Below are positions 1-64,000 of a DNA stretch of 64,000 nt, one piece after another. Below the pieces are notes generated by a model. That model ran no database searches and was not told the origin of the DNA. It saw only the letters and a list, made by a program, of their open reading frames with translations. The stretch is from a virus. Position numbers and translations under genes: made by a program. The DNA lies in the IMG/VR virus record IMGVR_UViG_3300050120_000121, positions 35,905 through 99,904 of that record; one strand, 5' to 3'. Positions within the stretch are counted from its first letter, which is position 1. Every line of letters starts with the position of its first letter.

Positions 1-1
1 A

Positions 2-526
2 ATTGGCTATGTCGATGATGGTTGCAAGTCGCTTCGCGGGACGATTCGCTCTTGCTGCAAGTCGATGGAAGAACCCGATGTAAAAGCCCATCTCGAAGCA
101 CTTCATGACACTCTCGGCGAGCATAGCACGGCACTTCAAGGTCTACGTCAAGAAAAATACCCGATGTCCAGCGTCTTGAAAGATGAGGACATGGGCGGTG
201 GGGACGAGTCTGGTGGCGAAGACGAGGGCGGTGGCGACTCCGATTCAGCGATGAAGTCGATGTTGGCAACGTTCAGTATAAAGCGACATGGATTCGGTGG
301 TTGCGTTGAACATGTCAAGGATGTTCTGAGGACTTGCAAGAGTCTGTCCGCCGACGAAAAACGAAAGTTGAATATTGCCATCGACGGCTTTACGAAGATC
401 AAGTCGCAGGCCAAGTCACTCTACGAAGAATCATTGAAACGCGACACAAAAACCGAAAAGAAACCCGCGATTACCTCCGCTCAACAGGCCGAAATTGACG
501 CCGCGTTTGCTCTGCTGAAGTCTTAA
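2..526 (+). CDS. C-terminal part of a head-maturation (prohead protease/scaffold-like) protein, cut by the window edge
   Basis: The reading frame is open from the first bases of the window, so the start lies outside; the internal ATG at 65 is not a convincing start. The visible part has an acidic, Gly/Asp/Glu-rich linker (about positions 190-250) and a Lys-rich helical C-terminus. It sits directly before the major capsid gene, where HK97-type phages place the maturation protease or protease-scaffold fusion. That role is inferred from position; no catalytic residues fall in this part. Confidence 0.55.
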   Translation: MGYVDDGCKSLRGTIRSCCKSMEEPDVKAHLEALHDTLGEHSTALQGLRQEKYPMSSVLKDEDMGGGDESGGEDEGGGDSDSAMKSMLATFSIKRHGFGGCVEHVKDVLRTCKSLSADEKRKLNIAIDGFTKIKSQAKSLYEESLKRDTKTEKKPAITSAQQAEIDAAFALLKS

Positions 527-584
527 ATTCGTGGCCGAATGGCCAGATGTCCGGTCCACGATCTCTGTTCAAGGATTGAATGAA

Positions 585-1928
585 ATGCCAACTGTTGAAG
601 AACTCGTTGCCGAAACGAAAAAGACTGTTGCCGAACGCGATTCCGTCAAGGCTGAATTGAAATCGCTGAAGGACAAACTCAGTTCGACGGTCGATCCATC
701 CTTGATCCATCGCGATGCAAGCGGTGCGTCGGCTGGCGGATGGGAAGAATCCGATGACGAACTGACGGCGGTTGTCGGTCGCGATGACTTGCGGGGAGTT
801 CCGAAGCTCGAACGCCGATCGAGTGCGAAGTCAGTTATCAAGTCGCTCGTCAAGCAGGGCTACAAGCCGTATGGCGAGTTCAAGAGCTTTGGCGAATTCA
901 TCAAGTTCGGCGTTGAAAACCGCGACTACAAAAACAAGATCGAAACTCGCGTTGGCGACCATTTCAAATCGGTCAGCAAGGCGATTCAGGGGATGACGAC
1001 CACTGACGGTTCCGATGGCGGATTCGCGGTCATGCCGGAATTCAGCAAGAACATCCTGGAGCGTTCATTCGACAACAATCTGTGGAATGAAACCGACTCC
1101 TACACCGTCAGCGGAAACTCGATGACGTTTTTGGCCTCGGCTGAAATAAGCCGGGCTAACGGAAGTCGTCACGGCGGTCTGCAAGGCTTCTGGCAGGGTG
1201 AAGGTGGGGCTGGAACCAAGAGCAAGCCAACCATTCGCGAAGTCAATTTGAAGCTGGGCAAAATCATCATAATCGTCTACTTGACGAATGAACTGCTGGC
1301 GGACAACGCCTACGCTCTCGAACAGTACGTGACTCGCAAGGCAGGGGACGAAATCAAGTTCTTGCAAGGCGACTCGCTCATCAACGGCATCAGTTCTGGC
1401 GGTCAGCCGATGGGTTGGATCAATTCGCCGAATCTGGTCTCGGTGGCGAAGGAAGTCGGTCAGGACGCGAAAACGATTCAGACGATCAACGTCGAAAATA
1501 TGTACTCGCGGTTCTTCGCTCCGATGCTTCCGAAAGCCAAGTGGTATCACCATCAGGACATTCAGCCACAACTCGACACGATGACTTTGGGTCTCGGTTT
1601 GGGACAGGTGCCGGTCTACCTGCCGCCCGGTGGGATGTCGGAAGCTCCATACGGGATGCTGAAGGGCCGGGCAATGCAGCCGACGGAATTCAATGCAACG
1701 TTGGGAACGCAGGGTGACTTGATGCTGGCGGACATGAGCCAAATGCTGTCCATCAGCAAGGGCGGAATTCAGCAGGCCGTTTCGATGCACGTTGAATTCT
1801 TGACCGACCAACTGGCCATGCGGTTCACTCTGCGATGCGGTGCTCGTCCTTGGGAAAACACTCCGCTGACGCCATACAAGGGCACAAATAGTCAGTCGAG
1901 TTGTATCGCTTTGGACTCGCGAGCCTGA
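585..1928 (+). CDS. Major capsid protein, HK97 fold
   Basis: This 447-residue protein should form the icosahedral head shell. It starts with a charged coiled-coil delta-domain-like helix (MPTVEELVAETKK), followed by a flexible charged linker. The phage_capsid-type body begins near GGFAVMPEFS (a GGF.VP.-like entry) and ends with the usual RPWENTPLTPYKG and CIALDSRA-type strands. I chose ATG 585, because AAGGA at 571-575 is well spaced before it; the GTG at 531 has no such site. The 3' end overlaps the convergent HNH gene by 37 bases. Confidence 0.88.
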   Translation: MPTVEELVAETKKTVAERDSVKAELKSLKDKLSSTVDPSLIHRDASGASAGGWEESDDELTAVVGRDDLRGVPKLERRSSAKSVIKSLVKQGYKPYGEFKSFGEFIKFGVENRDYKNKIETRVGDHFKSVSKAIQGMTTTDGSDGGFAVMPEFSKNILERSFDNNLWNETDSYTVSGNSMTFLASAEISRANGSRHGGLQGFWQGEGGAGTKSKPTIREVNLKLGKIIIIVYLTNELLADNAYALEQYVTRKAGDEIKFLQGDSLINGISSGGQPMGWINSPNLVSVAKEVGQDAKTIQTINVENMYSRFFAPMLPKAKWYHHQDIQPQLDTMTLGLGLGQVPVYLPPGGMSEAPYGMLKGRAMQPTEFNATLGTQGDLMLADMSQMLSISKGGIQQAVSMHVEFLTDQLAMRFTLRCGARPWENTPLTPYKGTNSQSSCIALDSRA

Positions 1929-2548
1929 AGCATTTTTTGATAGCTGTTCCATCGGCAGAGTTTACATGATCTCTGTCCGGTGGATTGACGGACGTATGTA
2001 TTGTCTGCTGTGAATTCATGACCATGAATGCAATGCGTTTTTTCTTGATTGTAATGACGTTCACGTTTTCGGACGTACGGTCTCTTCGTTCGGTTTTTTC
2101 TCCATACGGCGATGCAAATCGAACAAAGCCTAGTTCCTCTGGTATCAAACACAGTTGTCTCTTCGGTGAATTTATGCCCATTCTTGCAATGGGTTCTCTT
2201 TCTCAAATGATGGTTGTCCCCACGAGGTTGATTTTGCGGTCGAACTTGGGACGAAATTCGACCCTTCGCGGCCGCGTCTCGCATGTTGTCGGTTTGAGTT
2301 CCCAAGAACAAATGGGACGGATTGACACAAGAGCGATTGTCGAATTCATGCAAGACCATCAAGCTATCGGGGATTGGCCCAATGTAAAGTTCCCAAGAAA
2401 CGCGATGAGCGGTAGTTCTGACTCCGGTTCTACTGATCGTCGATTGACCATATCCAGCCTTTGTTTTCGATCCAATCCAGTTCCAGCAACAGCCGAAATC
2501 AGCATCGGCTACATGAGTCAAGAACGAAGCAATTTTGTCTCTCTTCAT
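1892..2548 (-). CDS. Free-standing HNH homing-type endonuclease
   Basis: A 218-residue protein with an HNH_3-like core: CCWNWIG, AHRVSWELYIG, then VLHEFDN and CVNPSHLFLGTQTDNMRD, a signature of phage HNH endonucleases. Two tandem C-terminal zinc-knuckle-like repeats follow (HCKNGHKF...C..C and HCIHGHEF...C..C). It is antisense to the structural genes and its 3' end overlaps the capsid gene. ATG 2548 is preceded by GGAG. It probably cuts capsid-region DNA of related phages to spread itself; that is inferred from the family. Confidence 0.85.
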   Translation of the reverse strand: MKRDKIASFLTHVADADFGCCWNWIGSKTKAGYGQSTISRTGVRTTAHRVSWELYIGPIPDSLMVLHEFDNRSCVNPSHLFLGTQTDNMRDAAAKGRISSQVRPQNQPRGDNHHLRKRTHCKNGHKFTEETTVFDTRGTRLCSICIAVWRKNRTKRPYVRKRERHYNQEKTHCIHGHEFTADNTYVRQSTGQRSCKLCRWNSYQKMLQARESKAIQLD

Positions 2549-2623
2549 GGCGAGTCTCCGGTTAATGTGTAATCGGGATTGTGACTTGCGGATTCTAGAT
2601 ACGACTTAACGAGGATACAAGCC

Positions 2624-3187
2624 ATGCAAGGCAACCGGACGTTTCTTGAGGGGTTGGATATCCACCCGCTGTTCTGGGAACAGGACGCGAACACGGACAT
2701 CACGGGCGATTGGCTTGGAATCGCCAATTATGGGCGAGCGTACATTCTGTTGGATAAGGCGGGGTCCGAACAGGTCGACGATCTTGGTTTGCAGATCTTG
2801 CAGGCCAAGGACAACGCCGGAACCGGTGCCAAAGGCATGTTGGTCAGCCGGGCATGGTATAAAGCCGGGACCATGACCGCTCAAGGGTTATGGACGGCGG
2901 TTGCTCTCGGACCATCCGACTTTCTCGCATTCGGAACCAATACGTCATCTGGCGGTGTGAGCTATGCCACAACCGTCGATACGCGGGTGATTCCCGACGC
3001 GACAACTCTGCCGTTTTCGATGCTGGTCGAGATTCGGAACGTCGAGTTCGACCAAGCGAACGGCTTCAAATACTTCACCGCGTTCATCGAAGGTGACAAC
3101 GTGAACAACACGTGCCTAATTACGGCACAAGGGATTCTGATGGACTGCGGCATCGCCGGGGCCATTCCTCCCAATCCGACGACCTGA
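2624..3187 (+). CDS. Virion structural protein of unknown function
   Basis: A 187-residue protein with AGGA before the ATG, placed just after the capsid gene and its HNH neighbour. It is rich in beta-strand-type sequence (for example GLWTAVALGPSDFLAFG) and has no signal peptide or catalytic motif that I recognise. Its position suggests a head decoration or accessory capsid protein. That is a position-based inference only. Confidence 0.6.
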   Translation: MQGNRTFLEGLDIHPLFWEQDANTDITGDWLGIANYGRAYILLDKAGSEQVDDLGLQILQAKDNAGTGAKGMLVSRAWYKAGTMTAQGLWTAVALGPSDFLAFGTNTSSGGVSYATTVDTRVIPDATTLPFSMLVEIRNVEFDQANGFKYFTAFIEGDNVNNTCLITAQGILMDCGIAGAIPPNPTT

Positions 3188-3201
3188 CATTTCTGCCAAT
3201 G

Positions 3202-3236
3202 AGCCGCTCAGCTTCGTCTGAGCGGCTTGTTCTGAT
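3202..3236 (+). terminator. Intergenic hairpin, possible weak terminator
   Basis: A perfect 10-bp stem (AGCCGCTCAG paired with CTGAGCGGCT) around a UUCG-containing loop lies 15 bases after the preceding stop codon. It is followed by a mixed T-rich tail (TGTTCTGATTCT). It may reduce transcription into the downstream head genes or protect the 3' end of the capsid message. Confidence 0.6.
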
Positions 3237-3259
3237 TCTCCTACACAGAGAGGGCCATG

Positions 3260-3742
3260 ATGGCCAACGAACAATCCCAAAAGCCAGACAAGTCACGACA
3301 CGAACGGCTGGAGACAATCGCTCTTCAGATTTTCGCATCGGCCATGTCGGTTGGTGTGCCTCCAATGCTTATCAATCAAGCGGCCAGACGAGCGTTCCAA
3401 GGGGCGAATGCCTTCATGGAACAATCGGACAAGTATGCTAGCGGAACGCCGATTCAACCGTTCATTCCGACCGGAATCCAGATGGCGAACTGCTCTGCTC
3501 CGAATCTGTCGAAAACGCATCCAATCAATCTGGTGGCCGTCAAGCATCAGCGACGTGACCACAGTTGGGCGGGTGGAGATTTGGAATTGGTCGCGAAGAT
3601 TTGGGAACGCATCAAGGGAATTGACGTTGCCGATCCGGACATTGACCGACGACTGGAAGATTCTGACCTCGGAATCAACTGGACTCGTGATGAGATTGTC
3701 ACTGCCAAACATCTGTTCCCCGCGTACGTGGGCAAGAACTGA
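3260..3742 (+). CDS. Hypothetical protein in the head module
   Basis: About 160 residues with a mostly helical, charged N-terminus and no recognised domain. Two ATGs are adjacent (3257 and 3260). The second is better spaced from the GAGAGGG ribosome-binding site. It lies between two hairpins within the head module, so a virion or head-assembly role is likely, but nothing in the sequence proves it. Confidence 0.6.
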   Translation: MANEQSQKPDKSRHERLETIALQIFASAMSVGVPPMLINQAARRAFQGANAFMEQSDKYASGTPIQPFIPTGIQMANCSAPNLSKTHPINLVAVKHQRRDHSWAGGDLELVAKIWERIKGIDVADPDIDRRLEDSDLGINWTRDEIVTAKHLFPAYVGKN

Positions 3743-3786
3743 TTTCATACCTGTGCCTCGAAGTCGCTTTATTGCGGAGTTAGAAC

Positions 3787-4674
3787 ATGCCAGTCACGAA
3801 TAGTGCGAACTTCAAGCAAATTCGAGCCAGCGAACGGTTCACCGTGCATCCCTCGACTGGAAACGTATTCTTCGTTGACTCGGTGACGGGTTCGGCGACT
3901 GGCGGATATCACCCCGATGGTCCGGCCGCAACTCTCACGCAAGCACTGGCACTCTGTACCGCGAACAATAACGACACGATCTTCGTGTTTCCGACTCATG
4001 CGGAAGCGGTTGTCGGTGCGGCTGGAATTGCGTTCAACAAAGCTGGCGTCACTGTTGTGGGGATGGGAAGCGGTCGCGGACGACCAACGATTACCCTGTC
4101 GACATCAACCGCGGCACAAATCACGATCACGGCCGCGAACACGACGATTCAGAATTGCGTGTTTGACCTGACGGGAATTGACGCCATCGTCGCGGGAATC
4201 GCCATTACTGCCGCTGATGTCGCAATTCGCGGATGTGAATTCATCATGCAAGCCGCTGCTGCATCTCCAGCATTGGGGATTCTGACAGCCGCGACAGCCG
4301 CGAGGCTCGTGATTGATTCGAATCGGTTCTTGGGACTCGCGACCACGACAGGCGGAACTCTCGCCGCATGCGTTCAGCACGAAGTGGGCGTCGACTTCCA
4401 AATCACAAACAACTATTTCCGTGGCAAGATGACGCAAGCGGTCCTCAACGCCACAACGATTCTTGGCGGATTGATCGCGAATAACAAATTCCACATCTAT
4501 ACCGGAACTAAGGGAATCTCTCTTGCGGCCGGTACGACTGGTTCGGGATTTGATAATCGACTCTCGGTTCCATCTGGAACAACGCCTGTCGTCGGTGCCG
4601 GATTCACATGGGCGTCGAATAATTATTCAACGGAAGCTCTGGCTGTTGGAACCCCAACCGCTGCGGCATTCTGA
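3787..4674 (+). CDS. Right-handed beta-helix virion protein
   Basis: The 295 residues show a repeated short-strand pattern typical of parallel beta-helix proteins (TTIQNCVFDLTG, VAIRGCEFIM, LVIDSNRFLG, FQITNNYFRG, GLIANNKFHI), with the Asn/Cys ladder of pectate-lyase-like folds. GGAG precedes the ATG. It lies in the head region rather than the tail-tip region, so a head fibre or decoration spike is plausible. Carbohydrate binding or cleavage cannot be judged, because no catalytic residues are evident. Confidence 0.7.
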   Translation: MPVTNSANFKQIRASERFTVHPSTGNVFFVDSVTGSATGGYHPDGPAATLTQALALCTANNNDTIFVFPTHAEAVVGAAGIAFNKAGVTVVGMGSGRGRPTITLSTSTAAQITITAANTTIQNCVFDLTGIDAIVAGIAITAADVAIRGCEFIMQAAAASPALGILTAATAARLVIDSNRFLGLATTTGGTLAACVQHEVGVDFQITNNYFRGKMTQAVLNATTILGGLIANNKFHIYTGTKGISLAAGTTGSGFDNRLSVPSGTTPVVGAGFTWASNNYSTEALAVGTPTAAAF

Positions 4675-4699
4675 TCGTCGACACGAATCGAAAAACAAA

Positions 4700-4735
4700 A
4701 GCCAGTGGAACGCATCGTCGGTTCACTGGCTCTTT
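4700..4735 (+). terminator. Hairpin after the beta-helix gene
   Basis: AGCCAGTGGAAC pairs with GTTCACTGGCT with a single bulged base, then CTTT follows. It lies 25 bases after the stop codon. It is a likely intrinsic terminator or attenuator inside the late operon. Confidence 0.6.
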
Positions 4736-4762
4736 CGCAAGGCGGTAGAGAAAGGCGAACGG

Positions 4763-5422
4763 ATGGCACTTTCAACCGTTCCATCTTGTATGGCGCAAGC
4801 CGGAATGGTGTCCGTCACCGACGCACAGTCGGCACAGATGCAAGCGTTCATCAATGGAATTTCGGATCTCGTTTATCATCAGCTTCATCGCAATTTTGAC
4901 GTCCGAACCTATACCGAATTTTACAGCGGCGATGGTTCGCCATTCATTCTGTTGCGACAGTATCCGGTGATTTCAGTTACGTCGATTTGCGAAGATCCTG
5001 AAGGTAACTTTGGGCAGACAGCCGGTGGATTTGATTCATCGTTGAATCTTGTTCAAGGGGTCGACTGGGTTCTGATGGCTGGTCAGAACGGAATCGGTTC
5101 ATCTGGAATGATTCGGCGGATCAAAGGTGCGTGGTGGGCACGTCACACGCGAGAACTTGGCATCGTTTCGAATTTGCCACCATTGCCGAGCGGAAACATC
5201 AAGATTGTTTATACGGCCGGATACTCTCCGATTCCGTACGCGATTCAAATGGCCGTCAACTCTGCGGTGATGCGAGCAATGGCGACAGCAGCGGCCGGCG
5301 GTGCGGCTCAGTCGATGAGCTATGAAGATGCGACGATGACGTATGTGTCACCAGCGGATTTGGCGATGATCTTCGGCACGATTGAAAGCACATTGGGCAG
5401 TTATAAGGCGATTGTGATCTGA
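4763..5422 (+). CDS. Head-tail connector (adaptor-like) protein
   Basis: A 219-residue protein whose layout fits gp6/gp15-type connectors. A helical N-terminus (AQMQAFINGISDLVYHQLHR) leads into a strand-rich middle with the typical YPVISVTSICED phrase, and late helices follow. ATG 4763 follows AAAGGCGAACGG; the upstream in-frame codons overlap the preceding gene and a hairpin. It probably joins the portal ring to the tail. The stop overlaps the next start. Confidence 0.65.
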   Translation: MALSTVPSCMAQAGMVSVTDAQSAQMQAFINGISDLVYHQLHRNFDVRTYTEFYSGDGSPFILLRQYPVISVTSICEDPEGNFGQTAGGFDSSLNLVQGVDWVLMAGQNGIGSSGMIRRIKGAWWARHTRELGIVSNLPPLPSGNIKIVYTAGYSPIPYAIQMAVNSAVMRAMATAAAGGAAQSMSYEDATMTYVSPADLAMIFGTIESTLGSYKAIVI

Positions 5423-6048
5423 TGATGACCAGGGCCATCGCAGCGGGAATCATGGGGGCTTTAATCCCTGAACGCGGTCCGGCTGTTGTCACGCTGAACT
5501 ATGGTAAATCAGCTTGTCCGCAGTATGGTACGATTTCTGGCAGTGGATCGACGATTACCGGGGTCGGGACCAAGTTCGTCACTGGCAATCCGCAGATTCA
5601 AGTCGGAACTAAGATCGTCGTCAACAACTCAGCCGGAAGTCTGAACTATCTCGACGGCGGCGGGGTGAATTCGGTCGTCAGCGGCACACTGCTGAACGTG
5701 ACGGCGATTGCATCGGATACATCCCTAACGGTTTCACAGACGGGATTGGCGTTTGCTATGAAATCGTTCTTCACGGATTTGCGGACTGTGGTGAACATCA
5801 ACGGAGCATGGAAAAAGCCAGTCTCGGGCAAACTTCAGCGATATGGCATGATGAATCTGCAAGGGGACGAGACGCTGCTGCACATACCCGACAACGAACT
5901 GAACGCGGCGGGAAACGGTTACGAAATCAAGACGGACGACACGATTGTGTTCGCAGGCGACACGTTCCAAGTCACATCGTCAGGCACAACATTGAAAACA
6001 GTTTTGACCGATTGGGTTTGTGTGTGCCGAAAGGTGTTGGCGAATTGA
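5422..6048 (+). CDS. Hypothetical head-tail joining protein
   Basis: A 208-residue protein overlapping the connector stop by one base. The middle is a Gly/Ser/Thr-rich beta region (GTISGSGSTITGVGTKFV ... ASDTSLTV) like appendage domains of virion proteins. The C-terminus (GYEIKTDDTIVFAGDTFQV) looks like a compact beta-barrel. A head-closure role is inferred from its place between the connector and the tail-completion genes. Confidence 0.55.
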   Translation: MMTRAIAAGIMGALIPERGPAVVTLNYGKSACPQYGTISGSGSTITGVGTKFVTGNPQIQVGTKIVVNNSAGSLNYLDGGGVNSVVSGTLLNVTAIASDTSLTVSQTGLAFAMKSFFTDLRTVVNINGAWKKPVSGKLQRYGMMNLQGDETLLHIPDNELNAAGNGYEIKTDDTIVFAGDTFQVTSSGTTLKTVLTDWVCVCRKVLAN

Positions 6049-6059
6049 AAGGCTGAAGA

Positions 6060-6536
6060 TTGCCAGGAATTTCGAATCATTTCGATACGATGACCTATCT
6101 CAAGGCCGTTATTGACAAATTGGCTTTGACGGGACTGACGGGCGGATGCGTCATTCAGGAAGTTGCTCAGTTTCAAGATGGCCAGATCGGAATTCCCTTT
6201 ATTTCCGTCTCGCCATATGGACCTGAGCAGGCTGGCGAAGAATTGAATGATGTCGATGGCCATTATTATGGAACGGCCGTCATCATCATGGCCAAAAACG
6301 ACACCAGTCTTTTAGAACAGCGATTGGCATGGCGGCAAACTCTCTGGCGAAACTTCAACAATGTCTCGCTTGATACCCTGAATTCGAAGTTCACGCTCGG
6401 ATTGCCGTCGATTGGGATGAATTACACGCTGAAAGTGGAGCCGGGCAATTCGTTGGAACCGCAAACCGCATTTGATCGCAAGGGATTTATCAGCGGAATG
6501 ATTGTTCGGGCACGATTTCAGGAACCGCGCTCGTGA
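6060..6536 (+). CDS. Probable tail terminator or tail-completion protein
   Basis: 158 residues from a TTG start preceded by GAAAGG; an ATG at 6090 is the alternative. No strong motif is visible. The position before a Phage_tail_S-like gene and the major tail tube is where tail terminator proteins lie in siphoviruses. The next gene overlaps its stop by four bases. Confidence 0.5.
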   Translation: MPGISNHFDTMTYLKAVIDKLALTGLTGGCVIQEVAQFQDGQIGIPFISVSPYGPEQAGEELNDVDGHYYGTAVIIMAKNDTSLLEQRLAWRQTLWRNFNNVSLDTLNSKFTLGLPSIGMNYTLKVEPGNSLEPQTAFDRKGFISGMIVRARFQEPRS

Positions 6537-6988
6537 GTCATCTGCTGAACGGAATGAGTGCATTGGACTCGCTTTTCGCCGATATGGAAACTCGCGTTCA
6601 GGACGCAGACTATACGCCGGTTCTCGATCCGTTTCAGCAAACACTCGCGGAGCAACACGCAGGGCAATTCGCTGGCGAGTTTGATTCGAATCTGGACTCA
6701 TGGGCACCGTTGAAACCATCGACGATTAAGCGAAAGGGACACGATCGAATCTTGTATGAAACAGGGGCATTGCGGGCGAGTCTTGTGACGGTCGGAGGGC
6801 CGGGAAACATTCATGAGGTTACACCGTCAACTCTCCTATTCGGCACAAGTGACCAGAAAGCGTTGTATCATCAAGAGGGAACACGTAAGATGCCCGCACG
6901 ACCACCAGTCGGAGTCAGTGAGGAGAATATTGACAAACTGGTAGATCAGATCGCGGATTCGACAGTCGAAATCTTGATGAGAGGCTGA
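6533..6988 (+). CDS. Tail-completion protein, Phage_tail_S (virion morphogenesis) family
   Basis: The 151 residues contain the family phrases WAPLKPSTIKRKG, LYETGALRASL, YHQEGTRKMPARPPVG and a C-terminal helical tail. Members such as Mu gpG act in tail completion or head-tail joining. The start is GTG, overlapping the previous stop as GTGA, which shows translational coupling. Confidence 0.75.
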   Translation: MSHLLNGMSALDSLFADMETRVQDADYTPVLDPFQQTLAEQHAGQFAGEFDSNLDSWAPLKPSTIKRKGHDRILYETGALRASLVTVGGPGNIHEVTPSTLLFGTSDQKALYHQEGTRKMPARPPVGVSEENIDKLVDQIADSTVEILMRG

Positions 6989-6989
6989 T

Positions 6990-7325
6990 ATGGATATCAA
7001 CGGCTGTCAAATTGTTTCTGTCCTGAACGCGGATGCGGTGGATGGATTCACGCCTACGGTTTCGCGATACACGGGATGCCGTGAGTTTCCGAGGGACGAT
7101 CAGATCCCGAAAGGCTCCGTAAAGGTCTCGCGAGGACCATTCGCTACTATTCGCGATGCGATTATTTACGCACACTCATGGAGCGATGCGGATACGCCGC
7201 CTCCAATGCCCATTACTCCTGTCGCCGAAGTTCCAGTGACGATCGAAACCGCATCGGAAACCGTCGCGATTCAAATTGAACCAGCTTCCGCAAACCCGCC
7301 AATTGTGAGCGATGAAGTCAAATAG
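6990..7325 (+). CDS. Hypothetical small late protein
   Basis: A 111-residue protein starting two bases after the previous stop. It has a folded N-terminal half and a Pro/Glu/Thr-rich, probably disordered C-terminus (PPPMPITPVAEVPV). No domain is recognised. It is probably an accessory tail-assembly protein, judged only from its location. Confidence 0.55.
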   Translation: MDINGCQIVSVLNADAVDGFTPTVSRYTGCREFPRDDQIPKGSVKVSRGPFATIRDAIIYAHSWSDADTPPPMPITPVAEVPVTIETASETVAIQIEPASANPPIVSDEVK

Positions 7326-7437
7326 ATCCGGTGATGGCACCGAGAAGCAATTGCCTCCGCCGACGAATGGCAAAATGGAACGACTTGGAAAAGTCGTTAA
7401 AAACTCCAGTAAAAAAGAACAAGGGGTGATGTTGTGA
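7312..7437 (+). CDS. Very small basic protein (41 residues) before the tail tube gene
   Basis: This frame overlaps the previous gene by 14 bases and the next start by 4 bases (GTGA), filling an otherwise empty gap. The product is basic and Lys-rich (GKVVKNSSKKEQ). The tight coupling on both sides supports a real gene. The function is unknown. Confidence 0.45.
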   Translation: MKSNRSGDGTEKQLPPPTNGKMERLGKVVKNSSKKEQGVML

Positions 7438-8303
7438 CAGAGGCAATGGCGTATCGTGGGCGTGTCACTCTTGGCGGAAACTATGCCGAATTCGTATCCG
7501 ATACGATCAAGCAAGAAATCGAAGTTGTCCAAGACGAAGGGATTCGCGGGACTCGCAGCCGAGTCATGGAACGCTTGGTGCTCGGTAATGTGAAGGTCGG
7601 CGGGAATATGGTGTTTAATCCGACTCCCGTTGAAATGGCGTTCTTGCTGCCATTGGTTACTGGAAGTTCGACAACCGCCACAGTGTTGACGGACGCATTA
7701 GCCGATGTGACTGTTATTAAAGATTCTGGGACGGTCACTGACACGTTTATTGGCCGGATGAGCAAATACACATTCGAATTTGAGCCGGGCGAAAAGGTCA
7801 AATTGACGGCCGATTTCGTTGGGAAAAGTCGCTCTGTCGGGGCTGGTGGATCGCTGTCGACGGCACCGGATATTACGGTTGCTCCGTACTTTACGGCACA
7901 AATGGGGAGCGGAATCACGATTGGTGGTACCGTCTATCAAATTGCCAAGGCGACGTTGTCCATCGACAATAAGATCAGTCCGACGTATATGGCACAATCG
8001 ACGACGGCAACCGATTTGGAGCCGACAGACAGAATCGTAATGCTGGAATTGGAAACGAAATATAACGCAGCAGAAAACGCTTTGCTGATTCTGAATGAAG
8101 CTGGTCCCATTATCGGATCGGCTTTGACCGCATCGCTCGCCCTGACGAATGGGGCGAACAGCATGACGTTTACGTTTGGTGCGTTGGTGGCTCCTCCCGA
8201 GACGATCACGATTCCGAATCGAGCCGCAAAATTACGTCTGCCGCTCAGATTCCAATGCTACAAGGTTGGAACCACGCTGGAAGTTGTGCCAGTTCTGGTC
8301 TAA
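7434..8303 (+). CDS. Major tail tube protein
   Basis: A 289-residue, strand-rich protein between the tail-completion and chaperone genes, the fixed position of the tail tube subunit in siphoviruses. Features include an N-terminal YRGRVTLGGNYAEFVSD segment, a central beta-sandwich and a C-terminal Ala/Thr-rich Ig-like part. It starts with GTG. It should polymerise as hexameric rings on the tape measure. The assignment is from position and style. Confidence 0.68.
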   Translation: MTEAMAYRGRVTLGGNYAEFVSDTIKQEIEVVQDEGIRGTRSRVMERLVLGNVKVGGNMVFNPTPVEMAFLLPLVTGSSTTATVLTDALADVTVIKDSGTVTDTFIGRMSKYTFEFEPGEKVKLTADFVGKSRSVGAGGSLSTAPDITVAPYFTAQMGSGITIGGTVYQIAKATLSIDNKISPTYMAQSTTATDLEPTDRIVMLELETKYNAAENALLILNEAGPIIGSALTASLALTNGANSMTFTFGALVAPPETITIPNRAAKLRLPLRFQCYKVGTTLEVVPVLV

Positions 8304-8543
8304 TCAGGATCGTTTCGGAACCGTACCCGATCGAAATCCAGATTCTTCGACGACGACGGTTGCGGTTCCCAGATCCAATGCCTTGGCGAGTTTATTGTGT
8401 GCTTCGCCAACTTGGATGAGCAGATCGGCGAGCCATTTCTCGCGGATGGTGGATTCGGAATCATCGCGAATCAGGATGGCGTTGCGGAAGAACTCAGCGG
8501 GAAGTCCTTCTGCGGGCACTTCGATGTTGTATTTGATAGTCAT
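8304..8543 (-). CDS. Small antisense-strand gene inside the tail operon
   Basis: 79 residues starting at an ATG preceded by an ideal CGAAAGGAATCCGC site, the same style as the phage early genes. The product is balanced and helical (EKWLADLLIQVGEAHNKLAKAL) and resembles a natural protein. It fills exactly the gap between the tail tube and chaperone genes on the opposite strand. Function unknown. It may be an early-expressed gene whose transcript also opposes tail-tube mRNA. Confidence 0.65.
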   Translation of the reverse strand: MTIKYNIEVPAEGLPAEFFRNAILIRDDSESTIREKWLADLLIQVGEAHNKLAKALDLGTATVVVEESGFRSGTVPKRS

Positions 8544-8612
8544 GCGGATTCCTTTCGAGTTGTTCGGCAGGAATCATCTTAACACGGACTTTGTGCGAGG
8601 GAAGCAAGATTT

Positions 8613-9032
8613 ATGGCGGGAGCATATATTGACGACGGCTGCGACATTCCGGGCTATATCAAATCTGGTGAGGAACAGCCCAACGGCGAACGGCTTTACG
8701 GCGATTTGAACTTTGTCTATCGGAGGGCAATTCGACGGGAAACTTTGACACTCGACGGTGAAGTCAAAGTCGCGATGGCCGACGAACTGACCGATCCGAC
8801 ATGCAAGTTGAAGGCAGAGGATCTGGCCTGCAAGTTCATTGTCAAAAAGGTTTCATCGTGGGATCTGAAGAACGGGAAGGGCGAACCCGTCAAAGTCTCG
8901 TTGGATGCGTTGTATCACCTGCATCCGATCATGTTCGGCAGATTGTACAACATCATTCGCGGATGGAGCACAAGCGATCCTAAGCCAGATACGGCACCAG
9001 AAATGAGCGATGAGGAACAGGAAAAAAACTGA
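8613..9032 (+). CDS. Tail assembly chaperone, short form (gpG-like)
   Basis: A 139-residue protein directly before the tape measure gene. The body is acidic and helical and it ends in DEEQEKN, whose last codons form a frameshift site. In siphoviruses this product coats the tape measure during tail assembly. A good GAGGGAAG site precedes the ATG. The longer fusion is described separately. Confidence 0.75.
   Translation: MAGAYIDDGCDIPGYIKSGEEQPNGERLYGDLNFVYRRAIRRETLTLDGEVKVAMADELTDPTCKLKAEDLACKFIVKKVSSWDLKNGKGEPVKVSLDALYHLHPIMFGRLYNIIRGWSTSDPKPDTAPEMSDEEQEKN
9023..9029 (+). promoter_or_regulatory. Programmed -1 ribosomal frameshift site (A AAA AAC)
   Basis: The last codons of the short chaperone frame read GAA AAA AAC TGA, giving a canonical slippery heptamer A AAA AAC in the correct phase immediately before the stop. 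Slipping back one base enters a frame that stays open for 148 more codons and has no credible start of its own before 9125. Confidence 0.85.
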
Positions 9033-9475
9033 GAGAGGGTCTCTGGCTTCTGCTGGACGACCCGCAATTAGCGAATCGAAGTTGTGCAATCTGCCTGAAA
9101 TACAAGTTTGACGAAAAGACGGGATTGCTTCAGTTTGGAACAGATCAGAATCCGGAAGAACGTCTCATCGGATGCGGAGACATCTTCCTTGCACCATGCA
9201 GAGACATGAGTTTAGATATTCGCGGTCGTAGAAACAGGACTTGCCGAAAAGGAAGTCCTGAGCATCCGAGAACTCTGTCGGAAGCGAATCAGAGATGTTA
9301 TGAACACTACCGCGAATGTAGGGCCGTAGGGCGATTTCCAGATGATCCGATCGTGAGACGAAATGCAGCAATTATTCGAGAAATTGAGGACGAAATTGCT
9401 TCTAAGCGGGAACGCAAGTTTTGCGAGAAGGTAGACGAATTGGTTCAGGTCGCAGAATTCGCCTTGTTGAAATGA
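9029..9475 (+). CDS. Tail assembly chaperone extension (gpT part of the gpGT frameshift fusion)
   Basis: This frame is read only after the -1 slip at 9023-9029, making a fusion of about 287 residues. The extension carries two Cys pairs (CAICLKYKF and later CGDIFLAPC) that could form a zinc knuckle, and a helical charged C-terminus (REIEDEIASKRERKF). The lambda gpG/gpGT pair is the known precedent: the T part recruits the tail tube to the tape measure. The stop lies just before the tape measure start. Confidence 0.8.
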   Translation: MREGLWLLLDDPQLANRSCAICLKYKFDEKTGLLQFGTDQNPEERLIGCGDIFLAPCRDMSLDIRGRRNRTCRKGSPEHPRTLSEANQRCYEHYRECRAVGRFPDDPIVRRNAAIIREIEDEIASKRERKFCEKVDELVQVAEFALLK

Positions 9476-9482
9476 GTTGCCG

Positions 9483-11465
9483 ATGTCATCCCAAACAATT
9501 CGCGATGTTCTAATCCGCGTGGCCATTGAGCAGGGCAACGTCACGCTGAACGTCGACACTGACGAAGCGATGAAAAAAGTCGAAGCGTTGCATTCGGCGA
9601 TCACATCGGTCAAAGGTGTCAGCGGTTCAGGATCGTCCCCATTGTCGGGCAATCTTGGCGACATTTTCGGCATTGATCTGCAATCGTCAGGATCTGGGCT
9701 GTCGTCACAGGAAACCGATTGGCTAGCGAAGATCGCACAACAGCCGAACAATCCGAAGCGATCGGGCGGTGGATCTTCGAAACCTCCCAAGAATGAATGG
9801 TTGGAAGCGGCTGAAAAAGCCGAACAGGAACGTGATGCGTCCCACAAGAAATTCTTGTCACAACAGGTCGCCGACGAAAAAGCCGCACAAGACGAATATG
9901 ACAAGATCGCTCGCGAAGGATTGGCGTCGTATTCCAAGATCATGGAAGAGCGACGAAAAGCCGCCGAACAAGAAAAGGCGATGCGTCGTGAGCAGATTGA
10001 AGGCACGAAGCAAGTCGCACAAGGATTCCTCTATCTGGCAGCAGCAAGCCAGGCGAATTCCGAGCAAATGGTTCGCGGAATTGTGCAGATTCAAGGGGCG
10101 ATGAAAACGCTGGAAGGCGGATTCGCGGCGGGCGGTCCCGTTGGTGTCGCAATCACAGCGATGATCGGCGGAATTCTGGCGTATGACACGATTATCGAGC
10201 ATTCGAAATCGTTGAACAAATCGTACTGGGAAGAGATGGCGGCGGATTCCAAACGGGCCGCAAACTTTGTTTCTCAGTCGGCGGTCTTGGGCGGTCAACA
10301 GGCTCAAGAGAGAGTTGCGAATCGAATTGATACTTCAAGTACAGAACATATTGCTGGTCAATCTGTTTGGCAGAGAGCAGTTGAGAAAACAATTCGCGGC
10401 GTCGAAGCCAATCCGGATGAGTATTCTCCTGGAATGATGGGGTTTATTCGTCGAAGAGAAACGAGAAGGCGAGAATCAGACGACAAAACACAAAACCTGA
10501 GGGGACGAGAAGAATTCCTTGGCGAAGGCATTGGAGGTCTCGACGAAGCTCGCGATGCACTCGAAGAGAGACGGGCAACCGCCCAGCAAGCTCACGACAG
10601 TGCGATTGATAATCAAGAAACGGCGGAGAAACATGCTCGCGAGAATGCCGGATTCACTTGGATGGAGAGACTGAAGGAAAGTGCGATCTATCAAACTGTT
10701 ACGGGGGGCGGAGAAGTCTACGAAGGCGGTGAAGCTCCCAACAAAGGATCGCAAGATACTGCGGCTGAACAGGCTCGACTTGCCACGATAGAAGCGATTA
10801 AAAACGCCAAGGAAAAAATCGCCAGTATTAATGCCGAAGACAATTCCATCATTCAGCAGAAAGCACGTCTGGAACAGGAGTTGATCGCAACTCAAACCGA
10901 GCGATTGAATGTCACAAAGGAACAGAAGCAAGCCGCCTATGAGGAAATGAAAAGCACTCGTGATGCCGCACGAGCAGACGCAATCAATTTCGGTTCCCAA
11001 GACTTCGGTCAGCAAAACAAAGGATTGAGACTCCAAGCCAAACACGAACTGATCGAAAAGCAGAAGGAAGAAAACATTGCGGCCGGTCGTGACGAGTGGG
11101 AGGGGGTCGCGGAATATACGCAGGATGAATTGCGATTCGGATTGAGCAGTGGCGGAATCGAAGGCAAATCGGCTCGTGCTCAAGCGGCCCGTCAAGCGAA
11201 AACAAAAGGTCGGAAGTTCGAAAGCGATGAAGTTGCCGAAGCCGCAAAAACCGAACACGACAGGCTCGATGTTCCGTTAGAGGCGGAAATCAAGAAAACG
11301 GAAGCGTCTATCAAAGATGGTTCCGAATCATTGAAAAACACGGCGAAAAGTGCGGCCAGTATGACGGTATCCGTTCAAGAAATGATAAAAGACACGAAAG
11401 AGATGGAGAATAAAATCAAGGAACTGGAACAACTCTTCAAGTCTCGCCAACAGTTGCGGTGGTAA
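9483..11465 (+). CDS. Tape measure protein
   Basis: A 660-residue, strongly helical and Gln/Glu/Lys/Ala-rich protein with long coiled-coil segments. One Gly/Ala-rich hydrophobic stretch (AAGGPVGVAITAMIGGILAY, near residues 215-240) is typical of tape measures. It follows the chaperone frameshift pair as expected. At about 1.5 angstrom per residue the tail would be near 100 nm. ATG 9483 is taken as start; a TTG at 9477 is possible. Confidence 0.82.
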   Translation: MSSQTIRDVLIRVAIEQGNVTLNVDTDEAMKKVEALHSAITSVKGVSGSGSSPLSGNLGDIFGIDLQSSGSGLSSQETDWLAKIAQQPNNPKRSGGGSSKPPKNEWLEAAEKAEQERDASHKKFLSQQVADEKAAQDEYDKIAREGLASYSKIMEERRKAAEQEKAMRREQIEGTKQVAQGFLYLAAASQANSEQMVRGIVQIQGAMKTLEGGFAAGGPVGVAITAMIGGILAYDTIIEHSKSLNKSYWEEMAADSKRAANFVSQSAVLGGQQAQERVANRIDTSSTEHIAGQSVWQRAVEKTIRGVEANPDEYSPGMMGFIRRRETRRRESDDKTQNLRGREEFLGEGIGGLDEARDALEERRATAQQAHDSAIDNQETAEKHARENAGFTWMERLKESAIYQTVTGGGEVYEGGEAPNKGSQDTAAEQARLATIEAIKNAKEKIASINAEDNSIIQQKARLEQELIATQTERLNVTKEQKQAAYEEMKSTRDAARADAINFGSQDFGQQNKGLRLQAKHELIEKQKEENIAAGRDEWEGVAEYTQDELRFGLSSGGIEGKSARAQAARQAKTKGRKFESDEVAEAAKTEHDRLDVPLEAEIKKTEASIKDGSESLKNTAKSAASMTVSVQEMIKDTKEMENKIKELEQLFKSRQQLRW

Positions 11466-11468
11466 TCC

Positions 11469-12200
11469 ATGCAGTTTCAATACGGGACATATTTTCATAC
11501 GCCGAATTCGGTGTTTTTCAAGGGAATTCAACGCGAATTCGTCCGGGGGAAAACGCAGCGAATCCATCTGGCACGCACACATTGGAATCTAGAAGGGAAA
11601 CTGCTCGGAACGTCGATGACCGACATCATGAATCAACTGGAGAATTTGCAGGCGGCATATGCAGTTGATGGCGAAGATGCGGTCATGCTGGACAACTTCG
11701 GGGCTCCCACTAATTTCATCGTCGATACGAATCAAACGGTAGGCGGTGTTCGAGTCACAAATCCAGTCAGCCACGAGGTTTTAAGCGGTGCTCATGGCGT
11801 AACCTATCTGCGATATTCGGTCGGATTGACATGGGATATCCTTTGGTCTGCGAATACGGATGTTTTGGAGTTTTCGGAAACGCTGGCATTCACGGACAAT
11901 CAAGGCTTGCCATTGCAGATCGAGCGAATCCCGGCAAACGGACTGCCGATCATCCAGAACATCACGCAATCGAGTTTCTTCTATGCCACGCAATCCGGCA
12001 GTATGAAACAGTCGGGACCGAATCCGAATCCGCCGGGTCCAACATTTCCCGGATTGTTTCGGGGAACGCCCGATTCGCATTATGTCTCGCCAACGGCGAT
12101 TCAGGCGATACGCGGAGTTCCGTACGAATACGGTATCAACTGGAAATACGAATTCATTTCAATCAGTCCGTTCATAGGCGGCAGCCCCAATTTTAGATAG
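11469..12200 (+). CDS. Distal tail / minor tail protein
   Basis: A 243-residue, aromatic and strand-rich protein directly after the tape measure, where the distal tail protein normally lies. A Pro/Gly-rich loop (PNPNPPGPTFPG) lies near the C-terminus. It starts four bases after the tape measure stop. The role is assigned by position; no specific motif is recognised. Confidence 0.55.
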   Translation: MQFQYGTYFHTPNSVFFKGIQREFVRGKTQRIHLARTHWNLEGKLLGTSMTDIMNQLENLQAAYAVDGEDAVMLDNFGAPTNFIVDTNQTVGGVRVTNPVSHEVLSGAHGVTYLRYSVGLTWDILWSANTDVLEFSETLAFTDNQGLPLQIERIPANGLPIIQNITQSSFFYATQSGSMKQSGPNPNPPGPTFPGLFRGTPDSHYVSPTAIQAIRGVPYEYGINWKYEFISISPFIGGSPNFR

Positions 12201-12208
12201 GACGCATC

Positions 12209-13462
12209 TTGAGTACTAAGCGATGGTTGGGAAACGCCGCAAGCGTCAAGGATCTATGGACAATCGCATTGTCCGGCACAGTAACTTCGCAGACGTTTTC
12301 ATTCGTCATGAATGGGAAGACAATCGCATATACGACGACGACTGAAACGATTGCACAGGCTCTGGCAGCTTTTGTGACATTGTGGAATCAGTCAAGCAAT
12401 CCCCCTGAATTTGCCGAGTTGACGGCCGTTGGATTGCCGGTTGGTGGACCATTCACGTCCATGACAATTACGCAAGATGTGTCCGGCAGACCGTCTGCGA
12501 TGACCGTTGCGACGAGCGGGGGAGCGACGTTCACGGTGACGAATACCGCTCCGGCTACGGGGCCAAATTTCTTCGACAACGCTCAGAATTGGTCTGGTGG
12601 CGTGGCACCGGCGAATTCGGACGTTTTGGTGTTCGATAACGGGGCGGTTCCATTGAAGTACAATCTGTCGACATCACTGACAGGCATCACTCTGCAAGTG
12701 AATCCCGGTTACGGTGGTCAAATCGGATTGCCGCTCATCAATGCCGATGCGACGACGACGTACAACGAATATCGAGCCACAAGCCTGACAACGGTTGGTG
12801 GAACGGTCACAATCAACGCTCCGAATCTGACGCGATGCAATCTGGCGTTTGGAGCGAATACGGCAACAGTTCGTATTCTCGCGACCAGTCAGCAACGACC
12901 AGATCAGTACACGCCAATTGTGTTGATTACCGGAGGAGACAGTTCGAGCGAATTGGATATGACGTTCGGAGATTGCGGAACGGCCTATTATCAGGGAACA
13001 ACCGCCACGTTTACCGCCATTAAAACGGGATATGCGACAAATGCTTTGACTGATGTGAATCTGATTTGCGGTCCTGGATCGACGCTGACGACCGTGACGA
13101 AAAACGGCGGAAATCTGAACAGCCGAGCCTCTATCACAACGCTGACACAACGTCTCTCAGGTGGAAGTGTAACACTGTCTGATGCGGCGGCGGTAACGAC
13201 GTTGAATGTCCAAGCGGGGACTTGCTTTTTGAATACGACTGGAACCGTGGCAACAGTCAACTTGTATGGACAGGCAATCCTTAACGCTGATGCCGATCCG
13301 AGAGCGAAAACCATCACGAATTCGATCAACGCTTACTCATCTGGCGTGACCGTCATTGATAATCAGCAGAGCATTAACAGCGGAACATTGTCAATCGCCT
13401 TGAACGGAAACGCCAATTGCATTGTGCAACATGGCAGCGGTTCAACGCTCGTCATGACATGA
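12209..13462 (+). CDS. Beta-rich tail protein, probable fibre or spike
   Basis: A 417-residue Thr/Ser/Gly/Asn-rich protein with a TTG start. The N-terminal part looks like a small beta domain. The rest has repeating short strands of the solenoid kind (LTTVGGTVTINAPNL, ATVNLYGQAILNAD). It probably belongs to the tail tip or side fibres. No enzyme motif is visible. Confidence 0.55.
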   Translation: MSTKRWLGNAASVKDLWTIALSGTVTSQTFSFVMNGKTIAYTTTTETIAQALAAFVTLWNQSSNPPEFAELTAVGLPVGGPFTSMTITQDVSGRPSAMTVATSGGATFTVTNTAPATGPNFFDNAQNWSGGVAPANSDVLVFDNGAVPLKYNLSTSLTGITLQVNPGYGGQIGLPLINADATTTYNEYRATSLTTVGGTVTINAPNLTRCNLAFGANTATVRILATSQQRPDQYTPIVLITGGDSSSELDMTFGDCGTAYYQGTTATFTAIKTGYATNALTDVNLICGPGSTLTTVTKNGGNLNSRASITTLTQRLSGGSVTLSDAAAVTTLNVQAGTCFLNTTGTVATVNLYGQAILNADADPRAKTITNSINAYSSGVTVIDNQQSINSGTLSIALNGNANCIVQHGSGSTLVMT

Positions 13463-13499
13463 CGCAAATCGTCTTCAATCATCGCAGGGAACGCGGAAA

Positions 13500-15266
13500 A
13501 TGCCGTTGCAGGGACTCGTCACATATCCGGGGATTCAGCAATTTGAGGATTTCACGATCACGGACATCAGCGGGATTTCGCCTTCAATTGGAGTGATGAC
13601 GATATACCCTCAGTACGGATACCCTTCGCTCTATGGCGATCTGACGCTGACATACGACACGAACACGATTGTATTCCCAAATTGTGTGATTGACTCTGCT
13701 AGTTACGAACGGAATTCGGGGGGTCAGATTGTTCGCGTCCGATTCTTCGATGAGCGATGGAAGTGGGAGCGGGCGACAATCACGGGCCGATACAATATCC
13801 GAGCCCCTGACAATTTCATTTTGCCAGCACAACAGAAAACTCCACAGCAATTGGCAACACTCTGCTTTCAGGCAATGGGTGTCACGAACTTCGATGTGTC
13901 GGCATTGCCGAACGATGCTCGCCCCGAAGTCGACTGGAATCCAGCCAGACCGGCCGAAGAATTGGCAAAAATCTGCGACGATCTCGGGTGCCGAATTGTT
14001 CCTCAGCGGTCAACAGGGAAATGGTTCGTCCGCGTAGTTGGCGATGGAGCCAGTCTTCCCGATGGACTTCCGTATCAGGATGCGGGCAACGGAATTGATC
14101 CAAAAGAATTTCCGGACTACATCAAGATCACGACGGCACCGACAAAGTATCAAGTTGCATTGAAATTGGAGCCGGTTGCCAAGGACTTGGATCAATCGTG
14201 GAAAACGCTTGATGTTGTGAGTTATTCACCGAACTCAGATCCGACGCAAGCCTATGGATTCGGACAAGAACCGAAGGAAATGGCATTGTGTAGCCGGACA
14301 AGAGAATTGCAGCCGGACGGATCGCGGATTAGTCCCCAAGAATTGGCAATTCAAACCGTGTTCCGATGTTGGCGGGTTTATGATACGTCGACCGCATCAA
14401 CCCCAACGCTTCAGATTCCGGGATACACGAAGGGCAACGTCAATCGAAAGCAACTGATTCTGTCCGATGAACTCGTGCAAACATGGGTCGATTATCTAGG
14501 GGCCGAACACGCACGTCCGGCATTGATTTTCGGGTCATTCTTCGATGATTTGACAGATGGATCGGATGGCAATAAACCGCCTGGAACGCGAATTGATTAT
14601 CAAGCAACAGCCTATCGCGATTTGCAAGAGGAACGATCTTCGTTCAGTTTGTCGCTCGATCCGATTGATAATGATCGAACAATTGTGACGACCTCGCGGC
14701 AGATGGTTTTCCAGCAAACGCCGAATTCAACCGGGCAGATCTTTTTCAAGGACGCGACGTTATTTCTGGCGTGTTCTGTTCTTGTCCGAGACGCGACGAC
14801 GTGGCAACCTGTCCGCGTGTCCTACTTGAAACAAATCGGAGCAGGAACGAATCAGAACTTTGTGGCAGAATATGTGAAAGATGAGATTCAGCCGTGGAGC
14901 ATCGCTGACTACGATGTCAATGGAAACGCGGTTTCGACATCCAACAATAACGACGAAGTCAAAACACAGTGCCAGTATTATGCGGATGCCATCGCGAAAA
15001 CATTCGAAACGGTTCTCAGTTCGACAAGAACGTACATTGGATTGTTTGGAATCGACATGGACGGAGCGATTGAGCAAGTGACCTATCGCATCGGCAAGCA
15101 AGGGGCGGATACAATCGCATCACGCGGGACCGAGCACAATTTTGACATCCCTCCCTATTTGGAACGCAGGCAGCGTGAAGGACGTAAAGACGCTTTGGAA
15201 ACGCAACGATTGAAGGATGAGATTCTGCGTCGGCAAATCAAACTACGCGGAAAGTTCAATACATGA
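13500..15266 (+). CDS. Tail hub / tip attachment protein
   Basis: A 588-residue protein in the tail-hub position. Its N-terminal region (WKWERATITGRYNIR, TPQQLATLCFQAMG, EELAKICDDLGCRIV) resembles the layout of baseplate-hub domains, and its C-terminus is Arg-rich and helical (LERRQREGRKDALETQRL). It should close the tail tube and carry the receptor-binding parts. The next gene overlaps its stop (ATGA). Confidence 0.6.
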   Translation: MPLQGLVTYPGIQQFEDFTITDISGISPSIGVMTIYPQYGYPSLYGDLTLTYDTNTIVFPNCVIDSASYERNSGGQIVRVRFFDERWKWERATITGRYNIRAPDNFILPAQQKTPQQLATLCFQAMGVTNFDVSALPNDARPEVDWNPARPAEELAKICDDLGCRIVPQRSTGKWFVRVVGDGASLPDGLPYQDAGNGIDPKEFPDYIKITTAPTKYQVALKLEPVAKDLDQSWKTLDVVSYSPNSDPTQAYGFGQEPKEMALCSRTRELQPDGSRISPQELAIQTVFRCWRVYDTSTASTPTLQIPGYTKGNVNRKQLILSDELVQTWVDYLGAEHARPALIFGSFFDDLTDGSDGNKPPGTRIDYQATAYRDLQEERSSFSLSLDPIDNDRTIVTTSRQMVFQQTPNSTGQIFFKDATLFLACSVLVRDATTWQPVRVSYLKQIGAGTNQNFVAEYVKDEIQPWSIADYDVNGNAVSTSNNNDEVKTQCQYYADAIAKTFETVLSSTRTYIGLFGIDMDGAIEQVTYRIGKQGADTIASRGTEHNFDIPPYLERRQREGRKDALETQRLKDEILRRQIKLRGKFNT

Positions 15267-15928
15267 CAGCTCTCGTACCGCAGATTTCAGTATTCGTGCA
15301 AAACGATAGCGGCATGGATATTCCACCGCGATCAGTTGTAGTTGTGACGTCTGTTGAGATTTCGCCGACAGGACCGGGGCAGGAGTCTCGGGCGATTCAT
15401 CATGTGACGAAATATACAGGACAAGTCGGAAATGTATGTGTCACAGGGAATGTGACGATCGCGGCCGGGAATCAGGGTCGAGCCTACTCCGATTCGTTTT
15501 TATATGTATCAATTGATCCGTCTGTGGCAACTCCAAAAGTCATGGAGCAATGGGGTCCAGTTCCGAATAAGTGGACAATTGGACGCGGCGGAATGGGGTT
15601 TTTCTGTCAAGGATATGCGAGCACCGGAGATACAATCGTCCGAGCGATATTTCTTCGGAAGGATGGGTATTATCTCGGTAAACTGACGGGGTCGCTCAAT
15701 GCGGGAACAATGGCAACGCCGACGTCTGGAACATTCAATGTCTGGCATCCAAACCCATCCTCAAGTCCTCCTGGCCAAGGGCTGATCGTCAGCCCGAATT
15801 CCGCGTTGCTCGGATTAACGGCCTACAACTATTCCGCCAGCAATTCCGGATCGACTGGATATGACTGCATCGTGCAGATGTTGCCGACTGGACTGACATT
15901 CGTCTCTGTGGGATGCGCTGTATCATGA
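15263..15928 (+). CDS. Tail-tip protein of unknown function
   Basis: A 221-residue beta-rich protein coupled by an ATGA overlap to both neighbours. It has a Gly/Ser/Pro-rich middle and no recognised domain. The neighbours suggest a part of the adsorption apparatus. Confidence 0.55.
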   Translation: MTALVPQISVFVQNDSGMDIPPRSVVVVTSVEISPTGPGQESRAIHHVTKYTGQVGNVCVTGNVTIAAGNQGRAYSDSFLYVSIDPSVATPKVMEQWGPVPNKWTIGRGGMGFFCQGYASTGDTIVRAIFLRKDGYYLGKLTGSLNAGTMATPTSGTFNVWHPNPSSSPPGQGLIVSPNSALLGLTAYNYSASNSGSTGYDCIVQMLPTGLTFVSVGCAVS

Positions 15929-17517
15929 TGGCAAGGACAAAAGCTTCATGCTGCCCAACTGGCTATACAACTCGATCGTACGACACGTCTGGAAACAAGA
16001 TTTGGAGCGCGAACTATTTCGGTGGTTCTTCGGCCGGCGCAGTAACCTGTCAAGCCGTAGATGCATCACGAGTCTATGTCGGAGGCTCCAGAATAACCGC
16101 CAGTGGCACTTCATGGTCGGTCGTCTGCTTCGATATTGTGACTGGGCAATTTCTTTGGAGCCATGATCTCCTGAACGATCTCACTCCAACCGATCCGTCG
16201 CTCGGAATCCCGATTCAGATGCAGATCGACACATCAGGAAATCTTTCTTGCATGCTGTGGCCTGGAGCCTACAACTCGACAACCGCACAAAAACAGAACT
16301 TCGTTGTTCTCGACACGACGGGGGCCACGGTAGCGACCTATCAGTACACTCAACCAACCATCTCCGGGAAACCGATCTATTCCGTGGATTTCACGATCAA
16401 TGGACTCGGCGACTATCATATTGCTGGATCAGCTATCGGACTGACGGATTCCAACGGATTCGTAAACGATTTTCACATGCTGGACTGGGCCAGCGGGTTT
16501 GGCTCATCGCCGACAGACCATCACATCACAGACCTGTCAGGGAGCAACGCGACGGCATCCGGAATCATTGCCGCCTGCATGTTTCGACAAAGTTCACACG
16601 ACTATATCAGCGGGAAGCCACGCCTGGTGCCAGGATCATTCACCAATGGGTCCGCATCTCCACTCTTGTGGTCCGCTCCGTCAATGTGGGGTGGACCATC
16701 CGGTAATGCAATCGCGACATCATTTTCCAGTTTCTCGCAAAACATTTTTCAGCGAACACTGACCTTGCCAGGCACGGCGATAACCGCGACAGGAACGACA
16801 CAGGGAACGGCCGCAGCACTGACTGCGAATACCGCATACAACATCACGCGATCAACCGGAAATCTTGGTGTCATCCTGCCGTCCGCAAGTGCCGGAGACC
16901 GTGTGTGTACAGCGGTCATGAGTCCGAATTCGTTCGGCACACCAGCGCAGAGAAACATTTACCCGCCGTCTGGCGGCTACCTGATCGCCTCGAACTTCAC
17001 GCAGTTGGCTGTGAATACGCCGATCACATACAACGATGGAGACTATTTCGTCTGCATTGGCGGTCTCAACTGGATCCAAATGTTCGATGACGGCGGCATC
17101 ATATCGGATCGGATTTCCGTGGACACGTCGGGTAACGTGTTTTCGATCACGCTGACTGACGGAGTCATCGGGAAGTACATTCCGTCTGGCGCGCTCATGT
17201 GGCGAAAGGGCAAGTTCGCTGCCAACACGATTCAGGATGCTTCAGGCAATACGTATTCCATCGGCAAGCGCTCAGGGCCAACAGGTGCATCTGTGTGCGC
17301 TCGCGATTCCAACGGAGCGTGGCTATGGGGTCATTGGAACATGGGGTCGTGGCTTCTCCACGGAAGCGGTTCGACTGCCGATATGCCACGATCCTGTGTC
17401 GCAATCGAGCCAAGCGGATCAAACATTATCATCAGCGGTTGCGCCGATGAAACCGGATCAGGTGGCCCATGCAATTCGGTAAACGACCTGAACTTCGTGT
17501 CCGATCCGTGGCCGTGA
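15925..17517 (+). CDS. Beta-propeller-like tail protein, candidate receptor-binding protein
   Basis: A 530-residue protein with repeated blade-like phrases (TSGNKIWSANYFGG, ASRVYVGGSR, TGQFLWSHDL, DTSGNVFSITL, DSNGAWLWGHWN), as in PQQ/quinoprotein-type propellers. I take ATG 15925, which overlaps the previous stop as ATGA. It is the last gene of the rightward late block, where receptor-binding proteins are common. Ligand unknown. Signal peptide and PQQ ligands are not evident. Confidence 0.6.
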   Translation: MMARTKASCCPTGYTTRSYDTSGNKIWSANYFGGSSAGAVTCQAVDASRVYVGGSRITASGTSWSVVCFDIVTGQFLWSHDLLNDLTPTDPSLGIPIQMQIDTSGNLSCMLWPGAYNSTTAQKQNFVVLDTTGATVATYQYTQPTISGKPIYSVDFTINGLGDYHIAGSAIGLTDSNGFVNDFHMLDWASGFGSSPTDHHITDLSGSNATASGIIAACMFRQSSHDYISGKPRLVPGSFTNGSASPLLWSAPSMWGGPSGNAIATSFSSFSQNIFQRTLTLPGTAITATGTTQGTAAALTANTAYNITRSTGNLGVILPSASAGDRVCTAVMSPNSFGTPAQRNIYPPSGGYLIASNFTQLAVNTPITYNDGDYFVCIGGLNWIQMFDDGGIISDRISVDTSGNVFSITLTDGVIGKYIPSGALMWRKGKFAANTIQDASGNTYSIGKRSGPTGASVCARDSNGAWLWGHWNMGSWLLHGSGSTADMPRSCVAIEPSGSNIIISGCADETGSGGPCNSVNDLNFVSDPWP

Positions 17518-17531
17518 GATCGTCGAAAAAA

Positions 17532-18815
17532 TCACTTACCGGCGACCTCTCCTGTCTCGGCGTACTTGAATGGATCTTGGTACGTCACGCCGCCCCTGAT
17601 CGAGTCAGGGTTCACCGAATGCGTCGAGACGGCACCGGTTCGCGTAAATAGCGCGAGGATGGCCTTGTCCCCGCGTTCGTATCCATTCGCAGACGGATCG
17701 CTCCAAACTCCGTATTCGGGACATGACGACGTAGGGTAACTCGACGGATTCGACCAATACTGCCGATCGCGATCCGCGTCTTTCTGATCTGCAATGTAAA
17801 ACTCGATCAATCCCTTCTGCGCCGCTGGTCCCATGATGGCGCCTGATGGCGAAAACAGAATGTCCATCTGCGTGGAGTAATCAAATCCGCTCGGGTCTGT
17901 TGAGAGTGGCGAAAAGATTTTCCACGATGACGGCAGTTTTGATCCGCGATTGCTAGCGAGCGTCGCTGCATTGACCTGTTCGATTGTGTTGACGTAGGAG
18001 GCTGTTCCGGGGCTTCCGATGACTCCCGACGAACGGTCCAAATGAATGACAGAACCCTTTGGGAGTTGAATCATATCGGAACCCGGCAAAACACTGTTCG
18101 GCAGAATGAGTTGATATGTCATCGGTCCGCCGTTCATGAATGCGTTGATTTCTTGCGGATTGTTGTTCGTGGGCGGATTTGGATAGGCTGTCGTCAGTCG
18201 CAATCGCGGAGGATACGTTGGAGTCACGCCAGCAGCGGTTGCATTGGCCAGAAGATCAACAGTCACCGTATACCACAGTCCTGTCGGATCGTTCGGAATC
18301 TTGATCTTTGCTCCGTTGGTCAACAATCCTTCATTCATGAGGTCGACCCATGCGGTAGGGATTGCATCAGGATTCGCAGGATCACCGTCAAAACCTCGCA
18401 CGATCCATGCCAGTGGATTTGCCACTCCACCGACCCATTCATCAGATATCCCATTGTTGTCAACATCAATCCGCTCCAGCCGAATCTGACCTTGTGTCCA
18501 TGCCGGCGTCTGCTGAATATAAATCATGCTTGACACAGTTCGGCTTGTCTGACCGACAGTTGACGAATCCAGCAAGAATCGCAAACCTCGCGGGGCTCTG
18601 GCGTAAATCGCGCGATCACGCGCACCAGCAAGAGCCGACTGAAGCTGACGAGCCGCCCCGCGAACCTTGTCGTTATTGACCGACAGCTTCACGGCCGACA
18701 TCGTGAGTGTCGCCAGGATGAGCATAATAACGACGACGATCAGCAGTTCGACCAGAGTGAATCCAACACGAGTTTTCCGCACGATTTGTCTCCTCGAAAG
18801 TGAATGTTTGAACAC
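17532..18815 (-). CDS. Pseudopilin-like protein with prepilin cleavage/methylation signal
   Basis: The N-terminus is a textbook class III prepilin signal: a basic leader, then VGFTLVELLIVVVIML with Gly-Phe at the cleavage point and Glu at mature position 5, followed by a long hydrophobic helix. The next part (AARQLQSALAGARDRAIYARAPRGLRF) matches GspH/FimT-type minor pseudopilins. At 427 residues it is much longer than GspH. It is the last gene of the minus-strand operon. Such genes are bacterial, so this looks like acquired host cargo. Export through a host type II or type IV pilus system is inferred. Confidence 0.82.
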   Translation of the reverse strand: MFKHSLSRRQIVRKTRVGFTLVELLIVVVIMLILATLTMSAVKLSVNNDKVRGAARQLQSALAGARDRAIYARAPRGLRFLLDSSTVGQTSRTVSSMIYIQQTPAWTQGQIRLERIDVDNNGISDEWVGGVANPLAWIVRGFDGDPANPDAIPTAWVDLMNEGLLTNGAKIKIPNDPTGLWYTVTVDLLANATAAGVTPTYPPRLRLTTAYPNPPTNNNPQEINAFMNGGPMTYQLILPNSVLPGSDMIQLPKGSVIHLDRSSGVIGSPGTASYVNTIEQVNAATLASNRGSKLPSSWKIFSPLSTDPSGFDYSTQMDILFSPSGAIMGPAAQKGLIEFYIADQKDADRDRQYWSNPSSYPTSSCPEYGVWSDPSANGYERGDKAILALFTRTGAVSTHSVNPDSIRGGVTYQDPFKYAETGEVAGK

Positions 18816-18869
18816 GAAACATTCTACACAACGGAAAACAGCGGCAACCGGATCAAATTTGCTCCAAAA

Positions 18870-19118
18870 TCACGTCAGATCGACGTTGTACGCTTCGGAC
18901 ATCAGTTTGACTGACTCGGCAGTCCAGTCGTCATTCGCGTCAATTTGCAGATCGACAGGCTGAACTTTGCATCGTTTCGAATAGCGAGCCTTGCGGACAA
19001 ACGGAATCCAGCTTCGAGCGGCGTTCAACTGTCGCCAAACTCGACCAACGCGAATCCATTGACCGTTCTCAAATGAGAGGATCAGGTAGACGGTGATTGT
19101 GCGAATCACTGGTAACAT
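18870..19118 (-). CDS. Small hypothetical protein
   Basis: 82 residues, overlapping the upstream gene by 13 bases. The N-terminus is hydrophobic (IRTITVYLILSF), a basic middle follows, and the C-terminus is acidic and helical. It belongs to the chain of tiny coupled genes. No family is recognised. Confidence 0.5.
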   Translation of the reverse strand: MLPVIRTITVYLILSFENGQWIRVGRVWRQLNAARSWIPFVRKARYSKRCKVQPVDLQIDANDDWTAESVKLMSEAYNVDLT

Positions 19119-19342
19119 TTCCAGAATCGGCCGAGGTGAAACGAACCATTCAATATCGACACGGGATTACTCGTCGAGTATTCCGCGATTCGGATCAACG
19201 TTTGGTCGACGATTTCCACGACGAGATATGGATATCCGGGTGATAGAAGATGACCCATGTCGATGTCACATTCATGGAAGTTGAAGCAAACGATCTCATC
19301 GCCGATCGAAATTCCGGTTTCGTCGATCAATTCAAGCATCAT
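19106..19342 (-). CDS. Small hypothetical protein
   Basis: 78 residues from the ATG at 19342, which overlaps the upstream stop as ATGA. The acidic, beta-type sequence (GISIGDEIVCFNFHECDIDMG) suggests a compact fold. Function unknown. Confidence 0.6.
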   Translation of the reverse strand: MMLELIDETGISIGDEIVCFNFHECDIDMGHLLSPGYPYLVVEIVDQTLIRIAEYSTSNPVSILNGSFHLGRFWKCYQ

Positions 19343-19656
19343 TTCGGCTCCAATGTTTTCGGCGGAACTGCGTCGGGGATTCGCTGCCAGAGACAATCCA
19401 TCTGATCAACTCGTTTCTGGTAGAAGTCGCTCAATTTTTCGGACAGTCGCCCCCCATCGAACGGATTGAATTCCAGCCGAACAATCGTCGTTGTGCCCAA
19501 ATGAAGCCGATACCACCACCCCGAACCGTCCGGCCGATCCAACCACGGCGCAGGCTGCTGGATGTCGGCATAGCGGACCCATTCGCCGTGCTCCCGTTCA
19601 ACCAAGTCCTGCCAGCCGATGCTCACGACTTCAAGATCGTATTTCTGAATCGTCAT
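19339..19656 (-). CDS. Hypothetical protein of the minus-strand small-gene operon
   Basis: 105 residues, Trp-rich and charged (GSGWWYRLHLGTTTIVRLEF, PDAVPPKTLEPK). It starts at an ATG after the upstream gene and couples to the next gene by ATGA. No domain is recognised. Confidence 0.6.
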   Translation of the reverse strand: MTIQKYDLEVVSIGWQDLVEREHGEWVRYADIQQPAPWLDRPDGSGWWYRLHLGTTTIVRLEFNPFDGGRLSEKLSDFYQKRVDQMDCLWQRIPDAVPPKTLEPK

Positions 19657-19665
19657 TGTGTTTCC

Positions 19666-19938
19666 CTATTCAATATGCCCACAGTGCGGACAGGTCACGC
19701 CTGCGTTACCGGCACAATCTCGGTTAGCCTCATCGTCCCACGGTTCTCGTTCGGAAAGCTGCTTCTCCAGCTCCGCAATCCGCTCGCGTAGTGGAGCTGT
19801 CGAGAATTCAACAACAACACTGGCCGCGTCTTCATAGGCTTTCTGAACGGAACGCTTCAGTCCGTGCCAACCGATCTTCGGCAGCCCGCTGTACCCTTCA
19901 TAAAGAATTTGACCCGCTGACTTCTCTTCGCTGCTCAT
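19666..19938 (-). CDS. Small protein with a coiled coil and a C-terminal CPHC motif
   Basis: 90 residues: a helical middle (LRERIAELEKQLSERE) and a C-terminal TCPHCGHIE end with two cysteines and histidines, perhaps half of a zinc site. The upstream stop is coupled through ATGA. Function unknown. Confidence 0.6.
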   Translation of the reverse strand: MSSEEKSAGQILYEGYSGLPKIGWHGLKRSVQKAYEDAASVVVEFSTAPLRERIAELEKQLSEREPWDDEANRDCAGNAGVTCPHCGHIE

Positions 19939-20123
19939 TGGCTGGACTTTCCAAAGTTGATGGCATCGACATACATCTTATTGTCACGCACCTTGTAGAA
20001 CGCTTCGAGACGAATTGCCGCCATTTGCCAGTTCAGGATTTTCGGAGTCCAGTTACCATCAGGATCTTCGCCTCTCAGTTCGCACAGCTTTCGTGCGGCA
20101 ACTTCAATCTGCTGGTCGGTCAT
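19935..20123 (-). CDS. Small hypothetical protein
   Basis: 62 residues from the ATG at 20123, which overlaps the stop of the membrane peptide gene and follows AGGG. The sequence (QQIEVAARKLCELRGEDPDG) is helical. The style resembles small phage early proteins. Confidence 0.6.
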   Translation of the reverse strand: MTDQQIEVAARKLCELRGEDPDGNWTPKILNWQMAAIRLEAFYKVRDNKMYVDAINFGKSSQ

Positions 20124-20287
20124 TCTGAATCCCTGCAAAACGGCTTAATCGCAATCAATCCGAGAAAGAACACGCCATAGAGGATTGGATTTGATGTCGG
20201 CACAATTGAGTATTTCGCGGCGATCCGATCCATCAGGAACATCAGCAATCCGATCGCAGCAAGATAGGAGCAAATCCAGTCTCTCAT
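20120..20287 (-). CDS. 55-residue two-helix membrane protein
   Basis: The product has two hydrophobic segments (CSYLAAIGLLMFLMD and ILYGVFFLGLIAI) separated by a short polar loop. ATGA overlaps join it to the genes on both sides, so the small size is not a reason to doubt it. Its role is unknown; an inner-membrane exclusion or anchoring role would be a guess. Confidence 0.6.
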   Translation of the reverse strand: MRDWICSYLAAIGLLMFLMDRIAAKYSIVPTSNPILYGVFFLGLIAIKPFCRDSE

Positions 20288-20550
20288 TTCACTTTCTCCA
20301 GATATTGCGACAGGGTTTGATTCCAGTGGGACTGACAGGCGGCTTTGGCAGAGTCTGCATTGTCGTGAGTTCTCCCATCAACAACGATATCTGACTCCTG
20401 ATTGTCCGCATGAATTGCTTGGCATGTGATGCCAGTTGTTGTTCGGTTAATATCGACACGATACACGCCGTTGATGACTTCACAACGCCAATATTCAGGA
20501 TACGGCAGTTCCCATTGCAGCGGAGCAATGCGATAGAGCGATTCGGTCAT
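20284..20550 (-). CDS. Small hypothetical protein
   Basis: 88 residues, Trp/Tyr-rich at the N-terminus and helical at the C-terminus (ADSAKAACQSHWNQTLSQYL). ATGA overlaps on both sides. No family is recognised. Confidence 0.6.
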   Translation of the reverse strand: MTESLYRIAPLQWELPYPEYWRCEVINGVYRVDINRTTTGITCQAIHADNQESDIVVDGRTHDNADSAKAACQSHWNQTLSQYLEKVK

Positions 20551-20753
20551 TCGACAATCTCCAAGTCAAATTCGCACATCATAACAGTCGAGCCATCGAC
20601 CAATTTAACTTCGACATAGAATTTGCCGAACAGAGACTGAGAGTATGAAAGCACAACGTCACCAATGGTTCCCTCGCGAATGAGAAAATTGTCGGTCCCG
20701 ATGCGACTGTCTCGAATCACGCGAACCATCGAATGTTTTGGAATTCGGCTCAT
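20547..20753 (-). CDS. Small hypothetical beta-barrel-like protein
   Basis: 68 residues from the ATG at 20753, placed after AAAGGACG; a TTG one codon earlier is possible. The pattern MVRVIRDSRIG...EGTIGDVV...YVEVKLVDGSTV suggests an SH3-like small barrel. Function unknown. Confidence 0.6.
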   Translation of the reverse strand: MSRIPKHSMVRVIRDSRIGTDNFLIREGTIGDVVLSYSQSLFGKFYVEVKLVDGSTVMMCEFDLEIVE

Positions 20754-20771
20754 CAAAGCGTCCTTTCGATC

Positions 20772-20987
20772 TTATGGCGAATCAGGGGTTTGGGGATCGT
20801 CAAGATCGACCGTTTCAGTTCGATTGACGAGTCTTTCAACGGCCGGATTTGACAAAAGAAACTTCTCGCCGGACTTGAGCGTCAGCCATGAATCAACGAT
20901 CGACAAAATGGCATCAGGATGAAAATAGATCGGCCTGCAACCGGAATGTCGAGTGCGGAACAAGATCGACTTTGAAGGCGGTTTCAT
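20772..20987 (-). CDS. Small hypothetical protein
   Basis: 71 residues from the ATG at 20987, with GAAAGGAATC before it and a 1-base overlap with the upstream stop. It contains YFHPDAILSIVDSWLTLKSG. No domain is recognised. Confidence 0.6.
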   Translation of the reverse strand: MKPPSKSILFRTRHSGCRPIYFHPDAILSIVDSWLTLKSGEKFLLSNPAVERLVNRTETVDLDDPQTPDSP

Positions 20988-21208
20988 CAAGATTCCTTTC
21001 GAACTGGTGGCGAAACAAGCAAGTGAGGCATCTTTTCGACAATGTCATCGACTCGCAAAAATCCTTCCAGTCCATCAACCTGAAACAGCCCGAAATAGGC
21101 ATCGAGCCATGTGCATTTCTTGGGACCGGATGGAAATATCGCCGTGAACGTCGAAAAATCAAATCCTTCAGTCTTCGCCAATTGTTGGCAGTCATAAAGA
21201 GAAATCAT
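20987..21208 (-). CDS. Small hypothetical protein
   Basis: 73 residues from the ATG at 21208. An N-terminal ISLYDCQQLAKTEGFDF segment is followed by an aromatic middle. It is coupled to the 21-residue frame upstream and to the next gene. Function unknown. Confidence 0.55.
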   Translation of the reverse strand: MISLYDCQQLAKTEGFDFSTFTAIFPSGPKKCTWLDAYFGLFQVDGLEGFLRVDDIVEKMPHLLVSPPVRKES

Positions 21209-21273
21209 CAAAGCATCTCCCGAAAATCAGAATCAATCTCGCACACATCCACATCAAATGCCGTCAGGTCCAT
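21208..21273 (-). CDS. Possible 21-residue coupled peptide
   Basis: A short acidic frame (MDLTAFDVDVCEIDSDF...) overlaps the 3' end of the zinc-ribbon gene and ends one base into the next start (TGATG). It may be a genuine micro-gene or only a coupling leader that carries ribosomes across the gap. Confidence 0.35.
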   Translation of the reverse strand: MDLTAFDVDVCEIDSDFREML

Positions 21274-21652
21274 CTGGAAGCGGTTGCCATAGTGTCGGCA
21301 AATCGCCTGTCAGATCGTCGCCAGTATTATCGAACCAGTGTCCGTCAGTTCCGCAATCACCGTCTTCATCAGCATCGAAGATCCATTGTGCTGTGAAAAC
21401 TCCAGCATCCGCTCGCCAAACAATGATTTGCGTGCCATCTCTCGGGGCTGAATCAAACGACCGCCAACGGTGAACTTCCCACGGAGAAACGCGATTGAAA
21501 CATCCCATGAGATCGTCTGTGGCAACTCCACAATCAGGACAACCCCAAACGTCATGCTCTTTCGGCGAAACTCGTGCAGGAGTGTTGCAGCGTTTGCAGA
21601 AGTAAAGCGGAATCACTTCCCATGAATCAATGAAGGCACATTTGGTAGGCAT
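21254..21652 (-). CDS. Zinc-ribbon protein with a DUF551-like C-terminus
   Basis: 132 residues. The N-terminal half has CKRC and CPDC pairs forming a zinc ribbon. The C-terminal half (SAPRDGTQIIVW ... HWFDN ... PTLWQPLPDGP) matches the DUF551 pattern common in phage early proteins. ATG 21652 is taken, although no clear ribosome-binding site precedes it. Function unknown. Confidence 0.65.
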   Translation of the reverse strand: MPTKCAFIDSWEVIPLYFCKRCNTPARVSPKEHDVWGCPDCGVATDDLMGCFNRVSPWEVHRWRSFDSAPRDGTQIIVWRADAGVFTAQWIFDADEDGDCGTDGHWFDNTGDDLTGDLPTLWQPLPDGPDGI

Positions 21653-21707
21653 TTTTCGGTTTGCTTTGAATCGACTCCGCGTCAAACGTCAATCAGCTAG
21701 TTTCGGT

Positions 21708-21944
21708 TCACGAGTTTTCTGGAATAACGAAGAATGGAAACTCAATTCGCGACTGTACGGTTTCGTTTGTTGGATCGACGATCCGAACTTCCTTTTTCTC
21801 TCCCTGAGTCGTGCAATAGATTCTCAGAAGCGTAACGGCATATCGAAACACGTCGCAGGTTTTCAGTCCGGTGATGGATTTGAGGCGTTCCAGTTCAGCG
21901 GCAGATTGTTCGTTTAGGTCGATTGTCACTCGCTTGGATGGCAT
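21708..21944 (-). CDS. Ribbon-helix-helix DNA-binding protein
   Basis: 78 residues. RVTIDLNEQSAAELERLKSI is the beta strand and first helix of an RHH/Arc-type fold, and TCDVFRYAVTLLRIY is the second. The start follows AAGGAATATC. It could regulate the small-gene operon in which it lies; the target is unknown. Confidence 0.7.
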   Translation of the reverse strand: MPSKRVTIDLNEQSAAELERLKSITGLKTCDVFRYAVTLLRIYCTTQGEKKEVRIVDPTNETVQSRIEFPFFVIPENS

Positions 21945-21964
21945 CAATGATATTCCTTGTTTCG

Positions 21965-22584
21965 TCAGAATTTTCGGCCGTGCTCTTCCTCATGGCAAGA
22001 CTTGCACATAATCTCCAAGTCGGTTTTTACGTTCTCTTTTCCGAGTCGTTCATACGTCAGGTGATGGCATTGCAGTTTCTTGAATCCGCCGCATCTGTTG
22101 CATTGTTTTCCGTGAATCCCAAACGCTTCGAGTCGCTTAATCTTCCATCTATCGGATCTCATGTATGCAATGTAAAACGGAGAAAAATTCGGTGTCGGTT
22201 GACTCGTTTTTCCGCCAGCACGTTGCTTCGAGCCGTTGCATTGTCGGTCCCGCTTCGCTTGCCTCCGCTGAAAACGATCTTGGATTTTGCATCCCCACAG
22301 CAGCAATTTCTCTCCCGAAAGACCCTTCGGCGGTTTGTATTTCTGTCCGTCAATTACGACAAAATCAGGAGTTCCAATTTCTGGTATGCATAGGCGAGAC
22401 TTTCGAAATGCGAGCTTGTCCTGTTGTTTCTGAATCTTCCTTTGCTGTTTTCGAGAGACAAAGGCTGGCTCTGGAGGCAGGAGTATCGGGGATTGCTCCG
22501 CTCGTTTAAATCGAGCATTATTCGCGGCAATCTTTTCCGCTGAGAAGTGCTTGACGATGGAGTATGGTTCCAATCGCCTTGAAC
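21965..22584 (-). pseudogene. HNH endonuclease, 3' part of a gene split by the IS4-type transposon
   Basis: The C-terminus is a complete HNH module (W..KRLEAFG, CNRCGG, LQCHHLTYERLG, DLEIMCKSCHEEEH). The 5' end is cut at 22584 by the transposon; the open frame beyond it is transposon sequence. Joining 28195-28138 to 22584-21965 restores one frame of 225 codons plus stop. The nuclease domain itself is intact, so a truncated protein could still be made from an internal start. Confidence 0.85.
22574..22584. repeat. 11-bp target site duplication, left copy
   Basis: TCGCCTTGAAC abuts the left inverted repeat. The identical 11 bases abut the right inverted repeat at 28127-28137. Duplications of 10-13 bp are characteristic of IS4-family insertion. 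Confidence 0.92.
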
Positions 22585-22736
22585 GAATGGCACTAGGATA
22601 AGGAAATTCCTCCCCCCTCGCCAATCCCGCGGCCGACATTCCTGCCCGCGGATCGACCCCCTACTCTTCAGCCTCACTCCCAATTGGTGGCGAACGTGAA
22701 ATCCGCGGGATACGATCAAATGGAACGTCTCAAACG

Positions 22737-24485
22737 ATGAGCCACCATTCTCGTTCCATCGGATGCCTGATGCCCACCCATCTCGTCAACCTCGATGCGC
22801 TCGTGCAACGCCAGGATTTTCGACACGGTTCGGACGAACCACCGCAACGCAACCGATTGAGCAGCGAAATCAAAATCGGGGAACTGGAAAGCAATTTCTT
22901 CCATCTTCTCAAAAAGCCGGATTTCCAACGAACGACGAACAACTGGTCATCCAATCGGATCATGGAATTCGTCAAGAGTTTCGTTGATGGAGATTTGATC
23001 CCATCCATCATCATGTGGTGGTCGCAAGACACAGGAACTGCATTCGTCATCGACGGGGCGCACCGGATGAGTGCTCTCGCGGCATGGGTTCATGATGATT
23101 ACGGAGACGGGGCCATTTCGCGAGCGTTCTGGAAATCGAACATTCCCGCGGCTCAGAAGAAACTCGCCGAAGCAACGAAGTTGCTGATTGATCGGGAGAT
23201 CGGGCAGTATCAGAAGCTGAAGCGTCTTGTTCAGGATAATCCCGCGGGAAGCGACCCTGTCATGCTGGCACGGGCTAAGAATATGGCGACATTCAAGATC
23301 GACCTGCAATGGGTCGAAGGGAGCGCGGAAACCGCGGAGCGATCTTTCTTCCGAATCAATTGCAGTGCCAGCATCATCGACCGCACCGAACTGGAAATCA
23401 TCAAGTCACGTCGGAAGCCAAATGCGATTGCGACCCGAGCATTAATGAATGCAGGCACGGGACACCGCTATTGGTCAGGATTCTCCGATGAAGTTGGCGA
23501 CGAGATTGAAAAACTGTCGAAGGAAATCGCGGTCAGCCTGTTCCAGCCGATCTTGGAAACGCCCGTAAAGACAATGGATTTGCCCATCGCGGGACAAGGG
23601 TATTCATCGAGTGCGTTCCAAGTCGTTTTCGATCTGGTGAATCAAGTCAATGGGGTCGCATCGTCGAAGCGAGCCCCGCGGATGCCGAAGGAAAGGAAAG
23701 TCGATCATTCAGTCGTTGCAGAGGATTCGGAGGAAGACGAAGTTCCCGCGGATGAGATCGCCGCGGACAATAGTCTTCCCGACGACAAGGACGGCAAGCA
23801 AACAATCGCCTATCTGAATGCCGTCAAGCGTGCCGCCCTATTGGTGTCGGGAAGCAAGGGTGGATCTCTCGGGCTTCATCCGGTGGTATATTACTACGGA
23901 AAGACTGGGCGATTCCAATCATCCGCATTGCTGTCGACGATCAAGTTTGTGGAGGAACTGAAAAAGGAAAACCGCCTCGCTGAATTTACGCAGCATCGCA
24001 ATGATTTCGAGGAATACCTCGTTCATCACCGCCATTTCGTGAACAGTCTCGTTCACACGTATGGAAGCCGATACCGGTCGGTCGACGCATTGGTGACGAT
24101 GTACCGAATCATTCTCGCCCAAGTGATGGAAGGAAACGTGGATCACGACAAGATCACGCAAAAGCTGATCGGCGATTCGGCGCTGAGTTCATTAAGAGCG
24201 GCCATCGTTCCGAAGAAATCCCGCGGGAACAAGGAAAGTTCAAAACTCTCCGCCGCGGATCGGAGTGCCGCATTTCTCGCGACGGCAATCAATGGTGCCC
24301 CGCGGTGTTCAATTTGCAAAGCACGACTGCATTTGAGGGGTGTCAGCATCGACCACGAAAAGCGCAGGCAAGACGGCGGCACGAACGATGTCAGCAATTT
24401 GAATCCGACGCATGCCTACTGCAATTCTGGATTCAAGGAAAAGAAACACCGCGAAACGAAGAAAAAAGCCGCGGACAAGTCGTAA
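22737..24485 (+). CDS. DUF262-like protein with C-terminal HNH nuclease, transposon cargo; candidate DNA-targeting defence protein
   Basis: The 582 residues (571 from an alternative ATG at 22770) begin with a DUF262/ParB-like region: PDFQRTTNNWSSNRIMEFV, LIPSIIMWW and VIDGAHRMSALAAW, equivalent to the DGQQR motif. A charged hinge (EDSEEDEVPADE) follows, then a C-terminal HNH (CSICKARLHL, VSIDHEKRRQDGG, NLNPTHAYCN). DUF262 proteins with nuclease partners form GmrSD/BrxU-type type IV restriction enzymes. Here one chain holds both parts. The gene is dense in CCGCGG sites, unlike the phage. A defence role is an inference. Confidence 0.75.
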   Translation: MSHHSRSIGCLMPTHLVNLDALVQRQDFRHGSDEPPQRNRLSSEIKIGELESNFFHLLKKPDFQRTTNNWSSNRIMEFVKSFVDGDLIPSIIMWWSQDTGTAFVIDGAHRMSALAAWVHDDYGDGAISRAFWKSNIPAAQKKLAEATKLLIDREIGQYQKLKRLVQDNPAGSDPVMLARAKNMATFKIDLQWVEGSAETAERSFFRINCSASIIDRTELEIIKSRRKPNAIATRALMNAGTGHRYWSGFSDEVGDEIEKLSKEIAVSLFQPILETPVKTMDLPIAGQGYSSSAFQVVFDLVNQVNGVASSKRAPRMPKERKVDHSVVAEDSEEDEVPADEIAADNSLPDDKDGKQTIAYLNAVKRAALLVSGSKGGSLGLHPVVYYYGKTGRFQSSALLSTIKFVEELKKENRLAEFTQHRNDFEEYLVHHRHFVNSLVHTYGSRYRSVDALVTMYRIILAQVMEGNVDHDKITQKLIGDSALSSLRAAIVPKKSRGNKESSKLSAADRSAAFLATAINGAPRCSICKARLHLRGVSIDHEKRRQDGGTNDVSNLNPTHAYCNSGFKEKKHRETKKKAADKS

Positions 24486-24511
24486 TGGCTTTATCTATAA
24501 ACAGTACCCGT

Positions 24512-24985
24512 TCAACACGTCCTGCGGCAATTCTGTTTCGGCATCCCATCAGTCTCCAATTTACAAACAGGCTTTCCAGCAGACGGCGGAGCATCCTTCG
24601 CCATCTTGAGTATCTTTTCGACTTCCTTCCGCTCTATGTCGCTCAGATCATTGACAAGGAATCTCGGTGCGGGATGCGTGTAGAATCGTTTGGCGAGAAC
24701 TGGAGCCAAATGTCGGAAGTCCTGTCCCTCAGAGTCCCAAAGAATAAAGCGATCGAACATCACGACAGGGCCACAAATTCCGACATTCTTTACGTGTGGA
24801 CCGATTCCAATCCAAGTCAATTTGTTTGCAATTCCCGTCAGAACCGGTTCTCGACTATCTCCTCCGATTCCAATTACTGCTTCAAAAAGAATGCTGCGCA
24901 CTTGTCCCATGCAATCACGCAGACCGAAGCGCCCCTGTTTGTCTGGGTCGCCGGTGTGTGTTCGCTTATAGATGAGCGTTCGCAT
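24512..24985 (-). CDS. Transposon cargo protein of unknown function
   Basis: 157 residues from the ATG at 24985, with AAAGGCGG before it. The N-terminus (RTLIYKRTHTGDPDKQGRFG) and FEAVIGIGGDSREP look like a conserved family I have seen only as hypothetical. The general style recalls nucleotide-modification-associated domains, but I cannot confirm this. It converges on the DUF262-HNH gene with 26 bases between the stops. Confidence 0.6.
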   Translation of the reverse strand: MRTLIYKRTHTGDPDKQGRFGLRDCMGQVRSILFEAVIGIGGDSREPVLTGIANKLTWIGIGPHVKNVGICGPVVMFDRFILWDSEGQDFRHLAPVLAKRFYTHPAPRFLVNDLSDIERKEVEKILKMAKDAPPSAGKPVCKLETDGMPKQNCRRTC

Positions 24986-25019
24986 TCGTTCCGCCTTTAT
25001 TCGCCGACAATTTAACACG

Positions 25020-25096
25020 GCGAAACGCGCCACGTTTCGCGGCATGCGGATTCTACCAGAAGCCGACCATCGTTCGCGATGCGTCGGCTTTTTTCG
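25020..25096 (+). terminator. Two consecutive hairpins, the second a strong intrinsic terminator
   Basis: GCGAAACG pairs with CGTTTCGC at 25020-25040. Then AAGCCGAC-CATCG pairs with CGATGCGTCGGCTT at 25060-25088 with one bulge and runs into TTTTTT. The T-run is on the plus strand, so it stops rightward transcription entering from the cargo gene side. No confident gene lies between 24,986 and 25,526. Confidence 0.7.
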
Positions 25097-25526
25097 TTTG
25101 CGGATCATTCACACAGATATTTGAGTGCTCATCAATTCGTCCATAATTCCTGAATATCCACGTCTCTAATTGACCAAGAGACCGTTTTTTCGCATGCAAT
25201 TGCGATAACCATCGCTCATTGAAATTATTTCGCTCCTCTTCCGAGGTTCGTACACTCTCCACATCACTGGTGAAATACCGTCAACATCCTTGTGCGGTGA
25301 TCGTCCGCCAATTCGCATCGGATAATTATTTTTCGCTCGCTGGATGCTTCTCTGTACTCTGATGGAATGCGGCCATCATCTGGTCGCGGCGTTTTTCGTT
25401 TATTTCGATCACCTTTCATGTTGTCGGAAGAGGACCAATGTCAGAAAATTTTTGCAGTCGCAGCGATTCTTCCGAAAATTCCGCTTCCCTCGCGAAACTT
25501 GCAGTGGTAAAAGATGAGTCGCAAGA

Positions 25527-25556
25527 ACGTGAAATGTATTTCACGTCAGGCATAAT
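25527..25556 (+). promoter_or_regulatory. Operator palindrome and -10-like box before the small cargo gene
   Basis: ACGTGAAAT-GT-ATTTCACGT is a perfect 9-bp palindrome at 25527-25546. A -10-like CATAAT lies at 25551-25556, so the palindrome covers where a -35 element would be. A dimeric repressor could block this promoter; the adjacent ribbon-helix-helix protein or the gene product itself are candidates. Confidence 0.55.
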
Positions 25557-25583
25557 GTGACAGGATTGAACGGAGGGAAACCA

Positions 25584-25982
25584 ATGGCCGACGACGACAT
25601 GATGGCCAAAATCATCGACAAGCGTGCGAAACTGGTGGAACATATCGAGAAGATGCAGCTCAGATTATCCGTCTATGACGAACTGCTGGCGGAAAGCGGG
25701 GAAGATCTGAATTCAGGCGGAAATCCGGCCGCCAGCACGGAAAAGAAAATCGGCCCTACAGAACACGTCCTGAAACTGTTGGGCGAACACCCAGATGGAA
25801 TGACTCTAACAGAGATCATCGACGCGCCAGCGACTCGTGTTGAGAGCGAGTCCAAAGATCCGAAGGCCAATATCCGCAGCACGGTGACATACATGCTCCG
25901 AGCCGAGAGGCTGCAAAAGAACACGACAACCGACAAAATCACGATCAAGCCAAAAACCGTGAAACCGCCCAGTGAAGCGTGA
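25584..25982 (+). CDS. Small cargo protein with coiled coil and winged-helix-like C-terminus
   Basis: 132 residues from the ATG at 25584, which follows GGAGGG; a GTG at 25557 is less likely. The N-terminal helix (DKRAKLVEHIEKMQLRL) is followed by a C-terminal part (TEHVLKLLGEHPDGMTLTEI ... TVTYMLRAERLQKN) that resembles a winged helix. A DNA-binding regulator is plausible. Confidence 0.6.
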   Translation: MADDDMMAKIIDKRAKLVEHIEKMQLRLSVYDELLAESGEDLNSGGNPAASTEKKIGPTEHVLKLLGEHPDGMTLTEIIDAPATRVESESKDPKANIRSTVTYMLRAERLQKNTTTDKITIKPKTVKPPSEA

Positions 25983-26028
25983 TGATCCGAATCTTGACAC
26001 GAACATGAACGCGAGGTGCATGATGGAC

Positions 26029-26067
26029 AAAAAATAAAACCCCAAGTCGCAAGGTGCGATCAAGGGG
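26029..26067 (-). terminator. Minus-strand intrinsic terminator
   Basis: On the minus strand CCCC...GGGG flanks an inner TCGCA/TGCGA stem and is followed by TTTTATTTTTTG. It should end transcription from the ribbon-helix-helix gene at 26508-26296. The stretch 26068-26295 holds no convincing gene. Confidence 0.65.
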
Positions 26068-26295
26068 CTCCGATCGAAAGTCCCATTTTGATTCCACTCG
26101 GACCAACATGCTTTTGGGAAAGGGCAGGTCTGAGCGGGTCTAGCTAGGCACCCACGATGTCTGCGGTAATTCGCGGCTTTGCACCGTCGTTTTGGTTTTT
26201 CCTCAGTCGAAGGCAATATCGGTCTCAGACCGGTCAAGGATGCACGCAATTGTGATGTATCGTAGCTTTTCACTGGACCGAAATCCAGAACGTTT

Positions 26296-26508
26296 TTAGT
26301 CAGGGATGGCTTTGGTCGCTGATGCCTTTTTCTTTTCTTTCTTCGCGGCTTGCTTTAGGCGGTCGCGAATCCATTTGGAAAGATCGAGCCCAGCGATCTT
26401 GGCCGCATCCTCAAATTCCTGACGCTCTGACGTATCGACCCGAACTATGACATGGGCGTCTTTACGCTCGTCATCGTCTTTCGCCGGTCTTCCACGTGAT
26501 TTCGCCAT
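26296..26508 (-). CDS. Ribbon-helix-helix-like regulator, transposon cargo
   Basis: 70 residues: a basic N-terminal arm (MAKSRGRPAKDDDERK), then AHVIVRVDTSERQEFEDAAK and LDLSKWIRDRLKQAAK, matching the strand-helix-helix layout of MetJ/Arc antitoxin-type proteins, then a Lys-rich tail. It may control cargo or transposase expression. Confidence 0.65.
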   Translation of the reverse strand: MAKSRGRPAKDDDERKDAHVIVRVDTSERQEFEDAAKIAGLDLSKWIRDRLKQAAKKEKKKASATKAIPD

Positions 26509-26732
26509 GCTCGCATTGTAATCCGAAAAATCATTTCGTCAACAGATGTTTCCGATTGACTTCGGTGATTAAACGGATTACAATTAATCCCGTTGGAACG
26601 CCAATTCCGACATAAGAAAAACCCCGCTTCGACGCCAATCGAAACGGGGTTCCAGATCAAACCGGCGAACCGGAATGCCCTGTAAGCAATCGCATTCTAT
26701 GGATTCGCCCAAGTCAAGAAAAGGACGAATCC

Positions 26733-28118
26733 ATGCCGCGAAAAGACTTCAAGGCTGTGCGTGACACTTTTGCGAACGATAGCGGACTTCCGTTCGGCCG
26801 CATTCTCACCCGCGATCATGTCGTGGGCGTGCTCGAATCCGAAGGACACAAATACCGTCAGCGAGTGTTCTGCCCGTTGGTCACGCTTTGGGCGTGGCTA
26901 AGCCAATCTCTCAGTCAGGACAAATCATTGAATGAGGCGGTCAGTCGCATTCTGGCACATCGCGTTGCAACCGGATTGCCAGCATGCTCAGCCTCGTCGT
27001 CAAGTTACACTGACGCCCGCATTCGATTTCCGCTGCCAGTGTTGATTCGACTTGCAAAAGAGATCGGGCGAAAGGTTCACAACTCTGCCGACGAGGCATG
27101 GCATTGGCGCGGACGAGAAGTGTTCCTTGCCGATGGCACCACTCTTTCGATGCCTGACACTGAGAAAAACCAGTTGAAGTACCCTCAAGTCAAAACTGTC
27201 GCCGCGGGACTTGGGTTTCCGATTATGCGGTCGGTTGCATTAATCTCCTTGTCGACGGGTGCTGTCATGGATTTTTCATGTGGTCCATTCGAAGGGAAAG
27301 GCACGGGTGAGGGTGCTCTGTTGCGACAGACGCTCGATACGATGAATCGCGGTGATATTCTTGTCGCAGATCGGTATTACCCAAGCTATCGCACGTTGTC
27401 CGCCTTACTGCCCCGCGGAATCGACCTCGTGTCGATCAGTAACGCGTCACGAATCGTCGACTTCACGGAAGGATTTCAACTGGGCGACAACGATCACATC
27501 GTAACGTGGTATAAGCCGACGCGACCCGCGGGGATCGGCGACGAAGAATTCGCGGCGTTTCCAGACACGATCTGCGTCCGGGAGTTTCTTATAGATGTCG
27601 AGTCTCGCGACGGAGGGACCGAACAGGCAATCGTTGTCAGTACGTTGACCGATCCAACAATTCCGCAGGAAGAGATTTCGAATCTGTACTGGAAACGATG
27701 GAATTGTGAACTGGACTTGAGGTCAATCAAATCCAGCATGCATATGGATATTCTCCGCGGGAAAACGCCAGAAATGGTGCAAAAGGAAATCTATGCCCAC
27801 TTGTTGGCTTACAATCTGATCCGCGGGACGATGACGGAATCGGCCAAGAGAACGGGACTCATTCCGCGGCAACTGAGTGTAAAGGGCTGCATGCAAGCCG
27901 TCGAATCATTCACTCCTGCAATGATGGCGACATCCGCGGGAGATGTTCTGTATGATGCCCTGCTGACGACCGTTTCGGCTCATCGCGTGGGAAATCGGCC
28001 GGGACGATTGGAACCGCGGGTTAAGAAACGTCGTGATCCGTGGGCGAAATCGAAGATGAAAAAACCCCGAAACGAGTACCGGAGACGTTTGGCGAAAGAC
28101 GCGAAAACCTTATCCTAG
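26733..28118 (+). CDS. IS4-family transposase
   Basis: A 461-residue DDE transposase. Catalytic motifs are LADGTTL (first Asp), ILVADRYYPSY (second Asp) and the YWKRWNCELDLRSIK segment with the Y..RW..E signature of IS4 proteins. The C-terminus is Arg/Lys-rich. The gene ends inside the right terminal inverted repeat. Frequent CCGCGG words link it to the DUF262-HNH gene at the other end. It appears intact, so the element may still be mobile. Confidence 0.92.
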   Translation: MPRKDFKAVRDTFANDSGLPFGRILTRDHVVGVLESEGHKYRQRVFCPLVTLWAWLSQSLSQDKSLNEAVSRILAHRVATGLPACSASSSSYTDARIRFPLPVLIRLAKEIGRKVHNSADEAWHWRGREVFLADGTTLSMPDTEKNQLKYPQVKTVAAGLGFPIMRSVALISLSTGAVMDFSCGPFEGKGTGEGALLRQTLDTMNRGDILVADRYYPSYRTLSALLPRGIDLVSISNASRIVDFTEGFQLGDNDHIVTWYKPTRPAGIGDEEFAAFPDTICVREFLIDVESRDGGTEQAIVVSTLTDPTIPQEEISNLYWKRWNCELDLRSIKSSMHMDILRGKTPEMVQKEIYAHLLAYNLIRGTMTESAKRTGLIPRQLSVKGCMQAVESFTPAMMATSAGDVLYDALLTTVSAHRVGNRPGRLEPRVKKRRDPWAKSKMKKPRNEYRRRLAKDAKTLS

Positions 28119-28126
28119 TGCCATTC

Positions 28127-28195
28127 TCGCCTTGAACCGACGAGTTTTGGAGTTCGAAGAAATCTCTCTAGTCGACTTGATGATTGCGGTTCCAT
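28127..28195 (-). pseudogene. 5' part of the HNH gene split by the IS4-type transposon, with the right target duplication
   Basis: ATG 28195 opens a frame (MEPQSSSRLERFLRTPKLVG) that runs to the target duplication at 28137-28127. It continues in phase with the fragment ending at 21965 once the transposon and one duplication copy are removed. It was the first gene of the minus-strand operon, so the insertion separates the operon from its promoter side. Confidence 0.8.
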
Positions 28196-28203
28196 CCTTG
28201 CGG

Positions 28204-28256
28204 TCCAAAAAAGCCAAAGCCCCGCAGCGGTCGTGAGGCGACACATTGCAGGGCTT
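28204..28256 (-). terminator. Minus-strand intrinsic terminator upstream of the split HNH gene
   Basis: AAGCCCCGCA at 28217-28226 pairs with TGCAGGGCTT at 28247-28256 with one mismatch. On the minus strand the stem is followed by TTGGCTTTTTTGG. It would stop leftward transcripts coming from near 28.5 kb. Confidence 0.6.
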
Positions 28257-28300
28257 CAGGTTCCGCCGAAGCGGGATGAATCAGATTCCATCAAGTTGCC

Positions 28301-28489
28301 TCACAACTCGACGACGCGGCTTTGCAGAGGCTCCGCAGGCTCCAGAGGGGTTGGGTTTTGATTACATGATTCCTCCCAGAATGAAAACCGCCGTTTTATC
28401 TGAACCGGCGAAACCGATGATGGATACCCATTGTCGCAGGATGTGGCGATTATCCGCCGAGTCTGATGATTGTCAAACGCAATCCGCAT
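28301..28489 (-). CDS. Doubtful small minus-strand frame
   Basis: A 62-residue frame that a minus-strand terminator follows at a sensible distance. It overlaps the start of the HNH gene on the other strand and lacks a strong ribosome-binding site. I list it because nothing else explains 28,257-28,465. Confidence 0.25.
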   Translation of the reverse strand: MRIAFDNHQTRRIIATSCDNGYPSSVSPVQIKRRFSFWEESCNQNPTPLEPAEPLQSRVVEL

Positions 28490-28933
28490 CACTTCGGATC
28501 ACGAGAAACCGATCCCGTATCGGCAGATTGCCGAAAGTCGCTATATTTCCATCTGAGAAAGACTCTCGCACCACTGGAAAGGATTCCCACATTGTCACGA
28601 AGCGTTTTAAGGGAGGTTGTCCACGATCTATTCCAAGGTCGCTGCTGCTGGTGTGGGAAAAGGGTGTTTCTCAGCAAAGCGACGAAAAAAGGACATCTGC
28701 GACATGACGCATCAACCGTTGACCATGTCGACCAGCGAAACGACGGCAACCGAAAAGCACGTTGCCGAGTTGTGTGCTCATGTCACCAATGCAATCAAAA
28801 GCGAAGTCACGATTCATACTGCTGCCTACTGAAAGTCACTGAGCGACCTGCCGACGTTGTGCCTGACGGAATGCCTGTTTTGTGGGTGGACGAGGCGGAT
28901 GAGTTGATTCTCGATCAGTTTCAGGCGAGATGA
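28466..28933 (+). CDS. HNH endonuclease
   Basis: 155 residues with CCWCGKRVFLSK, then STVDHVDQRNDGNR and VVCSCHQCNQKRS, an HNH core with a four-Cys zinc site. The N-terminus is basic and otherwise unassigned. It lies just before the first copy of the early promoter. Homing or packaging-related nicking are both possible; homing is more likely given six such genes in the window. Confidence 0.75.
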   Translation: MIVKRNPHHFGSRETDPVSADCRKSLYFHLRKTLAPLERIPTLSRSVLREVVHDLFQGRCCWCGKRVFLSKATKKGHLRHDASTVDHVDQRNDGNRKARCRVVCSCHQCNQKRSHDSYCCLLKVTERPADVVPDGMPVLWVDEADELILDQFQAR

Positions 28934-28960
28934 TTTCGACAATTTTCGGAAATCTTGTGA

Positions 28961-29056
28961 AATAGTATTGACGAAACAAATAAACGTCGATACTATCTCT
29001 CATGTGACGTGTGCGAAACGTTGCGGCTCTTAACTCTTGCGAAAGACGAAAACATG
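28961..29056 (+). repeat. 96-bp promoter-leader repeat, copy 1
   Basis: This stretch matches 44,969-45,064 at 93 of 96 positions with no gap and ends exactly at the start codon of each downstream gene. It contains the promoter, an imperfect dyad and a shared leader with GAAAG near the ATG. Confidence 0.9.
28968..28996 (+). promoter_or_regulatory. Early promoter, copy 1
   Basis: TTGACG and TACTAT are separated by exactly 17 bases. GTATTGACG and CGTCGATAC form an 8-of-9 dyad across the two boxes, which could be an operator. The element is duplicated before a second operon at 44,976. It should drive 29054-29452. Confidence 0.8.
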
Positions 29057-29452
29057 ACGACAAAAACTGCAAAACGATTCCAAGTCGGACAGGAAATCTT
29101 CCAGGTCAGCGAATGGAGCGAAACGCAGATCGGTGATCGCAAGCACAACCGCGTTCAAGCCGTTCGTGTCGAATATCGAGTTCATTCGCGAATCGTTGAC
29201 GCATGTGGAAAAAAACAAATCACGTTTGTTGAACGAGATGAACGCAAAATTACCGACTATGTGCTCGGTCGACGACACGACGCCGATTCATGCGTGCTGT
29301 TCGCGACAAAAGATGAAGCGTTTGCCGAAATTGCTCGGATGATCGAAGAAAAGAAATCAAGCATAGCTGATCGGGTCGCTCGTGAACCTGAGTGGTTCGG
29401 GTTGCAAGCGAACAACGAATACTTCGTCAATCAAACCGTGTTCGTCGGGTAA
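29054..29452 (+). CDS. Early protein of unknown function
   Basis: 132 residues from the ATG after the repeated leader; an in-frame GTG at 29009 would add leader-encoded residues also present before the 45,062 gene. It is charged and beta-rich, with FEIARMIEEKK-like helices late. It is the first gene after an early promoter and is followed by its own terminator, so it is probably expressed at once and strongly, perhaps as a host-takeover factor. Confidence 0.65.
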   Translation: MTTKTAKRFQVGQEIFQVSEWSETQIGDRKHNRVQAVRVEYRVHSRIVDACGKKQITFVERDERKITDYVLGRRHDADSCVLFATKDEAFAEIARMIEEKKSSIADRVAREPEWFGLQANNEYFVNQTVFVG

Positions 29453-29467
29453 TTCCGAATCTCAACT

Positions 29468-29500
29468 GGGGCGAGTCACTGATTCGCCCCGTGTTTTATC
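29468..29500 (+). terminator. Intrinsic terminator after the first early gene
   Basis: GGGGCGA pairs with TCGCCCC around a 9-base loop and is followed by GTGTTTTATC. It lies 15 bases after the stop. Confidence 0.75.
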
Positions 29501-29517
29501 TCTCAAACTGAAAGAAA

Positions 29518-29727
29518 TTGCCATCCTTTGAAGATACTGACCTCGATCTGCATTCGGACGCCAATGCGTATCGGGGAATGTTAAACGAGGGCTTCGAAGT
29601 CTTCGATGATGAACTTGGCGTTGCACGTCGTGTCCACTTGGTGAGCCATCGAGAAGATCCCAGTGTTGGCGTAACCTCATCCGCATACTGGCTTTTAGAG
29701 AAAGTAGGAGACATCGAACCATTATGA
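29518..29727 (+). CDS. Small acidic hypothetical protein
   Basis: 69 residues from a TTG start, with CTGAAAGAAA before it. The sequence (FEDTDLDLHSDANAYRG, EGFEVFDDELGVARRVHL) looks natural and acidic. ATGA couples it to the next small gene. Confidence 0.5.
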   Translation: MPSFEDTDLDLHSDANAYRGMLNEGFEVFDDELGVARRVHLVSHREDPSVGVTSSAYWLLEKVGDIEPL

Positions 29728-29900
29728 ATTCCGCCACTTTGGAAACCATGCAGCGAATCATCGAGCAGATTTGCCCGCCGAAGCCGACGAACTGGATCTG
29801 GCGTGGGAAGGATCGAAAGTCCGTAAGATTTGGTCTTACTGAAGTTCAGGCACGTTCCCTGCAACTTCAGTACGGTGGCGAAACGGAGCGACAGGCGTGA
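29724..29900 (+). CDS. 58-residue hypothetical protein
   Basis: An ATG overlapping the previous stop (ATGA) opens a helical N-terminus (SATLETMQRIIEQICPPKP) and a basic C-terminal half. The stop overlaps the next GTG start as GTGA. The coupling supports it. Confidence 0.55.
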   Translation: MNSATLETMQRIIEQICPPKPTNWIWRGKDRKSVRFGLTEVQARSLQLQYGGETERQA

Positions 29901-30112
29901 CACTTGAGCAAATCCCATACGAAACGGTCAAGCGATTATCGCAAGCGAAATACATTCCGGCGGGATACATTCCGGCGGGATACATTCGCAATACCGTTCT
30001 CGTGATCTGTCACGAGAACGGTATCCAAGCGACAGAAGCAGAACTGACAGAAGTCATCTATCGCGTTAAATCGGCACTGAAGCAAATCTGCTGTCGTGAT
30101 CTCTTGTGGTAG
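29897..30112 (+). CDS. Small protein with an internal 15-bp tandem repeat and a strong hairpin in its coding sequence
   Basis: 71 residues from a GTG start. Two exact 15-bp units (29951-29965, 29966-29980) plus a partial third encode YIPAG-YIPAG-YI. Immediately after, 29991-30005 and 30010-30024 form a perfect 15-bp inverted repeat with a TCTG loop. The C-terminal half is helical (ELTEVIYRVKSALKQI). Function unknown; the DNA structure may matter more than the protein. Confidence 0.55.
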   Translation: MTLEQIPYETVKRLSQAKYIPAGYIPAGYIRNTVLVICHENGIQATEAELTEVIYRVKSALKQICCRDLLW

Positions 30113-30128
30113 CCAAAAAGGATACTGA

Positions 30129-31169
30129 ATGACAACTGTAAGCGTGAAAAGCACCGGAGCGATTGGTGATGGCGTAACAGACGATACAAGGTCAATCCAA
30201 ATTGCCATCGACTCAGGTGATACAATCCTATTTCCAGACGCTCCGAAGTTCTATCGAATCACAAAAAGCCTGCTGATCGGCGGGACAAATCAAGTCGGCG
30301 GGAAGCGATTGATCGGCGAACGAAACTGCCGTGGCGGATTCGGTATTCCATTGATCCAGGGGAGCGGAGGTTTCCCGTTGTTTCTGATGAATGGGACATC
30401 ACTTCAAAATCGCAGTATCCTGCTGTTCAATCTGTCGGCGTCTCAAGTCGCGAACTCGGTATTGTCGGCAAACTTTGCGGCGAACCTGTTTGTCGATGAA
30501 TGCTTTTTTCAGACGACTTCCAACAAACTCGCCACGGTTTCGGTCAGCAACAGTTCGGGTGTGACAATCCGCGAATCAACCATCCTTTGCAGTGGGGACA
30601 TTCCTACTCAACAGGGGGGATGGGCGTTGACGGCATACGGGCAATGCAACGTCTTGCGAATCATGAACAACCAATTCGCGGGCGGTTCGCTAGGCGGTGC
30701 GGTTCACATCGAGCAATCGGAAACATTGCTGTATCAGGGGAATCGAACGGAACTCGGGGTTTATGGCTTGGTTGTCGGTTCCGGAGTCAACTTGCTCAAT
30801 CCGACCGCTGGCAACGTGACAGGAGCGGGACCATCCAACGGCGTGACGATTCAAAGTAACTATTTCGAAAACATCGAGCATTCCCTTGTCATCGCATCGG
30901 CAAACAATCTGCCAAATGCGGGAATCGGCCAAGCAATCTTCGGACTTTTGATCCAAGGGAACATGATTGGCGTTAAGGATGTTGACAATCCGTTGATTGT
31001 CTATGGGCGAGTCGGATCAGGGGTGATCTGGTGCAATAGCTTGTGGCGAAAAGCGGGCGGAACTGCGGTTGCGATTCGCTCGACGTTTCCGGCGAATGCC
31101 CAATATCCCGTCCCGTTACTCGCTCCAAATAGTGTCAGTAATGGCAGCGGAGCGATGACGGGACCGTGA
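30129..31169 (+). CDS. Pectate-lyase-superfamily beta-helix protein, tailspike-like
   Basis: 346 residues. STGAIGDGVTDDTRSIQIAI is the classic entry of the Pectate_lyase_3 family (GA.GDG.TDDT.A.Q). Solenoid rungs follow (VTIRESTILC, LRIMNNQFAG, TIQSNYFENI, LLIQGNMIG). Such proteins bind or cleave polysaccharide. Being in the early region far from the tail genes is unusual for a tailspike, so it could be an accessory depolymerase or a moron. Confidence 0.75.
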   Translation: MTTVSVKSTGAIGDGVTDDTRSIQIAIDSGDTILFPDAPKFYRITKSLLIGGTNQVGGKRLIGERNCRGGFGIPLIQGSGGFPLFLMNGTSLQNRSILLFNLSASQVANSVLSANFAANLFVDECFFQTTSNKLATVSVSNSSGVTIRESTILCSGDIPTQQGGWALTAYGQCNVLRIMNNQFAGGSLGGAVHIEQSETLLYQGNRTELGVYGLVVGSGVNLLNPTAGNVTGAGPSNGVTIQSNYFENIEHSLVIASANNLPNAGIGQAIFGLLIQGNMIGVKDVDNPLIVYGRVGSGVIWCNSLWRKAGGTAVAIRSTFPANAQYPVPLLAPNSVSNGSGAMTGP

Positions 31170-31197
31170 AAAGAATTTTTGAGCTGAAAGGGAGACG

Positions 31198-31470
31198 ATG
31201 GTTAGTCAGTTCGATTTAGGGATGATTTGCGCGGCAGGAATCGTGTTCCATAGTTTCGGCGATGACGTTGAGGCATTCGAAATTCTGAAGGCGACCCATG
31301 CCGACAAAATCGACCCGATGGAAGTCGACGAATTCGACCGGGATGTATTGCTGTCGTATCGGGACTATGTGAAAGAACAGGCTGCCTACTGGCGGCTTCG
31401 AAATCGCCAGATACGAAAAAACGCAAAGCTGAGTGTCAGCAATGGAACAGGACCGACTGTTGGTCCGTGA
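31198..31470 (+). CDS. Hypothetical early protein
   Basis: 90 residues, with GGGAGACG before the ATG. The acidic, helical middle (DPMEVDEFDRDVLLSYRDYV) is followed by a basic segment. No family is recognised. Confidence 0.55.
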   Translation: MVSQFDLGMICAAGIVFHSFGDDVEAFEILKATHADKIDPMEVDEFDRDVLLSYRDYVKEQAAYWRLRNRQIRKNAKLSVSNGTGPTVGP

Positions 31471-31481
31471 AAGGAATGTCG

Positions 31482-31688
31482 ATGTCAAAAGAAACCAGAA
31501 CAGAAGTAATCGTGACTTGCGATCTGTGCAAGAGTCGATGCCCAAAAAAGGACAGCGATTATACGGAGATCCGCGTTTCTAGACACGACGAACATCCCAT
31601 CTCGCATGATCCGGAAATTATTACCGCGCATGTGTGCAGCAAATGCAGCTCGGCACTTCTCCAAGCATGGAACGCCTACTGCCGGTGA
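31482..31688 (+). CDS. Zinc-ribbon early protein
   Basis: 68 residues from the ATG at 31482, preceded by GAAAGGAATG. Cys pairs CDLCKSRC and CSKC form a likely zinc ribbon. Role unknown. Confidence 0.6.
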   Translation: MSKETRTEVIVTCDLCKSRCPKKDSDYTEIRVSRHDEHPISHDPEIITAHVCSKCSSALLQAWNAYCR

Positions 31689-31699
31689 AAGGAAATCCC

Positions 31700-32041
31700 A
31701 TGAGCCAAATCATCAGAGGATCGTTAGAAAAATGCGGTTGCGGCAAGATCGTTCGCTATCTGGTGGCAGACGGCAAAACAGCCTGCAACAAACAGATGCG
31801 ATGCCCGACGTATGATGAACTGAACGCGAGAATCGGCGATTTGTGCGGTCTGATTTTCATGATGAAGAGAAAACTCGACAGGGTCGATCGAGGATGCTGC
31901 CTCGCTTGCGGAAAGATGAGGAAGGGAAAATATGATCGAACGCCATTGGAAGACTGCTCCAATCCGCTCTGCCTAACCCACGAAATCAACAAGATGTGTC
32001 CTGAACTCCCAGTCATATCAGAAAGGAAATCCGATGAGTGA
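31700..32041 (+). CDS. Cys-rich early protein
   Basis: 113 residues from the ATG at 31700 after GAAAGGAAATCCC. It has CGCGK, CCLACGK and NPLC segments that suggest two zinc sites. The 3' end overlaps the next gene by eight bases. Function unknown. Confidence 0.6.
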   Translation: MSQIIRGSLEKCGCGKIVRYLVADGKTACNKQMRCPTYDELNARIGDLCGLIFMMKRKLDRVDRGCCLACGKMRKGKYDRTPLEDCSNPLCLTHEINKMCPELPVISERKSDE

Positions 32042-32495
32042 AACCAAAAACTTCAGCCGTCGAGACGTGCTGACCGTCACAACGATGCGACTCCTAACAA
32101 AGCCAAACAGCGATCGCGACAACGGAATTGATAATCTCTACAAATTGCTGAATTGGATGACGAATGACGAACTCTGCACGCATCAACTGCCGAGGGCCGG
32201 TAAGGAATGCCAGCCGTGGCTATTGCGATGGTTCCCCGAACTGAACTCGGTCGACGTGCCAGAGACGTTCACAAGCGGTGAGCATATCGAATCATGGCTG
32301 GAATCGCTGACCATTCCGGAATCGTTCGACGTTCCGAGAATTCCTCGTGATGGCCACGATGTAATAAATCCACTCGAAGAACTCGCTCAAATGGTCGGTC
32401 GAGAGAAGATTATCGTAGTTCAGTCCGGGGTGATACAGAGTGACCGGCAAACGACGATCAGCGGCAGAGATCCAGGAGGAACTCGACGCAGTTAA
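32034..32495 (+). CDS. Early protein with a DUF7736-like N-terminus
   Basis: 153 residues. RRDVLTVTTMRLLTKP, LYKLLNWMTNDELCTHQLPR and ECQPWLLRWFPEL follow a pattern shared by many phage proteins of the DUF7736 kind, as I recall it. GAAAGGAAATCCG precedes the ATG. The C-terminus is less conserved-looking. Function unknown. Confidence 0.6.
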   Translation: MSETKNFSRRDVLTVTTMRLLTKPNSDRDNGIDNLYKLLNWMTNDELCTHQLPRAGKECQPWLLRWFPELNSVDVPETFTSGEHIESWLESLTIPESFDVPRIPRDGHDVINPLEELAQMVGREKIIVVQSGVIQSDRQTTISGRDPGGTRRS

Positions 32496-32640
32496 ACAAC
32501 GATCGGGAGATTTGGAAGTCGCAATTCGCAAGACAGAAGAATCCCTCAAGGCCATGAATGATGAACGCGACAAGTTGACAGATGGGGCATGGAGGCCCAT
32601 TCGACGGGAGAATCTGCCGCCTAACGATGGATCTGGCTGA
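32440..32640 (+). CDS. Small coiled-coil protein
   Basis: 66 residues from a GTG start, overlapping the previous gene by 56 bases. The heptad-rich segment AAEIQEELDAVKQRSGDLEV suggests a coiled coil. The large overlap lowers confidence, but the amino-acid pattern looks natural. Confidence 0.5.
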   Translation: MTGKRRSAAEIQEELDAVKQRSGDLEVAIRKTEESLKAMNDERDKLTDGAWRPIRRENLPPNDGSG

Positions 32641-32911
32641 AGCGAAACGATTGGAGCATGACGAGATTGCAATTCGTATTCAGTGGGAATCTGGCAAGAG
32701 TCCATATTTCTCGCCGGGGAAGTACTATGTTCTGGAAAAGGTGACTGCCAAACAGATCTCAATTCGCTTGAGCGGACATTCTCGCTCGGACAGGTACAAC
32801 CTTGATGGATCTTCGGTTTCTCGTCATGGGCACGAGCGAATCGACATCCGCAAAACATTTGGGATCGACTCTGATTCCGTACCGCCAAACTGGAAACCGG
32901 AGTCCAAATGA
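32627..32911 (+). CDS. Hypothetical early protein
   Basis: 94 residues from the internal ATG at 32627; the frame upstream is shadowed by the previous gene. It is beta-rich (ISIRLSGHSRSDRYNLDG). It couples to the next gene by ATGA. Confidence 0.5.
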   Translation: MDLAEAKRLEHDEIAIRIQWESGKSPYFSPGKYYVLEKVTAKQISIRLSGHSRSDRYNLDGSSVSRHGHERIDIRKTFGIDSDSVPPNWKPESK

Positions 32912-33450
32912 AAAAGAAATCATCGAAACCACGAAAGCAGCACAAGCCCACAACCGTAGCGGAAGAGTGTGCAGCGTATCGTGATGGACTCAGTGAATTC
33001 GTCTGCGAGCTTGAACCGTATATCAAATTGTGCCCAGAACTCCGGCGGAAATTTGAGACGCAAGTGATGGCGAGCCGCATGAATCTCGTGATGCAAATCC
33101 ACCACGTGTACGGTAGGTCAACGTATGTCGCCGAACACGACTGGCATACGAGCCTTCTGCAAGCCTTCAAGGCATCGCATGACGTTGGGCACAGTCGCCC
33201 ACTCGTTTTGGAAATCTGCTCGTTGCGGGCGAAACTGAACCGTCACGAGAGATATCTGGATCTATTGGAAGTCGGCATCGTGAAGGAAATCACCGAACCG
33301 AGTCGACTGCATTGGAACGTTCCGGCATTGGACAAGATCTGCGGATGTGTCAGTTTACGTGGCCGAATTGAAGGCATCTTGATTCCCGCCGTGAAGGGGG
33401 AACCGTTTGAACGACTTTGCGACGAAATACTCGAAGGACTGAACAAGTGA
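32908..33450 (+). CDS. Hypothetical early protein
   Basis: 180 residues with a Lys-rich start (KKKSSKPRKQHK) and a helical body. No motif is recognised. ATGA and GTGA overlaps with both neighbours mark it as part of the operon. Confidence 0.6.
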   Translation: MKKKSSKPRKQHKPTTVAEECAAYRDGLSEFVCELEPYIKLCPELRRKFETQVMASRMNLVMQIHHVYGRSTYVAEHDWHTSLLQAFKASHDVGHSRPLVLEICSLRAKLNRHERYLDLLEVGIVKEITEPSRLHWNVPALDKICGCVSLRGRIEGILIPAVKGEPFERLCDEILEGLNK

Positions 33451-33845
33451 GCGAAAAAACAATCAGCGTCAAAGTGGATTCGGTAGTTCATCGGGTGTTC
33501 AGCGATCTGGCGGAAACATCGAAATTGACGGTCGCGAAATGGTTGGAGATGTTAGGCCGGCAACAGGTCTCACCATTGAAAACGCTTCCCGACTTCGAGC
33601 CCGTCACAAAACGCAAAACAGGACTGAATCCCGCACAAGGGGAGATCCCGACTCAGATCGTCGAACTGTTCAAGTCACGACGCAAAATGGCGTTCACGGA
33701 GATTGTGGACACGTTGGAGTCGATCAAAAGCGAAGGCGTGCATCGTCGGAACATCAGAAATGCGATTCTCAGACTGTCGAAAAACGGTACACTGTCAATG
33801 GATGACGGACGGATCGTGTCACTAGCCAAACGGAAAAAATCATGA
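33447..33845 (+). CDS. Ribbon-helix-helix plus winged-helix-like DNA-binding protein
   Basis: 132 residues from the GTG at 33447, overlapping the previous stop. The N-terminus (KTISVKVDSVVHRVFSDLAE, TVAKWLEML) fits an RHH fold. The C-terminal part (TQIVELFKSRRKMAFTEIVD, IRNAILRLSKNGTLSMDDGR) fits a small winged helix. It is a likely regulator or DNA-binding accessory factor. Confidence 0.65.
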   Translation: MSEKTISVKVDSVVHRVFSDLAETSKLTVAKWLEMLGRQQVSPLKTLPDFEPVTKRKTGLNPAQGEIPTQIVELFKSRRKMAFTEIVDTLESIKSEGVHRRNIRNAILRLSKNGTLSMDDGRIVSLAKRKKS

Positions 33846-34057
33846 CGGCGAAAAGCATGGATGCGACAGCAGTCCAATTCAAGGCATTCATTCACAATGA
33901 CGCATACAAGGTCGGTGACGACGGGTCATTGTGGAGACGTGCCAGAAGCTCAAATCGGGACCAGCCGAATGGAACGATTCAACCTGACGACCCGGATGCA
34001 GGTTCGCCGGTTCACGAGACTGACGAACGCTCACAGCAAAATCACCCGCAATCATGA
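33842..34057 (+). CDS. Small chimeric frame with an HNH-associated-like N-terminus
   Basis: 71 residues starting with an ATGA overlap. NDAYKVGDDGSLWRR resembles the entry segment of NUMOD/HNH homing proteins. The second half reads out of frame through a transposase remnant and looks random. Probably a degraded gene, although its start signals are intact. Confidence 0.45.
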   Translation: MTAKSMDATAVQFKAFIHNDAYKVGDDGSLWRRARSSNRDQPNGTIQPDDPDAGSPVHETDERSQQNHPQS

Positions 34058-34097
34058 CGCGATGCTCGGGCTGTATTTCGCTTGGTACAATTCGTAG
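33933..34097 (+). pseudogene. C-terminal remnant of an IS1-like transposase
   Basis: In a different frame from the gene above, EAQIGTSRMERFNLTTRMQV and RRFTRLTNAHSK...FAWYN match the end of IS1-type transposases (TS..ER.NLT.RM..RRFTRLTN.FSK). Only about 55 codons remain and the frame ends at 34097. No terminal repeats are visible. It is an old insertion scar. Confidence 0.6.
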
Positions 34098-34105
34098 GAG
34101 CAGAT

Positions 34106-34237
34106 GTGATCGTGATGTTTGAACTTGCCCTACAGGGCGACCACTTAAAAGTGGTCGAGGAGAAGCACTACCGTTTGGTCGGTTCGGGTGAGATCACATC
34201 TGAAGATTTGAAAGCAATGGCGGAGATGTCTGACTGA
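34106..34237 (+). CDS. 43-residue hypothetical protein
   Basis: GTG 34106 lies six bases after AGGAG. The sequence (HLKVVEEKHYRLVGSGEITS, EDLKAMAEMSD) is compact and natural. The coding sequence also contains a 9-bp inverted repeat (CGACCACTT/AAGTGGTCG). Function unknown. Confidence 0.5.
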   Translation: MIVMFELALQGDHLKVVEEKHYRLVGSGEITSEDLKAMAEMSD

Positions 34238-34308
34238 CTACACATTTCCATCAACACAAAGTCGACCCAGTACCAGAATCCGGCCCGAGCCTTTTGAAAG
34301 GGAAACTC

Positions 34309-34542
34309 TTGCACTTCACAACACATCGACCAGACGGCACAGCACGGCGGGCAAAAATCAACGGGGATGATGCTCGCGAGATTGTGCGGCTGTTTGGCGA
34401 AGGGATTGGCAAACACGAATTGGCGGCACAATTTGGCGTGTCATATTCCACGATCAACGCGATTATCGGCGGTCGAATTTGGAACCGCGAAACAGTGGAT
34501 CAGCGGCGACAATTGAACTCATTGAAAGGGAAGACATGCTGA
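34309..34542 (+). CDS. Small helix-turn-helix protein
   Basis: 77 residues from a TTG at 34309 with AAAGGGAAACTC before it. DDAREIVRLFGEGIGKHELA and QFGVSYSTINAIIGGRIW form a helix-turn-helix of the kind attached to phage homing endonucleases and recombinases. It overlaps the next gene by seven bases. Confidence 0.6.
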   Translation: MHFTTHRPDGTARRAKINGDDAREIVRLFGEGIGKHELAAQFGVSYSTINAIIGGRIWNRETVDQRRQLNSLKGKTC

Positions 34543-35291
34543 TTAAAGACACCGTATTCGGAATTATCGACTTGGAGACAACGGGGCTTCTCGCGGAAAC
34601 TGATCGCGTCGTCGAAGCGGCGATTGTCTGGTGTGAACCTCGCGGGATCTATGCCAATCACACTTTGCTCTACGATCCGGGAATTCCAATTCCACCAGCG
34701 GCGTCCGCGATTCATCACATTACCGATGATGACGTGGAAGGATTGCCGAAGTTCAGCAGTGAGATATTCTTCGGCGACGAAGAAAACAGCGACGTTGACT
34801 TCTACGCCGCTCACAATGCCGAATTCGACGGAGCGTTCCTGAAGCCAGTTCCGAAGCCACTGGTATGCACGATGCGACTCGCACAGAAGCTCTATCCCGA
34901 GTTTGAGTCTCATTCCAATCAGTTTTTGAGATACCGACTTGGATTGAAGCCGCCGATTGATCGACACGCCGCATGCCATCGCGCATTGCCTGACGCTCTC
35001 GTGACGGCAACTTTGCTGATTCACGAACTGAATGAAGTTCTAACATCGGTCGACATCGACGTTCGCGAATCGGTCCCAAACAACACTGTCGAAGAATTGG
35101 TTGCGTGGATCGAACGGCCGATGATTTTGCACAGAATCCGATTTGGAAAGCATGGACCGAAAGATGGCAAACCCGGAATGTTGTGGTCAGAAGTTCCGAA
35201 AGACTATCTGCGGTGGATGGTTGGAAATATGGCCGACGCTGACCGAGACACGATGTTTACCGCTCGTCATTATTTGGGGATTGGGAAATGA
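34536..35291 (+). CDS. DEDDh 3'-5' exonuclease, ExoX/DnaQ-like
   Basis: 251 residues. Exo I is IIDLETTG (Asp and Glu), Exo II is AAHNAEFD and Exo III is HRALPDAL with His and Asp, so all DEDDh residues are present. The C-terminus (FGKHGPKDGKPG ... WSEVPKDYLRWMVGN) is the DUF3820-type tail seen in exonuclease X. It probably proofreads or trims DNA ends in phage replication or repair. The start at 34536 follows AAAGGGAAGAC. Confidence 0.85.
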   Translation: MLIKDTVFGIIDLETTGLLAETDRVVEAAIVWCEPRGIYANHTLLYDPGIPIPPAASAIHHITDDDVEGLPKFSSEIFFGDEENSDVDFYAAHNAEFDGAFLKPVPKPLVCTMRLAQKLYPEFESHSNQFLRYRLGLKPPIDRHAACHRALPDALVTATLLIHELNEVLTSVDIDVRESVPNNTVEELVAWIERPMILHRIRFGKHGPKDGKPGMLWSEVPKDYLRWMVGNMADADRDTMFTARHYLGIGK

Positions 35292-35578
35292 TTTTCTTTC
35301 GGCACAATCCGCCAGCAGGTTCACCGGCAAGCCACTGCGAACATTGGTCGGCTGATACGTCGGACGGACTTCATCTGATTGCTCTAGTGAGCATTGAGCA
35401 ACCTGGAGACGTGTTGCATGTCAGTCTGTCGGTTCAAAGCGAGACGTCGCCGTTTGTTCGCAAGCCAAGTTGGCGAGAACGATTGACGGCGGTTCAAAAA
35501 TGGTTCCCGAGACTCAGCGTTGAAACACTATGGGGCGAGACTCAGCCGAACGTGTTTCATATTCTGGAGAAGAAATAA
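35288..35578 (+). CDS. Hypothetical early protein
   Basis: 96 residues, coupled by ATGA upstream and TAATG downstream. Trp-containing helical C-terminal half (SWRERLTAVQKWFPRLSVET). No family is recognised. Confidence 0.55.
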   Translation: MIFFRHNPPAGSPASHCEHWSADTSDGLHLIALVSIEQPGDVLHVSLSVQSETSPFVRKPSWRERLTAVQKWFPRLSVETLWGETQPNVFHILEKK

Positions 35579-35946
35579 TGGACACGGAACGCTTACAACG
35601 GCGAGTCGACGGCCGAACTCAAGCGAAAGCGATTTTCGACCTGTTGACGCTCGATCATCCCGACAAGATCGCAGCGTTTTTCGACGAACTCGATTCGCGA
35701 TTTCGACCGAAAACCGAAGTTGCGAAACAGATTGAACGTCGCAAGATTCGCGAACTGTCGGTCATCACAATTGACTTTGGGGCACATTCTGGCAAACAGA
35801 TGGACGAAATCCCACGGGAATACCTTTCGTGGCTTCTGGAGTCATCTGAGCAGACTTGCAGCGATATCCGCGAATATCTGGAAGCGACTGCCGAACGTGG
35901 CTCACCAGACGACGTAGGCGACTTTGAGATCGAGGACACGGAATGA
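35578..35946 (+). CDS. DUF3820-type small protein
   Basis: 122 residues. ITIDFGAHSGKQMDEIPREY followed by LSWLLES is the DUF3820 pattern (FG.H.GK....P..YL.WL), also present at the end of the ExoX-like protein two genes upstream. It may share a DNA or partner-binding function with that exonuclease. ATG 35578 overlaps the previous stop. Confidence 0.65.
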   Translation: MDTERLQRRVDGRTQAKAIFDLLTLDHPDKIAAFFDELDSRFRPKTEVAKQIERRKIRELSVITIDFGAHSGKQMDEIPREYLSWLLESSEQTCSDIREYLEATAERGSPDDVGDFEIEDTE

Positions 35947-36284
35947 CTGAATTCGAACAAGCGAAACTTATTGCCGAAAAGATTCTGGACGAACCGAACG
36001 CCGATCCTGACCGAGATGAAGCCATTATCGCCCGTCAGTTCAATCGGCTGGTCGAGCGAATCGAGAAGCGGAAGCCGATGAATCCACTGGAAACCGCAAC
36101 CGGATGGTACACGGAGGAAGAGATTTTCACGTTCATCAATCGAAAACCAAGCGTATTCGACGACTCACGTCAGAAGGTGCCGACAGACGTCCGAAGCATC
36201 GAATTCGCCGCATGGATGGCAAACGAATACCGTCTCGCAATGGCCAAAGGAATCCAGATGGCGAACAACGCGAACTCCGGTTGA
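35943..36284 (+). CDS. Hypothetical early protein
   Basis: 113 residues coupled by ATGA. Helical ends (FEQAKLIAEKILDEPNADPD; FAAWMANEYRLAMAKGIQMA). No motif is recognised. It is the last gene before a structured leader. Confidence 0.55.
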   Translation: MTEFEQAKLIAEKILDEPNADPDRDEAIIARQFNRLVERIEKRKPMNPLETATGWYTEEEIFTFINRKPSVFDDSRQKVPTDVRSIEFAAWMANEYRLAMAKGIQMANNANSG

Positions 36285-36369
36285 CGAACTGACCGACTCT
36301 CGGCAATAATCCCGACTCGCGACAGGTCATAGATGTTGCGAACGTCAGACAATTCAAAACGTGACGCGG

Positions 36370-36458
36370 TGATTAGTGCCCGTGTCCAAGAATCCATACG
36401 ATCCAGTATCCGCTTTTCCTTGCACTAATCAGGGGGAGGCGGATTCTTTTTTGGATAC
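36370..36458 (+). promoter_or_regulatory. Structured leader with competing hairpins, attenuator-like
   Basis: TGATTAGTGC (36370-36379) pairs perfectly with GCACTAATCA (36422-36431). An alternative stem pairs ATCCGC (36408-36413) with GCGGAT (36439-36444) and is followed by TCTTTTTT, a terminator shape. AAGAATCC (36388-36395) can also pair with GGATTCTT (36441-36448), and GTATCC (36406-36411) with GGATAC (36453-36458). Such mutually exclusive pairing is typical of attenuators. It precedes the replication genes. The ligand or trigger is unknown. Confidence 0.5.
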
Positions 36459-36461
36459 GTG

Positions 36462-36725
36462 ATGACTGATATTTCCGATTTTCAGATCACTGCAAAAGGC
36501 GTCGCCGGATTCATTTTGATGAATGCGGTTCCTCAATCAGAGTTGACGTTTGACATGCTGAAAGACATCAATGCCGAACTTGAACAGATCGACACGGAAA
36601 ATCAGGAATATGATTCGGCCGTAAAAGACATCTGTGCAAGATGTTATTGCGGAATCATCGACTCCACGCGAGCCGCTGCCGAAGTCCGCGAATTGAACGA
36701 TTCGATGAGAACATCGAGAAACTAA
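36462..36725 (+). CDS. Hypothetical protein before the replication genes
   Basis: 87 residues, starting at the ATG of a GTGATG pair right after the structured leader. Acidic and helical (MLKDINAELEQIDTENQEYD), with Cys residues in ICARCYCG. No family is recognised. Confidence 0.55.
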   Translation: MTDISDFQITAKGVAGFILMNAVPQSELTFDMLKDINAELEQIDTENQEYDSAVKDICARCYCGIIDSTRAAAEVRELNDSMRTSRN

Positions 36726-36777
36726 GTCGTTTCATATTTCCAAGTTCAGACGATTACTTGAGACGGAGCCTGCGGAG

Positions 36778-37725
36778 ATGGGCGAAGATAGATCGTGGAT
36801 CAAAGCCTATCGCTCAATGATGGACAAGACCGCCATTTGGGACAGCGACTGCATGACTCGACTCTGGCTTCATTGCTGCTTTACGGCGAACTGGAAGGAC
36901 ACGGAATGGACAATTCCAGCGACGTATCAAAAGATCGTTGTGCCTCGCGGATCGTTCATCACTGGGCGTCAGGCTCTCCACGCAAAGCTGTACCGAGCGA
37001 AGGACGAAAACGGGTTTGTGATCCATCACGACTTCATTCCGAGTGAATCGACGCTGTGGCGCAGAATTCAGGCTTTGGAAAAAATGGGATGCCTGAAAAT
37101 CGAAAACGTGAACAACCGATGTTCGATGTTAACCGTTGTCAATTATGACACTTACCAAAACGTTGAACAGCCATTTGAACAAGCGACTGACGGCAGGTTG
37201 AACAAGCGAACGCTGGAGCGTGAACAACCGATCGACACATCAGAAGAATTTAAGAATTTAAGAATTGAAGAAAGAAAGAAAGAAAATGGCGTTTCGTTTT
37301 TGCAAAAAGATGTCCAGATTCAGGACCAAGTCGAGTACCAAAAACAAGCCGACAGACTCACGGGATTCTCTCCGATTGTTGGCCATCTGTGCCAAGGATT
37401 CATTCGAGCATATCCAAGAAAAATCAAACCCGCTCTCGTGCCGGACTCGTTCGATTCCGCAATCGTGATTCTGGTTCAGCGTGGAATGACGATTGGCGAA
37501 TCCGCGGCGTTTTTGGAATCTCAGGCCACAAAATACGCTGCAAGCCCGGCTGGAAGAGATTTTGACGGTTCCGTCGATGTTCGACCAGCCCCGTCGAAAT
37601 GGCTTGACGAAGGACGCTACGACGAAGATCCAAACGAGTGGCGAGTCCCGAATGGAAACGTCAGGCAACACGATGTCCATCAGAAGCCGCGAATTAAGCC
37701 GCTCCAGAAAAAGGAAACAGCATGA
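36778..37725 (+). CDS. Replication initiator / helicase-loader-like protein
   Basis: 315 residues directly before the DnaB helicase. The N-terminus (WIKAYRSMMDKTAIWDSD ... RLWLHCCF, RGSFITGRQAL, TLWRRIQALEKMGCLKIE) is the winged-helix pattern of phage replisome organisers such as DnaD/O-like proteins. The C-terminus is a helical segment plus a charged tail. It probably binds the phage origin and loads the helicase. ATGA couples it to the helicase. Confidence 0.7.
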   Translation: MGEDRSWIKAYRSMMDKTAIWDSDCMTRLWLHCCFTANWKDTEWTIPATYQKIVVPRGSFITGRQALHAKLYRAKDENGFVIHHDFIPSESTLWRRIQALEKMGCLKIENVNNRCSMLTVVNYDTYQNVEQPFEQATDGRLNKRTLEREQPIDTSEEFKNLRIEERKKENGVSFLQKDVQIQDQVEYQKQADRLTGFSPIVGHLCQGFIRAYPRKIKPALVPDSFDSAIVILVQRGMTIGESAAFLESQATKYAASPAGRDFDGSVDVRPAPSKWLDEGRYDEDPNEWRVPNGNVRQHDVHQKPRIKPLQKKETA

Positions 37726-39092
37726 GAGATCTCGAACAACTTCCACCGCAAAATCTCGAAGCCGAGCAAGCGGTTCTTGGTTGCCAGATTCTCGGAGGGA
37801 AGTTTGGTGCCAGCAAGCATCTCGATCAAATCAACCTCTTGCCAGAAGTTCTGTCCGTTGATGATTTCTACAGCGACGTTCATCAAGAAATTCAGCGGGC
37901 GATATGGCGATTGAAAGACAAGATCGGGGTCGTCGATGTGTTGCTGTTGGCCGACGAACTGGAATCCACCGGGAAATATGCAGAAGTTGGCGGGACCGAT
38001 TATCTAATGAAACTCATTGATAAATTGGAGGATTCGACTCATTCCCTCCATTATGCCGCGATGGTCACCAAATGCTCTCGTCGTCGGAAGTCGATTGATA
38101 TTGGCAATATGATGATTCGGAAGGCGTATGACCCCACGAGGAGCGATGAAGAGTTTATTTCAGAAGCCCACGAAGCCGCGATGAAAATGGCGGAAATGTT
38201 ACACGTCAAGAAATCTCATCCCCGATTCCTGTCGGAACACGTCAACGAACAAATCGACGGACTCGAACGGGGTGATCTTCCTGTTGTGTTCTATGGGATT
38301 AAAGAAATTGACGGATTAATGCGGGGCATGGCACCGGGAGAACTGATTGTCGTCGGAGCGAGGCCGAATCACGGGAAATCGGCATTGGCGTTGCAGTGGC
38401 TTGACGCAGCGGCGGCGAAGGGTGTTTCGAGCTTGATGATTTCAGAGGAAATGTCCGCTCAAAATATCGCGTCAAGAACACTGACATATGTGAGTGAACT
38501 TCCGTCGTCATCATGGAAAGAACAGATTGACAATCTTCGACTGGAAGCGACATCCCATTTTAGCCGTCGTGCTGGTGTTCTCATCGCGGAAAACTGCGGA
38601 ACGATTGCGGCGTGCGAACGAGCGATTGATCGGGCCGTCCAGTCTCATGGGATCAAGATCGTCGCCGTCGATTATGCTCAAATGATTGACGGTGACGGTG
38701 AAACAAAAGCTCAGCGGGTTGGTGACGTTTCGAAGCGACTAAAGAAAATGGCAACGAAACATGGAATCAATCCGATCTTGCTGGCTCAACTAAATCGAGG
38801 GGTCGAGACGCGAGATGATTTAACTCCGCGATCATCGGACCTGAAAGATTCCGGATCACTTGAAGAGGATGCGGATATCGTCTTACTCCCCTATGTTCCG
38901 GCAATGTTTGACGAGACGTATTCGGACAAAACTGAATATCGAATCATATGCACGAAAAACAGAAGCAGACCGGGACGGGGCGAAGTCATTCAGATGAAAA
39001 CGGACTTTGGTCGACAACGGATTGTGTCGGTTGATACGACTACTGGCGACGGACGGGTTTATGATCAGCGTGATGTCGATAGGTTCTTTTGA
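37722..39092 (+). CDS. Replicative DNA helicase, DnaB-like
   Basis: 456 residues, about the length of bacterial DnaB. The N-terminal domain begins PPQNLEAEQAVLGCQIL. The RecA-type C-terminal domain has Walker A GARPNHGKSAL, Walker B IVAVDYAQMI, an LLAQLNRG motif with the usual Q-L-N-R and the DLKDSGSLEEDADIVLL segment. It should unwind the fork for phage DNA replication with the initiator encoded just before it. Confidence 0.92.
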   Translation: MRDLEQLPPQNLEAEQAVLGCQILGGKFGASKHLDQINLLPEVLSVDDFYSDVHQEIQRAIWRLKDKIGVVDVLLLADELESTGKYAEVGGTDYLMKLIDKLEDSTHSLHYAAMVTKCSRRRKSIDIGNMMIRKAYDPTRSDEEFISEAHEAAMKMAEMLHVKKSHPRFLSEHVNEQIDGLERGDLPVVFYGIKEIDGLMRGMAPGELIVVGARPNHGKSALALQWLDAAAAKGVSSLMISEEMSAQNIASRTLTYVSELPSSSWKEQIDNLRLEATSHFSRRAGVLIAENCGTIAACERAIDRAVQSHGIKIVAVDYAQMIDGDGETKAQRVGDVSKRLKKMATKHGINPILLAQLNRGVETRDDLTPRSSDLKDSGSLEEDADIVLLPYVPAMFDETYSDKTEYRIICTKNRSRPGRGEVIQMKTDFGRQRIVSVDTTTGDGRVYDQRDVDRFF

Positions 39093-39103
39093 CATGAACA
39101 ATT

Positions 39104-39292
39104 GTGGAACTATCAGGAAAATGGGTACTCGAATGGAGCGTGAAAGAAAAGTCGTTTCACATTCAGACTCTCAGTCAAGCAATCAATGCAAACATCAACA
39201 CAATGATAAACGGATATCCAGTCGACTATGCGATTGTCTTCATTGGAAATTCTCACGCAGAGGCTGGAACCGTACCAGCCGAAACACACTGA
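39104..39292 (+). CDS. Small hypothetical protein
   Basis: 62 residues from a GTG start. SFHIQTLSQAINANINTMIN and YAIVFIGNS look like a natural small protein. No clear ribosome-binding site; it fills the gap after the helicase. Confidence 0.45.
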   Translation: MELSGKWVLEWSVKEKSFHIQTLSQAINANINTMINGYPVDYAIVFIGNSHAEAGTVPAETH

Positions 39293-39332
39293 CGACGGAT
39301 TTGCAGATCGGGCGTTCAAATAAGGGGACGAT

Positions 39333-39617
39333 ATGAAAGCAACATTTGACGGTGCGGAGTGGGAGTATTTCACTGGGAGAGTCGGATTCATAAAATTCAA
39401 GGGTGATGATCGCGAATACCTTTGTGTAGATCATCCGACGCAAGTCGATAAATCGTGGCAATCCGAATTTGGGCGATTCGAGTCCATCATAAGTTTGATT
39501 GCAGATCTGAATCTGCGAAGGCGTTATATGGCCGATGGTTCGACGGCAGCAATTATTGCGAACATCATCGACAGACTCGAATCACTCGAAAAACAAGCCG
39601 CGAACGATAATAAGTAG
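39333..39617 (+). CDS. Hypothetical protein
   Basis: 94 residues, with AAGGGGACG before the ATG. Folded beta start (FDGAEWEYFTGRVGFIKF) and helical end (AAIIANIIDRLESLEKQ). No family is recognised. Confidence 0.55.
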   Translation: MKATFDGAEWEYFTGRVGFIKFKGDDREYLCVDHPTQVDKSWQSEFGRFESIISLIADLNLRRRYMADGSTAAIIANIIDRLESLEKQAANDNK

Positions 39618-39632
39618 GATCGGAATCCGAAA

Positions 39633-39929
39633 ATGGCTCAGCGTGGTTCATCGCAGAAGCGGGTGATGAAGGACAAACTCTTTCACGGATACGCAACAGC
39701 GAAATGCTGCTTCTGTCGCAGAACACTGAGCAAGTCAACAGCGACGATCGAACACGTAACGCCATTGGCACACGGAGGCGGATGGCGTCTCGAAAATCTG
39801 AGGGTGAGTTGCTTTGACTGCAATAACGCACGAGGCGTTCAACCATTCGAAGAATTCAGGAAAAAGAAACGGGATGCGATCGCTGCAAAGGTCGCGAAGT
39901 CACAACAACAAATGAAAGAAAATCAATGA
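39633..39929 (+). CDS. Small HNH endonuclease
   Basis: 98 residues: CCFCRRTLSKSTATIEHVTP, then GGGWRLENLRVSCFDCNNARG, a compact HNH core with two Cys pairs. It is close in style to McrA-type small phage HNH proteins. Next to replication genes it may be a homing endonuclease. Confidence 0.8.
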   Translation: MAQRGSSQKRVMKDKLFHGYATAKCCFCRRTLSKSTATIEHVTPLAHGGGWRLENLRVSCFDCNNARGVQPFEEFRKKKRDAIAAKVAKSQQQMKENQ

Positions 39930-40672
39930 GCAAACCGACAATCGAAAAGACGAAGCCAGCACAACCGAAAACCAAAGCCCAGCGGACATTCAAGGATGAT
40001 GTCGACCAACTGGCGAAATCACGGGAGATCGCGTTGACGGCGGTCCTGTCGCTGTTTTCATCGGCGACGAAATCTGACGCAGAATTCAAGACAGCGGATT
40101 CAAAGCTGAATTCGTACATCCAACGTAAGCGAACATTTGCGATTCAATGGACTGCGGATGGCACGCGGCGGGAAAACATTGAGCGGGCGAGAAAGCTGGT
40201 TTATTTCGTTCGCACCCGGATCGAATCAGAGCGGTTTGTCGGCGAAATCTTTCGTAGGACAGATGACGGCGAAACAATCCTTTTGACACTGAGCGGACAT
40301 GAGACGGCGAAGGCAGCAAAACAGGCTTGTTACGAATGGGCAGCGGCCGAATCAGTGGAAGTCATCAGATCGTATCGGCGGTTTTACGAAGGGGAATTAA
40401 CCTACGAAACCGAGATGGAGAAACTCGCGGCGATGCGAATGGTTGCGACTGAGGCGAATCACAAACTTGTGATGCTCGGCCGGAAAAAGGGTGTGACGGC
40501 GGAAGAGTTCGAGTCGACGGTATTCGAAGCCTGGATCTCGATCAGTCGCTACCTGATGCGGCAGATGTTGTGCAAGTCTCAGTGGACAGCAGACGGAAAA
40601 TGGACGGGACCGAAAAAGAAAGTCAAGAAAACTGTTGATCCGATTGATGGTGAGATTCGTTCAGATGTTTGA
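39926..40672 (+). CDS. Hypothetical protein
   Basis: 248 residues coupled by ATGA. A basic N-terminus is followed by a long helical charged body with aromatic clusters (YFVRTRIESERFVGEIF, AWISISRYLMRQMLC). No domain is recognised. Confidence 0.55.
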   Translation: MSKPTIEKTKPAQPKTKAQRTFKDDVDQLAKSREIALTAVLSLFSSATKSDAEFKTADSKLNSYIQRKRTFAIQWTADGTRRENIERARKLVYFVRTRIESERFVGEIFRRTDDGETILLTLSGHETAKAAKQACYEWAAAESVEVIRSYRRFYEGELTYETEMEKLAAMRMVATEANHKLVMLGRKKGVTAEEFESTVFEAWISISRYLMRQMLCKSQWTADGKWTGPKKKVKKTVDPIDGEIRSDV

Positions 40673-40691
40673 ACGGTAGCAACAAGGTCTA

Positions 40692-40925
40692 GTGGAGGCT
40701 AAAGACCTGTTGCGAGACTGCCAACTGACCGATGAATGTTGGGATGAAGTTTTGGAAGCGTTGCTCGAAGCCCAATGGGTCGATGAGGCGGTTCCGTTGC
40801 TGAACGAGCAAATCAAAATCTGCGAAGCGGCAATGATCGCGGATGAAGCGAACGCGAGCCTGTTGGCGAAAGGGTTTTGCCGAAGTTTGTGTCACGGATG
40901 GAAACGGGGTGAATTGTGCTCGTGA
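40692..40925 (+). CDS. Small acidic hypothetical protein
   Basis: 77 residues from a GTG start, helical and acidic (DECWDEVLEALLEAQWVDEA). It overlaps the csrA start by ten bases, suggesting co-translation with csrA. Confidence 0.55.
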   Translation: MEAKDLLRDCQLTDECWDEVLEALLEAQWVDEAVPLLNEQIKICEAAMIADEANASLLAKGFCRSLCHGWKRGELCS

Positions 40926-41030
40926 TTTCTCGAAAGACGAACGAAGCGTTTTTGATTGGCGAAAATATCGTCGTGCGAATCTTGGAGGTAAAAAACGGCA
41001 AGTGTCGTATCGGCATTGAGGCACCAAGCG
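40916..41030 (+). pseudogene. csrA: csrA, 5' part of a gene split by a transposon
   Basis: GTG start after a GGGG site. MLVISRKTNEAFLIGENI, VVRILEVKNGKCRIGIEAPS is the N-terminal two-thirds of CsrA, the RNA-binding translational regulator. The frame is cut at the target duplication and then runs into transposon sequence. Joining it with 44,888-44,949 gives a full 58-residue CsrA. As it stands the truncated product lacks the last strand and helix needed for the dimer. Confidence 0.9.
41022..41030. repeat. 9-bp target site duplication, left copy
   Basis: CACCAAGCG lies against the left inverted repeat. The same nine bases lie against the right repeat at 44,879-44,887. Confidence 0.9.
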
Positions 41031-41096
41031 GGCTTTGCCCCATAAGTCCGTCCCGCCGTCGACTTACGGAACAGCGACAGAAGTTATGGAACATCT

Positions 41097-41219
41097 CTAG
41101 ATCTTGGGTAATTCGCGGTCGGGACACAAGGAGTTGATTCGCCCGCATGCATCAAACATCGCTTTTGCCAATTCGTAAGATTCGTCGGAAGTCGGCAGCG
41201 GGCCGCATTCGCAAGACAT
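41097..41219 (-). CDS. Possible 40-residue cargo peptide
   Basis: A short frame (MSCECGPLPTSDESYELAKA...) near the left end of the transposon, with GGAG 11 bases before the ATG. The sequence is natural-looking and overlaps the broken csrA frame tail on the other strand. Function unknown. Confidence 0.35.
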   Translation of the reverse strand: MSCECGPLPTSDESYELAKAMFDACGRINSLCPDRELPKI

Positions 41220-41247
41220 GATGAATGATGCTCCAGTCACATCGCAT

Positions 41248-41610
41248 TTATTGCTTTGGTTGAGGAGTCCCGAGCCTGATGAATTCGTCGATGTCGTAAT
41301 ATCTTCGTTCTGTCGACTCGTGGGAGAAATTAATGACGGCATGTTTGTACCCCGCAGTTCTCAGGAAATCGGCCATGTTCACGAGATCTGATGCTGAATG
41401 GATTGAATGAGTCTTAAACGCACTGGGATCATCTAAGCCACTGATGAATGCGTTTGCCAATTGGATATCCTTGAAAACTATGAAGGATGGGCCTTTGGGG
41501 CCGGGAATCCGATAAATCGCATGCTCGACACCGAATTGCGAAGCGGAAAACGCATGAATCACTGTCCAGACTGGATAGTTTGGGAAAACGATCAGTTCAT
41601 CGACTTGCAT
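41248..41610 (-). CDS. Hypothetical transposon cargo protein
   Basis: 120 residues from the ATG at 41610. Mixed alpha/beta sequence (QVDELIVFPNYPVWTVIHAF, ASDLVNMADFLRTAGYKHAV). No family is recognised. It belongs to the minus-strand cargo set and is separated from the lipoprotein gene by a terminator. Confidence 0.6.
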   Translation of the reverse strand: MQVDELIVFPNYPVWTVIHAFSASQFGVEHAIYRIPGPKGPSFIVFKDIQLANAFISGLDDPSAFKTHSIHSASDLVNMADFLRTAGYKHAVINFSHESTERRYYDIDEFIRLGTPQPKQ

Positions 41611-41696
41611 TGCACAAACTCCCAATTGACGGCCGCTCGGGAGTTGTTACGATGACCAGCAACCACGCTTGGACATCGTTCTCCCAAGAACGAAAG

Positions 41697-41724
41697 AACG
41701 CGACGGATTCCAATCCGTCGCGTT
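41697..41724 (-). terminator. Intrinsic terminator after the lipoprotein gene
   Basis: A perfect 13-bp stem (AACGCGACGGATT with AATCCGTCGCGTT) on a 2-base centre. The minus-strand side runs into CTTTCGTTCTT. It lies about 50 bases after the lipoprotein stop codon. Confidence 0.75.
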
Positions 41725-41772
41725 TCTCATTGTCGCGTGTCACTCGTGAACTGCAAGAGGATTTGCGTTCGA

Positions 41773-42195
41773 TTATTTCCGAAGTCTCTTCAGAGCGACG
41801 TTTGTGCTGTACTCAATATCTGAGTAGCCCGTCGCGATACGCTCTCTCCATTCTTGCTTTTTTGCATCTTGTGCTGGTCCGACTCGTGAAATGAAATCGT
41901 AATTCCCGGCAATAAGTGAGAGGTTTTCATGGATCAATTTCATGTGGTCATGAACGAACTTTAGATTTGCATCGTATCGAATGTCCGGCACATCGCTGCA
42001 CGACGATTTCAATTCGCGGGCCATTTTTTCGCACCACTGCGATTGTTCCATTCTTTTGCAGGAAGCGATCTTGTCGGGAATGGAATTGAGGTAATCGTTC
42101 GCGGCCGCGCGGAATGACTTCTCACGCAATTGCGATTCCGATGGTGAACATCCGAGTGCACCGAGTGCAAGAATCGAAACTAAAATCATCTTCAT
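41773..42195 (-). CDS. Lipoprotein, transposon cargo
   Basis: 140 residues from the ATG at 42195. A short signal sequence (MKMILVSILALGALGC) ends in a lipobox ALGC, so it is probably lipidated and placed in a membrane. The mature part is helical and charged with several Cys. Prophage and transposon lipoproteins sometimes block superinfection, which would be one possible role. No known family. Confidence 0.65.
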   Translation of the reverse strand: MKMILVSILALGALGCSPSESQLREKSFRAAANDYLNSIPDKIASCKRMEQSQWCEKMARELKSSCSDVPDIRYDANLKFVHDHMKLIHENLSLIAGNYDFISRVGPAQDAKKQEWRERIATGYSDIEYSTNVALKRLRK

Positions 42196-42205
42196 GATGA
42201 GCAGT

Positions 42206-42253
42206 CCAAAATTGAAAAGTCGCATCGGTCTGCCACAAGGCTACCGATGCGAC
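42206..42253 (-). terminator. Terminator after the SWIM transposase gene
   Basis: GTCGCATCGGT and ACCGATGCGAC form an 11-bp perfect stem. On the minus strand it is followed by TTTTCAATTTT. It separates the transposase from the lipoprotein gene. Confidence 0.75.
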
Positions 42254-42280
42254 GTGGGAAAGTTCAATCGTCTCTTGTTA

Positions 42281-43501
42281 TCAGCAGGATAGAAGGTTCG
42301 CCTCCAGTCCGTGTTCGTACATTTCGTGAATCAGAACCGACAGATTGTGGCAGAGAAGTTTGCATAACACTTCGTTCCGCATGGCCACGTCAGTCTTGCT
42401 GCGAACCGCATCGCCGAACTTCCGCTTGACGGCTGAAAAGACGGATTCGACATTGCTTCGACGATGGTACTTTTCCAGAAATCTCTCGCGGTTCAATGAA
42501 AAGAAATGGAACGCTTTTTGGAACAACCCACCGCTGCCGCCAGTCGTTCCAGAACGAAATGTGATGTAGGCTTCGGCACCATGACTCGCGACCGATTGGA
42601 AGTTGTTTTCGGAGGCATATTGCTTGTCGCCGGAAACCTGCCTCATCGTGAAGTTCTTCGCCGTCTGGGCGAGTAGTTCGGGCATGATTGGGGAATCGTT
42701 GGAATTCTTGTCGTAGATCGCGACGGCGGTCACAATGTGCGTTTTGGTCCCGCTGCAAATGTGGGCTTTCGTCCAAGTGTGTTCCGTGCAGAACTTTCCA
42801 TATTTCACGTCGAACCATCGCGTGAACTTGCTGGACGTGAAGCCCGACGAATCGCAGGCGAACTCATCTTCGATTTCTCTCAGGGGCAACGACGATCGGA
42901 CAATCAGATCGGTCAGGATTGGCGTCAACGCAGGATTTTCGAGATATCGGCAAATCGAGTTGTAGGCCATCGTTTTCGAGACGAACCCCTTCGCTTTGGC
43001 TTCTTCCATGTCAACCATGAATCGTCGGGTCGATACCGTCGAGAAGATCTTGAAGACACAGGCAAATAGTGCGTCGCTGATGGGAACGGGCGGACGACCT
43101 TTCATGTTGTGAATCGGTTCCGTCACACCTTGACAGAGATCGCGAAGCAATACCTGAAAATGCCGTTTTTCGTTGGTTTGTGCCTTGTTGTAACTGGGCC
43201 AGTCTTGTGGGAACGTCGGCTTTTTCACTGTTTCAGTGATAGTCACGGTTCGCGTCGTGGTGGTTTCCGTTTCGGTCACGGTAGTTTCTCGACGAATGAC
43301 GATTTCGACCGCGTACAAATGTTTGCACGTTTTGCCGGTCGCTTCGAAATCAGGGCACGAACAGAACGGGGCTTGGGGATCGGGAACGCAGGTGTATTTC
43401 CCGCTTCCGCTCTGTGAAGGAACGAGCCACGCTTTCCCCTTCTGAATCAATTTGGCTGTTGCAGCGATCAGGATTCCGCGTTGTTGACGTTGTTCGCACA
43501 T
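42281..43501 (-). CDS. DDE transposase with N-terminal SWIM zinc finger
   Basis: 406 residues. CSCPDFEATGKTCKHLYAVE is a SWIM zinc finger (CxC...CxH). Thr-rich spacer, then a DDE region: DSSGFTSSKF (first Asp), SGDKQYAS (second Asp) and RSNVESVFSAVKRKFGDAV (Glu). The element ends are described in the transposon entry. It has none of the CCGCGG words abundant in the IS4-type element. It looks intact. Confidence 0.85.
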   Translation of the reverse strand: MCEQRQQRGILIAATAKLIQKGKAWLVPSQSGSGKYTCVPDPQAPFCSCPDFEATGKTCKHLYAVEIVIRRETTVTETETTTTRTVTITETVKKPTFPQDWPSYNKAQTNEKRHFQVLLRDLCQGVTEPIHNMKGRPPVPISDALFACVFKIFSTVSTRRFMVDMEEAKAKGFVSKTMAYNSICRYLENPALTPILTDLIVRSSLPLREIEDEFACDSSGFTSSKFTRWFDVKYGKFCTEHTWTKAHICSGTKTHIVTAVAIYDKNSNDSPIMPELLAQTAKNFTMRQVSGDKQYASENNFQSVASHGAEAYITFRSGTTGGSGGLFQKAFHFFSLNRERFLEKYHRRSNVESVFSAVKRKFGDAVRSKTDVAMRNEVLCKLLCHNLSVLIHEMYEHGLEANLLSC

Positions 43502-43586
43502 GGTGAAGCCTCTTTCCCTTTGAGGCGTTCCCGGTAGAATGTTCGCTGGTAGGTCGCATTCAGTGGAAACGCTGTTTGTGATTCCG

Positions 43587-43624
43587 TCCCTGATTCGATT
43601 CGTAGTCGAGTCAGGGATTTTTTA
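43587..43624 (+). terminator. Intrinsic terminator inside the transposon
   Basis: TCCCTGATTCGA pairs with TCGAGTCAGGGA with one mismatch, followed by TTTTTTATT on the plus strand. It lies between the transposase gene (divergent) and the P63C gene and would shield the P63C promoter from upstream readthrough. Confidence 0.7.
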
Positions 43625-43754
43625 TTGGCCATTGCCAACACGAGCAAGCATACTGATGATTCTAAAACATTTCAACTAATGCTTGCTAGGGAATGCATTA
43701 TTTGTTAAACTTTTTTCGTTGACGATGCATACTCACGAAAACAGGAGCGGTATC

Positions 43755-44807
43755 ATGAAAAAGAAAGAATCCAGCGAACACGCCAAAGCCTTGTCATCAC
43801 TCGGGGCATCCAAGGGAGGGAAGGCTCGTTCAGCGAATCTCACTGACGAGCAGAAATCAGAGATTGCCTCAAAGGCAGCCAAAGCAAGATGGGGTGACAA
43901 ACTGCCGACCGCCACACACGGCGATGACGAGCATCCATTGCGAATTGGCGATACCGAAATCGGTTGCTACGTGCTCGACAACGGGGAGCGTGTGATTTCC
44001 CAGCGGGCATTGCAGGGAAGCATCGGAATGAACGCTAGTGGTGGTGCGCAGCGACTGATACGTATTTTGGCTACATTTTCAGCTAAGGGTATTGACACAA
44101 AGGACTTAAGCTCGCGTATCCGCGATCCAATAAAATTCAAGACTCCAACTGGTCCAATTGCCCACGGATATTCTGCAAATGTGTTGGCGGACATCTGTTC
44201 CGTCATAAATACGGCAGCCCGTGCTGGAATTCTTCAAAGCCAACAAAAGCATATTGCAGATCAATGCCAGATACTTTGGGATGGATTTGCTGTCGTCGGA
44301 TTAATTGCGTTAATCGACGAGGCAACTGGATATCAATACGACCGTGCCAGAACCGCATTGGCCGAAATTCTGACTGCCTTCTTGAAGGGGTCGCTCGGTG
44401 AATGGGCCAAGCGATTCGACGACGATTTTTACAAGGAATTGTGTCGACTGAGAAACATTCCGTGGCCACCAGCTAAAAATCTGCCGTCCTATATCGGGCA
44501 TTTGACGAACGACATCGTCTATGACCGTCTGGCACCGGGTCTTTTGGAAGAACTTCAGTCAAGAAACCCAAAAACTCCACGAGGACATCGGAAGAACAAG
44601 CATCATCAATGGTTAACGGATGATATTGGACATCCGAAATTGAAGGAATATCTCGCTGCCGTGAAAGCGCTGATGAGATCCTGCGACGATTGGCCAGATT
44701 TCCATAAGCGACTCGACCGAGCGTTCCCGAAATTCGACCTGTCGGCATTGGATATTCCAGACAATGTCATCATGATCGAAGCCGAGAAGAAGGCGGACGA
44801 GACTTGA
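43755..44807 (+). CDS. P63C-domain protein, transposon cargo
   Basis: 350 residues from the ATG at 43755 after AGGAG. The N-terminal GASKGGKARSANLTDEQKSE motif is followed by the P63C region (GLIALIDEATGYQYDRARTA, LGEWAKRFDDDFYKELCRL, NDIVYDRLAPGLLEEL). P63C proteins occur in phages and bacterial genomic islands; their function is not known to me. It is the only plus-strand cargo gene of this element and ends 71 bases before the right end. Confidence 0.8.
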   Translation: MKKKESSEHAKALSSLGASKGGKARSANLTDEQKSEIASKAAKARWGDKLPTATHGDDEHPLRIGDTEIGCYVLDNGERVISQRALQGSIGMNASGGAQRLIRILATFSAKGIDTKDLSSRIRDPIKFKTPTGPIAHGYSANVLADICSVINTAARAGILQSQQKHIADQCQILWDGFAVVGLIALIDEATGYQYDRARTALAEILTAFLKGSLGEWAKRFDDDFYKELCRLRNIPWPPAKNLPSYIGHLTNDIVYDRLAPGLLEELQSRNPKTPRGHRKNKHHQWLTDDIGHPKLKEYLAAVKALMRSCDDWPDFHKRLDRAFPKFDLSALDIPDNVIMIEAEKKADET

Positions 44808-44878
44808 ATCGCGTGGCGAAACCGTTTATGGAACAGACTCAAGACTTGTGGAACAAACGGGACTTATGAGGCAAAGCC

Positions 44879-44887
44879 CACCAAGCG
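44879..44887. repeat. 9-bp target site duplication, right copy
   Basis: CACCAAGCG next to the right inverted repeat, identical to 41022-41030. Confidence 0.9.
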
Positions 44888-44949
44888 ACGTGCCGATCCA
44901 CCGGCAAGAGGTCGCCATTCGAATACAGGCGGAGAAGGAATCGAAATAA
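44888..44949 (+). pseudogene. csrA: csrA, 3' part of the split gene
   Basis: Read in the frame left by 41,030, this gives DVPIHRQEVAIRIQAEKESK and then stop, the classic VPIHR.EV...I..E end of CsrA. It carries the Arg of the RNA-binding VPIHR patch. It has no start of its own apart from a chance ATG in the transposon end. Confidence 0.9.
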
Positions 44950-44968
44950 ACTTTCGGAATTCTGCGAG

Positions 44969-45064
44969 AATAGTATTGACGAAACAAAACAACGTCGATA
45001 CTATCTCTCGTGTGACGTGTGCGAAACGTTGCGGCTCTTAACTCTTGCGAAAGACGAAAACATG
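44969..45064 (+). repeat. 96-bp promoter-leader repeat, copy 2
   Basis: 93 of 96 positions match 28,961-29,056. It ends at the ATG of the 45,062 gene. The two downstream genes are not related in sequence, so the repeat is a control unit and not part of a gene duplication. Confidence 0.9.
44976..45004 (+). promoter_or_regulatory. Early promoter, copy 2
   Basis: TTGACG and TACTAT again 17 bases apart; the spacer differs from copy 1 at two positions. It should drive the second early operon starting at 45,062. Confidence 0.8.
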
Positions 45065-45397
45065 TCCAATCTGCGAAATCTACGATGCCTGCACGAAACC
45101 GCGTCCGAGATGCTGCAATGCTACGGTCGACGATCAGGCATCACGAATGAATCCTGGTGGCTGGATTACAATGACGACGCGATTCTGAGCTCGAAGTTTG
45201 AACGCAAATATCATACGCCAGCGGGTCGCTTGTCGTCAGGCTGGCGAATCTGCATGGTCGATCAGGACGGCGATGATTGCTGGTACGAAATTGACGAAGT
45301 TGCCGTCTGTCGCGTGATCTATGCGATTACGGTGGGAGCGGACTTGGATATCATCCGCGAATCGTTGGAAGACTTCCGCGTGAGCGACGACGAGTAA
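45062..45397 (+). CDS. Early protein of unknown function
   Basis: 111 residues starting at the end of the repeated leader. Acidic, with Trp-rich middle (WWLDYNDDAILSSKFERK, CMVDQDGDDCWYEIDEVAV). First gene of the second early operon. No family is recognised. Confidence 0.6.
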   Translation: MSNLRNLRCLHETASEMLQCYGRRSGITNESWWLDYNDDAILSSKFERKYHTPAGRLSSGWRICMVDQDGDDCWYEIDEVAVCRVIYAITVGADLDIIRESLEDFRVSDDE

Positions 45398-45411
45398 TCT
45401 GACAACCACAC

Positions 45412-45431
45412 GGGCGGGACAGACACCGCCC
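45412..45431 (+). promoter_or_regulatory. GC-rich intergenic hairpin 1 of 5
   Basis: GGGCGG pairs with CCGCCC around a GACAGACA-containing loop. The surrounding leader (GCGGGACAGACAC...GCGACA before the ATG) is repeated before the gene at 46,078 with a hairpin of the same shape. Confidence 0.5.
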
Positions 45432-45450
45432 CCTTCTGAGGGACGCGACA

Positions 45451-45771
45451 ATGGCCATCAAAACACTCTCCGCAAAAGACGGGAAAGCCCGCTATCGCGT
45501 TTGCGTTGAAGGCAAGGGAAATGCGGCTGTCAAAGCGACCTGCGACACGCTGGACGACGTCCGCGAGTATCTGGCAGCCAATGGCACCTGGGCCTACATC
45601 GCGGCCGGAATTCAAGCCCTTGAGATCCACAAGGAGCGAGTCGCGATCCATGATCGGGATGTCGAGCACCGACCAGGATCTGGCGAGACAGTCAAGATTT
45701 TTGGCGAACTGCCAAACAGCCGCACATACACCCGCCGTACGGTCGGCGAAAATCCACGTATGACCGACTGA
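45451..45771 (+). CDS. Hypothetical early protein
   Basis: 106 residues with TGAGGGACG before the ATG. Charged beta/alpha sequence (KARYRVCVEGKGNAAVKATC, LDDVREYLAANGTWAYIAAG). No family is recognised. Confidence 0.55.
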   Translation: MAIKTLSAKDGKARYRVCVEGKGNAAVKATCDTLDDVREYLAANGTWAYIAAGIQALEIHKERVAIHDRDVEHRPGSGETVKIFGELPNSRTYTRRTVGENPRMTD

Positions 45772-45792
45772 CCACCAAACAACGGAGCCATC

Positions 45793-46023
45793 ATGAGACG
45801 GACAATTGTATCTCGCGCTAAAATTGTTGACCTCTGCAAAAGAGCCGGATTGTCACGATTGATGATCGAGGAAATCGAGTCTGGTGCGGACGCTGATCGA
45901 TGCCGACAAATCTTCAAAAGCAACCTCAAGGACTGCCGCCCCAGCGTGCTTGTCCTGTCGGACCCGGACGCGGCGTGGGATGTCTATCACCTGCTGTACG
46001 GCGACATCACCTTCGCGGAATAA
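45793..46023 (+). CDS. Small hypothetical early protein
   Basis: 76 residues with CGGAG before the ATG. KIVDLCKRAGLSRLMIEEIE suggests a small helical domain. Function unknown. Confidence 0.55.
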   Translation: MRRTIVSRAKIVDLCKRAGLSRLMIEEIESGADADRCRQIFKSNLKDCRPSVLVLSDPDAAWDVYHLLYGDITFAE

Positions 46024-46038
46024 TCTGACACCAAACAC

Positions 46039-46060
46039 GGGGCGGGACAGACACTGCCCC
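46039..46060 (+). promoter_or_regulatory. GC-rich intergenic hairpin 2 of 5
   Basis: GGGGC pairs with GCCCC around the same GACAGACA-type loop as hairpin 1. A GCGACA-ATG start region follows. Confidence 0.5.
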
Positions 46061-46077
46061 TTCTAAGGATCGCGACA

Positions 46078-46287
46078 ATGCTGACACAAGCCACACTGAC
46101 GACCCAGTACGATTCAGCGGATCACGGTTCGGTCGAAGTCACCGCGACGATTTCCGCGTTCGGAATCGGTATCAACAGCGTGCGTCGGAACAGCGATTGG
46201 CGGTCGGTCGAGTTGTCGGCACGAGAACAACGCGACGTGCGAAATCTTGTCGGCTGGTACGCTGAAGACGCGAGTTTGACGAACTGA
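46078..46287 (+). CDS. Small hypothetical early protein
   Basis: 69 residues with AAGGATCG before the ATG. The pattern TTQYDSADHGSVEVTATISA and SVELSAREQRDVRNLVGWYA looks like a small alpha/beta protein. Function unknown. Confidence 0.55.
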   Translation: MLTQATLTTQYDSADHGSVEVTATISAFGIGINSVRRNSDWRSVELSAREQRDVRNLVGWYAEDASLTN

Positions 46288-46299
46288 CAACCACGCGGG

Positions 46300-46313
46300 G
46301 CCGGTCAATCGGC
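46300..46313 (+). promoter_or_regulatory. GC-rich intergenic hairpin 3 of 5
   Basis: GCCG pairs with CGGC around GTCAAT. An outer GGCC/GGCC pairing can extend it. It lies between two small early genes. Confidence 0.4.
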
Positions 46314-46349
46314 TGGCCACTCAAACAACAAATTAAGGAACGACGAATC

Positions 46350-46520
46350 ATGACGACTGAAAAGGCCAAACAGGTACTCGCCGACGAAATCAAACGAGCC
46401 GTGGAATTCAACCGCAGGGGCGATGTCGTGATGCGTGGCCAAGTGCTGCGAAACATCGAGGATCTACCGCTGCCGACGCGATATGTTGACGCAGCGATCA
46501 AGGCCGCGAACCTGACCTGA
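46350..46520 (+). CDS. 56-residue hypothetical early protein
   Basis: Starts at an ATG after AAGGAACG. Helical, charged sequence (KAKQVLADEIKRAVEFNRRG; RYVDAAIKAANLT). The regular spacing with the neighbouring small genes supports it. Confidence 0.55.
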   Translation: MTTEKAKQVLADEIKRAVEFNRRGDVVMRGQVLRNIEDLPLPTRYVDAAIKAANLT

Positions 46521-46529
46521 CCACACACC

Positions 46530-46544
46530 GCCCGGTGATCGGGC
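46530..46544 (+). promoter_or_regulatory. GC-rich intergenic hairpin 4 of 5
   Basis: GCCCG pairs with CGGGC around GTGAT, nine bases after a stop codon. Confidence 0.45.
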
Positions 46545-46572
46545 ACAACGCCAACTCAACAGGGGAATGATT

Positions 46573-46794
46573 ATGACGACGACACAATTCGACGCACTTC
46601 CGAACGGAACCCGCGTCAAGCTGACGACCGATCCTGTTGCCGGTCGTGTCGTTCGCTCACCGGAATGGACCGCGTCGGAAATCCACTGGGATGACGGGAC
46701 GGGAATGGTTATGCGCACGGATTCTCTGGGCGCTTCCGATTGGCTGCAAGACCTCGAAGCCATCGACACGCCCATGACGGTTTCCTCGATGTGA
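46573..46794 (+). CDS. Small hypothetical early protein
   Basis: 73 residues from the ATG at 46573, nine bases after AGGGG; an ATG at 46567 is too close to that site. FDALPNGTRVKLTTDPVAGR and ASEIHWDDGTGMVMRTD suggest a small barrel. Function unknown. Confidence 0.55.
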   Translation: MTTTQFDALPNGTRVKLTTDPVAGRVVRSPEWTASEIHWDDGTGMVMRTDSLGASDWLQDLEAIDTPMTVSSM

Positions 46795-46811
46795 CCGCCC
46801 GACCCGCTGCT

Positions 46812-46839
46812 CTCCCCACTGGCTACGGCTGGTGGGGGA
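46812..46839 (+). terminator. GC-rich intergenic hairpin 5 of 5
   Basis: CCCCAC pairs with GTGGGG around a 12-base loop. No T-run follows, so termination is uncertain. Confidence 0.4.
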
Positions 46840-46899
46840 ATATGCGGATCGCATTTCAGTTCAATCTCGCAAACTATATTTACGAATGAAGGCAAAACC

Positions 46900-47721
46900 A
46901 TGTTTGGATTTGGCAAGAAACGGCGAACGTCCGCAGAAAATACGGAAGCAAATCGCGGTCTTTACGAACGGGATGTCGAGCGGTTGCAGATATTGTTGTC
47001 AGTGGCGGAAGCTGATGTCGCTCGTCTGACCGCATGCGTGGCAGATCGAGGCGAGATTATCGTTGAGAAGTCCAAGACGATCGAAGTCTTGTCCGGCATG
47101 AAACTGATGATGGCCGATCGGGATGCGGAGATCGTCCAGATGTCAGTCCGCATGGCGAATCTGGAAAAGACGAACGCCGTTCTTCAATCGGAAAACCAAC
47201 TACTGACCGTAAAAGCCAACGAACTGGAAGTTGAACTGGCAGAAACGGAAACCGCGTATGAATTAGTTAAATCGGAAGTGGCAGCTATGCGAACCGATGT
47301 TCTTTCTTCGGAATCTCGTTCAGATCGGATTGAGAACTCATTGCGTAAAACTCATCTCGCTCTGATGTCGGTGATCGACGAAATGGAATGCCCTGAAACT
47401 GATGGCGAATTGCCAAAGGTCGAAGAGTACCTGACACGGATCGGCGATGATCTGTATCAAACGACTATGGGCCGAAGGATCGGTGATGGGATGAGTGCGG
47501 CGATTCAGAAGGCTGCGGACTTGGGCGAACAAATCGTATTCACGCACAACAGCACGTCGATAGACGTTCATCCGACAGATTGCCTGAGCGATGTTGAACG
47601 CCGATTTCAGGAACGGGCCGAGATCAATCGAAAAATCAATGCACCGTTCAACGACATTCCGAAACAGATTCCGATCTACGAAGACGGCGATGAGTGGGAC
47701 AAAGGGAGGATCGCAGACTGA
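46900..47721 (+). CDS. Long coiled-coil protein
   Basis: 273 residues: basic N-terminus (FGFGKKRRTSAEN), then about 130 residues of heptad-rich coiled coil (VRMANLEKTNAVLQSENQLL, VELAETETAYELVKSEVAAM) and an acidic C-terminus. It could be a structural or scaffolding early protein. The next gene overlaps by one base. Confidence 0.6.
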   Translation: MFGFGKKRRTSAENTEANRGLYERDVERLQILLSVAEADVARLTACVADRGEIIVEKSKTIEVLSGMKLMMADRDAEIVQMSVRMANLEKTNAVLQSENQLLTVKANELEVELAETETAYELVKSEVAAMRTDVLSSESRSDRIENSLRKTHLALMSVIDEMECPETDGELPKVEEYLTRIGDDLYQTTMGRRIGDGMSAAIQKAADLGEQIVFTHNSTSIDVHPTDCLSDVERRFQERAEINRKINAPFNDIPKQIPIYEDGDEWDKGRIAD

Positions 47722-47807
47722 TGACAACTCTTGAAGCGTATCTCATCGGTTCTCTCGCAGTAGTGGCAGCAGGTTGGATTCTGTGGCAGATTGGAGCCTT
47801 GAAATGA
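47721..47807 (+). CDS. 28-residue single-pass membrane peptide
   Basis: EAYLIGSLAVVAAGWILWQI is one hydrophobic helix. The start overlaps the previous stop by one base and the stop overlaps the next start (ATGA). The coupling makes it believable in spite of the size. Confidence 0.5.
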   Translation: MTTLEAYLIGSLAVVAAGWILWQIGALK

Positions 47808-47965
47808 CGACGTTTTGTCAAGTATCGTTGCTACTGTGTGCCGTTCTGTCGTTTGTCACGAAATCGATTCAAGCCGAGTCTGGCGAGCTACAAAAGCCTG
47901 CGAAACAGTGCGAATCCATCTGGACAGAGATCGACGAAATCATCAATCGAAAGGACGCATCTTGA
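47804..47965 (+). CDS. Small secreted protein
   Basis: 53 residues. An N-terminal signal-like segment (CQVSLLLCAVLSFVTKSIQA) ends in a possible SIQA-E cleavage site. The mature part is short and acidic. ATGA upstream and TTGA downstream overlaps. Confidence 0.5.
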   Translation: MTTFCQVSLLLCAVLSFVTKSIQAESGELQKPAKQCESIWTEIDEIINRKDAS

Positions 47966-48816
47966 CCGAAACCAACGAACTCCCAGAAGTAATCGAAGTC
48001 GGCGGATATCCCGCAAGCGACTGGAAACCGGAGATTCAGAACTCGAAAGGATCGACGGCAATTGTTGCTGCGAACCCATTCGCGTTGATTCAGCATGCTC
48101 TTGATCGAAACGTTGACGCAGATCAGTTGGAGAAGCTCTTATCATTGCAAGAGCGATGGGAAGCAAACGAAGCTCGAAAAGCATTCATGATCGCGTTTTC
48201 AGAATGCCAAGCAAAGTTGCCAAAAGTCATTAAGAACAAAAAAAATACACATACAAACTCAATGTACCCTACGCTTGAAAGCGTGAATAGCACCTGCATC
48301 CCCGTCATCACGGAATGCGGTCTGTCGCTGTCGTTCAGCGAAATTGACATGCCGATTCCAATTCCGAACGTGGGGCGAATGAGGGCCATCCTGCGACATC
48401 GTGGCGGCTACTCGGAGGAACATCACGTCGACTTGCCGATCAGTGAACAGGGCACGGGCGGAAAGCAGGTATTCACGCCTACTCACGCCAAAGGGGCTTG
48501 GTCAACATACGCTCAACGCTATCTGACGTGCTCCATATTCTCGATTACCATCGCAGACATGGACACTGACGGCGTGGCGGCATCGCAGACGCTCAATGAG
48601 GAACAATGTTCAACGCTTCGCAAAATGGCGGAAGACTGCGAAAAACTGGGGGCATCATTTTCCGAAGCTCGATTCATGTCGTGGGTTAGTGAGGAACAGA
48701 AGAACCGCGAAAATGTGAAGGTATATGAGGACATTCAGCAACGGTTCTTTAACAAAGCCATCAAGGCTCTCGACAAAAAATACAAGGACGCTGTCGCGAA
48801 GATTGGAGGTCAGTGA
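47962..48816 (+). CDS. ERF-family single-strand annealing protein
   Basis: 284 residues from a TTG preceded by AAAGGACG and overlapping the previous stop. DQLEKLLSLQERWEANEARK, KVIKNKKNTHTNSMYPTLES and CGLSLSFSE follow the ERF pattern. ERF proteins anneal complementary strands in phage recombination. Its exonuclease partner is the next gene, as in other phage recombination pairs. Confidence 0.85.
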   Translation: MTETNELPEVIEVGGYPASDWKPEIQNSKGSTAIVAANPFALIQHALDRNVDADQLEKLLSLQERWEANEARKAFMIAFSECQAKLPKVIKNKKNTHTNSMYPTLESVNSTCIPVITECGLSLSFSEIDMPIPIPNVGRMRAILRHRGGYSEEHHVDLPISEQGTGGKQVFTPTHAKGAWSTYAQRYLTCSIFSITIADMDTDGVAASQTLNEEQCSTLRKMAEDCEKLGASFSEARFMSWVSEEQKNRENVKVYEDIQQRFFNKAIKALDKKYKDAVAKIGGQ

Positions 48817-49478
48817 TGCGTATTTTCATGTGCGAACAGCGGTCGATTGAGTGGCTAGAGATTCGCAAAGGAATACCGACAGCAAGTCAATTTGATCGGA
48901 TTTTGTCACCCGTCAAGCAAACTCCGTCTACTTCGCAATCTGGGTACATTGATGAGTTGCTGGCCAAACGGTTTGAGCAGAGTTATGAAATCTATCAAGA
49001 GGAAGGATTTATTTCGAAGGCGATGCAGGACGGGATTGACGGCGAGCCAGCGGCAAGGGCTTGGTACTCATTTGATCGAGATGTTGACGTTCGCGAGGTT
49101 GGATTCTGCCTTTCATCGTGTGGCCGTTTTGGTTGTTCGCCCGATGGACTCGTTGAGCCAAGAGGTCTGATTGAGATCAAGAAACCTCTGCTGAAAACCC
49201 ATATCAAATGGTTGCGGGAAGGCGTCTTGCCGAATGACTACAAGTGTCAGGTTCACGGAGAACTTTTGGCAACGGAACTGGATTGGGTCGATTTCATTTC
49301 ATATTCACCATGTGAAGACTTGCCGAATCTGGTCGTGAGAGTTGTGCCGGACAAGTTCACGAAGTTGATGGACGACGAATTGCAGCGGTTTTTGGAACGG
49401 TATCAGTACGCAATGGAAAAACTCGGATTGCAGGTCAAGCGACCGATTGACACAGTGTCACCAGTAGCAGAAGTCTGA
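48816..49478 (+). CDS. YqaJ-type phage exonuclease (lambda exonuclease fold)
   Basis: 220 residues from the ATG at 48816, seven bases after GGAGG. Motifs: IEWLEIRKGIPTASQFDRIL, CSPDGLVEP with the active-site Asp, LIEIKKP with E.K, and YKCQVHGELLATELDWVDFI. It resects 5' ends to expose strands for the ERF annealase beside it. Confidence 0.88.
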   Translation: MRIFMCEQRSIEWLEIRKGIPTASQFDRILSPVKQTPSTSQSGYIDELLAKRFEQSYEIYQEEGFISKAMQDGIDGEPAARAWYSFDRDVDVREVGFCLSSCGRFGCSPDGLVEPRGLIEIKKPLLKTHIKWLREGVLPNDYKCQVHGELLATELDWVDFISYSPCEDLPNLVVRVVPDKFTKLMDDELQRFLERYQYAMEKLGLQVKRPIDTVSPVAEV

Positions 49479-49489
49479 AAGGAAACGAG

Positions 49490-49690
49490 ATGGCGATTGT
49501 CGACAAAACGATTCTGAAGTTCGAGTTGCTTAGCGAGGACGTGCAAATTTTTATCCGTTGCGAATCAGTCATATTCATCAATTGTGACAGTGGCGACGAA
49601 ATTGAAATGACAATCGCAGAAGCTCGCGAACTGGCGAAAGCATTGGAGGAAAATGCGACAAAAGCCGAGAAGTTTGGAATAATCTCGTGA
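49490..49690 (+). CDS. Small hypothetical protein
   Basis: 66 residues with GAAAGGAAACGAG before the ATG. Beta start and helical end (EMTIAEARELAKALEENATK). Function unknown. Confidence 0.6.
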   Translation: MAIVDKTILKFELLSEDVQIFIRCESVIFINCDSGDEIEMTIAEARELAKALEENATKAEKFGIIS

Positions 49691-49703
49691 TCCGAAATCA
49701 ACG

Positions 49704-49802
49704 ATGATCCGTTACGATAGAGTAGTTGCCGTGCTGACGGCGAACTCAGCCATTGGAATGGTTCATCCAGCGAACATAGTCAAAACCCGCTTGATACCGT
49801 AA
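49704..49802 (+). CDS. Possible 32-residue peptide
   Basis: A short open frame (RYDRVVAVLTANSAIGMVHP) in the gap after the previous gene. No clear ribosome-binding site. Listed because 49,691-49,865 is otherwise empty. Confidence 0.25.
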   Translation: MIRYDRVVAVLTANSAIGMVHPANIVKTRLIP

Positions 49803-49865
49803 ATCGAACCCTTTAGCCGTGAATGGGCATAGCAAAACCCGGACGACGGATCTGTGTGACGAGAC

Positions 49866-49985
49866 ATGGTCATAGCGGCAAGTGAATATCTGATTCGCGA
49901 ATTTAAACAGACTCATGAAAAGACTGTCGCCGATACGATGGTTAATCTGGCGGAAGTCACAAGTGAAGTGATTGCGAATCAATAG
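49866..49985 (+). CDS. 39-residue hypothetical peptide
   Basis: Helical sequence (IAASEYLIREFKQTHEKTVA, DTMVNLAEVTSEVIANQ) that looks natural. No strong ribosome-binding site is visible. Function unknown. Confidence 0.35.
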   Translation: MVIAASEYLIREFKQTHEKTVADTMVNLAEVTSEVIANQ

Positions 49986-50010
49986 TGTTCAAACTGGAAA
50001 CGGATTTCCA

Positions 50011-50094
50011 ATGTCTCACGTTACTTGCGGAATCGTATCGTTGGTTGCATTCGCGGCTGTTGGCGGATTGCTGAAGTGGCTACTCACGCGGTGA
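50011..50094 (+). CDS. 27-residue membrane peptide
   Basis: A single hydrophobic helix (CGIVSLVAFAAVGGLLKWLL). AAACGGA precedes the ATG by seven bases. It ends just before the ribosome-binding site of the next gene. Confidence 0.45.
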   Translation: MSHVTCGIVSLVAFAAVGGLLKWLLTR

Positions 50095-50104
50095 AAGGAA
50101 TATT

Positions 50105-50485
50105 GTGGCGAAAAAGAAATCGAGCATCAGCCCAACTCAACGGACTCTCGCTCTGTGCCGAAAGCACGGATGGACGTGTCAGACTGTGGAAAAATGGAAC
50201 GCACATGCACACATACGGCAAGACCTTTTTGGCTTCGTGGATGTTTTGTGTATGAACGGAACATCATTCATCGCGGTTCAGTCGACAACAGGAGATCATG
50301 CGGCTGAACGAATCGCGAAAATCAAACTTGAGCCGAGAGCGTTATTATGGCTCCAGACTGGCGGAAGGATATTTGTTCACGGATGGCGAAAATTGACGAA
50401 CGCCAGAAGTTGGACATGTCGAGAGATTGAACTGACGGAAGCGATGTTGAAATCGGATGCAGTGATTTTGGGGGACGTGGCATGA
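50105..50485 (+). CDS. PD-(D/E)XK-like nuclease-fold protein
   Basis: 126 residues from a GTG with AAAGGA before it. TQRTLALCRKHGWTCQTVEK, HIRQDLFGFVDVLCM, FIAVQSTTGD and GRIFVHGWRK form a conserved phage family with an Asp (DVL) and a Q/E.x.T strand like resolvase-type PD-(D/E)XK folds. A role in recombination or repair is likely given the ERF/YqaJ neighbours. The family assignment is by pattern. Confidence 0.6.
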   Translation: MAKKKSSISPTQRTLALCRKHGWTCQTVEKWNAHAHIRQDLFGFVDVLCMNGTSFIAVQSTTGDHAAERIAKIKLEPRALLWLQTGGRIFVHGWRKLTNARSWTCREIELTEAMLKSDAVILGDVA

Positions 50486-50697
50486 CCGAAGTTCAGCGCA
50501 TCGCCATTGAAGTCTACGAACTGATGAAACAGGAGGACGCGGAGGTAAAGCGGCATCTCGAAGCAATGAAATCCCTGCGAATACGACTGGCAACGATTCG
50601 AAGCAATTGCTAGCACAAACTGGAGGGATCACAAGGCGATCCAGCTGGCGGCCCAAGTCAGCATTTCTGCGAAATTTGTGGAAAGGATTTGCCGTGA
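50482..50697 (+). pseudogene. Small gene with an in-frame amber codon (TAG at 50611-50613)
   Basis: The frame opens at an ATGA overlap, runs 43 codons, meets TAG, and then continues without a further stop for 27 codons (KLEGSQGDPAGGPSQHFCEI then CGKDLP) to a TGA overlapping the next start as GTGA. The part after the TAG has a CEICGK zinc-type motif, and the coupling to the next gene fits the downstream stop. Either a recent nonsense mutation or amber readthrough. TAG is an ordinary stop elsewhere in the window (for example at 12,200). Confidence 0.6.
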
Positions 50698-50885
50698 CTG
50701 AGCGATTAGACAATCCAGAAGAAAACGACTTCGAAGGATTCTGGGAAGATGAGATTGATGAAGTCGACCAGCAGATCGAATGCCCAGACTGCAAAGGTCA
50801 AGGCGGATTTGTGGTCACGGAAGATCATCGAACTGATTACGAAGTCTGCCTGCGATGCGGCGGTGAAGGGGTCGTTTTCGAATGA
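50694..50885 (+). CDS. DnaJ-type zinc-finger small protein
   Basis: 63 residues from the GTG at 50694 with GGAAAGGATT before it. IECPDCKGQGGFVV and EVCLRCGGEGVVFE form the CxxCxGxG pair typical of DnaJ-like zinc centres. The N-terminus is acidic. Role unknown; probably an accessory protein. Confidence 0.65.
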   Translation: MTERLDNPEENDFEGFWEDEIDEVDQQIECPDCKGQGGFVVTEDHRTDYEVCLRCGGEGVVFE

Positions 50886-51382
50886 TAACGACCGTTCAAA
50901 ACGTTCGCGGCCAGAATCCCGAAGAATGGTTGGCCAATCCCAAAAACGTCTATTGCGGGCGATGGCAGAGACTCAGGACCGGTCGATACGCTGGTCAGCA
51001 TTGGCCGGAATCGGGACTTGGAAACCCGTTCAAATTCATGGAACTCGATCGACCTGATGAACGCCGATACAAGCTGTTCAGCTTTCTAAAATGGTTGGCG
51101 ACCGAACTAGAAACAAACATTGAGCGGCGAAACATCTTCCGAACATTACCGGGGAAGAATCTGGGATGTTGGTGCGTGAACTGGGACGGACTCAAGCAAT
51201 TGCCGATGTGCCACGCCGCATGGTTGGCGAATGTCGTGAACCTTTTGGCCGATGTTCGCGTTCTCAGCGTGGCAGTGTCAGAAAAAGGAAGTTTCGCCGC
51301 ATTGAGACGCGGAGATCGTCCGCAACTTCTGAGAAGCCATACTTACGAATGGGTTCTGTTCGATCAGAAGTGGTTAGTGTAA
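50882..51382 (+). CDS. DUF4326-domain protein
   Basis: 166 residues. VQNVRGQNPEEWLANPKNVY, GLGNPFKFME and LPGKNLGCWC followed by PMCHAAWLANVVN match the DUF4326 pattern (GNPF, GK.LGCWC...CH...L). The function of the domain is unknown to me. ATGA overlap upstream. Confidence 0.7.
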   Translation: MITTVQNVRGQNPEEWLANPKNVYCGRWQRLRTGRYAGQHWPESGLGNPFKFMELDRPDERRYKLFSFLKWLATELETNIERRNIFRTLPGKNLGCWCVNWDGLKQLPMCHAAWLANVVNLLADVRVLSVAVSEKGSFAALRRGDRPQLLRSHTYEWVLFDQKWLV

Positions 51383-51482
51383 ATCGTGTTTTTCAACTCT
51401 GCGAAAGGAAAGCAACTGTGACAGCGAAACTGAAGGCAGCTTTCTGAGATGGAATCTGACACTCGTTTCTGTTAAAAGCGAA

Positions 51483-51515
51483 AAGCCGTTCGTTGGCACG
51501 ATACGGCTTCTCTAA
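51483..51515 (+). terminator. Possible intrinsic terminator
   Basis: AAGCCGT pairs with ACGGCTT across a 13-base loop and is followed by CTCTAATC. It lies between the DUF4326 gene and the next HNH-type gene. The tail is weak. The stretch 51,383-51,482 holds only a 9-codon GTG frame with a good ribosome-binding site. Confidence 0.45.
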
Positions 51516-51543
51516 TCACTCGACGCTTTTACGGAGCATCGCC

Positions 51544-52224
51544 ATGACTGTTGAATTTGTAGTCGCACCTCTGTTGACACGCAAGAAGTTCAATGACTTA
51601 ACTGGGAAAGAATATAGCTATTTGACCGTAGATTCGTTCGCTGGTGCTCTACCGATGTCAAATGGTAAAAAACAATCTCATTGGAATTGCGTTTGTCGTT
51701 GCGGAATCAGAATTTCAGCTATTCCTCATGGGCGACTGACGAGCGGAAATTCGGAAAGCTGCGGTTGTTTGTTTCTAGAGAGAGTCACTCATCACAACAT
51801 GGGGAAAACGGCTGAGTATAAAGCATGGGGAACGATGATTCAGCGATGCACCAACGACAGAAATCCAGCATGGAAGAATTATGGGGGTAGAGGAATTGCC
51901 GTTTGCGACGAGTGGCTGAAGTCGTTCATATCGTTTTTCGAATATGTTGGACCAAAGCCTACTCCAAAACACTCACTTGATCGGTTCCCAGATGTCAACG
52001 GGAACTATGAACCCGGCAATGTCCGTTGGGCCACGTCGAAGGAGCAAAGTCGGAACCGAAGGGGAACGAGATTGATTTCGTTCAATGGGGAAAGAAAATG
52101 TATTACCGATTGGGCTGAAATAGTTGGCATATCGTGTGGTGTTATTTGGGGTCGGTTGGATTCTGGATGGAGCGTAGAAATGGCGTTCACTGCTCCAGTA
52201 AAAAAGAAGAAAGAAAAACAATGA
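51544..52224 (+). CDS. Homing-endonuclease-type protein (AP2/HNH-associated family)
   Basis: 226 residues. CVCRCGIRI and SCGCLFLER form a zinc site. The body (EYKAWGTMIQRCTNDRN, YGGRGIAVCDEWLKSFISFF, HSLDRFPDVNGNYEPGNVRW followed by ATSKEQSRNRR) is a common phage family. The C-terminus has a HTH-like part. It is a paralogue of the protein at 57,646. Start at ATG 51544 after CGGAG. Confidence 0.75.
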   Translation: MTVEFVVAPLLTRKKFNDLTGKEYSYLTVDSFAGALPMSNGKKQSHWNCVCRCGIRISAIPHGRLTSGNSESCGCLFLERVTHHNMGKTAEYKAWGTMIQRCTNDRNPAWKNYGGRGIAVCDEWLKSFISFFEYVGPKPTPKHSLDRFPDVNGNYEPGNVRWATSKEQSRNRRGTRLISFNGERKCITDWAEIVGISCGVIWGRLDSGWSVEMAFTAPVKKKKEKQ

Positions 52225-53318
52225 TTGTTCTTGATAGGGCGTTGTTTACGACCAATTTTTCGGTTGCATGTGCGGCAGTGCCGTCCAAGACATCTAAGGA
52301 TGTTTTGAAGTCGGTGATGCTGACCACAGACGGCGAACTCTTGACGCGCAGTGCATCAGACGGCGAGGTTCACTTAAAATCCACGTTGCCGCATCAAGGC
52401 GAGAAAATCAAGGTCCTGCTCCCCGCCGCCCGCGTATTGGCGATTCTGCGAGAATTGGACGGCGAAACACTGAAGTTGACCGTCAAGCCGAACAAACTGC
52501 GAATCCAGTGTGGTTCAGCGGATTTCGACATCGGCATCAGTGACGCAGCCGACTATCCCGAAGTGCCAACATTTGACGCAGATTCGTATTGGGAGATTGA
52601 ACCGCAAGCGTTTCGCGAAGCCATCAGGCGAACCGTGTTTTGCGTCGATATGGATAGTGCCCGCTACGCATTGGCGGGGATTCAGTTTGAACTTGGCGAA
52701 AAGATGACGCTCGCTTCAACGGATTCGCGGAGGTTGTCGGTTCAAACGCTCGCGGCGAAAGCTGTCAATAATCCTCCAGTTCCAAACCTCGCGGCATGTC
52801 CTGTAGTGCCAGCGAAAGCCGTGAAGCTGGTCGAGAAGTCGTTAGAGATCGGAACGCCAGTTCAAGTTTCATGCCGATCCAATGACGCGAGTTTTCGAAA
52901 CGGCAACATCTCGATCACAACGCAACTACTTCAAGGGCGATTCCCAGATTGGCGAAAAGTCATCCCCAAGAAGTTTATCAACAAGATTCTGATTCCCGTG
53001 AATCCGTTCGCACAACTATTGCGTCAGGCTGGAGTGATGGAGAGCGAAGAATCGCGAGCAACTGATTTGACGTTTGACAAAGGGACACTCAAGGCACAAT
53101 CCGCGTCAACCGAAATTGGACAGGCAAAAAGTGAAATCCCGATTCCAAACGATCAAGAACCGATGACAATCAGCTTGGACGGCCGATACGTTCGCGAATA
53201 TCTGAAATGCCTTGACGCTGGCGAATCGGTGGAAGTCTGTTTGGTCGCACCGGATGACCGAGTGTTATTTCGCGTTGGCGAGTTTTTGCATGTAATCATG
53301 CCGCTGTCGAAGGATTGA
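52221..53318 (+). CDS. dnaN: DNA polymerase III sliding clamp (beta subunit)
   Basis: 365 residues, the normal clamp length. Typical phrases are KSVMLTTDGELLTRSASDGE, VLLPAARVLAILREL, ALAGIQFELGEKMTLASTDS, RRLSV, LLQGRFPDWRKVIP and the ending VLFRVGEFLHVIMPLSKD. ATGA couples it to the previous gene. No polymerase is visible in the window, so it probably equips the host polymerase or other clamp-binding proteins for phage DNA. Confidence 0.9.
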   Translation: MIVLDRALFTTNFSVACAAVPSKTSKDVLKSVMLTTDGELLTRSASDGEVHLKSTLPHQGEKIKVLLPAARVLAILRELDGETLKLTVKPNKLRIQCGSADFDIGISDAADYPEVPTFDADSYWEIEPQAFREAIRRTVFCVDMDSARYALAGIQFELGEKMTLASTDSRRLSVQTLAAKAVNNPPVPNLAACPVVPAKAVKLVEKSLEIGTPVQVSCRSNDASFRNGNISITTQLLQGRFPDWRKVIPKKFINKILIPVNPFAQLLRQAGVMESEESRATDLTFDKGTLKAQSASTEIGQAKSEIPIPNDQEPMTISLDGRYVREYLKCLDAGESVEVCLVAPDDRVLFRVGEFLHVIMPLSKD

Positions 53319-53774
53319 AACTCCTGTCGAACATTCGCGAACGGGGTCGACTCGGCAACTCAATGGATCGGCTATGCGTTTGATGAGCCGAAACGGTGGA
53401 AGGATAAATGTGGTGTGTCAAAAGCGGATCTGCCATTTGACGGACCGTGGGGAATTCGGTTTCCGCTGGTCGAACTCGGCATACTCAGCATTGATTGCTC
53501 CGTCATCATCCGCAAGGCTGGCCTGAAGCCAGTCAAGAAATCACGCTGTTGGATGTATCCTAATCAACCGAATAAGGAATGGAAAGAACTCAAGGAAGAG
53601 TCGCCAGAAGAATTTGAGAAAGCATGCATCGTCGATGAGGAGATACGAGAAGCGGACTTCGAGCATGCGTTTTTTCTTCATCAAAGTGGCGTGCCATTGA
53701 GGGAAGCTGATTTAGATGCTGGCGACAGAAAAGCACCGAATAGACAATGCTCTCTGGGAATCTGTTTTGTGTGA
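53319..53774 (+). pseudogene. C-terminal remnant of a PAPS-reductase-like protein
   Basis: From right after the clamp stop the frame encodes SATQWIGYAFDEPKRWKD, RFPLVELGILSIDCSVIIRK, SRCWMYPNQPNKEWKEL and FFLHQSGVPLREADL, the end of phage PAPS reductase/alpha hydrolase proteins. The nucleotide-binding N-terminal half is absent and no start codon exists before GTG 53415, which lies inside the conserved part. The usual second Cys of the CxxCP motif is Tyr here. A short product from the GTG is possible but unlikely to be active. Confidence 0.7.
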
Positions 53775-53989
53775 CGACTGACATTGCAAACGAGCATGTG
53801 CCTCGTTACAACTCCGCCGAAAACGCGAAGTGCGAACGCGACATTTTTAACATTTGCGAACTCAGCCGATCTATTGCAACAGGACTCGCACTCTTGTTTA
53901 ACTACCGTGTCAATCTCTCTTTTGCGGGATTGGCGTTAATACCTCAGTGGATGGTTTTCGCAAGCGGTTCACGGGGCGGTGGGCTTTAG
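53771..53989 (+). CDS. Doubtful 72-residue frame
   Basis: A GTG overlapping the previous stop (GTGA) opens this frame. The middle has weak hydrophobicity (IATGLALLFNYRVNLSFAGL). It may be a real small gene or non-coding remains next to the PAPS-reductase fragment. Confidence 0.3.
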   Translation: MTTDIANEHVPRYNSAENAKCERDIFNICELSRSIATGLALLFNYRVNLSFAGLALIPQWMVFASGSRGGGL

Positions 53990-54017
53990 GTCGGCTGAAT
54001 TTCTGGAGGGACTGAGA

Positions 54018-54506
54018 ATGGTCACTGAAACGGTCGAACCGCCTCCAATTCCAGGACGTTTCCGAAAAACTCGAACCGTCGAATGGTGGGGATATAAATC
54101 GGAAGTGACTCCCGCGATCGTTGATGCATATCTTGGCAATGGCCGGCGACTGTTGAGATTCCAACCTCTGAATACGCGACCAGACTATTATCTGATCCGC
54201 ATTGATTCCAAGTGGGATTGCGGCGGCGACAAGTTCATTGACGAACATTTGGATGACATCATCGAAGCGATCATCAACCAGTACAGCGAAATGGAACGTG
54301 AGCGTGAATATATTGAGGAAAATCTTCGGGAGCAGGGAATTGAGGTCACTGGCGACAACACGGACTTGGATGGGAACGAGGATCGACGTGCATGGCAGCT
54401 AAAGCGCAGCGAGCTTCCATTCGAAAATCCGGTAATACAAAATCAGCGAGCATTGTTTGATGTCAGTTGCGAAGGTGAATTGAACACAATCAAGGAAACG
54501 AAATAA
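54018..54506 (+). CDS. Hypothetical protein
   Basis: 162 residues from the ATG at 54018 after GGAGGGAC. Pro-rich N-terminus (EPPPIPGRF), then an alpha/beta body and an acidic helix (AIINQYSEMEREREYIEENL). TAATG overlap with the next gene. Confidence 0.6.
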   Translation: MVTETVEPPPIPGRFRKTRTVEWWGYKSEVTPAIVDAYLGNGRRLLRFQPLNTRPDYYLIRIDSKWDCGGDKFIDEHLDDIIEAIINQYSEMEREREYIEENLREQGIEVTGDNTDLDGNEDRRAWQLKRSELPFENPVIQNQRALFDVSCEGELNTIKETK

Positions 54507-55918
54507 TGGCGACAAAGCAGAAACCGACGAAGGCAGAACTGTCAACGGCAACTGATGCTGGCATGGACGCTCGAAAATCATGGGTCGATGGCGGACCTAA
54601 GCCAGAGTGCGATTATGCAGACGGTCCGCTGATGACGGCATGGTCAAACGGCTGGCGAGGTCAAGACGACTTTGAGAAAAAGCAGACTGTTGAACTCGCT
54701 GGCGGAATTGTGGTGGAAGTGGTCGACGGAAAAGTTGAGCATGATGTTGTCACTGACGGCGAAACTCAACTTGAATCGCACGGCCACAACGTCACCGATC
54801 CAGAAGTCGCCGAACATCGCGAAGAATTGGCCGGACTGATGACGGCATTCGACAATCACGGCGTTCAGATCGTTGAGGAGCAATGGCGAGCGTTGAGCGA
54901 CAACGAACGATCCGTAGCGGCGAAATGGGCGAATGACATGCGAATCGGTGAAGTCCGTCCGTGTCCTGAATTCTTGCTGAAGTTTGCGACCGAAGAATTG
55001 AAAGCGGCATCGGTTCAACATCACGCTGTTCAAGCCGAACAACGGCGAATCTTGGTTTGTTGCCGGTTTCTGAAGCCGTCCGCGATTCTGCCGACAGGCG
55101 ACGAAGGCGAAGATGCCTTGAAAATGACGTTGGTAATTCCCGATTCGGAACTCAATCGCCCGTCATTGGCGGAAGAGTTTCTGCACGGGAAACGGCTCAA
55201 CATTGAATTCAGCAGACGCTCAGCCGACCCAGCGAAATGGCAACCGGAACTACCGGGATGCGAAACGATGCCAGAAATCATCGAATGCGTGAGCGATGTC
55301 AAAGGCTACTCTCGCAACATGACCGCGTACAAATTCGCGTTCAAGATTTCCACGGACCTGATCGACGACAACTCGGCAAATCGAGAGTATGCCAAACAGG
55401 ATGGATCGGTTCGATTGACGTTGATTGGCGACATTCCAGCGAAGAAAAAAGAGGAAGAACCGACAGCGGCGATTATCGAGAAGTCACGACCGTTGCCATC
55501 AGGTCCAAGTCTGTTCGGAGATGACGAGTCAGAATCAGACGACGATTCAGATGTCCCCTATGTCGAGCAATGCGGACCCGACGGCGAGTTCTTTTCACCA
55601 GACGAATATATCGTCGATTCACACGTTCCGCACGCTTCGACAATCATTTCCATCGGCATCAAGGACGGGTCGTATTACGGTTCAATTGACACGGTGTTTT
55701 TCGATGACGAGGGCAATGAATTCTCGGAAGATTGGGGAAACCCGCAACTTTCAAATGGAGGATCGGCAAGTCTGTCATTGGCCGTTCAGAAGGAAATCGG
55801 AACCGCGATTGACTATCTGATGGAAAAGAACGCATCCGCGAAATGCCTCAAGGACTTACGGGACGAACTGAAACGACTTGAAGACGGCGGCGAACCTCGA
55901 TTGATGCCGGAGGAATAA
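54506..55918 (+). CDS. Large acidic hypothetical protein
   Basis: 470 residues. The helical N-terminal part contains SWVDGGPKPECDYADGPLMT. The middle (MTLVIPDSELNRPSLAEEF, LNIEFSRRS) is beta-rich. An acidic linker (DDESESDDDSDV) leads to a C-terminal helical tail. Such a layout is seen in single-strand-binding or recombination accessory proteins, but I recognise no family. Confidence 0.55.
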   Translation: MATKQKPTKAELSTATDAGMDARKSWVDGGPKPECDYADGPLMTAWSNGWRGQDDFEKKQTVELAGGIVVEVVDGKVEHDVVTDGETQLESHGHNVTDPEVAEHREELAGLMTAFDNHGVQIVEEQWRALSDNERSVAAKWANDMRIGEVRPCPEFLLKFATEELKAASVQHHAVQAEQRRILVCCRFLKPSAILPTGDEGEDALKMTLVIPDSELNRPSLAEEFLHGKRLNIEFSRRSADPAKWQPELPGCETMPEIIECVSDVKGYSRNMTAYKFAFKISTDLIDDNSANREYAKQDGSVRLTLIGDIPAKKKEEEPTAAIIEKSRPLPSGPSLFGDDESESDDDSDVPYVEQCGPDGEFFSPDEYIVDSHVPHASTIISIGIKDGSYYGSIDTVFFDDEGNEFSEDWGNPQLSNGGSASLSLAVQKEIGTAIDYLMEKNASAKCLKDLRDELKRLEDGGEPRLMPEE

Positions 55919-55921
55919 CCG

Positions 55922-56050
55922 ATGCTGTTCAATATCTGGATCACCGGTGTCGTCTTGACGTTCATATATCTGTCCACAGATCCCGTTTTGCGTGACGCTG
56001 GGTCGCTCAACGGAATCATGTCTGTCGTTTGGCCATTCACGTGGATTTGA
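55922..56050 (+). CDS. 42-residue membrane protein
   Basis: Hydrophobic start (LFNIWITGVVLTFIYLSTD) and a second short hydrophobic end (IMSVVWPFTWI). It begins three bases after the previous stop. Function unknown. Confidence 0.5.
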   Translation: MLFNIWITGVVLTFIYLSTDPVLRDAGSLNGIMSVVWPFTWI

Positions 56051-56081
56051 GCGACGAAGGCAAAGTCGGAAAGGGCTGTGA

Positions 56082-56960
56082 TTGAAAACAACGCGAACCA
56101 AGAAATCCAAAGTCGCCTGCGAATGGATGGAATGCACAGTTCTCGACGCGATTGAAAGCCAGCACGAAGGAACCGAAAAAGGCGTCTTTCTGCGTGGCGT
56201 CCGGGATGCGACAGGATTCGGGTCGTCTCGCACGGCAGATGGCTTGTATATGGGCTGTTGGCAATCAGTCGGCGTGCAACTTCACGGATTCGAAGTCAAG
56301 GTCTCGCGTGGCGATTGGCTCAGGGAAATTCAGGACGTTTCGAAGGCCGGTTGTTTTGAGAAATTCTGTCAGTACTGGTGGATTGCCGTTCCCGATGGCA
56401 TCGTTGAATTGGCGGAAATGCCAGCACAATGGGGATTGAAAGTCGTCTCAAAAAACGAGAACGGATCGTATTCGGTTCGCGTCAAGAAAGCGGCGACGAT
56501 CAATCCGAATGCGTCACTTGATTACCGTTTCTTCGCGTCATGTCTGCGTCAGTGCAAGCGGGAAGATCCAATCGCAGCAGAGATCGAGCAGATTCGTCAG
56601 TCAGCCTACAAGGCAGGCGAGGAATTCGGCCGATCCCAAAATAGAACTCAGTGGGAATTGGATCGCGAGCGAGGCGAGATAGATAAATTAAGGAAGAAAG
56701 TCAAGGAATTCGAGGAGGCGTCAGGAGTTCACATATTTGATGGATGGAACCGACACCAAAAGATCGGAAAAGCCGTTCAGCACGTTCTCGATCACGGAAC
56801 CTGTCCCCACGACCGTCTTCAAATGATTATTGACCATTGCGACAGAGTGAAACTTGATCTTCAGCAACTGATCGAAGAATCAAAACAAACAGACCCTCCC
56901 GCGCCGAGAGAGTCTGTCGATGAGAACAGCGAAGCCAGTTATCCGACGCTCGCTGATTGA
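56082..56960 (+). CDS. MmcB-like PD-(D/E)XK protein with coiled-coil C-terminus
   Basis: 292 residues from a TTG start. FEVKVSRGDWLREIQDVSKA contains the E.K catalytic pair, followed by FCQYWWIAVPDGIVELAEMP and QWGLKVV, the pattern of MmcB-type DNA repair proteins. The C-terminal half is a coiled coil plus an acidic tail. Probably a nuclease or DNA-end factor in the recombination cluster. Confidence 0.7.
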   Translation: MKTTRTKKSKVACEWMECTVLDAIESQHEGTEKGVFLRGVRDATGFGSSRTADGLYMGCWQSVGVQLHGFEVKVSRGDWLREIQDVSKAGCFEKFCQYWWIAVPDGIVELAEMPAQWGLKVVSKNENGSYSVRVKKAATINPNASLDYRFFASCLRQCKREDPIAAEIEQIRQSAYKAGEEFGRSQNRTQWELDRERGEIDKLRKKVKEFEEASGVHIFDGWNRHQKIGKAVQHVLDHGTCPHDRLQMIIDHCDRVKLDLQQLIEESKQTDPPAPRESVDENSEASYPTLAD

Positions 56961-57157
56961 TTTGGAGTCAGGCAAGTCATCAATTCTGGCCGTTTAGCGG
57001 CCATCTTGTGAGATTGGCGAAAGTCTGCGAGTGGACCACGATCAAGATCGACAACGCCAAAACGGTTGCGGAATAGATCGAGAATTCTCGCACCTTCCTC
57101 GGGTGAGATAGTTCTCGATGCCTCGGATTCGAGGTCGAATAGGGTTGCGGTTGTCAT
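56939..57157 (-). CDS. Small hypothetical minus-strand protein
   Basis: 72 residues from the ATG at 57157, preceded by GAAAGGAATCCGCAC. TISPEEGARILDLFRNRFGV is helical. It converges on the MmcB-like gene with a 22-base overlap. A palindrome upstream may control it. Confidence 0.6.
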   Translation of the reverse strand: MTTATLFDLESEASRTISPEEGARILDLFRNRFGVVDLDRGPLADFRQSHKMAAKRPELMTCLTPNQSASVG

Positions 57158-57187
57158 GTGCGGATTCCTTTCGGACAGAAAACGGGA

Positions 57188-57216
57188 TTGACAGAACAAA
57201 AATGTTCTATCTTGAC
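57188..57216. promoter_or_regulatory. Divergent control region with operator palindrome
   Basis: TTGACA at 57188 overlaps the palindrome AGAACA-AAAA-TGTTCT (57193-57208); a second TTGACG begins at 57212. The region separates the minus gene at 57157 from the plus gene at 57298. The palindrome resembles operators of dimeric repressors. I cannot match it to a known consensus. Confidence 0.45.
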
Positions 57217-57297
57217 GTATCACACGTTGGGCGGCATGATTGCCCGCGAATGGCGGAATGATCCGCGACATAATTCGAATCAAATTGGAGTCAGTTG

Positions 57298-57594
57298 ATG
57301 AAGCTCACAGCGGTAATGATTTTTCTGGTGGCAACGAGTTCACTGGCGGAAGCTGGTTCGCGAAGTCGTACGGTGACGGTAAGTACGTCGCAAACGGCAA
57401 GACAAAGCGATGAGCCGCGATTGGGTTCCGTGGTCGAAAAGACGGTTTTGGTTCGTCCGCGACTGGTCGGCCGAGTCTATGTTCCTGTTTCAGCGGTCGC
57501 GGTCAGCACAACCGAGACGACTCGAACGACCAGAAAAACGAAGTGCCAGTGCGGTTGCGGTCGCAGTTCCGCGAAATGCCAATGCGGAAAATGA
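57298..57594 (+). CDS. Small secreted protein with a Cys-rich C-terminus
   Basis: 98 residues with TTGGAGTCAGTTG before the ATG. Signal peptide MKLTAVMIFLVATSSLAEAG with an AEA-type cleavage. The C-terminus KCQCGCGRSSAKCQCGK has six Cys in a CxCxC pattern, possibly a metal site. The mature middle is Thr/Arg/Val-rich. Function unknown; secretion is likely. Confidence 0.65.
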   Translation: MKLTAVMIFLVATSSLAEAGSRSRTVTVSTSQTARQSDEPRLGSVVEKTVLVRPRLVGRVYVPVSAVAVSTTETTRTTRKTKCQCGCGRSSAKCQCGK

Positions 57595-57645
57595 ATCGGC
57601 GTTTCCGAAACTCTTAAACTGAATCTATAATCCCAATCTGTTGGG

Positions 57646-58341
57646 ATGGTGATGAAAAAACTTGAAATAGCTGATGGCGAAACAATTGGGATTCTGACGG
57701 CTATTCGGGATGCTGGATTGAAAAAAGTTGGGAAGGTGTTTCGAACGTCCACGTTGTTTCTGTGTAAATGCGGAAAAGAAACGGTTATCACAAATTCCGA
57801 TGCCAGATCCGGGAAAATCAAATCGTGTGGATGCCTTCGCGTCGGCCCTCCAAAAAAGCATGGGCATGCAGCGACGTACAATCCTTCCATAGAATATCGG
57901 ACATGGTCAGCAATGATTGGTAGATGCAGCGAATCTAGCCGCGGAAAAAAAGGCGGAAAGAGATATGTTGATCGGGGGATCATTGTTTGCGAGCGATGGA
58001 AGGATTTCGAGAATTTTCTTGCTGATATGGGACCGCGATTGTCAGTCCAGAACAGCATTGACAGGTTCCCCGATCAGGACGGAAATTACGAACCGGGAAA
58101 CTGCCGTTGGGCCACGAGCATCCAACAGGCAAACAACACATCCGCGAATGTGTGTCTCACATTTTACGGCAAGACAATGACTCTTACCGAATGGTCTAGA
58201 ATTAGTCTCGTGCATTCGAACACAATACGAATGAGACTCAGAAAAGGGTGGAGCGAAAAACTGGCAGTATGGACGCCAACGATGGTTGGAAGGTTCCAAA
58301 AAGGAAACAGAAGCAAGCGGTGGGCTCCATTGTCCACATAA
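57646..58341 (+). CDS. Homing-endonuclease-type protein, paralogue of the 51,544 gene
   Basis: 231 residues (ATG 57652 is an alternative). CKCGKETVITN and SCGCLRVG form the zinc site. EYRTWSAMIGRCSES, YVDRGIIVCERWKDFENFL and SIDRFPDQDGNYEPGNCRW followed by ATSIQQANN match the paralogue. The C-terminal HTH part is TEWSRISLVHSNTIRMRLRK. It lies between a secreted protein and the tRNA. Confidence 0.75.
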   Translation: MVMKKLEIADGETIGILTAIRDAGLKKVGKVFRTSTLFLCKCGKETVITNSDARSGKIKSCGCLRVGPPKKHGHAATYNPSIEYRTWSAMIGRCSESSRGKKGGKRYVDRGIIVCERWKDFENFLADMGPRLSVQNSIDRFPDQDGNYEPGNCRWATSIQQANNTSANVCLTFYGKTMTLTEWSRISLVHSNTIRMRLRKGWSEKLAVWTPTMVGRFQKGNRSKRWAPLST

Positions 58342-58509
58342 AACACCAGATGGCGGCGACGTCCGATAACAGTCGCAACTATACCAAAGGTTGAGCGGCA
58401 ACTGCTTGGGTGACGACGTAAGCCGAATACAAGATCAATTCTCGAATCATGTTGACCGACGCATGGATCGGTAGTGAATCGAGACGGCGAATCATCGAAA
58501 GTTGCAAAT

Positions 58510-58585
58510 GGCGAGATAGAGAAGCCCGGTCCATCTCGTGAGCCTCATAAGCTCAAGATCGGTGGTTCAAATCCACCTCTCGCCC
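58510..58585 (+). tRNA. tRNA-Met(CAT)
   Basis: Full cloverleaf: acceptor GGCGAGA/TCTCGCC (7 of 7), D-stem GAGA/TCTC, anticodon stem TGAGC/GCTCA with loop CTCATAA (anticodon CAT) and T-arm GGTGG-TTCAAAT-CCACC. No CCA is encoded. Elongator Met is the simplest reading; a CAT anticodon modified to lysidine would make it Ile. It is the only tRNA I find. Confidence 0.92.
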
Positions 58586-58619
58586 CTGAATCACAAATCC
58601 CTTCTAGTCAGGACGAAAC

Positions 58620-58901
58620 ATGCCCGCAAATCTGCCAACTCCCGCTCCTGTCCCAACGTTGTTCGAATCCATTGAAGCTCGTGCATTGGCGGTCGAGACG
58701 TGCGTTGAAACACATCTCAAAGCGGTTTCCGTCGCCGGATTGACGAAACTCAATGCCGTCATCGCGAATAGCGGAACTCTGCCGTTCGGATTGGAGCCGT
58801 ACAAGGTGGAAGTCGAGTCTTTTTTGTCCGACGCTCTGATCCTGGCACAATTGGCCGCTCAATTGGGACTCATCACGGCAACACCAGCGACTCCCGCATA
58901 A
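58620..58901 (+). CDS. Hypothetical protein before the lysis region
   Basis: 93 residues, Ala/Leu/Thr-rich and helical (ALAVETCVETHLKAVSVAGL, DALILAQLAAQLGLITATPA). AGTCAGGACGAAAC precedes the ATG. No family is recognised. Confidence 0.6.
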   Translation: MPANLPTPAPVPTLFESIEARALAVETCVETHLKAVSVAGLTKLNAVIANSGTLPFGLEPYKVEVESFLSDALILAQLAAQLGLITATPATPA

Positions 58902-58948
58902 TTCACGCTCAATATCAGCAGGACGCACAAATCAATCGAAGGGACGCG

Positions 58949-59437
58949 ATGAGCAAAACACTATGGGTCGGGGTTGGATGTCTGGTTGTATTTGTCGCGT
59001 CTCTTGGCATGTGCCTACATTTGGCGTCGATTCCGCAAGTCATGTCTGCCACGGATGGACCGCCTCCAACAATCACTTGGACATCCCTTTGGGGAATGAT
59101 CGCATCTGGTGCGTTTGTTCCGATGGTATTGGCGTTCTGGAAGGAACATCAGTCACAGATTGATTCCGCGACAACGGCGATTCAGGGAGTGGTCACAACC
59201 GTTACCGGAAATGCGAAGTCGTCAACGGCAATTGAAGCGGTCTCTTCCGCTCTGGCATACGCTGCGAACAAGACCGACGCGAACGCGAAAGCACGGTTTG
59301 TAAACGCTCAGTTGGCAGAAATTCGCGACATCATGGGCAATGATTCAGCGATTGCCAATCCGCTCAATGCTCTCGTGATTGCCATCACGAACGCACAATT
59401 CCCAGTTGATCCTCTCAAGATTTCGGTTCTCAAGTAA
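58949..59437 (+). CDS. Membrane protein with two hydrophobic segments, holin candidate
   Basis: 162 residues. TM-like segments near residues 5-30 (LWVGVGCLVVFVASLGMCLH) and 45-65 (SLWGMIASGAFVPMVLAFW), then a soluble helical tail. AAGGGACGCG precedes the ATG. Position before secreted peptidases suggests a lysis or envelope role. Holin is only a candidate call. Confidence 0.5.
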   Translation: MSKTLWVGVGCLVVFVASLGMCLHLASIPQVMSATDGPPPTITWTSLWGMIASGAFVPMVLAFWKEHQSQIDSATTAIQGVVTTVTGNAKSSTAIEAVSSALAYAANKTDANAKARFVNAQLAEIRDIMGNDSAIANPLNALVIAITNAQFPVDPLKISVLK

Positions 59438-59447
59438 AGGTCCGCAC

Positions 59448-59906
59448 ATGCGAAAATGGATGTTCGGACTTGTTTGCGTTCTGGTCATCGGATGCACTGT
59501 CAGCGAACGCGGGATTACGTTCAATTGGGGCGGCAAGTCTGGTCCCGTTTCTCCGGTCAATCCCGTTCAGCCGATCACAACACATGAGTTTCGGTGTCTT
59601 TTCATCCGAGACAATGCCACAGATTCAAAGGTCACATCAACTCAGCGGGCAATGTTGACGGGCGGAAACACTCGCAAGTTTCTGGAAGAGAACTGCGTCA
59701 AGGTTGGCGACGATCCAGGACATCGGTACGTCGACAAAACGACTGAGCTTTCAGGGATATGGAAAGACATGGTCGCGAAATATCCCCCAACGGGTTATCC
59801 GTGGGTGATTCTGACAAACGGTGCGGATGGCGAAGGATTTCTGTTGCCAAACGACTTCGAGCCGGAATTCACAGCGAAAATGAACAAATACGCGGGGGTC
59901 AAATGA
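59448..59906 (+). CDS. Lipoprotein with thioredoxin-like tail, lysis region
   Basis: 152 residues from the ATG at 59448. Signal MRKWMFGLVCVLVIGC ends in a lipobox. The mature part (FRCLFIRDNATDSKVTSTQR, YPWVILTNGADGEGFLLPND) has a weak thioredoxin-fold look. Lipoproteins near endopeptidases in phages can be spanins or exclusion factors. Function unproven. Confidence 0.6.
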   Translation: MRKWMFGLVCVLVIGCTVSERGITFNWGGKSGPVSPVNPVQPITTHEFRCLFIRDNATDSKVTSTQRAMLTGGNTRKFLEENCVKVGDDPGHRYVDKTTELSGIWKDMVAKYPPTGYPWVILTNGADGEGFLLPNDFEPEFTAKMNKYAGVK

Positions 59907-60691
59907 GCGATCTATTTGTCATCAACGATACGAACGCCGATCAGCATGCCAGAGATACATCCCATCTGTGCGGCTGCTTGCCAAGACGTGAAGTGTTTGG
60001 AGCATTGCCGTTCGCAAGTCCCGCTCCGATTGATTTAATCGCTTGGGAGGACATGCCGGACATGATTTCGGATCAAGCGAAAAATAAGAATTCACTTGTC
60101 GATATCTGGCAAGACTCGAAGATCGGAATTTTGAATCAGGGCCAACTCAATTATTGCTGGAGTTTCAGCGGTGTAATGGCATTGATGCTTCAGAGGGAGG
60201 TTGACGGGCTTCCGTTCGTTCATCTGTCGCCAAGCTCGGTCGCTGGGCCTGTGGTCAACTATCAGAACTGCGGATGGTATATTGAAGACTGCTTAAAGCG
60301 AATGTGTTCGGACGGGGCGAGTTCAATCGAATTCGTTCCAGAAACGACATGCAATGCGGCCGACTTCAAGCCGGGTTGGAAAGAATCCGCGTCAATGAAC
60401 AAGGTCACAATGTGGCAGGACGTTGGATCAAATGTTCAGGCACAGAACACGAAGTTATTGAGGAATCAGCCGCTGGCCGTTGCCCATTCGTGGTGGTCTC
60501 ATGCAATCGTTCACCTGAGATTGACGGACGACAATCCGAAACTGCCCGCGAATAACCCGCTTCGATATGGTCGCGACCCGTTAAATTCATGGGGCGCTGG
60601 GTACGGAAAGAATGGACTATTCCATCTGACGGGACAGCATTCAATCGCCGATCAATCGTATGGGATTCTTGAAGTCAAATTTGCGGCGTGA
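59903..60691 (+). CDS. Papain-like cysteine peptidase
   Basis: 262 residues. The C1-type triad is visible: NQGQLNYCWSFSGVMALM with the nucleophile Cys near residue 85, WWSHAIVHLRL with His near 200, and NSWGAGYGKNGLF with Asn near 228. The Gln of the oxyanion hole is in NQGQ. The start overlaps the lipoprotein stop (ATGA). No signal peptide is seen. Next to holin-like and secreted genes it may cleave a cell-envelope protein at lysis or entry. Confidence 0.82.
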   Translation: MSDLFVINDTNADQHARDTSHLCGCLPRREVFGALPFASPAPIDLIAWEDMPDMISDQAKNKNSLVDIWQDSKIGILNQGQLNYCWSFSGVMALMLQREVDGLPFVHLSPSSVAGPVVNYQNCGWYIEDCLKRMCSDGASSIEFVPETTCNAADFKPGWKESASMNKVTMWQDVGSNVQAQNTKLLRNQPLAVAHSWWSHAIVHLRLTDDNPKLPANNPLRYGRDPLNSWGAGYGKNGLFHLTGQHSIADQSYGILEVKFAA

Positions 60692-60721
60692 GTCGTAGTC
60701 TCTTTCCACGGAAGGAAAATC

Positions 60722-60811
60722 ATGCAATCCCTCTCAAACTGGCTCAATGCAATCCATGTGATTGGGGGTCTCATCGCTTTCGCCGCAGAGGTGTTGGCGG
60801 TGACACAGTGA
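60722..60811 (+). CDS. 29-residue single-pass membrane peptide
   Basis: GGAAGGAAAATC gives a strong start. WLNAIHVIGGLIAFAAEVLA is one hydrophobic helix. The stop overlaps the GTG of the trypsin-like gene. A tiny holin or antiholin is possible. Confidence 0.55.
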   Translation: MQSLSNWLNAIHVIGGLIAFAAEVLAVTQ

Positions 60812-62568
60812 CAAATGACAATTCCCGTATTCGACGCTTATGGCTCAACGTCGGCCTATCCGTGGCCATCTGTGGTGATTTGGGTTTCGCGGGAGAAAAA
60901 GGTTTCCAAGTCCCGAAGCCGTTCTCCGCTCCCAAGACATTTCAATCACCGAAAGGTTTTGAGATCCCGCGACCGGAGAAGTCCGAACCTGTACCGAAAC
61001 CGATTCGCGAACCTGAACCCGTCAAACCGCTCAAACTGGAATTGCTCGTTCCGGTCTCATCGGCTCCGCTTTCGTCACCGATAGACGCTTCTGTGATACT
61101 TGGCGTCAACGGGAAAGACTCCAAGGGGCATGCGATTCAGGTTTTCGGATCAGGGACCGTGATTCTGTCGCATGACGGCAAATCGACGATCCTGACGTGT
61201 GCTCACAATCTGCGAGGGATTTCGCAACCGTCCATCTCGGTCACAAGCCAAACGAAACTCTACTCGGGAACCGTTCAGAGAATCGACGATCCGAATGACT
61301 TGGCGTTGATCGAGGTCAATGGCGAACTTCCCTACGTAGAACTGGCGGAATCAATCCCGAAGGTTGGCGACGTTCTGACTAGCATTGGATCGTCAGCGTC
61401 AAAGCTGGAAGAGCGATCTCACAAACTGACAGCCATCGACAAATACGACGCTCCGAAGAATTTCGAGACGGACGGCAAACAGGAACCCGGTCGATCTGGC
61501 GGCGGATTATTCTTCAACGGGGAACTCTGCGGAGTGATTCAGGGTCGCGTAGGAACGTCTCAACTGCCGATCTATGTCTCAGCCGATCCGATTCGCAATC
61601 TGCTCGCCCGTCAAGCGTACGGCGATTCACAGCAGACGGAAATCGAACTTTGGATGGCTCCATTTCGATGTCCACCATGTGACGTGTTGAATGCGTCGGT
61701 TGGCCAAGGGAATGAGCGAGTCAAAGTCGTCGGCCGGTACATCGCTCCGAAACACTGGAATCCGAGCGGCACATTTCCGTTTGTTCGAATCAAGGATTCA
61801 AAGGACCAATGGCATCTGTACCACGGCTTGCGGAATCTCGCGGATGTCGAAGGACAGATTGCGAAACTGAATCCGCCAGTTGTGTCGGCTCGATATGAAG
61901 GCGAAACACCATCGGGAGTGACGCTGAACGGGTCGGCAATCATCCAAACGGGATTCGATCGACTGACGGAATTCTTCGGCGACGGTTCTGAATTCGCGAT
62001 TGATTGGACGCGGATCGGCGGGAAAGACGCATTGCCCGCGAATGGCAAGTACACGAAAAAAGACATCTTCGGCAGTTCTGGCAGCATTTCGATTGGCGTG
62101 AAGTCAACGAAGAAACTCCCGGTGAACGCGATTCGATTCGGGTATCGTTTCGGACCAGGATCGGACGGTCGCGAAAAGCTGTTTCTGAAAACGGAAGATG
62201 AAATTGAATGCGAGATTCCTGAAACTGGCATCGTCGGTTCAGGTCCGCAAAAAGTCGGCATCATCCCGATATTCGTGGCTTACGAAGTCATTTCGCTGAT
62301 CTATGACGTCTACGCGTTGTTTAATCCGACAGTGGACGTGTTTCTCGGCGAGTCCGTATCCGTGAAGTCGAAACTCAGCCAGAACGTGTTGACAGTCACG
62401 ATGATCGACCCAATGCCGAGACTTCGGCTGAACTGGTCATTCTTTTTCGGATTCGTGAAATACGAATATTCCAGGGACTTCACGGGGCTGATCCTATCGC
62501 CGCAGAAGGGAACAATTCAATTCCATCATTCGCATTTTTACAGAGACGTTTCGTTGCCAATCCATTAA
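60808..62568 (+). CDS. Secreted trypsin-like serine protease
   Basis: 586 residues from the GTG at 60808, which overlaps the small peptide gene. It has an N-terminal signal (LWLNVGLSVAICGDLGFAGE) and a Pro-rich linker. The protease domain has TCAHN (His near residue 133), DPNDLALIEV (Asp near 164) and PGRSGGGLF (Ser near 230). A C-terminal beta-rich region may bind a surface. Export suggests action outside the cytoplasm, on a host surface protein or at lysis. Confidence 0.8.
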   Translation: MTNDNSRIRRLWLNVGLSVAICGDLGFAGEKGFQVPKPFSAPKTFQSPKGFEIPRPEKSEPVPKPIREPEPVKPLKLELLVPVSSAPLSSPIDASVILGVNGKDSKGHAIQVFGSGTVILSHDGKSTILTCAHNLRGISQPSISVTSQTKLYSGTVQRIDDPNDLALIEVNGELPYVELAESIPKVGDVLTSIGSSASKLEERSHKLTAIDKYDAPKNFETDGKQEPGRSGGGLFFNGELCGVIQGRVGTSQLPIYVSADPIRNLLARQAYGDSQQTEIELWMAPFRCPPCDVLNASVGQGNERVKVVGRYIAPKHWNPSGTFPFVRIKDSKDQWHLYHGLRNLADVEGQIAKLNPPVVSARYEGETPSGVTLNGSAIIQTGFDRLTEFFGDGSEFAIDWTRIGGKDALPANGKYTKKDIFGSSGSISIGVKSTKKLPVNAIRFGYRFGPGSDGREKLFLKTEDEIECEIPETGIVGSGPQKVGIIPIFVAYEVISLIYDVYALFNPTVDVFLGESVSVKSKLSQNVLTVTMIDPMPRLRLNWSFFFGFVKYEYSRDFTGLILSPQKGTIQFHHSHFYRDVSLPIH

Positions 62569-62578
62569 GGGGTTAATC

Positions 62579-62929
62579 ATGAATCGAAGATCGTTTGTCG
62601 GTTTGTTTGCATCGGCAGTTGCGTTGATTCCATTCGCAGGGTTCGCGAGCACTCCGGAGCGGATGAAGCTCACGGTAATTCACGAGCCACAAAACAAGTG
62701 GTATCGGGTCGTCGGATCGTTCGAGGCGAAGAAAAAGTTCCACTTTGCGTGGCAGACGAAGTTGTGGCCGGAATGGCAGCAGCACATTCGGCCACTGGAA
62801 GAGAGAACTGCGTTTCTGTGGGACATGATGCAAGGTCACGACGGCCTGTTCTCAACACCGAATCGACAGGTCGTCGAGGCGATCAAACACGCGATCTCAA
62901 ATTGCGGTTGCGTCGTGACTGTCCTCTAA
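62579..62929 (+). CDS. Secreted protein with twin-arginine-like signal
   Basis: 116 residues. MNRRSFVGLFASAVALIPFA resembles a Tat signal (RRSF) with an FAS cleavage region. Mature part is Trp/Lys-rich. Its closeness to the protease suggests a shared envelope role. No family. Confidence 0.55.
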   Translation: MNRRSFVGLFASAVALIPFAGFASTPERMKLTVIHEPQNKWYRVVGSFEAKKKFHFAWQTKLWPEWQQHIRPLEERTAFLWDMMQGHDGLFSTPNRQVVEAIKHAISNCGCVVTVL

Positions 62930-62950
62930 AAACCAAAAGAAAACCATTCC

Positions 62951-63055
62951 ATGATTTCGCTTCTGATTTGGGCCATCTGTGTTTTGATCTTCATCTACAT
63001 CGCGAAATCGACTTCATTATGCGAAATGTGGCGATGCCAAGCCTCAATCACGTGA
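62951..63055 (+). CDS. 34-residue membrane peptide
   Basis: ISLLIWAICVLIFIYIAKST is one strong hydrophobic helix. It fills the gap before the next gene. No good ribosome-binding site is visible. Confidence 0.4.
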   Translation: MISLLIWAICVLIFIYIAKSTSLCEMWRCQASIT

Positions 63056-63068
63056 ACCGCAGATCAAT

Positions 63069-63302
63069 ATGTGGCTTCAGCGTCTCACCGATACCTCCGT
63101 CAGACTTCGCGACAAGTTGATTGATCTGGACAAACAATTGTCGACATCAATTTTGAACAACTGTTCGCCAGTCGATGGGGACAATATTAAAAGCATTGAC
63201 GAAGAGCTTTGCGGATTCGCGACTCAGATCCGAGAGATCGAGCGAATCCTTCTGGGTGCCGAGTATGTCGCGGATTCCATCAAAAGCCGTTGCGAGATTT
63301 GA
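63069..63302 (+). CDS. Small helical protein
   Basis: 77 residues, charged and helical (TSVRLRDKLIDLDKQLSTSI, ELCGFATQIREIERILLGAE). Probably a short coiled coil. Function unknown. Confidence 0.5.
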   Translation: MWLQRLTDTSVRLRDKLIDLDKQLSTSILNNCSPVDGDNIKSIDEELCGFATQIREIERILLGAEYVADSIKSRCEI

Positions 63303-63305
63303 TTG

Positions 63306-63620
63306 ATGAATCTGTTCTCGATATTCAAGAGGAAACGAGAATCCTATTCAGGTGAGATTCACCACGTTTGCCATACGGAACTTCAATTCAAGCATTCGCC
63401 AGCAGTTCGGATATCCGCCCTAAAAGAGAAGTGGCGGCGAATGTCGGATAGTGAAGTCTGGAGCGAAGTCACAGCGATGTCTGAAGATTTCGCAAGAGGC
63501 GGACCGAACGGCGAAGGATACTGGTTTATGCACATCCTGAAGGAATGCAAGATCAAGATCGGACGGACAAAGGTGCTTCGCTGCTACAAATGCGACGAGG
63601 AATTGACGGTGGTTCCGTGA
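63306..63620 (+). CDS. Small zinc-type protein
   Basis: 104 residues from the ATG at 63306. The C-terminus CYKCDEELTVVP has one Cys pair; the N-terminus is basic (IFKRKRESYSGE). GTGA couples it to the next gene. Function unknown. Confidence 0.5.
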   Translation: MNLFSIFKRKRESYSGEIHHVCHTELQFKHSPAVRISALKEKWRRMSDSEVWSEVTAMSEDFARGGPNGEGYWFMHILKECKIKIGRTKVLRCYKCDEELTVVP

Positions 63621-63826
63621 AAAAGCCGAAGCCATTTGAGAAAGGATGCAAATTAAGATCAGCGGAACTCGCAAGAATTCGAGCACTGTTTCCGCCGTGG
63701 CAGGGAGGTTGGATTCTCATGCGTGACGGCTTTCAATGGTTCGGTCCAGATGGTCCGAGAAATCCGTGGTATCCCGACAACTATCCCGATTCGATGAAAA
63801 TGGGAATCAATCACGCATCAAATTGA
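63617..63826 (+). CDS. Small Trp/Pro-rich protein
   Basis: 69 residues from a GTG overlapping the previous stop. LFPPWQGGWILMRDGFQWFG and PRNPWYPDNYPD form an aromatic, Pro-rich segment. Function unknown. Confidence 0.5.
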   Translation: MKKPKPFEKGCKLRSAELARIRALFPPWQGGWILMRDGFQWFGPDGPRNPWYPDNYPDSMKMGINHASN

Positions 63827-63835
63827 AATGAACGA

Positions 63836-64000
63836 ATGTCGGACCGAACCTATCGACCATACTGGCGGTTCGGCAAGGAAGCCTTCTGCGACAAATGCAA
63901 CCGGGGATGTTTGGTGTTCAAACGAGAAAAAACGTCAAGCGGAGTGATTGTTCAGCATCGCCGGTGTAAAGGATGCGGAAAGACATGCCTGACGACTTAT
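63836..64000 (+). CDS. Zinc-ribbon protein, partial at the right edge
   Basis: 55 codons are visible and the frame is still open at the window end. CDKCN and CKGCGKTC form a zinc ribbon. Arg/Lys-rich. It may be the start of a terminase small-subunit region or a regulator, which cannot be judged from the fragment. Confidence 0.45.
   Translation, partial: MSDRTYRPYWRFGKEAFCDKCNRGCLVFKREKTSSGVIVQHRRCKGCGKTCLTTY

What the first reader, a model, noticed from the sequence alone, without database searches (positions are those of the whole stretch)
22574..28195. Cargo-carrying IS4-type transposon, with a DUF262-HNH gene, inserted in a phage HNH gene
A 19-bp perfect inverted repeat, an 11-bp target duplication and exact repair of a 225-codon HNH frame on excision prove the boundaries. 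The element carries about 4 kb of passengers, including a one-chain DUF262 plus HNH protein that resembles GmrSD/BrxU type IV restriction. A phage or prophage genome hosting a transposon that may carry an anti-phage gene is unusual.
Basis: partly seen in the sequence, partly recalled or inferred. Interest (0 to 1): 0.85.

Follow-up and report, generated by a model that had tools for sequence, protein, structure and literature searches.

The report
Cargo-carrying IS4 transposon in a phage
A 5.5-kb cut-and-paste transposon of the IS4 family, carrying four passenger genes including a probable anti-phage nuclease, sits in a phage genome; close relatives with the same ends but different cargo lie in planctomycete chromosomes and in a second phage, so it is one member of an apparently undescribed family of gene-ferrying insertion sequences.

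Summary
Element 22585-28126 (5542 bp) has perfect 19-bp inverted repeats and an 11-bp target duplication inside a tailed-phage contig (99.9 kb). It belongs to the IS4 family, IS4 subgroup: transposase model above cut-off, complete YREK motif, end consensus and duplication length all fit. It carries four passenger genes between the left end and the transposase, including a one-chain DUF262+HNH protein. The four transposases form one fully supported clade; resolved relatives outside it are bare 1.5-1.7 kb ISs. So this is a clade of "transporter" IS4 elements with swappable cargo, parallel to IS231/MIC231 of Bacillus but in another subgroup, phylum and, unusually, in phages. The defence role of the DUF262-HNH gene is inferred (motifs; relatives beside CBASS, EcoRII and in a P2-like prophage slot), not shown. 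It is not a GmrSD/BrxU member: no DUF1524. The repaired HNH frame is weak evidence. New variant of a known kind.

The parts
22574..22584 (.). target duplication, left copy TCGCCTTGAAC
   Evidence: identical to 28127-28137, abuts the inverted repeat
22585..22603 (+). left terminal inverted repeat GAATGGCACTAGGATAAGG
   Evidence: 19/19 with right end; fits IS4-subgroup end consensus -AATR--------WTW---- (PMC2266710); identical or 1-mismatch ends in a second phage and in planctomycete genomes
22770..24485 (+). passenger 1: DUF262 (GmrSD_N) + HNH protein, about 571 aa (longest frame starts at 22737; family alignment favours the ATG at 22770)
   Evidence: PF03235 33.6 bits (cut-off 33.2), PF01844 22.9 (21.4); family alignment with conserved FQR, DGxHR, SFFxIN and CxxC..H..GG..N..H.YCN
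24512..25108 (-). passenger 2: protein of unknown function, up to 198 aa
   Evidence: no Pfam, NCBIfam or PADLOC match; 39% relative in an unannotated stretch of Cupriavidus necator pHG1
25557..25982 (+). passenger 3: 141-aa protein with weak winged-helix-like matches
   Evidence: below-cut-off HARE-HTH and IclR hits only
26296..26508 (-). passenger 4: 70-aa ribbon-helix-helix-like DNA-binding protein
   Evidence: NikA-like 25.7 bits, just under cut-off 27
26515..26584 (.). inverted repeat upstream of passenger 4 (arms 26515-26533 and 26566-26584), possible operator
   Evidence: 84% complementary arms, 32-nt spacer; operator role is inference
26620..26652 (+). hairpin directly upstream of the transposase, conserved in the second phage's copy with a compensated stem change
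   Evidence: -18.2 kcal/mol, z -2.9; alignment; probable transcription insulator (inference)
26733..28118 (+). IS4-family DDE transposase, 461 aa
   Evidence: NF033592 193.9 bits against cut-off 115, PF01609 66.4 bits; YWKRWNCELDLRSIK = Y-2-R-3-E-6-K; the stop codon lies inside the right inverted repeat
28108..28126 (-). right terminal inverted repeat
28127..28137 (.). target duplication, right copy
21965..22584 (-). interrupted phage HNH gene, C-terminal about 200 codons (N-terminal about 26 codons at 28138-28195)
   Evidence: PF01844 22.7 bits; joined frame; HNH domain relatives in Streptomyces phages

Best explanation
A transporter insertion sequence: an autonomous IS4-subgroup element whose inverted repeats have come to bracket a block of passenger genes between the left end and the transposase. 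The transposase recognises the 19-bp ends, cuts the whole 5.5-kb unit out and inserts it with an 11-bp duplication (shown: ends, duplication, intact selected transposase, filled sites elsewhere; inferred: activity and the cut-and-paste chemistry, from the IS4 family). The same ends circulate in planctomycete chromosomes with different passengers, and as a 488-bp cassette without transposase that would have to be moved in trans, so cargo is exchangeable. This copy jumped from a planctomycete (inferred host) into a phage, which can carry it between cells. Its main cargo is a single-chain nuclease, DUF262 plus HNH, that most likely works as a stand-alone restriction enzyme: the ParB/Srx-like DUF262 domain binds nucleotide and senses foreign or modified DNA, and the HNH domain cuts (all of this inferred from motifs and neighbourhoods). 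In the phage this could act as superinfection exclusion, or be a passive stowaway. I put the element's identity at about 0.97 and the defence role of the cargo at about 0.6.
For: Ends and duplication. IS4-subgroup end consensus, duplication range and YREK. Two filled chromosomal sites, G416:C233:5069-8883 (3815 bp, 11-bp duplication GCCCATCGGGC) and G409:C88:13830-18109 (4280 bp, 12-bp duplication CCATACCGATAC), transposase 81% identical, cargo not homologous to the window's. Second phage G001 with two identical 19-bp ends and an 82% transposase fragment. 488-bp transposase-less cassette G469:C273:7691-8178 with 11-bp duplication. One 100/100 clade for the four transposases; resolved relatives outside it are bare 1.52-1.73 kb. 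dN 0.15 with saturated dS: the transposase lineage is under selection. DUF262-HNH: all motifs conserved across the family; relatives beside CBASS, beside EcoRII/Vsr in phage KL3, in the same portal-adjacent slot of another P2-like prophage (L064); closest relatives (52-53% over the N-terminal half) are solitary genes in planctomycete chromosomes.
Against: No transposition or restriction has been measured. The G001 copy has no target duplication and a truncated transposase, so it is rearranged and its cargo limits are unsure. The DUF262-HNH model is of modest quality (mean pLDDT 62.7) and finds no significant PDB match. Among the full-length mobile-element relatives whose surroundings could be read (KL3, L064, Pf8, B. 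glumae, Pantoea, Enterobacter), only KL3 and B. glumae sit next to recognised defence genes, and KL3 and L064 share a phage slot. Whether the phage expresses the cargo is unknown.
Confidence: 0.8

Rival explanations
1. The element is a genuine transporter IS, but the DUF262-HNH gene and the other passengers are accidental hitch-hikers with no benefit to phage or host; the cargo turns over neutrally.
For: Cargo differs completely among family members; most passengers have no recognisable family; a phage gene was hit rather than a neutral spot.
Against: The DUF262-HNH reading frame is intact with every family-invariant residue kept, which a neutral passenger would lose; its family recurs in phages, plasmids and defence loci.
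Confidence: 0.3
2. The DUF262-HNH protein is a nuclease serving the mobile element itself (homing-like spread or destruction of competing elements) rather than a restriction enzyme.
For: It sits on many mobile elements: prophages, an inovirus, plasmids; the invaded gene is itself an HNH nuclease gene.
Against: Relatives are also solitary chromosomal genes with no transposon ends nearby; DUF262 is the sensor/NTPase domain of known defence enzymes (PMC10952713).
Confidence: 0.12
3. Two independent IS ends, or an assembly chimera, happen to bracket phage genes; there is no single 5.5-kb mobile unit.
For: The middle segment (24501-26608) differs in CCGCGG content from the two ends; the second phage's ends have no duplication.
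Against: The perfect 11-bp duplication abuts both outer ends; chromosomal relatives of 3.8 and 4.3 kb show the same architecture with their own duplications.
Confidence: 0.02

Closest known systems
IS4 family, IS4 subgroup (De Palmenaer et al. 2008, PMC2266710)
   Same: Transposase family model, full YREK motif, end consensus, 10-13 bp duplication
   Different: Listed size range for the subgroup is 1400-1650 bp; this element is 5542 bp because of passengers
IS231 elements with passengers and MIC231 cassettes of the Bacillus cereus group (PMC2266710; PMC3913671)
   Same: Passenger genes between left end and transposase; family also contains a transposase-less cassette with the same ends
   Different: Different IS4 subgroup (ends GAATGG, not CAT), different phylum; two relatives carry passengers on both sides of the transposase; found in phages
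GmrSD / BrxU / SspE / GrwA modification-dependent nucleases (PMC10952713, PMC12137116)
   Same: Single chain, N-terminal DUF262 with QR, DGxxR and FxxxN motifs, C-terminal His-Me (HNH-type) nuclease
   Different: DGAHR instead of DGQQR; nuclease is PF01844 HNH with CxxC/C zinc ligands, not DUF1524; target unknown
IS4 (InsG) in Escherichia virus Lambda_4B5 and phage PhiR70_1
   Same: IS4-family element in a phage record
   Different: Only about 24-25% identical transposase, annotated as E. coli IS4; the only two related hits in 50,697 annotated phage records

Membership tests
IS4 family, IS4 subgroup | DDE transposase with Y-(2)-R-(3)-E-(6)-K | tested here: met
   NF033592 193.9 bits, cut-off 115; YWKRWNCELDLRSIK in the translation; alignment
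IS4 family, IS4 subgroup | ends fit -AATR--------WTW---- | tested here: met
   GAATGGCACTAGGATAAGG has AATG at 2-5 and ATA at 14-16
IS4 family, IS4 subgroup | target duplication of 10-13 bp | tested here: met
   11 bp here; 11 and 12 bp in chromosomal relatives; 10 and 11 bp in bare viral relatives
IS4 family, IS4 subgroup | cut-and-paste transposition | not testable with these tools
   needs an excision/integration assay
Transporter IS / mobile insertion cassette type (as IS231-MIC231) | passenger genes inside the inverted repeats of a transposase-bearing IS | tested here: met
   four passengers, 22770-26508; chromosomal relatives with other passengers
Transporter IS / mobile insertion cassette type (as IS231-MIC231) | transposase-less cassette with the same ends and target duplication | tested here: met
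   G469:C273:7691-8178, 488 bp, flanks show the 11-bp repeat CCCTGAAGGGG
IS231 subgroup | CAT ends | tested here: not met
   ends are GAATGG
GmrSD-type type IV restriction enzymes | DUF262 domain with QR, DGQQR and FxxxN motifs | tested here: met
   PF03235 above cut-off; FQR, DGAHR (variant), FFRIN
GmrSD-type type IV restriction enzymes | DUF1524 nuclease domain | tested here: not met
   Pfam finds PF01844 HNH, no DUF1524; no GmrSD-type PDB chain matched by sequence
GmrSD-type type IV restriction enzymes | cleavage of modified DNA | not testable with these tools
   needs biochemistry

The most novel reading that the evidence does not exclude
A clade of IS4 elements in Planctomycetota works as a general gene-ferrying system with exchangeable cargo and trans-mobilised cassettes, and phages serve as its intercellular vectors, so that a transposon rather than the phage genome itself brings anti-phage genes into phage genomes and on to new hosts.
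Probability: 0.3. Interest if true: 0.75.

Novelty: new variant of a known kind. Interest (0 to 1): 0.55.

Why it matters
Passenger genes in IS4-family elements were described for the IS231 subgroup only in the family's 2008 survey. Here a second, unrelated subgroup does the same in Planctomycetota, with exchangeable cargo, a transposase-less cassette and, unusually, residence in phages. It offers a concrete route by which a restriction-like gene can hop between bacterial chromosomes and phage genomes, and gives ready material (defined ends, intact transposase, several natural cargoes) for testing it. The DUF262-HNH family is a testable candidate for a defence enzyme related to, but distinct from, GmrSD.

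Tried and rejected
Transposase as query in IMG/VR: nothing; with a family profile, three further relatives plus the second-phage copy: two are bare ISs of 1524 and 1603 bp, in the third the ends could not be resolved. Joined HNH protein in IMG/VR: no relatives; in annotated phages only the HNH domain, so the proposed test of the repaired frame against intact homologues could not be done. PDB sequence searches for transposase and DUF262-HNH: no informative match. AlphaFold model from four sequences was weak and its fold search insignificant; DndI, a phosphorothioation-sensing antiphage protein, is the top hit at E = 1.4, which I do not count. Search for a genome with the element's CCGCGG density: none in 392 planctomycetes by TCCCGCGGGA; the most CCGCGG-biased genome found, G419, is only about 2- to 2.5-fold over expectation in the stretches read, so the donor host is not identified. 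Insertion into hairpins: three chromosomal members of the family sit in hairpins (0.25-5% of background), the window site does not clearly (20%); post hoc, not claimed. Unknown passenger 24512-25108: no viral relatives.
Full report
WHAT IS THERE. The element occupies 22585-28126 (5542 bp). Its ends are perfect 19-bp inverted repeats, GAATGGCACTAGGATAAGG, and it is flanked by an exact 11-bp duplication, TCGCCTTGAAC. The record is a 99,904-bp viral contig with a large terminase (phrog_979, 438 bits), major head protein, DnaB-type helicase and DnaD-like loader, so the carrier is a tailed phage. There is a single copy in the record. In order the element holds: left repeat; a DUF262+HNH gene; an unknown minus-strand gene; a small plus-strand gene with weak winged-helix matches; a ribbon-helix-helix-like gene; a hairpin; the transposase; the right repeat, inside which the transposase stop codon lies.

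WHAT FAMILY. The transposase passes NCBI's IS4-family model (193.9 bits against a cut-off of 115) and contains YWKRWNCELDLRSIK, the complete Y-2-R-3-E-6-K motif. In the survey of the family (PMC2266710, read) the IS4 subgroup has ends -AATR--------WTW---- and duplications of 10-13 bp; the window's ends (AATG; ATA at 14-16) and 11-bp duplication fit, while the IS231 subgroup's CAT ends do not. Relatives at 40-44% identity in planctomycete genomes whose ends could be resolved are bare ISs of about 1.52-1.73 kb with ends beginning GAATGGCAC or nearly so and, where found, duplications of 8-11 bp. Two relatives in other viral contigs are also bare, 1524 bp with a 10-bp and 1603 bp with an 11-bp duplication.

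FILLED SITES ELSEWHERE. The exact 19-bp end occurs twice in one other viral contig (IMGVR_UViG_3300037083_000054, G001, 122,834 bp), in inverted orientation 8946 bp apart, with a transposase fragment 82% identical over residues 1-178 between them, but without a target duplication. That copy is decayed or rearranged. Sampling planctomycete genomes then found two full-length transposases at 81%. G416:C233:5069-8883 (3815 bp) has repeats matching over 25 bases and an 11-bp duplication; G409:C88:13830-18109 (4280 bp) has a 12-bp duplication. Both carry small passenger genes on both sides of the transposase, none related to the window's cargo; G416 and G001 share a 148-bp stretch downstream of the transposase. 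Six of 170 genomes of that order carry such ends. In one of them the ends bracket only 488 bp with an 11-bp duplication and no transposase (G469:C273:7691-8178), the arrangement known as a mobile insertion cassette. The window, G001, G416 and G409 transposases form a clade with full support, apart from the other relatives. Between window and G416, dN is 0.15 and dS above 3: the transposase has been kept functional over a long separation. About 124 bp upstream of the transposase, including a hairpin whose stem changes are compensated in the G001 copy, is conserved too.

THE DUF262-HNH CARGO. Both domains pass their Pfam cut-offs narrowly. An alignment of six relatives keeps FQR, DGxHR, SFFxIN in the DUF262 part and a CxxC...H...GG...N...H-YCN HNH. 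Relatives of full length are few: 6 plasmid records, 4 phage records representing 2 phages, and three other viral contigs. Their neighbours include a CBASS operon on a Burkholderia glumae plasmid, EcoRII methylase, Vsr and EcoRII endonuclease in phage KL3, and the portal-side slot of another P2-like prophage (L064; portal and terminase confirmed). The Pf8 inovirus carries one under the label 'putative repressor'. A more distant, partly aligned Acinetobacter relative lies near WYL and DUF1819 genes, which from general knowledge are BREX-associated. The closest relatives found are solitary chromosomal genes in planctomycetes, 52-53% over the N-terminal half. A single-gene, DNA-sensing nuclease is the simplest reading. 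It is not a GmrSD member because DUF1524 is absent, and what it recognises is unknown.

HOST AND HISTORY. The planctomycete link rests on the near-identical ends and 81% transposases in planctomycete chromosomes and on the closest DUF262-HNH genes; no CRISPR or other direct host evidence was available. The G416 and G409 copies have none. This suggests that the ends of the element lived for long in a genome rich in this palindrome, and that the middle segment came from elsewhere. No sampled genome matches that density, so this stays an unexplained clue.

LIMITS. The repaired HNH frame adds little: only about 26 codons lie beyond the insertion, and homologues do not cover them. Transposition and restriction are inferred. 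The literature search was limited to open full text; no planctomycete passenger-carrying IS4 element was found in it, but absence there is not proof of novelty.

Noticed in passing
window 22627-24469 and 27202-28014: 21 copies of CCGCGG in the element (O/E about 20 and 15 in two blocks, P 4e-13 and 1e-7), none in the 2.1 kb between, and depletion in the surrounding phage; looks like a highly iterated palindrome acquired in an unidentified host.
   Followed up: partly
L009 8619-9125 (G001:C1:48619-49125): A gene with the superinfection-immunity domain PF14373 (52.6 bits) lies between the two identical 19-bp ends in the second phage; whether it is transposon cargo is unclear because that copy is rearranged.
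   Followed up: partly
L009 9221-10951, L010 9270-10577, L011 4138-5463 (all G001): The second phage carries at least two further transposase genes outside the element (phrog transposase hits) besides a SWIM/DDE transposase between the two ends; an unusual load for a phage.
   Followed up: no
L087 5069-8883 flanks, L088 7830-12109 flanks, L103 7691-8178 flanks: Three chromosomal members of the family are inserted inside short hairpins (stem scores in the top 0.25-5% of local background); a possible target preference.
   Followed up: partly
window 28466-28933: Phage gene just right of the element with a weak match to the PADLOC model NsnC (E 0.008) and an HNH-like CxxC...DH motif.
   Followed up: no
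NC_073756.1, QII09_gp01 (L030 8523-10061): Pseudomonas phage Pf8 'putative repressor C protein' is a full-length DUF262-HNH relative (37%), so that annotation is probably wrong.
   Followed up: partly
L087 5309-5578 (-), L088 11513-11878 (+): By eye, related short passenger proteins near one end of both chromosomal elements, each next to another small gene; possibly a toxin-antitoxin-like pair.
   Followed up: no

Follow-up and report, generated by a model that had tools for sequence, protein, structure and literature searches.

A conserved cassette of a papain-like protease and thioredoxin-fold proteins in phages of Planctomycetota, with a putative role in opening the host envelope

As a rule, tailed phages are expected to get through the peptidoglycan with muralytic enzymes, as in the holin-endolysin-spanin system of lambda (S-R-Rz), whose genes sit just before the terminase. 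Papain-fold enzymes often cut peptidoglycan, and those of the NlpC/P60 and CHAP families serve other phages as endolysins. The cassette that we describe here resembles S-R-Rz in its place upstream of the terminase where one is detectable, and in having a signal-less cytoplasmic enzyme, small transmembrane (TM) proteins, an anchored lipoprotein and overlapping genes. It differs in that a C1 protease replaces the muralytic enzyme, none of which was detected, and in its thioredoxin-fold proteins, sometimes present as a trypsin–thioredoxin fusion. The C1 protease shares with the C1A papains and cathepsins (PF00112) the Gln-Cys-His-Asn set, an NSWG motif and a profile match in the PDB. It departs from them in a region of ∼70 amino acids N-terminal to the active-site stretch, in the signatures NQGxxxYCW and WWxH, and in its occurrence in phages and planctomycete genomes (in prophages where examined). 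With the NlpC/P60 and CHAP muralytic enzymes it has a papain-like fold in common; however, it matched neither family, and its sequence kin are the C1A cathepsins. The trypsin-like protease of the cassette is similar to HtrA/DegS-class proteases (PF13365) in fold, catalytic triad and export but has no PDZ domain match and carries a CxPC thioredoxin-like segment after the protease domain. Our literature search for such a protease–thioredoxin cassette found no paper.

The window, by which we mean the whole stretch of 64,000 nucleotides that was analyzed, extends from base 35905 to base 99904 of a virus record that is 99,904 bases long, and its right edge coincides with the contig end. The left 36 kb of the record (read as L001 and L002) contains tail, terminase and head genes. 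We looked for a terminal repeat in the 99.9-kb record and found none, so the record may be incomplete. All gene calls were simple ORF choices. The cassette spans 58949-62568 and, with its flanking features, is laid out as follows (window coordinates).

58510-58586: tRNA-Met gene, just upstream of the cassette
58949..59437, + strand: protein of 162 aa, predicted to have two TM segments, in a holin-like place in the cassette
59448..59906, + strand: lipoprotein with the lipobox LVIGC and a predicted thioredoxin-like fold, without CxxC (A2 alignment, AlphaFold2 model and fold search)
59903..60691, + strand: C1 papain-like cysteine protease of 262 aa, without a signal peptide
60688..62568, + strand: exported trypsin-like (HtrA-class) protease, followed by a thioredoxin-like segment with CPPC and, at about aa 390-626, by a C-terminal region
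62579..62929, + strand: 116-aa protein with an exported-looking N-terminus, directly after the cassette; its membership is uncertain

A remote homologue of the two-TM protein occupies the same place in L031 and L034 (tblastn E=6e-7 and 2e-6, respectively). Family searches gave no call above cut-off for this protein and no family for the 116-aa protein, and known holin families had no match above threshold among the cassette proteins. The 116-aa protein is one of three small proteins in the record with an exported-looking, Tat-like N-terminus (window 62579-62929, L001 13182-13556 and L002 4969-5466), which start with MNRRSF, MNLTRRSFF and MNRRTF, respectively.

Several other genes of the record drew our attention. 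One protein (window 17532-18815, − strand), possibly host-derived, bears at its N-terminus a prepilin-type methylation motif (N_methyl), and a 582-aa GmrSD-N plus HNH protein (window 22737-24485, + strand) is possibly a phage-carried defense or restriction gene. ORFs at window 29009 and 45017 share the starting peptide VCETLRLLTLAKDENM, the mark of a duplication of the leader or of the upstream region. (SAARSAAW)n and (RVRVTVMV)n, both simple repeats, make up part of two ORFs of L002 (9159-9914 and 11910-13169). The record also holds two different DDE transposases (26733-28118, + strand, and 42281-43501, − strand), of which the second contains a SWIM zinc finger. Relatives of the first occur in Sulfuritalea, Kuenenia, Salinisphaera and Endozoicomonas records, a mixture of phyla for which we discarded the transposase as a clue to the host.

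When searched as a single sequence, the window papain matched Pfam Peptidase_C1 at E=0.0023, below the curated cut-off, and ananain in the PDB at E=6.5e-4, with no match in PHROG. Another family member matched Peptidase_C1 at 7.1e-8, and a profile of 14 relatives matched cathepsin K at 1e-17. Based on this profile match, we assign the protein by sequence as a true member of peptidase family C1. An alignment of 33 diverse members with 22-41% identity to the window papain (A6) contains the Gln-Cys-His-Asn catalytic set in papain order, at these positions.

60137..60139, + strand: Gln79, oxyanion-hole residue, invariant in A6
60155..60157, + strand: Cys85, nucleophile, invariant in A6
60500..60502, + strand: His200, catalytic, invariant in A6
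60584..60586, + strand: Asn228, catalytic, conserved in at least 90% of A6

In a related locus, L041, a second and diverged papain-like gene (4669-5484, 271 aa) apparently lies upstream of the main one, and each of the two is preceded by a short anchored protein, suggestive of a duplication of the pair.

The window trypsin matched Trypsin_2 (PF13365) at E=1.1e-12 (49.4 bits against a cut-off of 27.6), and by fold its trypsin half is of the HtrA/DegP, HtrA/DegS class (E about 2e-11 to 6e-10). We aligned it with five other trypsin-like cassette proteins (A7, six sequences, three of them from planctomycete genomes) and located the following residues, numbered from 60688.

61204..61206, + strand: His173 of the trypsin triad, invariant in A7
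61297-61299, + strand: Asp204 of the trypsin triad, invariant in A7
61495-61497, + strand: Ser270 of the trypsin triad, invariant in A7
61669..61680, + strand: C328-P-P-C331, thioredoxin-type redox motif, C-x-P-C invariant in the six trypsin fusions

In A7, C288-x-P290-C291 is invariant together with a later proline, P324, in the cis-Pro place, as for a CxxC thioredoxin. In the L083 fusion, the trypsin and thioredoxin domains each exceed their own Pfam cut-off. The window CPPC segment alone had no Pfam match, and its thioredoxin assignment draws on the motif, the alignment and a low-confidence structure model (pLDDT 55 for the window trypsin), from which we assigned no fold to the C-terminal region. 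The N-terminus, RRLWLNVGLSVAICGDLGFAG, is signal-peptide-like, and the true start of the gene is probably the GTG at 60808. Judged by these features, the window protein and its five relatives are exported trypsin–CxxC thioredoxin fusions. The earlier note on this DNA had described two adjoining proteases with intact catalytic residues, the trypsin-like one exported; the alignments of both families bear out the first statement, and the predicted signal peptide agrees with the second. The CPPC segment had been overlooked. The neighbors named there, a tiny membrane peptide and lipoproteins, are to be replaced by the 162-aa two-TM protein (58949-59437) and a lipoprotein (59448-59906).

The lipoprotein gene overlaps the papain gene by 4 bp (59903-59906). 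Its AlphaFold2 model (pLDDT 86) has the thioredoxin order of elements, beta-alpha-beta-alpha-beta-beta-alpha, and the PDB matches listed in the fold search were almost all thioredoxin-like. These matches are weak by E-value, the best being E=0.012 with a probability of 0.97, hence they point to a fold class and not to a close relative. Thus we predict a thioredoxin fold for this partner. A CxxC is absent from the window partner and is not conserved in A2, unlike in a redox-active thioredoxin.

Single-sequence searches of IMG/VR for papain relatives and tblastn against GenBank phages returned nothing. A DNA pattern for NQGxxxYCW yielded 19 relatives in IMG/VR, and a profile yielded 94 stretches, of which we kept 80. 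Of these, 79 loci were analyzable; the counts below are loci and not independent lineages, with some near-duplicates among the viral loci, and most papain records are fragments. The computed gene order is a small TM protein, the anchored thioredoxin-fold partner, the papain, and a small TM or CxxC protein. An HMM detected the partner, as a lipoprotein or membrane-anchored protein, in 62 of the 79 loci, directly upstream of the papain in 54, and the exact 4-bp overlap recurs in 35 of the 53 relatives whose partner occupies position −1. Small TM proteins, putatively hole-forming, lie near the papain in 67 loci, and an exported CxxC thioredoxin is encoded one to three genes downstream in about 20. 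Thioredoxin was the commonest Pfam domain among 113 cassette neighbors, three of which matched Trypsin_2. A trypsin or trypsin–thioredoxin is a feature of only a minority of cassettes (the window, L031/L034, L060, L069, L083, L094/L095, L107 and genomes G238, G590 and G757). A terminase was recognizable in the flanks of 24 of the 79 loci and lay downstream in 21 of the 24, mostly within 0.3-2.9 kb. This conservation rules out the two proteases as chance neighbors, and we regard a conserved cassette as well supported by sequence comparison.

The earlier note had seen no muramidase or amidase, and this now extends to the whole 99.9-kb record, where Pfam scans of 91 ORFs detected no muramidase, amidase, CHAP, NlpC/P60, SLT or M15_4 domain and hence no classical endolysin, transglycosylases included. 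An endolysin just beyond the right edge had been suggested as a check; that edge is the contig end, and none was detected elsewhere in the record or in four relatives with terminal repeats. Across 37 papain records, the families Phage_lysozyme, Amidase_2, Amidase_3, SLT, NLPC_P60, Peptidase_M15_4 and CHAP gave no match, as opposed to matches in two of six records without papain (Fisher p about 0.017, calculated by hand with a small and unmatched control). Direct terminal repeats were present in 4 of 30 papain records checked, implying that these four are probably complete. For three of these (G005, and G029 pooled with G031), Pfam scans contained capsid, portal, terminase or replication genes plus Peptidase_C1 and no muralytic family among the 25 families listed, below which 6 and 4 additional families ranked. 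The absence of known endolysins from papain phages therefore appears well supported, although a divergent muralytic enzyme could have escaped detection, which counts against lysis by proteases. Given the place of the genes, the cytoplasmic enzyme, the small TM proteins, the anchored lipoprotein and the missing muralytic enzymes, we read the locus as a lysis-type cassette, and given its content, we consider it just about probable that it opens the envelope of planctomycetes through proteolysis combined with disulfide chemistry.

The same absence of muralytic domains, together with a papain in the endolysin place and without a signal peptide, would also fit a disguised endolysin that cuts the stem or cross-link peptides of planctomycete peptidoglycan, so that the target is still murein; the hosts do possess peptidoglycan (PMC4432640). 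However, the papain profile is near the C1A cathepsins (1e-17) with a C1-type Gln-Cys-His-Asn set, NlpC/P60 and CHAP are unmatched, and the additional trypsin and thioredoxin parts suggest protein substrates. We consider this explanation unlikely.

Other phages are known to have lysins in their virions, and in many loci the papain is close to tail-fiber genes. It might accordingly be borne by the virion or injected, opening the envelope locally at entry or, once injected, processing proteins of the virion or the host. That the papain is constantly accompanied by small TM proteins, exported thioredoxins and an anchored partner is a misfit for an injected protein, and the place just before the terminase is lysis-like, making such a role rather improbable.

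To place the phages among hosts, we searched 392 genomes from the phylum to which a MAG titled Kuenenia (L117, genome G043) belongs and obtained one full-length papain, in G238. SBP_bac_10/DUF1559 copies number 49 in G238 and 59 in G043 and are absent from 14 control genomes. On the strength of these marker copy numbers, we took the G238/G043 group, and with it the class of G238, to be Planctomycetota. An improved papain profile then matched 11 of 398 genomes of G238's class (E<1e-54), ten nearly full-length and one, in G535, covering model positions 65-261, compared with 0 of 399 genomes of a control phylum, to which a genome titled Sulfuritalea belongs. A motif-pattern scan of 85k genomes found no papain relative; this pattern is insensitive, since the profile gave 11 in 398. 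The 11 genome members rule out a strictly viral family without prophages. Cassettes in G238, G590 and G757 hold partner, papain and trypsin–thioredoxin, and the three of the 11 that we examined (G238, G590 and G458) lie in prophage surroundings, with portal, terminase, capsid, tape measure and head-maturation protease families in a pooled scan. We regard Planctomycetota as the well-supported host of the papain phages.

Such temperate relatives (the prophages, and an integrase in the pooled G029 and G031 scan) and the export of trypsin and thioredoxins are compatible with envelope remodeling without lysis or superinfection exclusion, in which exported proteases would strip host surface proteins or serve the lysogen. 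Moreover, one cultured deep-sea planctomycete releases a phage without lysis (PMC10945688). Nevertheless, the papain itself has no export signal, and elsewhere in the papain records we detected no known lysis gene, leaving this explanation quite improbable. Phages also use proteases in maturation, and the head genes are encoded on the same strand, but a role of the papain in head or tail morphogenesis, the maturation factor that the earlier note had allowed for, is disfavored as the main reading and very improbable, because relatives have a separate head-maturation protease (an S49-like protease read between portal and capsid in L026, and the family found in the examined prophages) and because the partners are exported, the trypsin with a signal peptide.

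Under the preferred reading of a lysis cassette that acts on proteins and disulfides, the papain, without a signal peptide, would build up in the cytoplasm like classical endolysins until the small two-TM protein makes holes that release it, and it would then cut load-bearing or anchoring envelope proteins. The anchored thioredoxin-fold partner, without CxxC, may be a docking, folding or inhibiting factor for the papain. Exported CxxC thioredoxins, whether separate proteins or, as in the window, part of a fusion with the HtrA-type trypsin, may act on envelope disulfides or, alternatively, hold the papain cysteine reduced. An SDS-resistant proteinaceous wall has been described for planctomycetes (PMC3422733), and thioredoxin action could enable the proteases to cut this layer. 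We infer the lytic outcome, the hole formation, the substrates and the role of the thioredoxins from gene content and place. The main counterweight is that planctomycetes are reported to have lysozyme-sensitive peptidoglycan sacculi (PMC4432640), so that an agent against peptidoglycan is still expected; either the protein layer is breached in addition, or the papain cleaves the peptides of peptidoglycan, or a further muralytic enzyme is present. Protein-directed attack on the envelope, which had been raised as a possibility from the window, has survived every test that we ran, with the cassette present in dozens of diverse phage records. More tentatively, and as a possibility rather than an expectation, lysis of this kind by tailed phages, through proteolysis and disulfide chemistry and not by cutting peptidoglycan, may be widespread in Planctomycetota phages.

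If true, this would add protease-based lysins to those known and would offer a direct means of finding out which envelope polymer bears the load in planctomycetes, whose wall composition has long been disputed. The papain profile, in turn, is a practical marker for the discovery of planctomycete phages.
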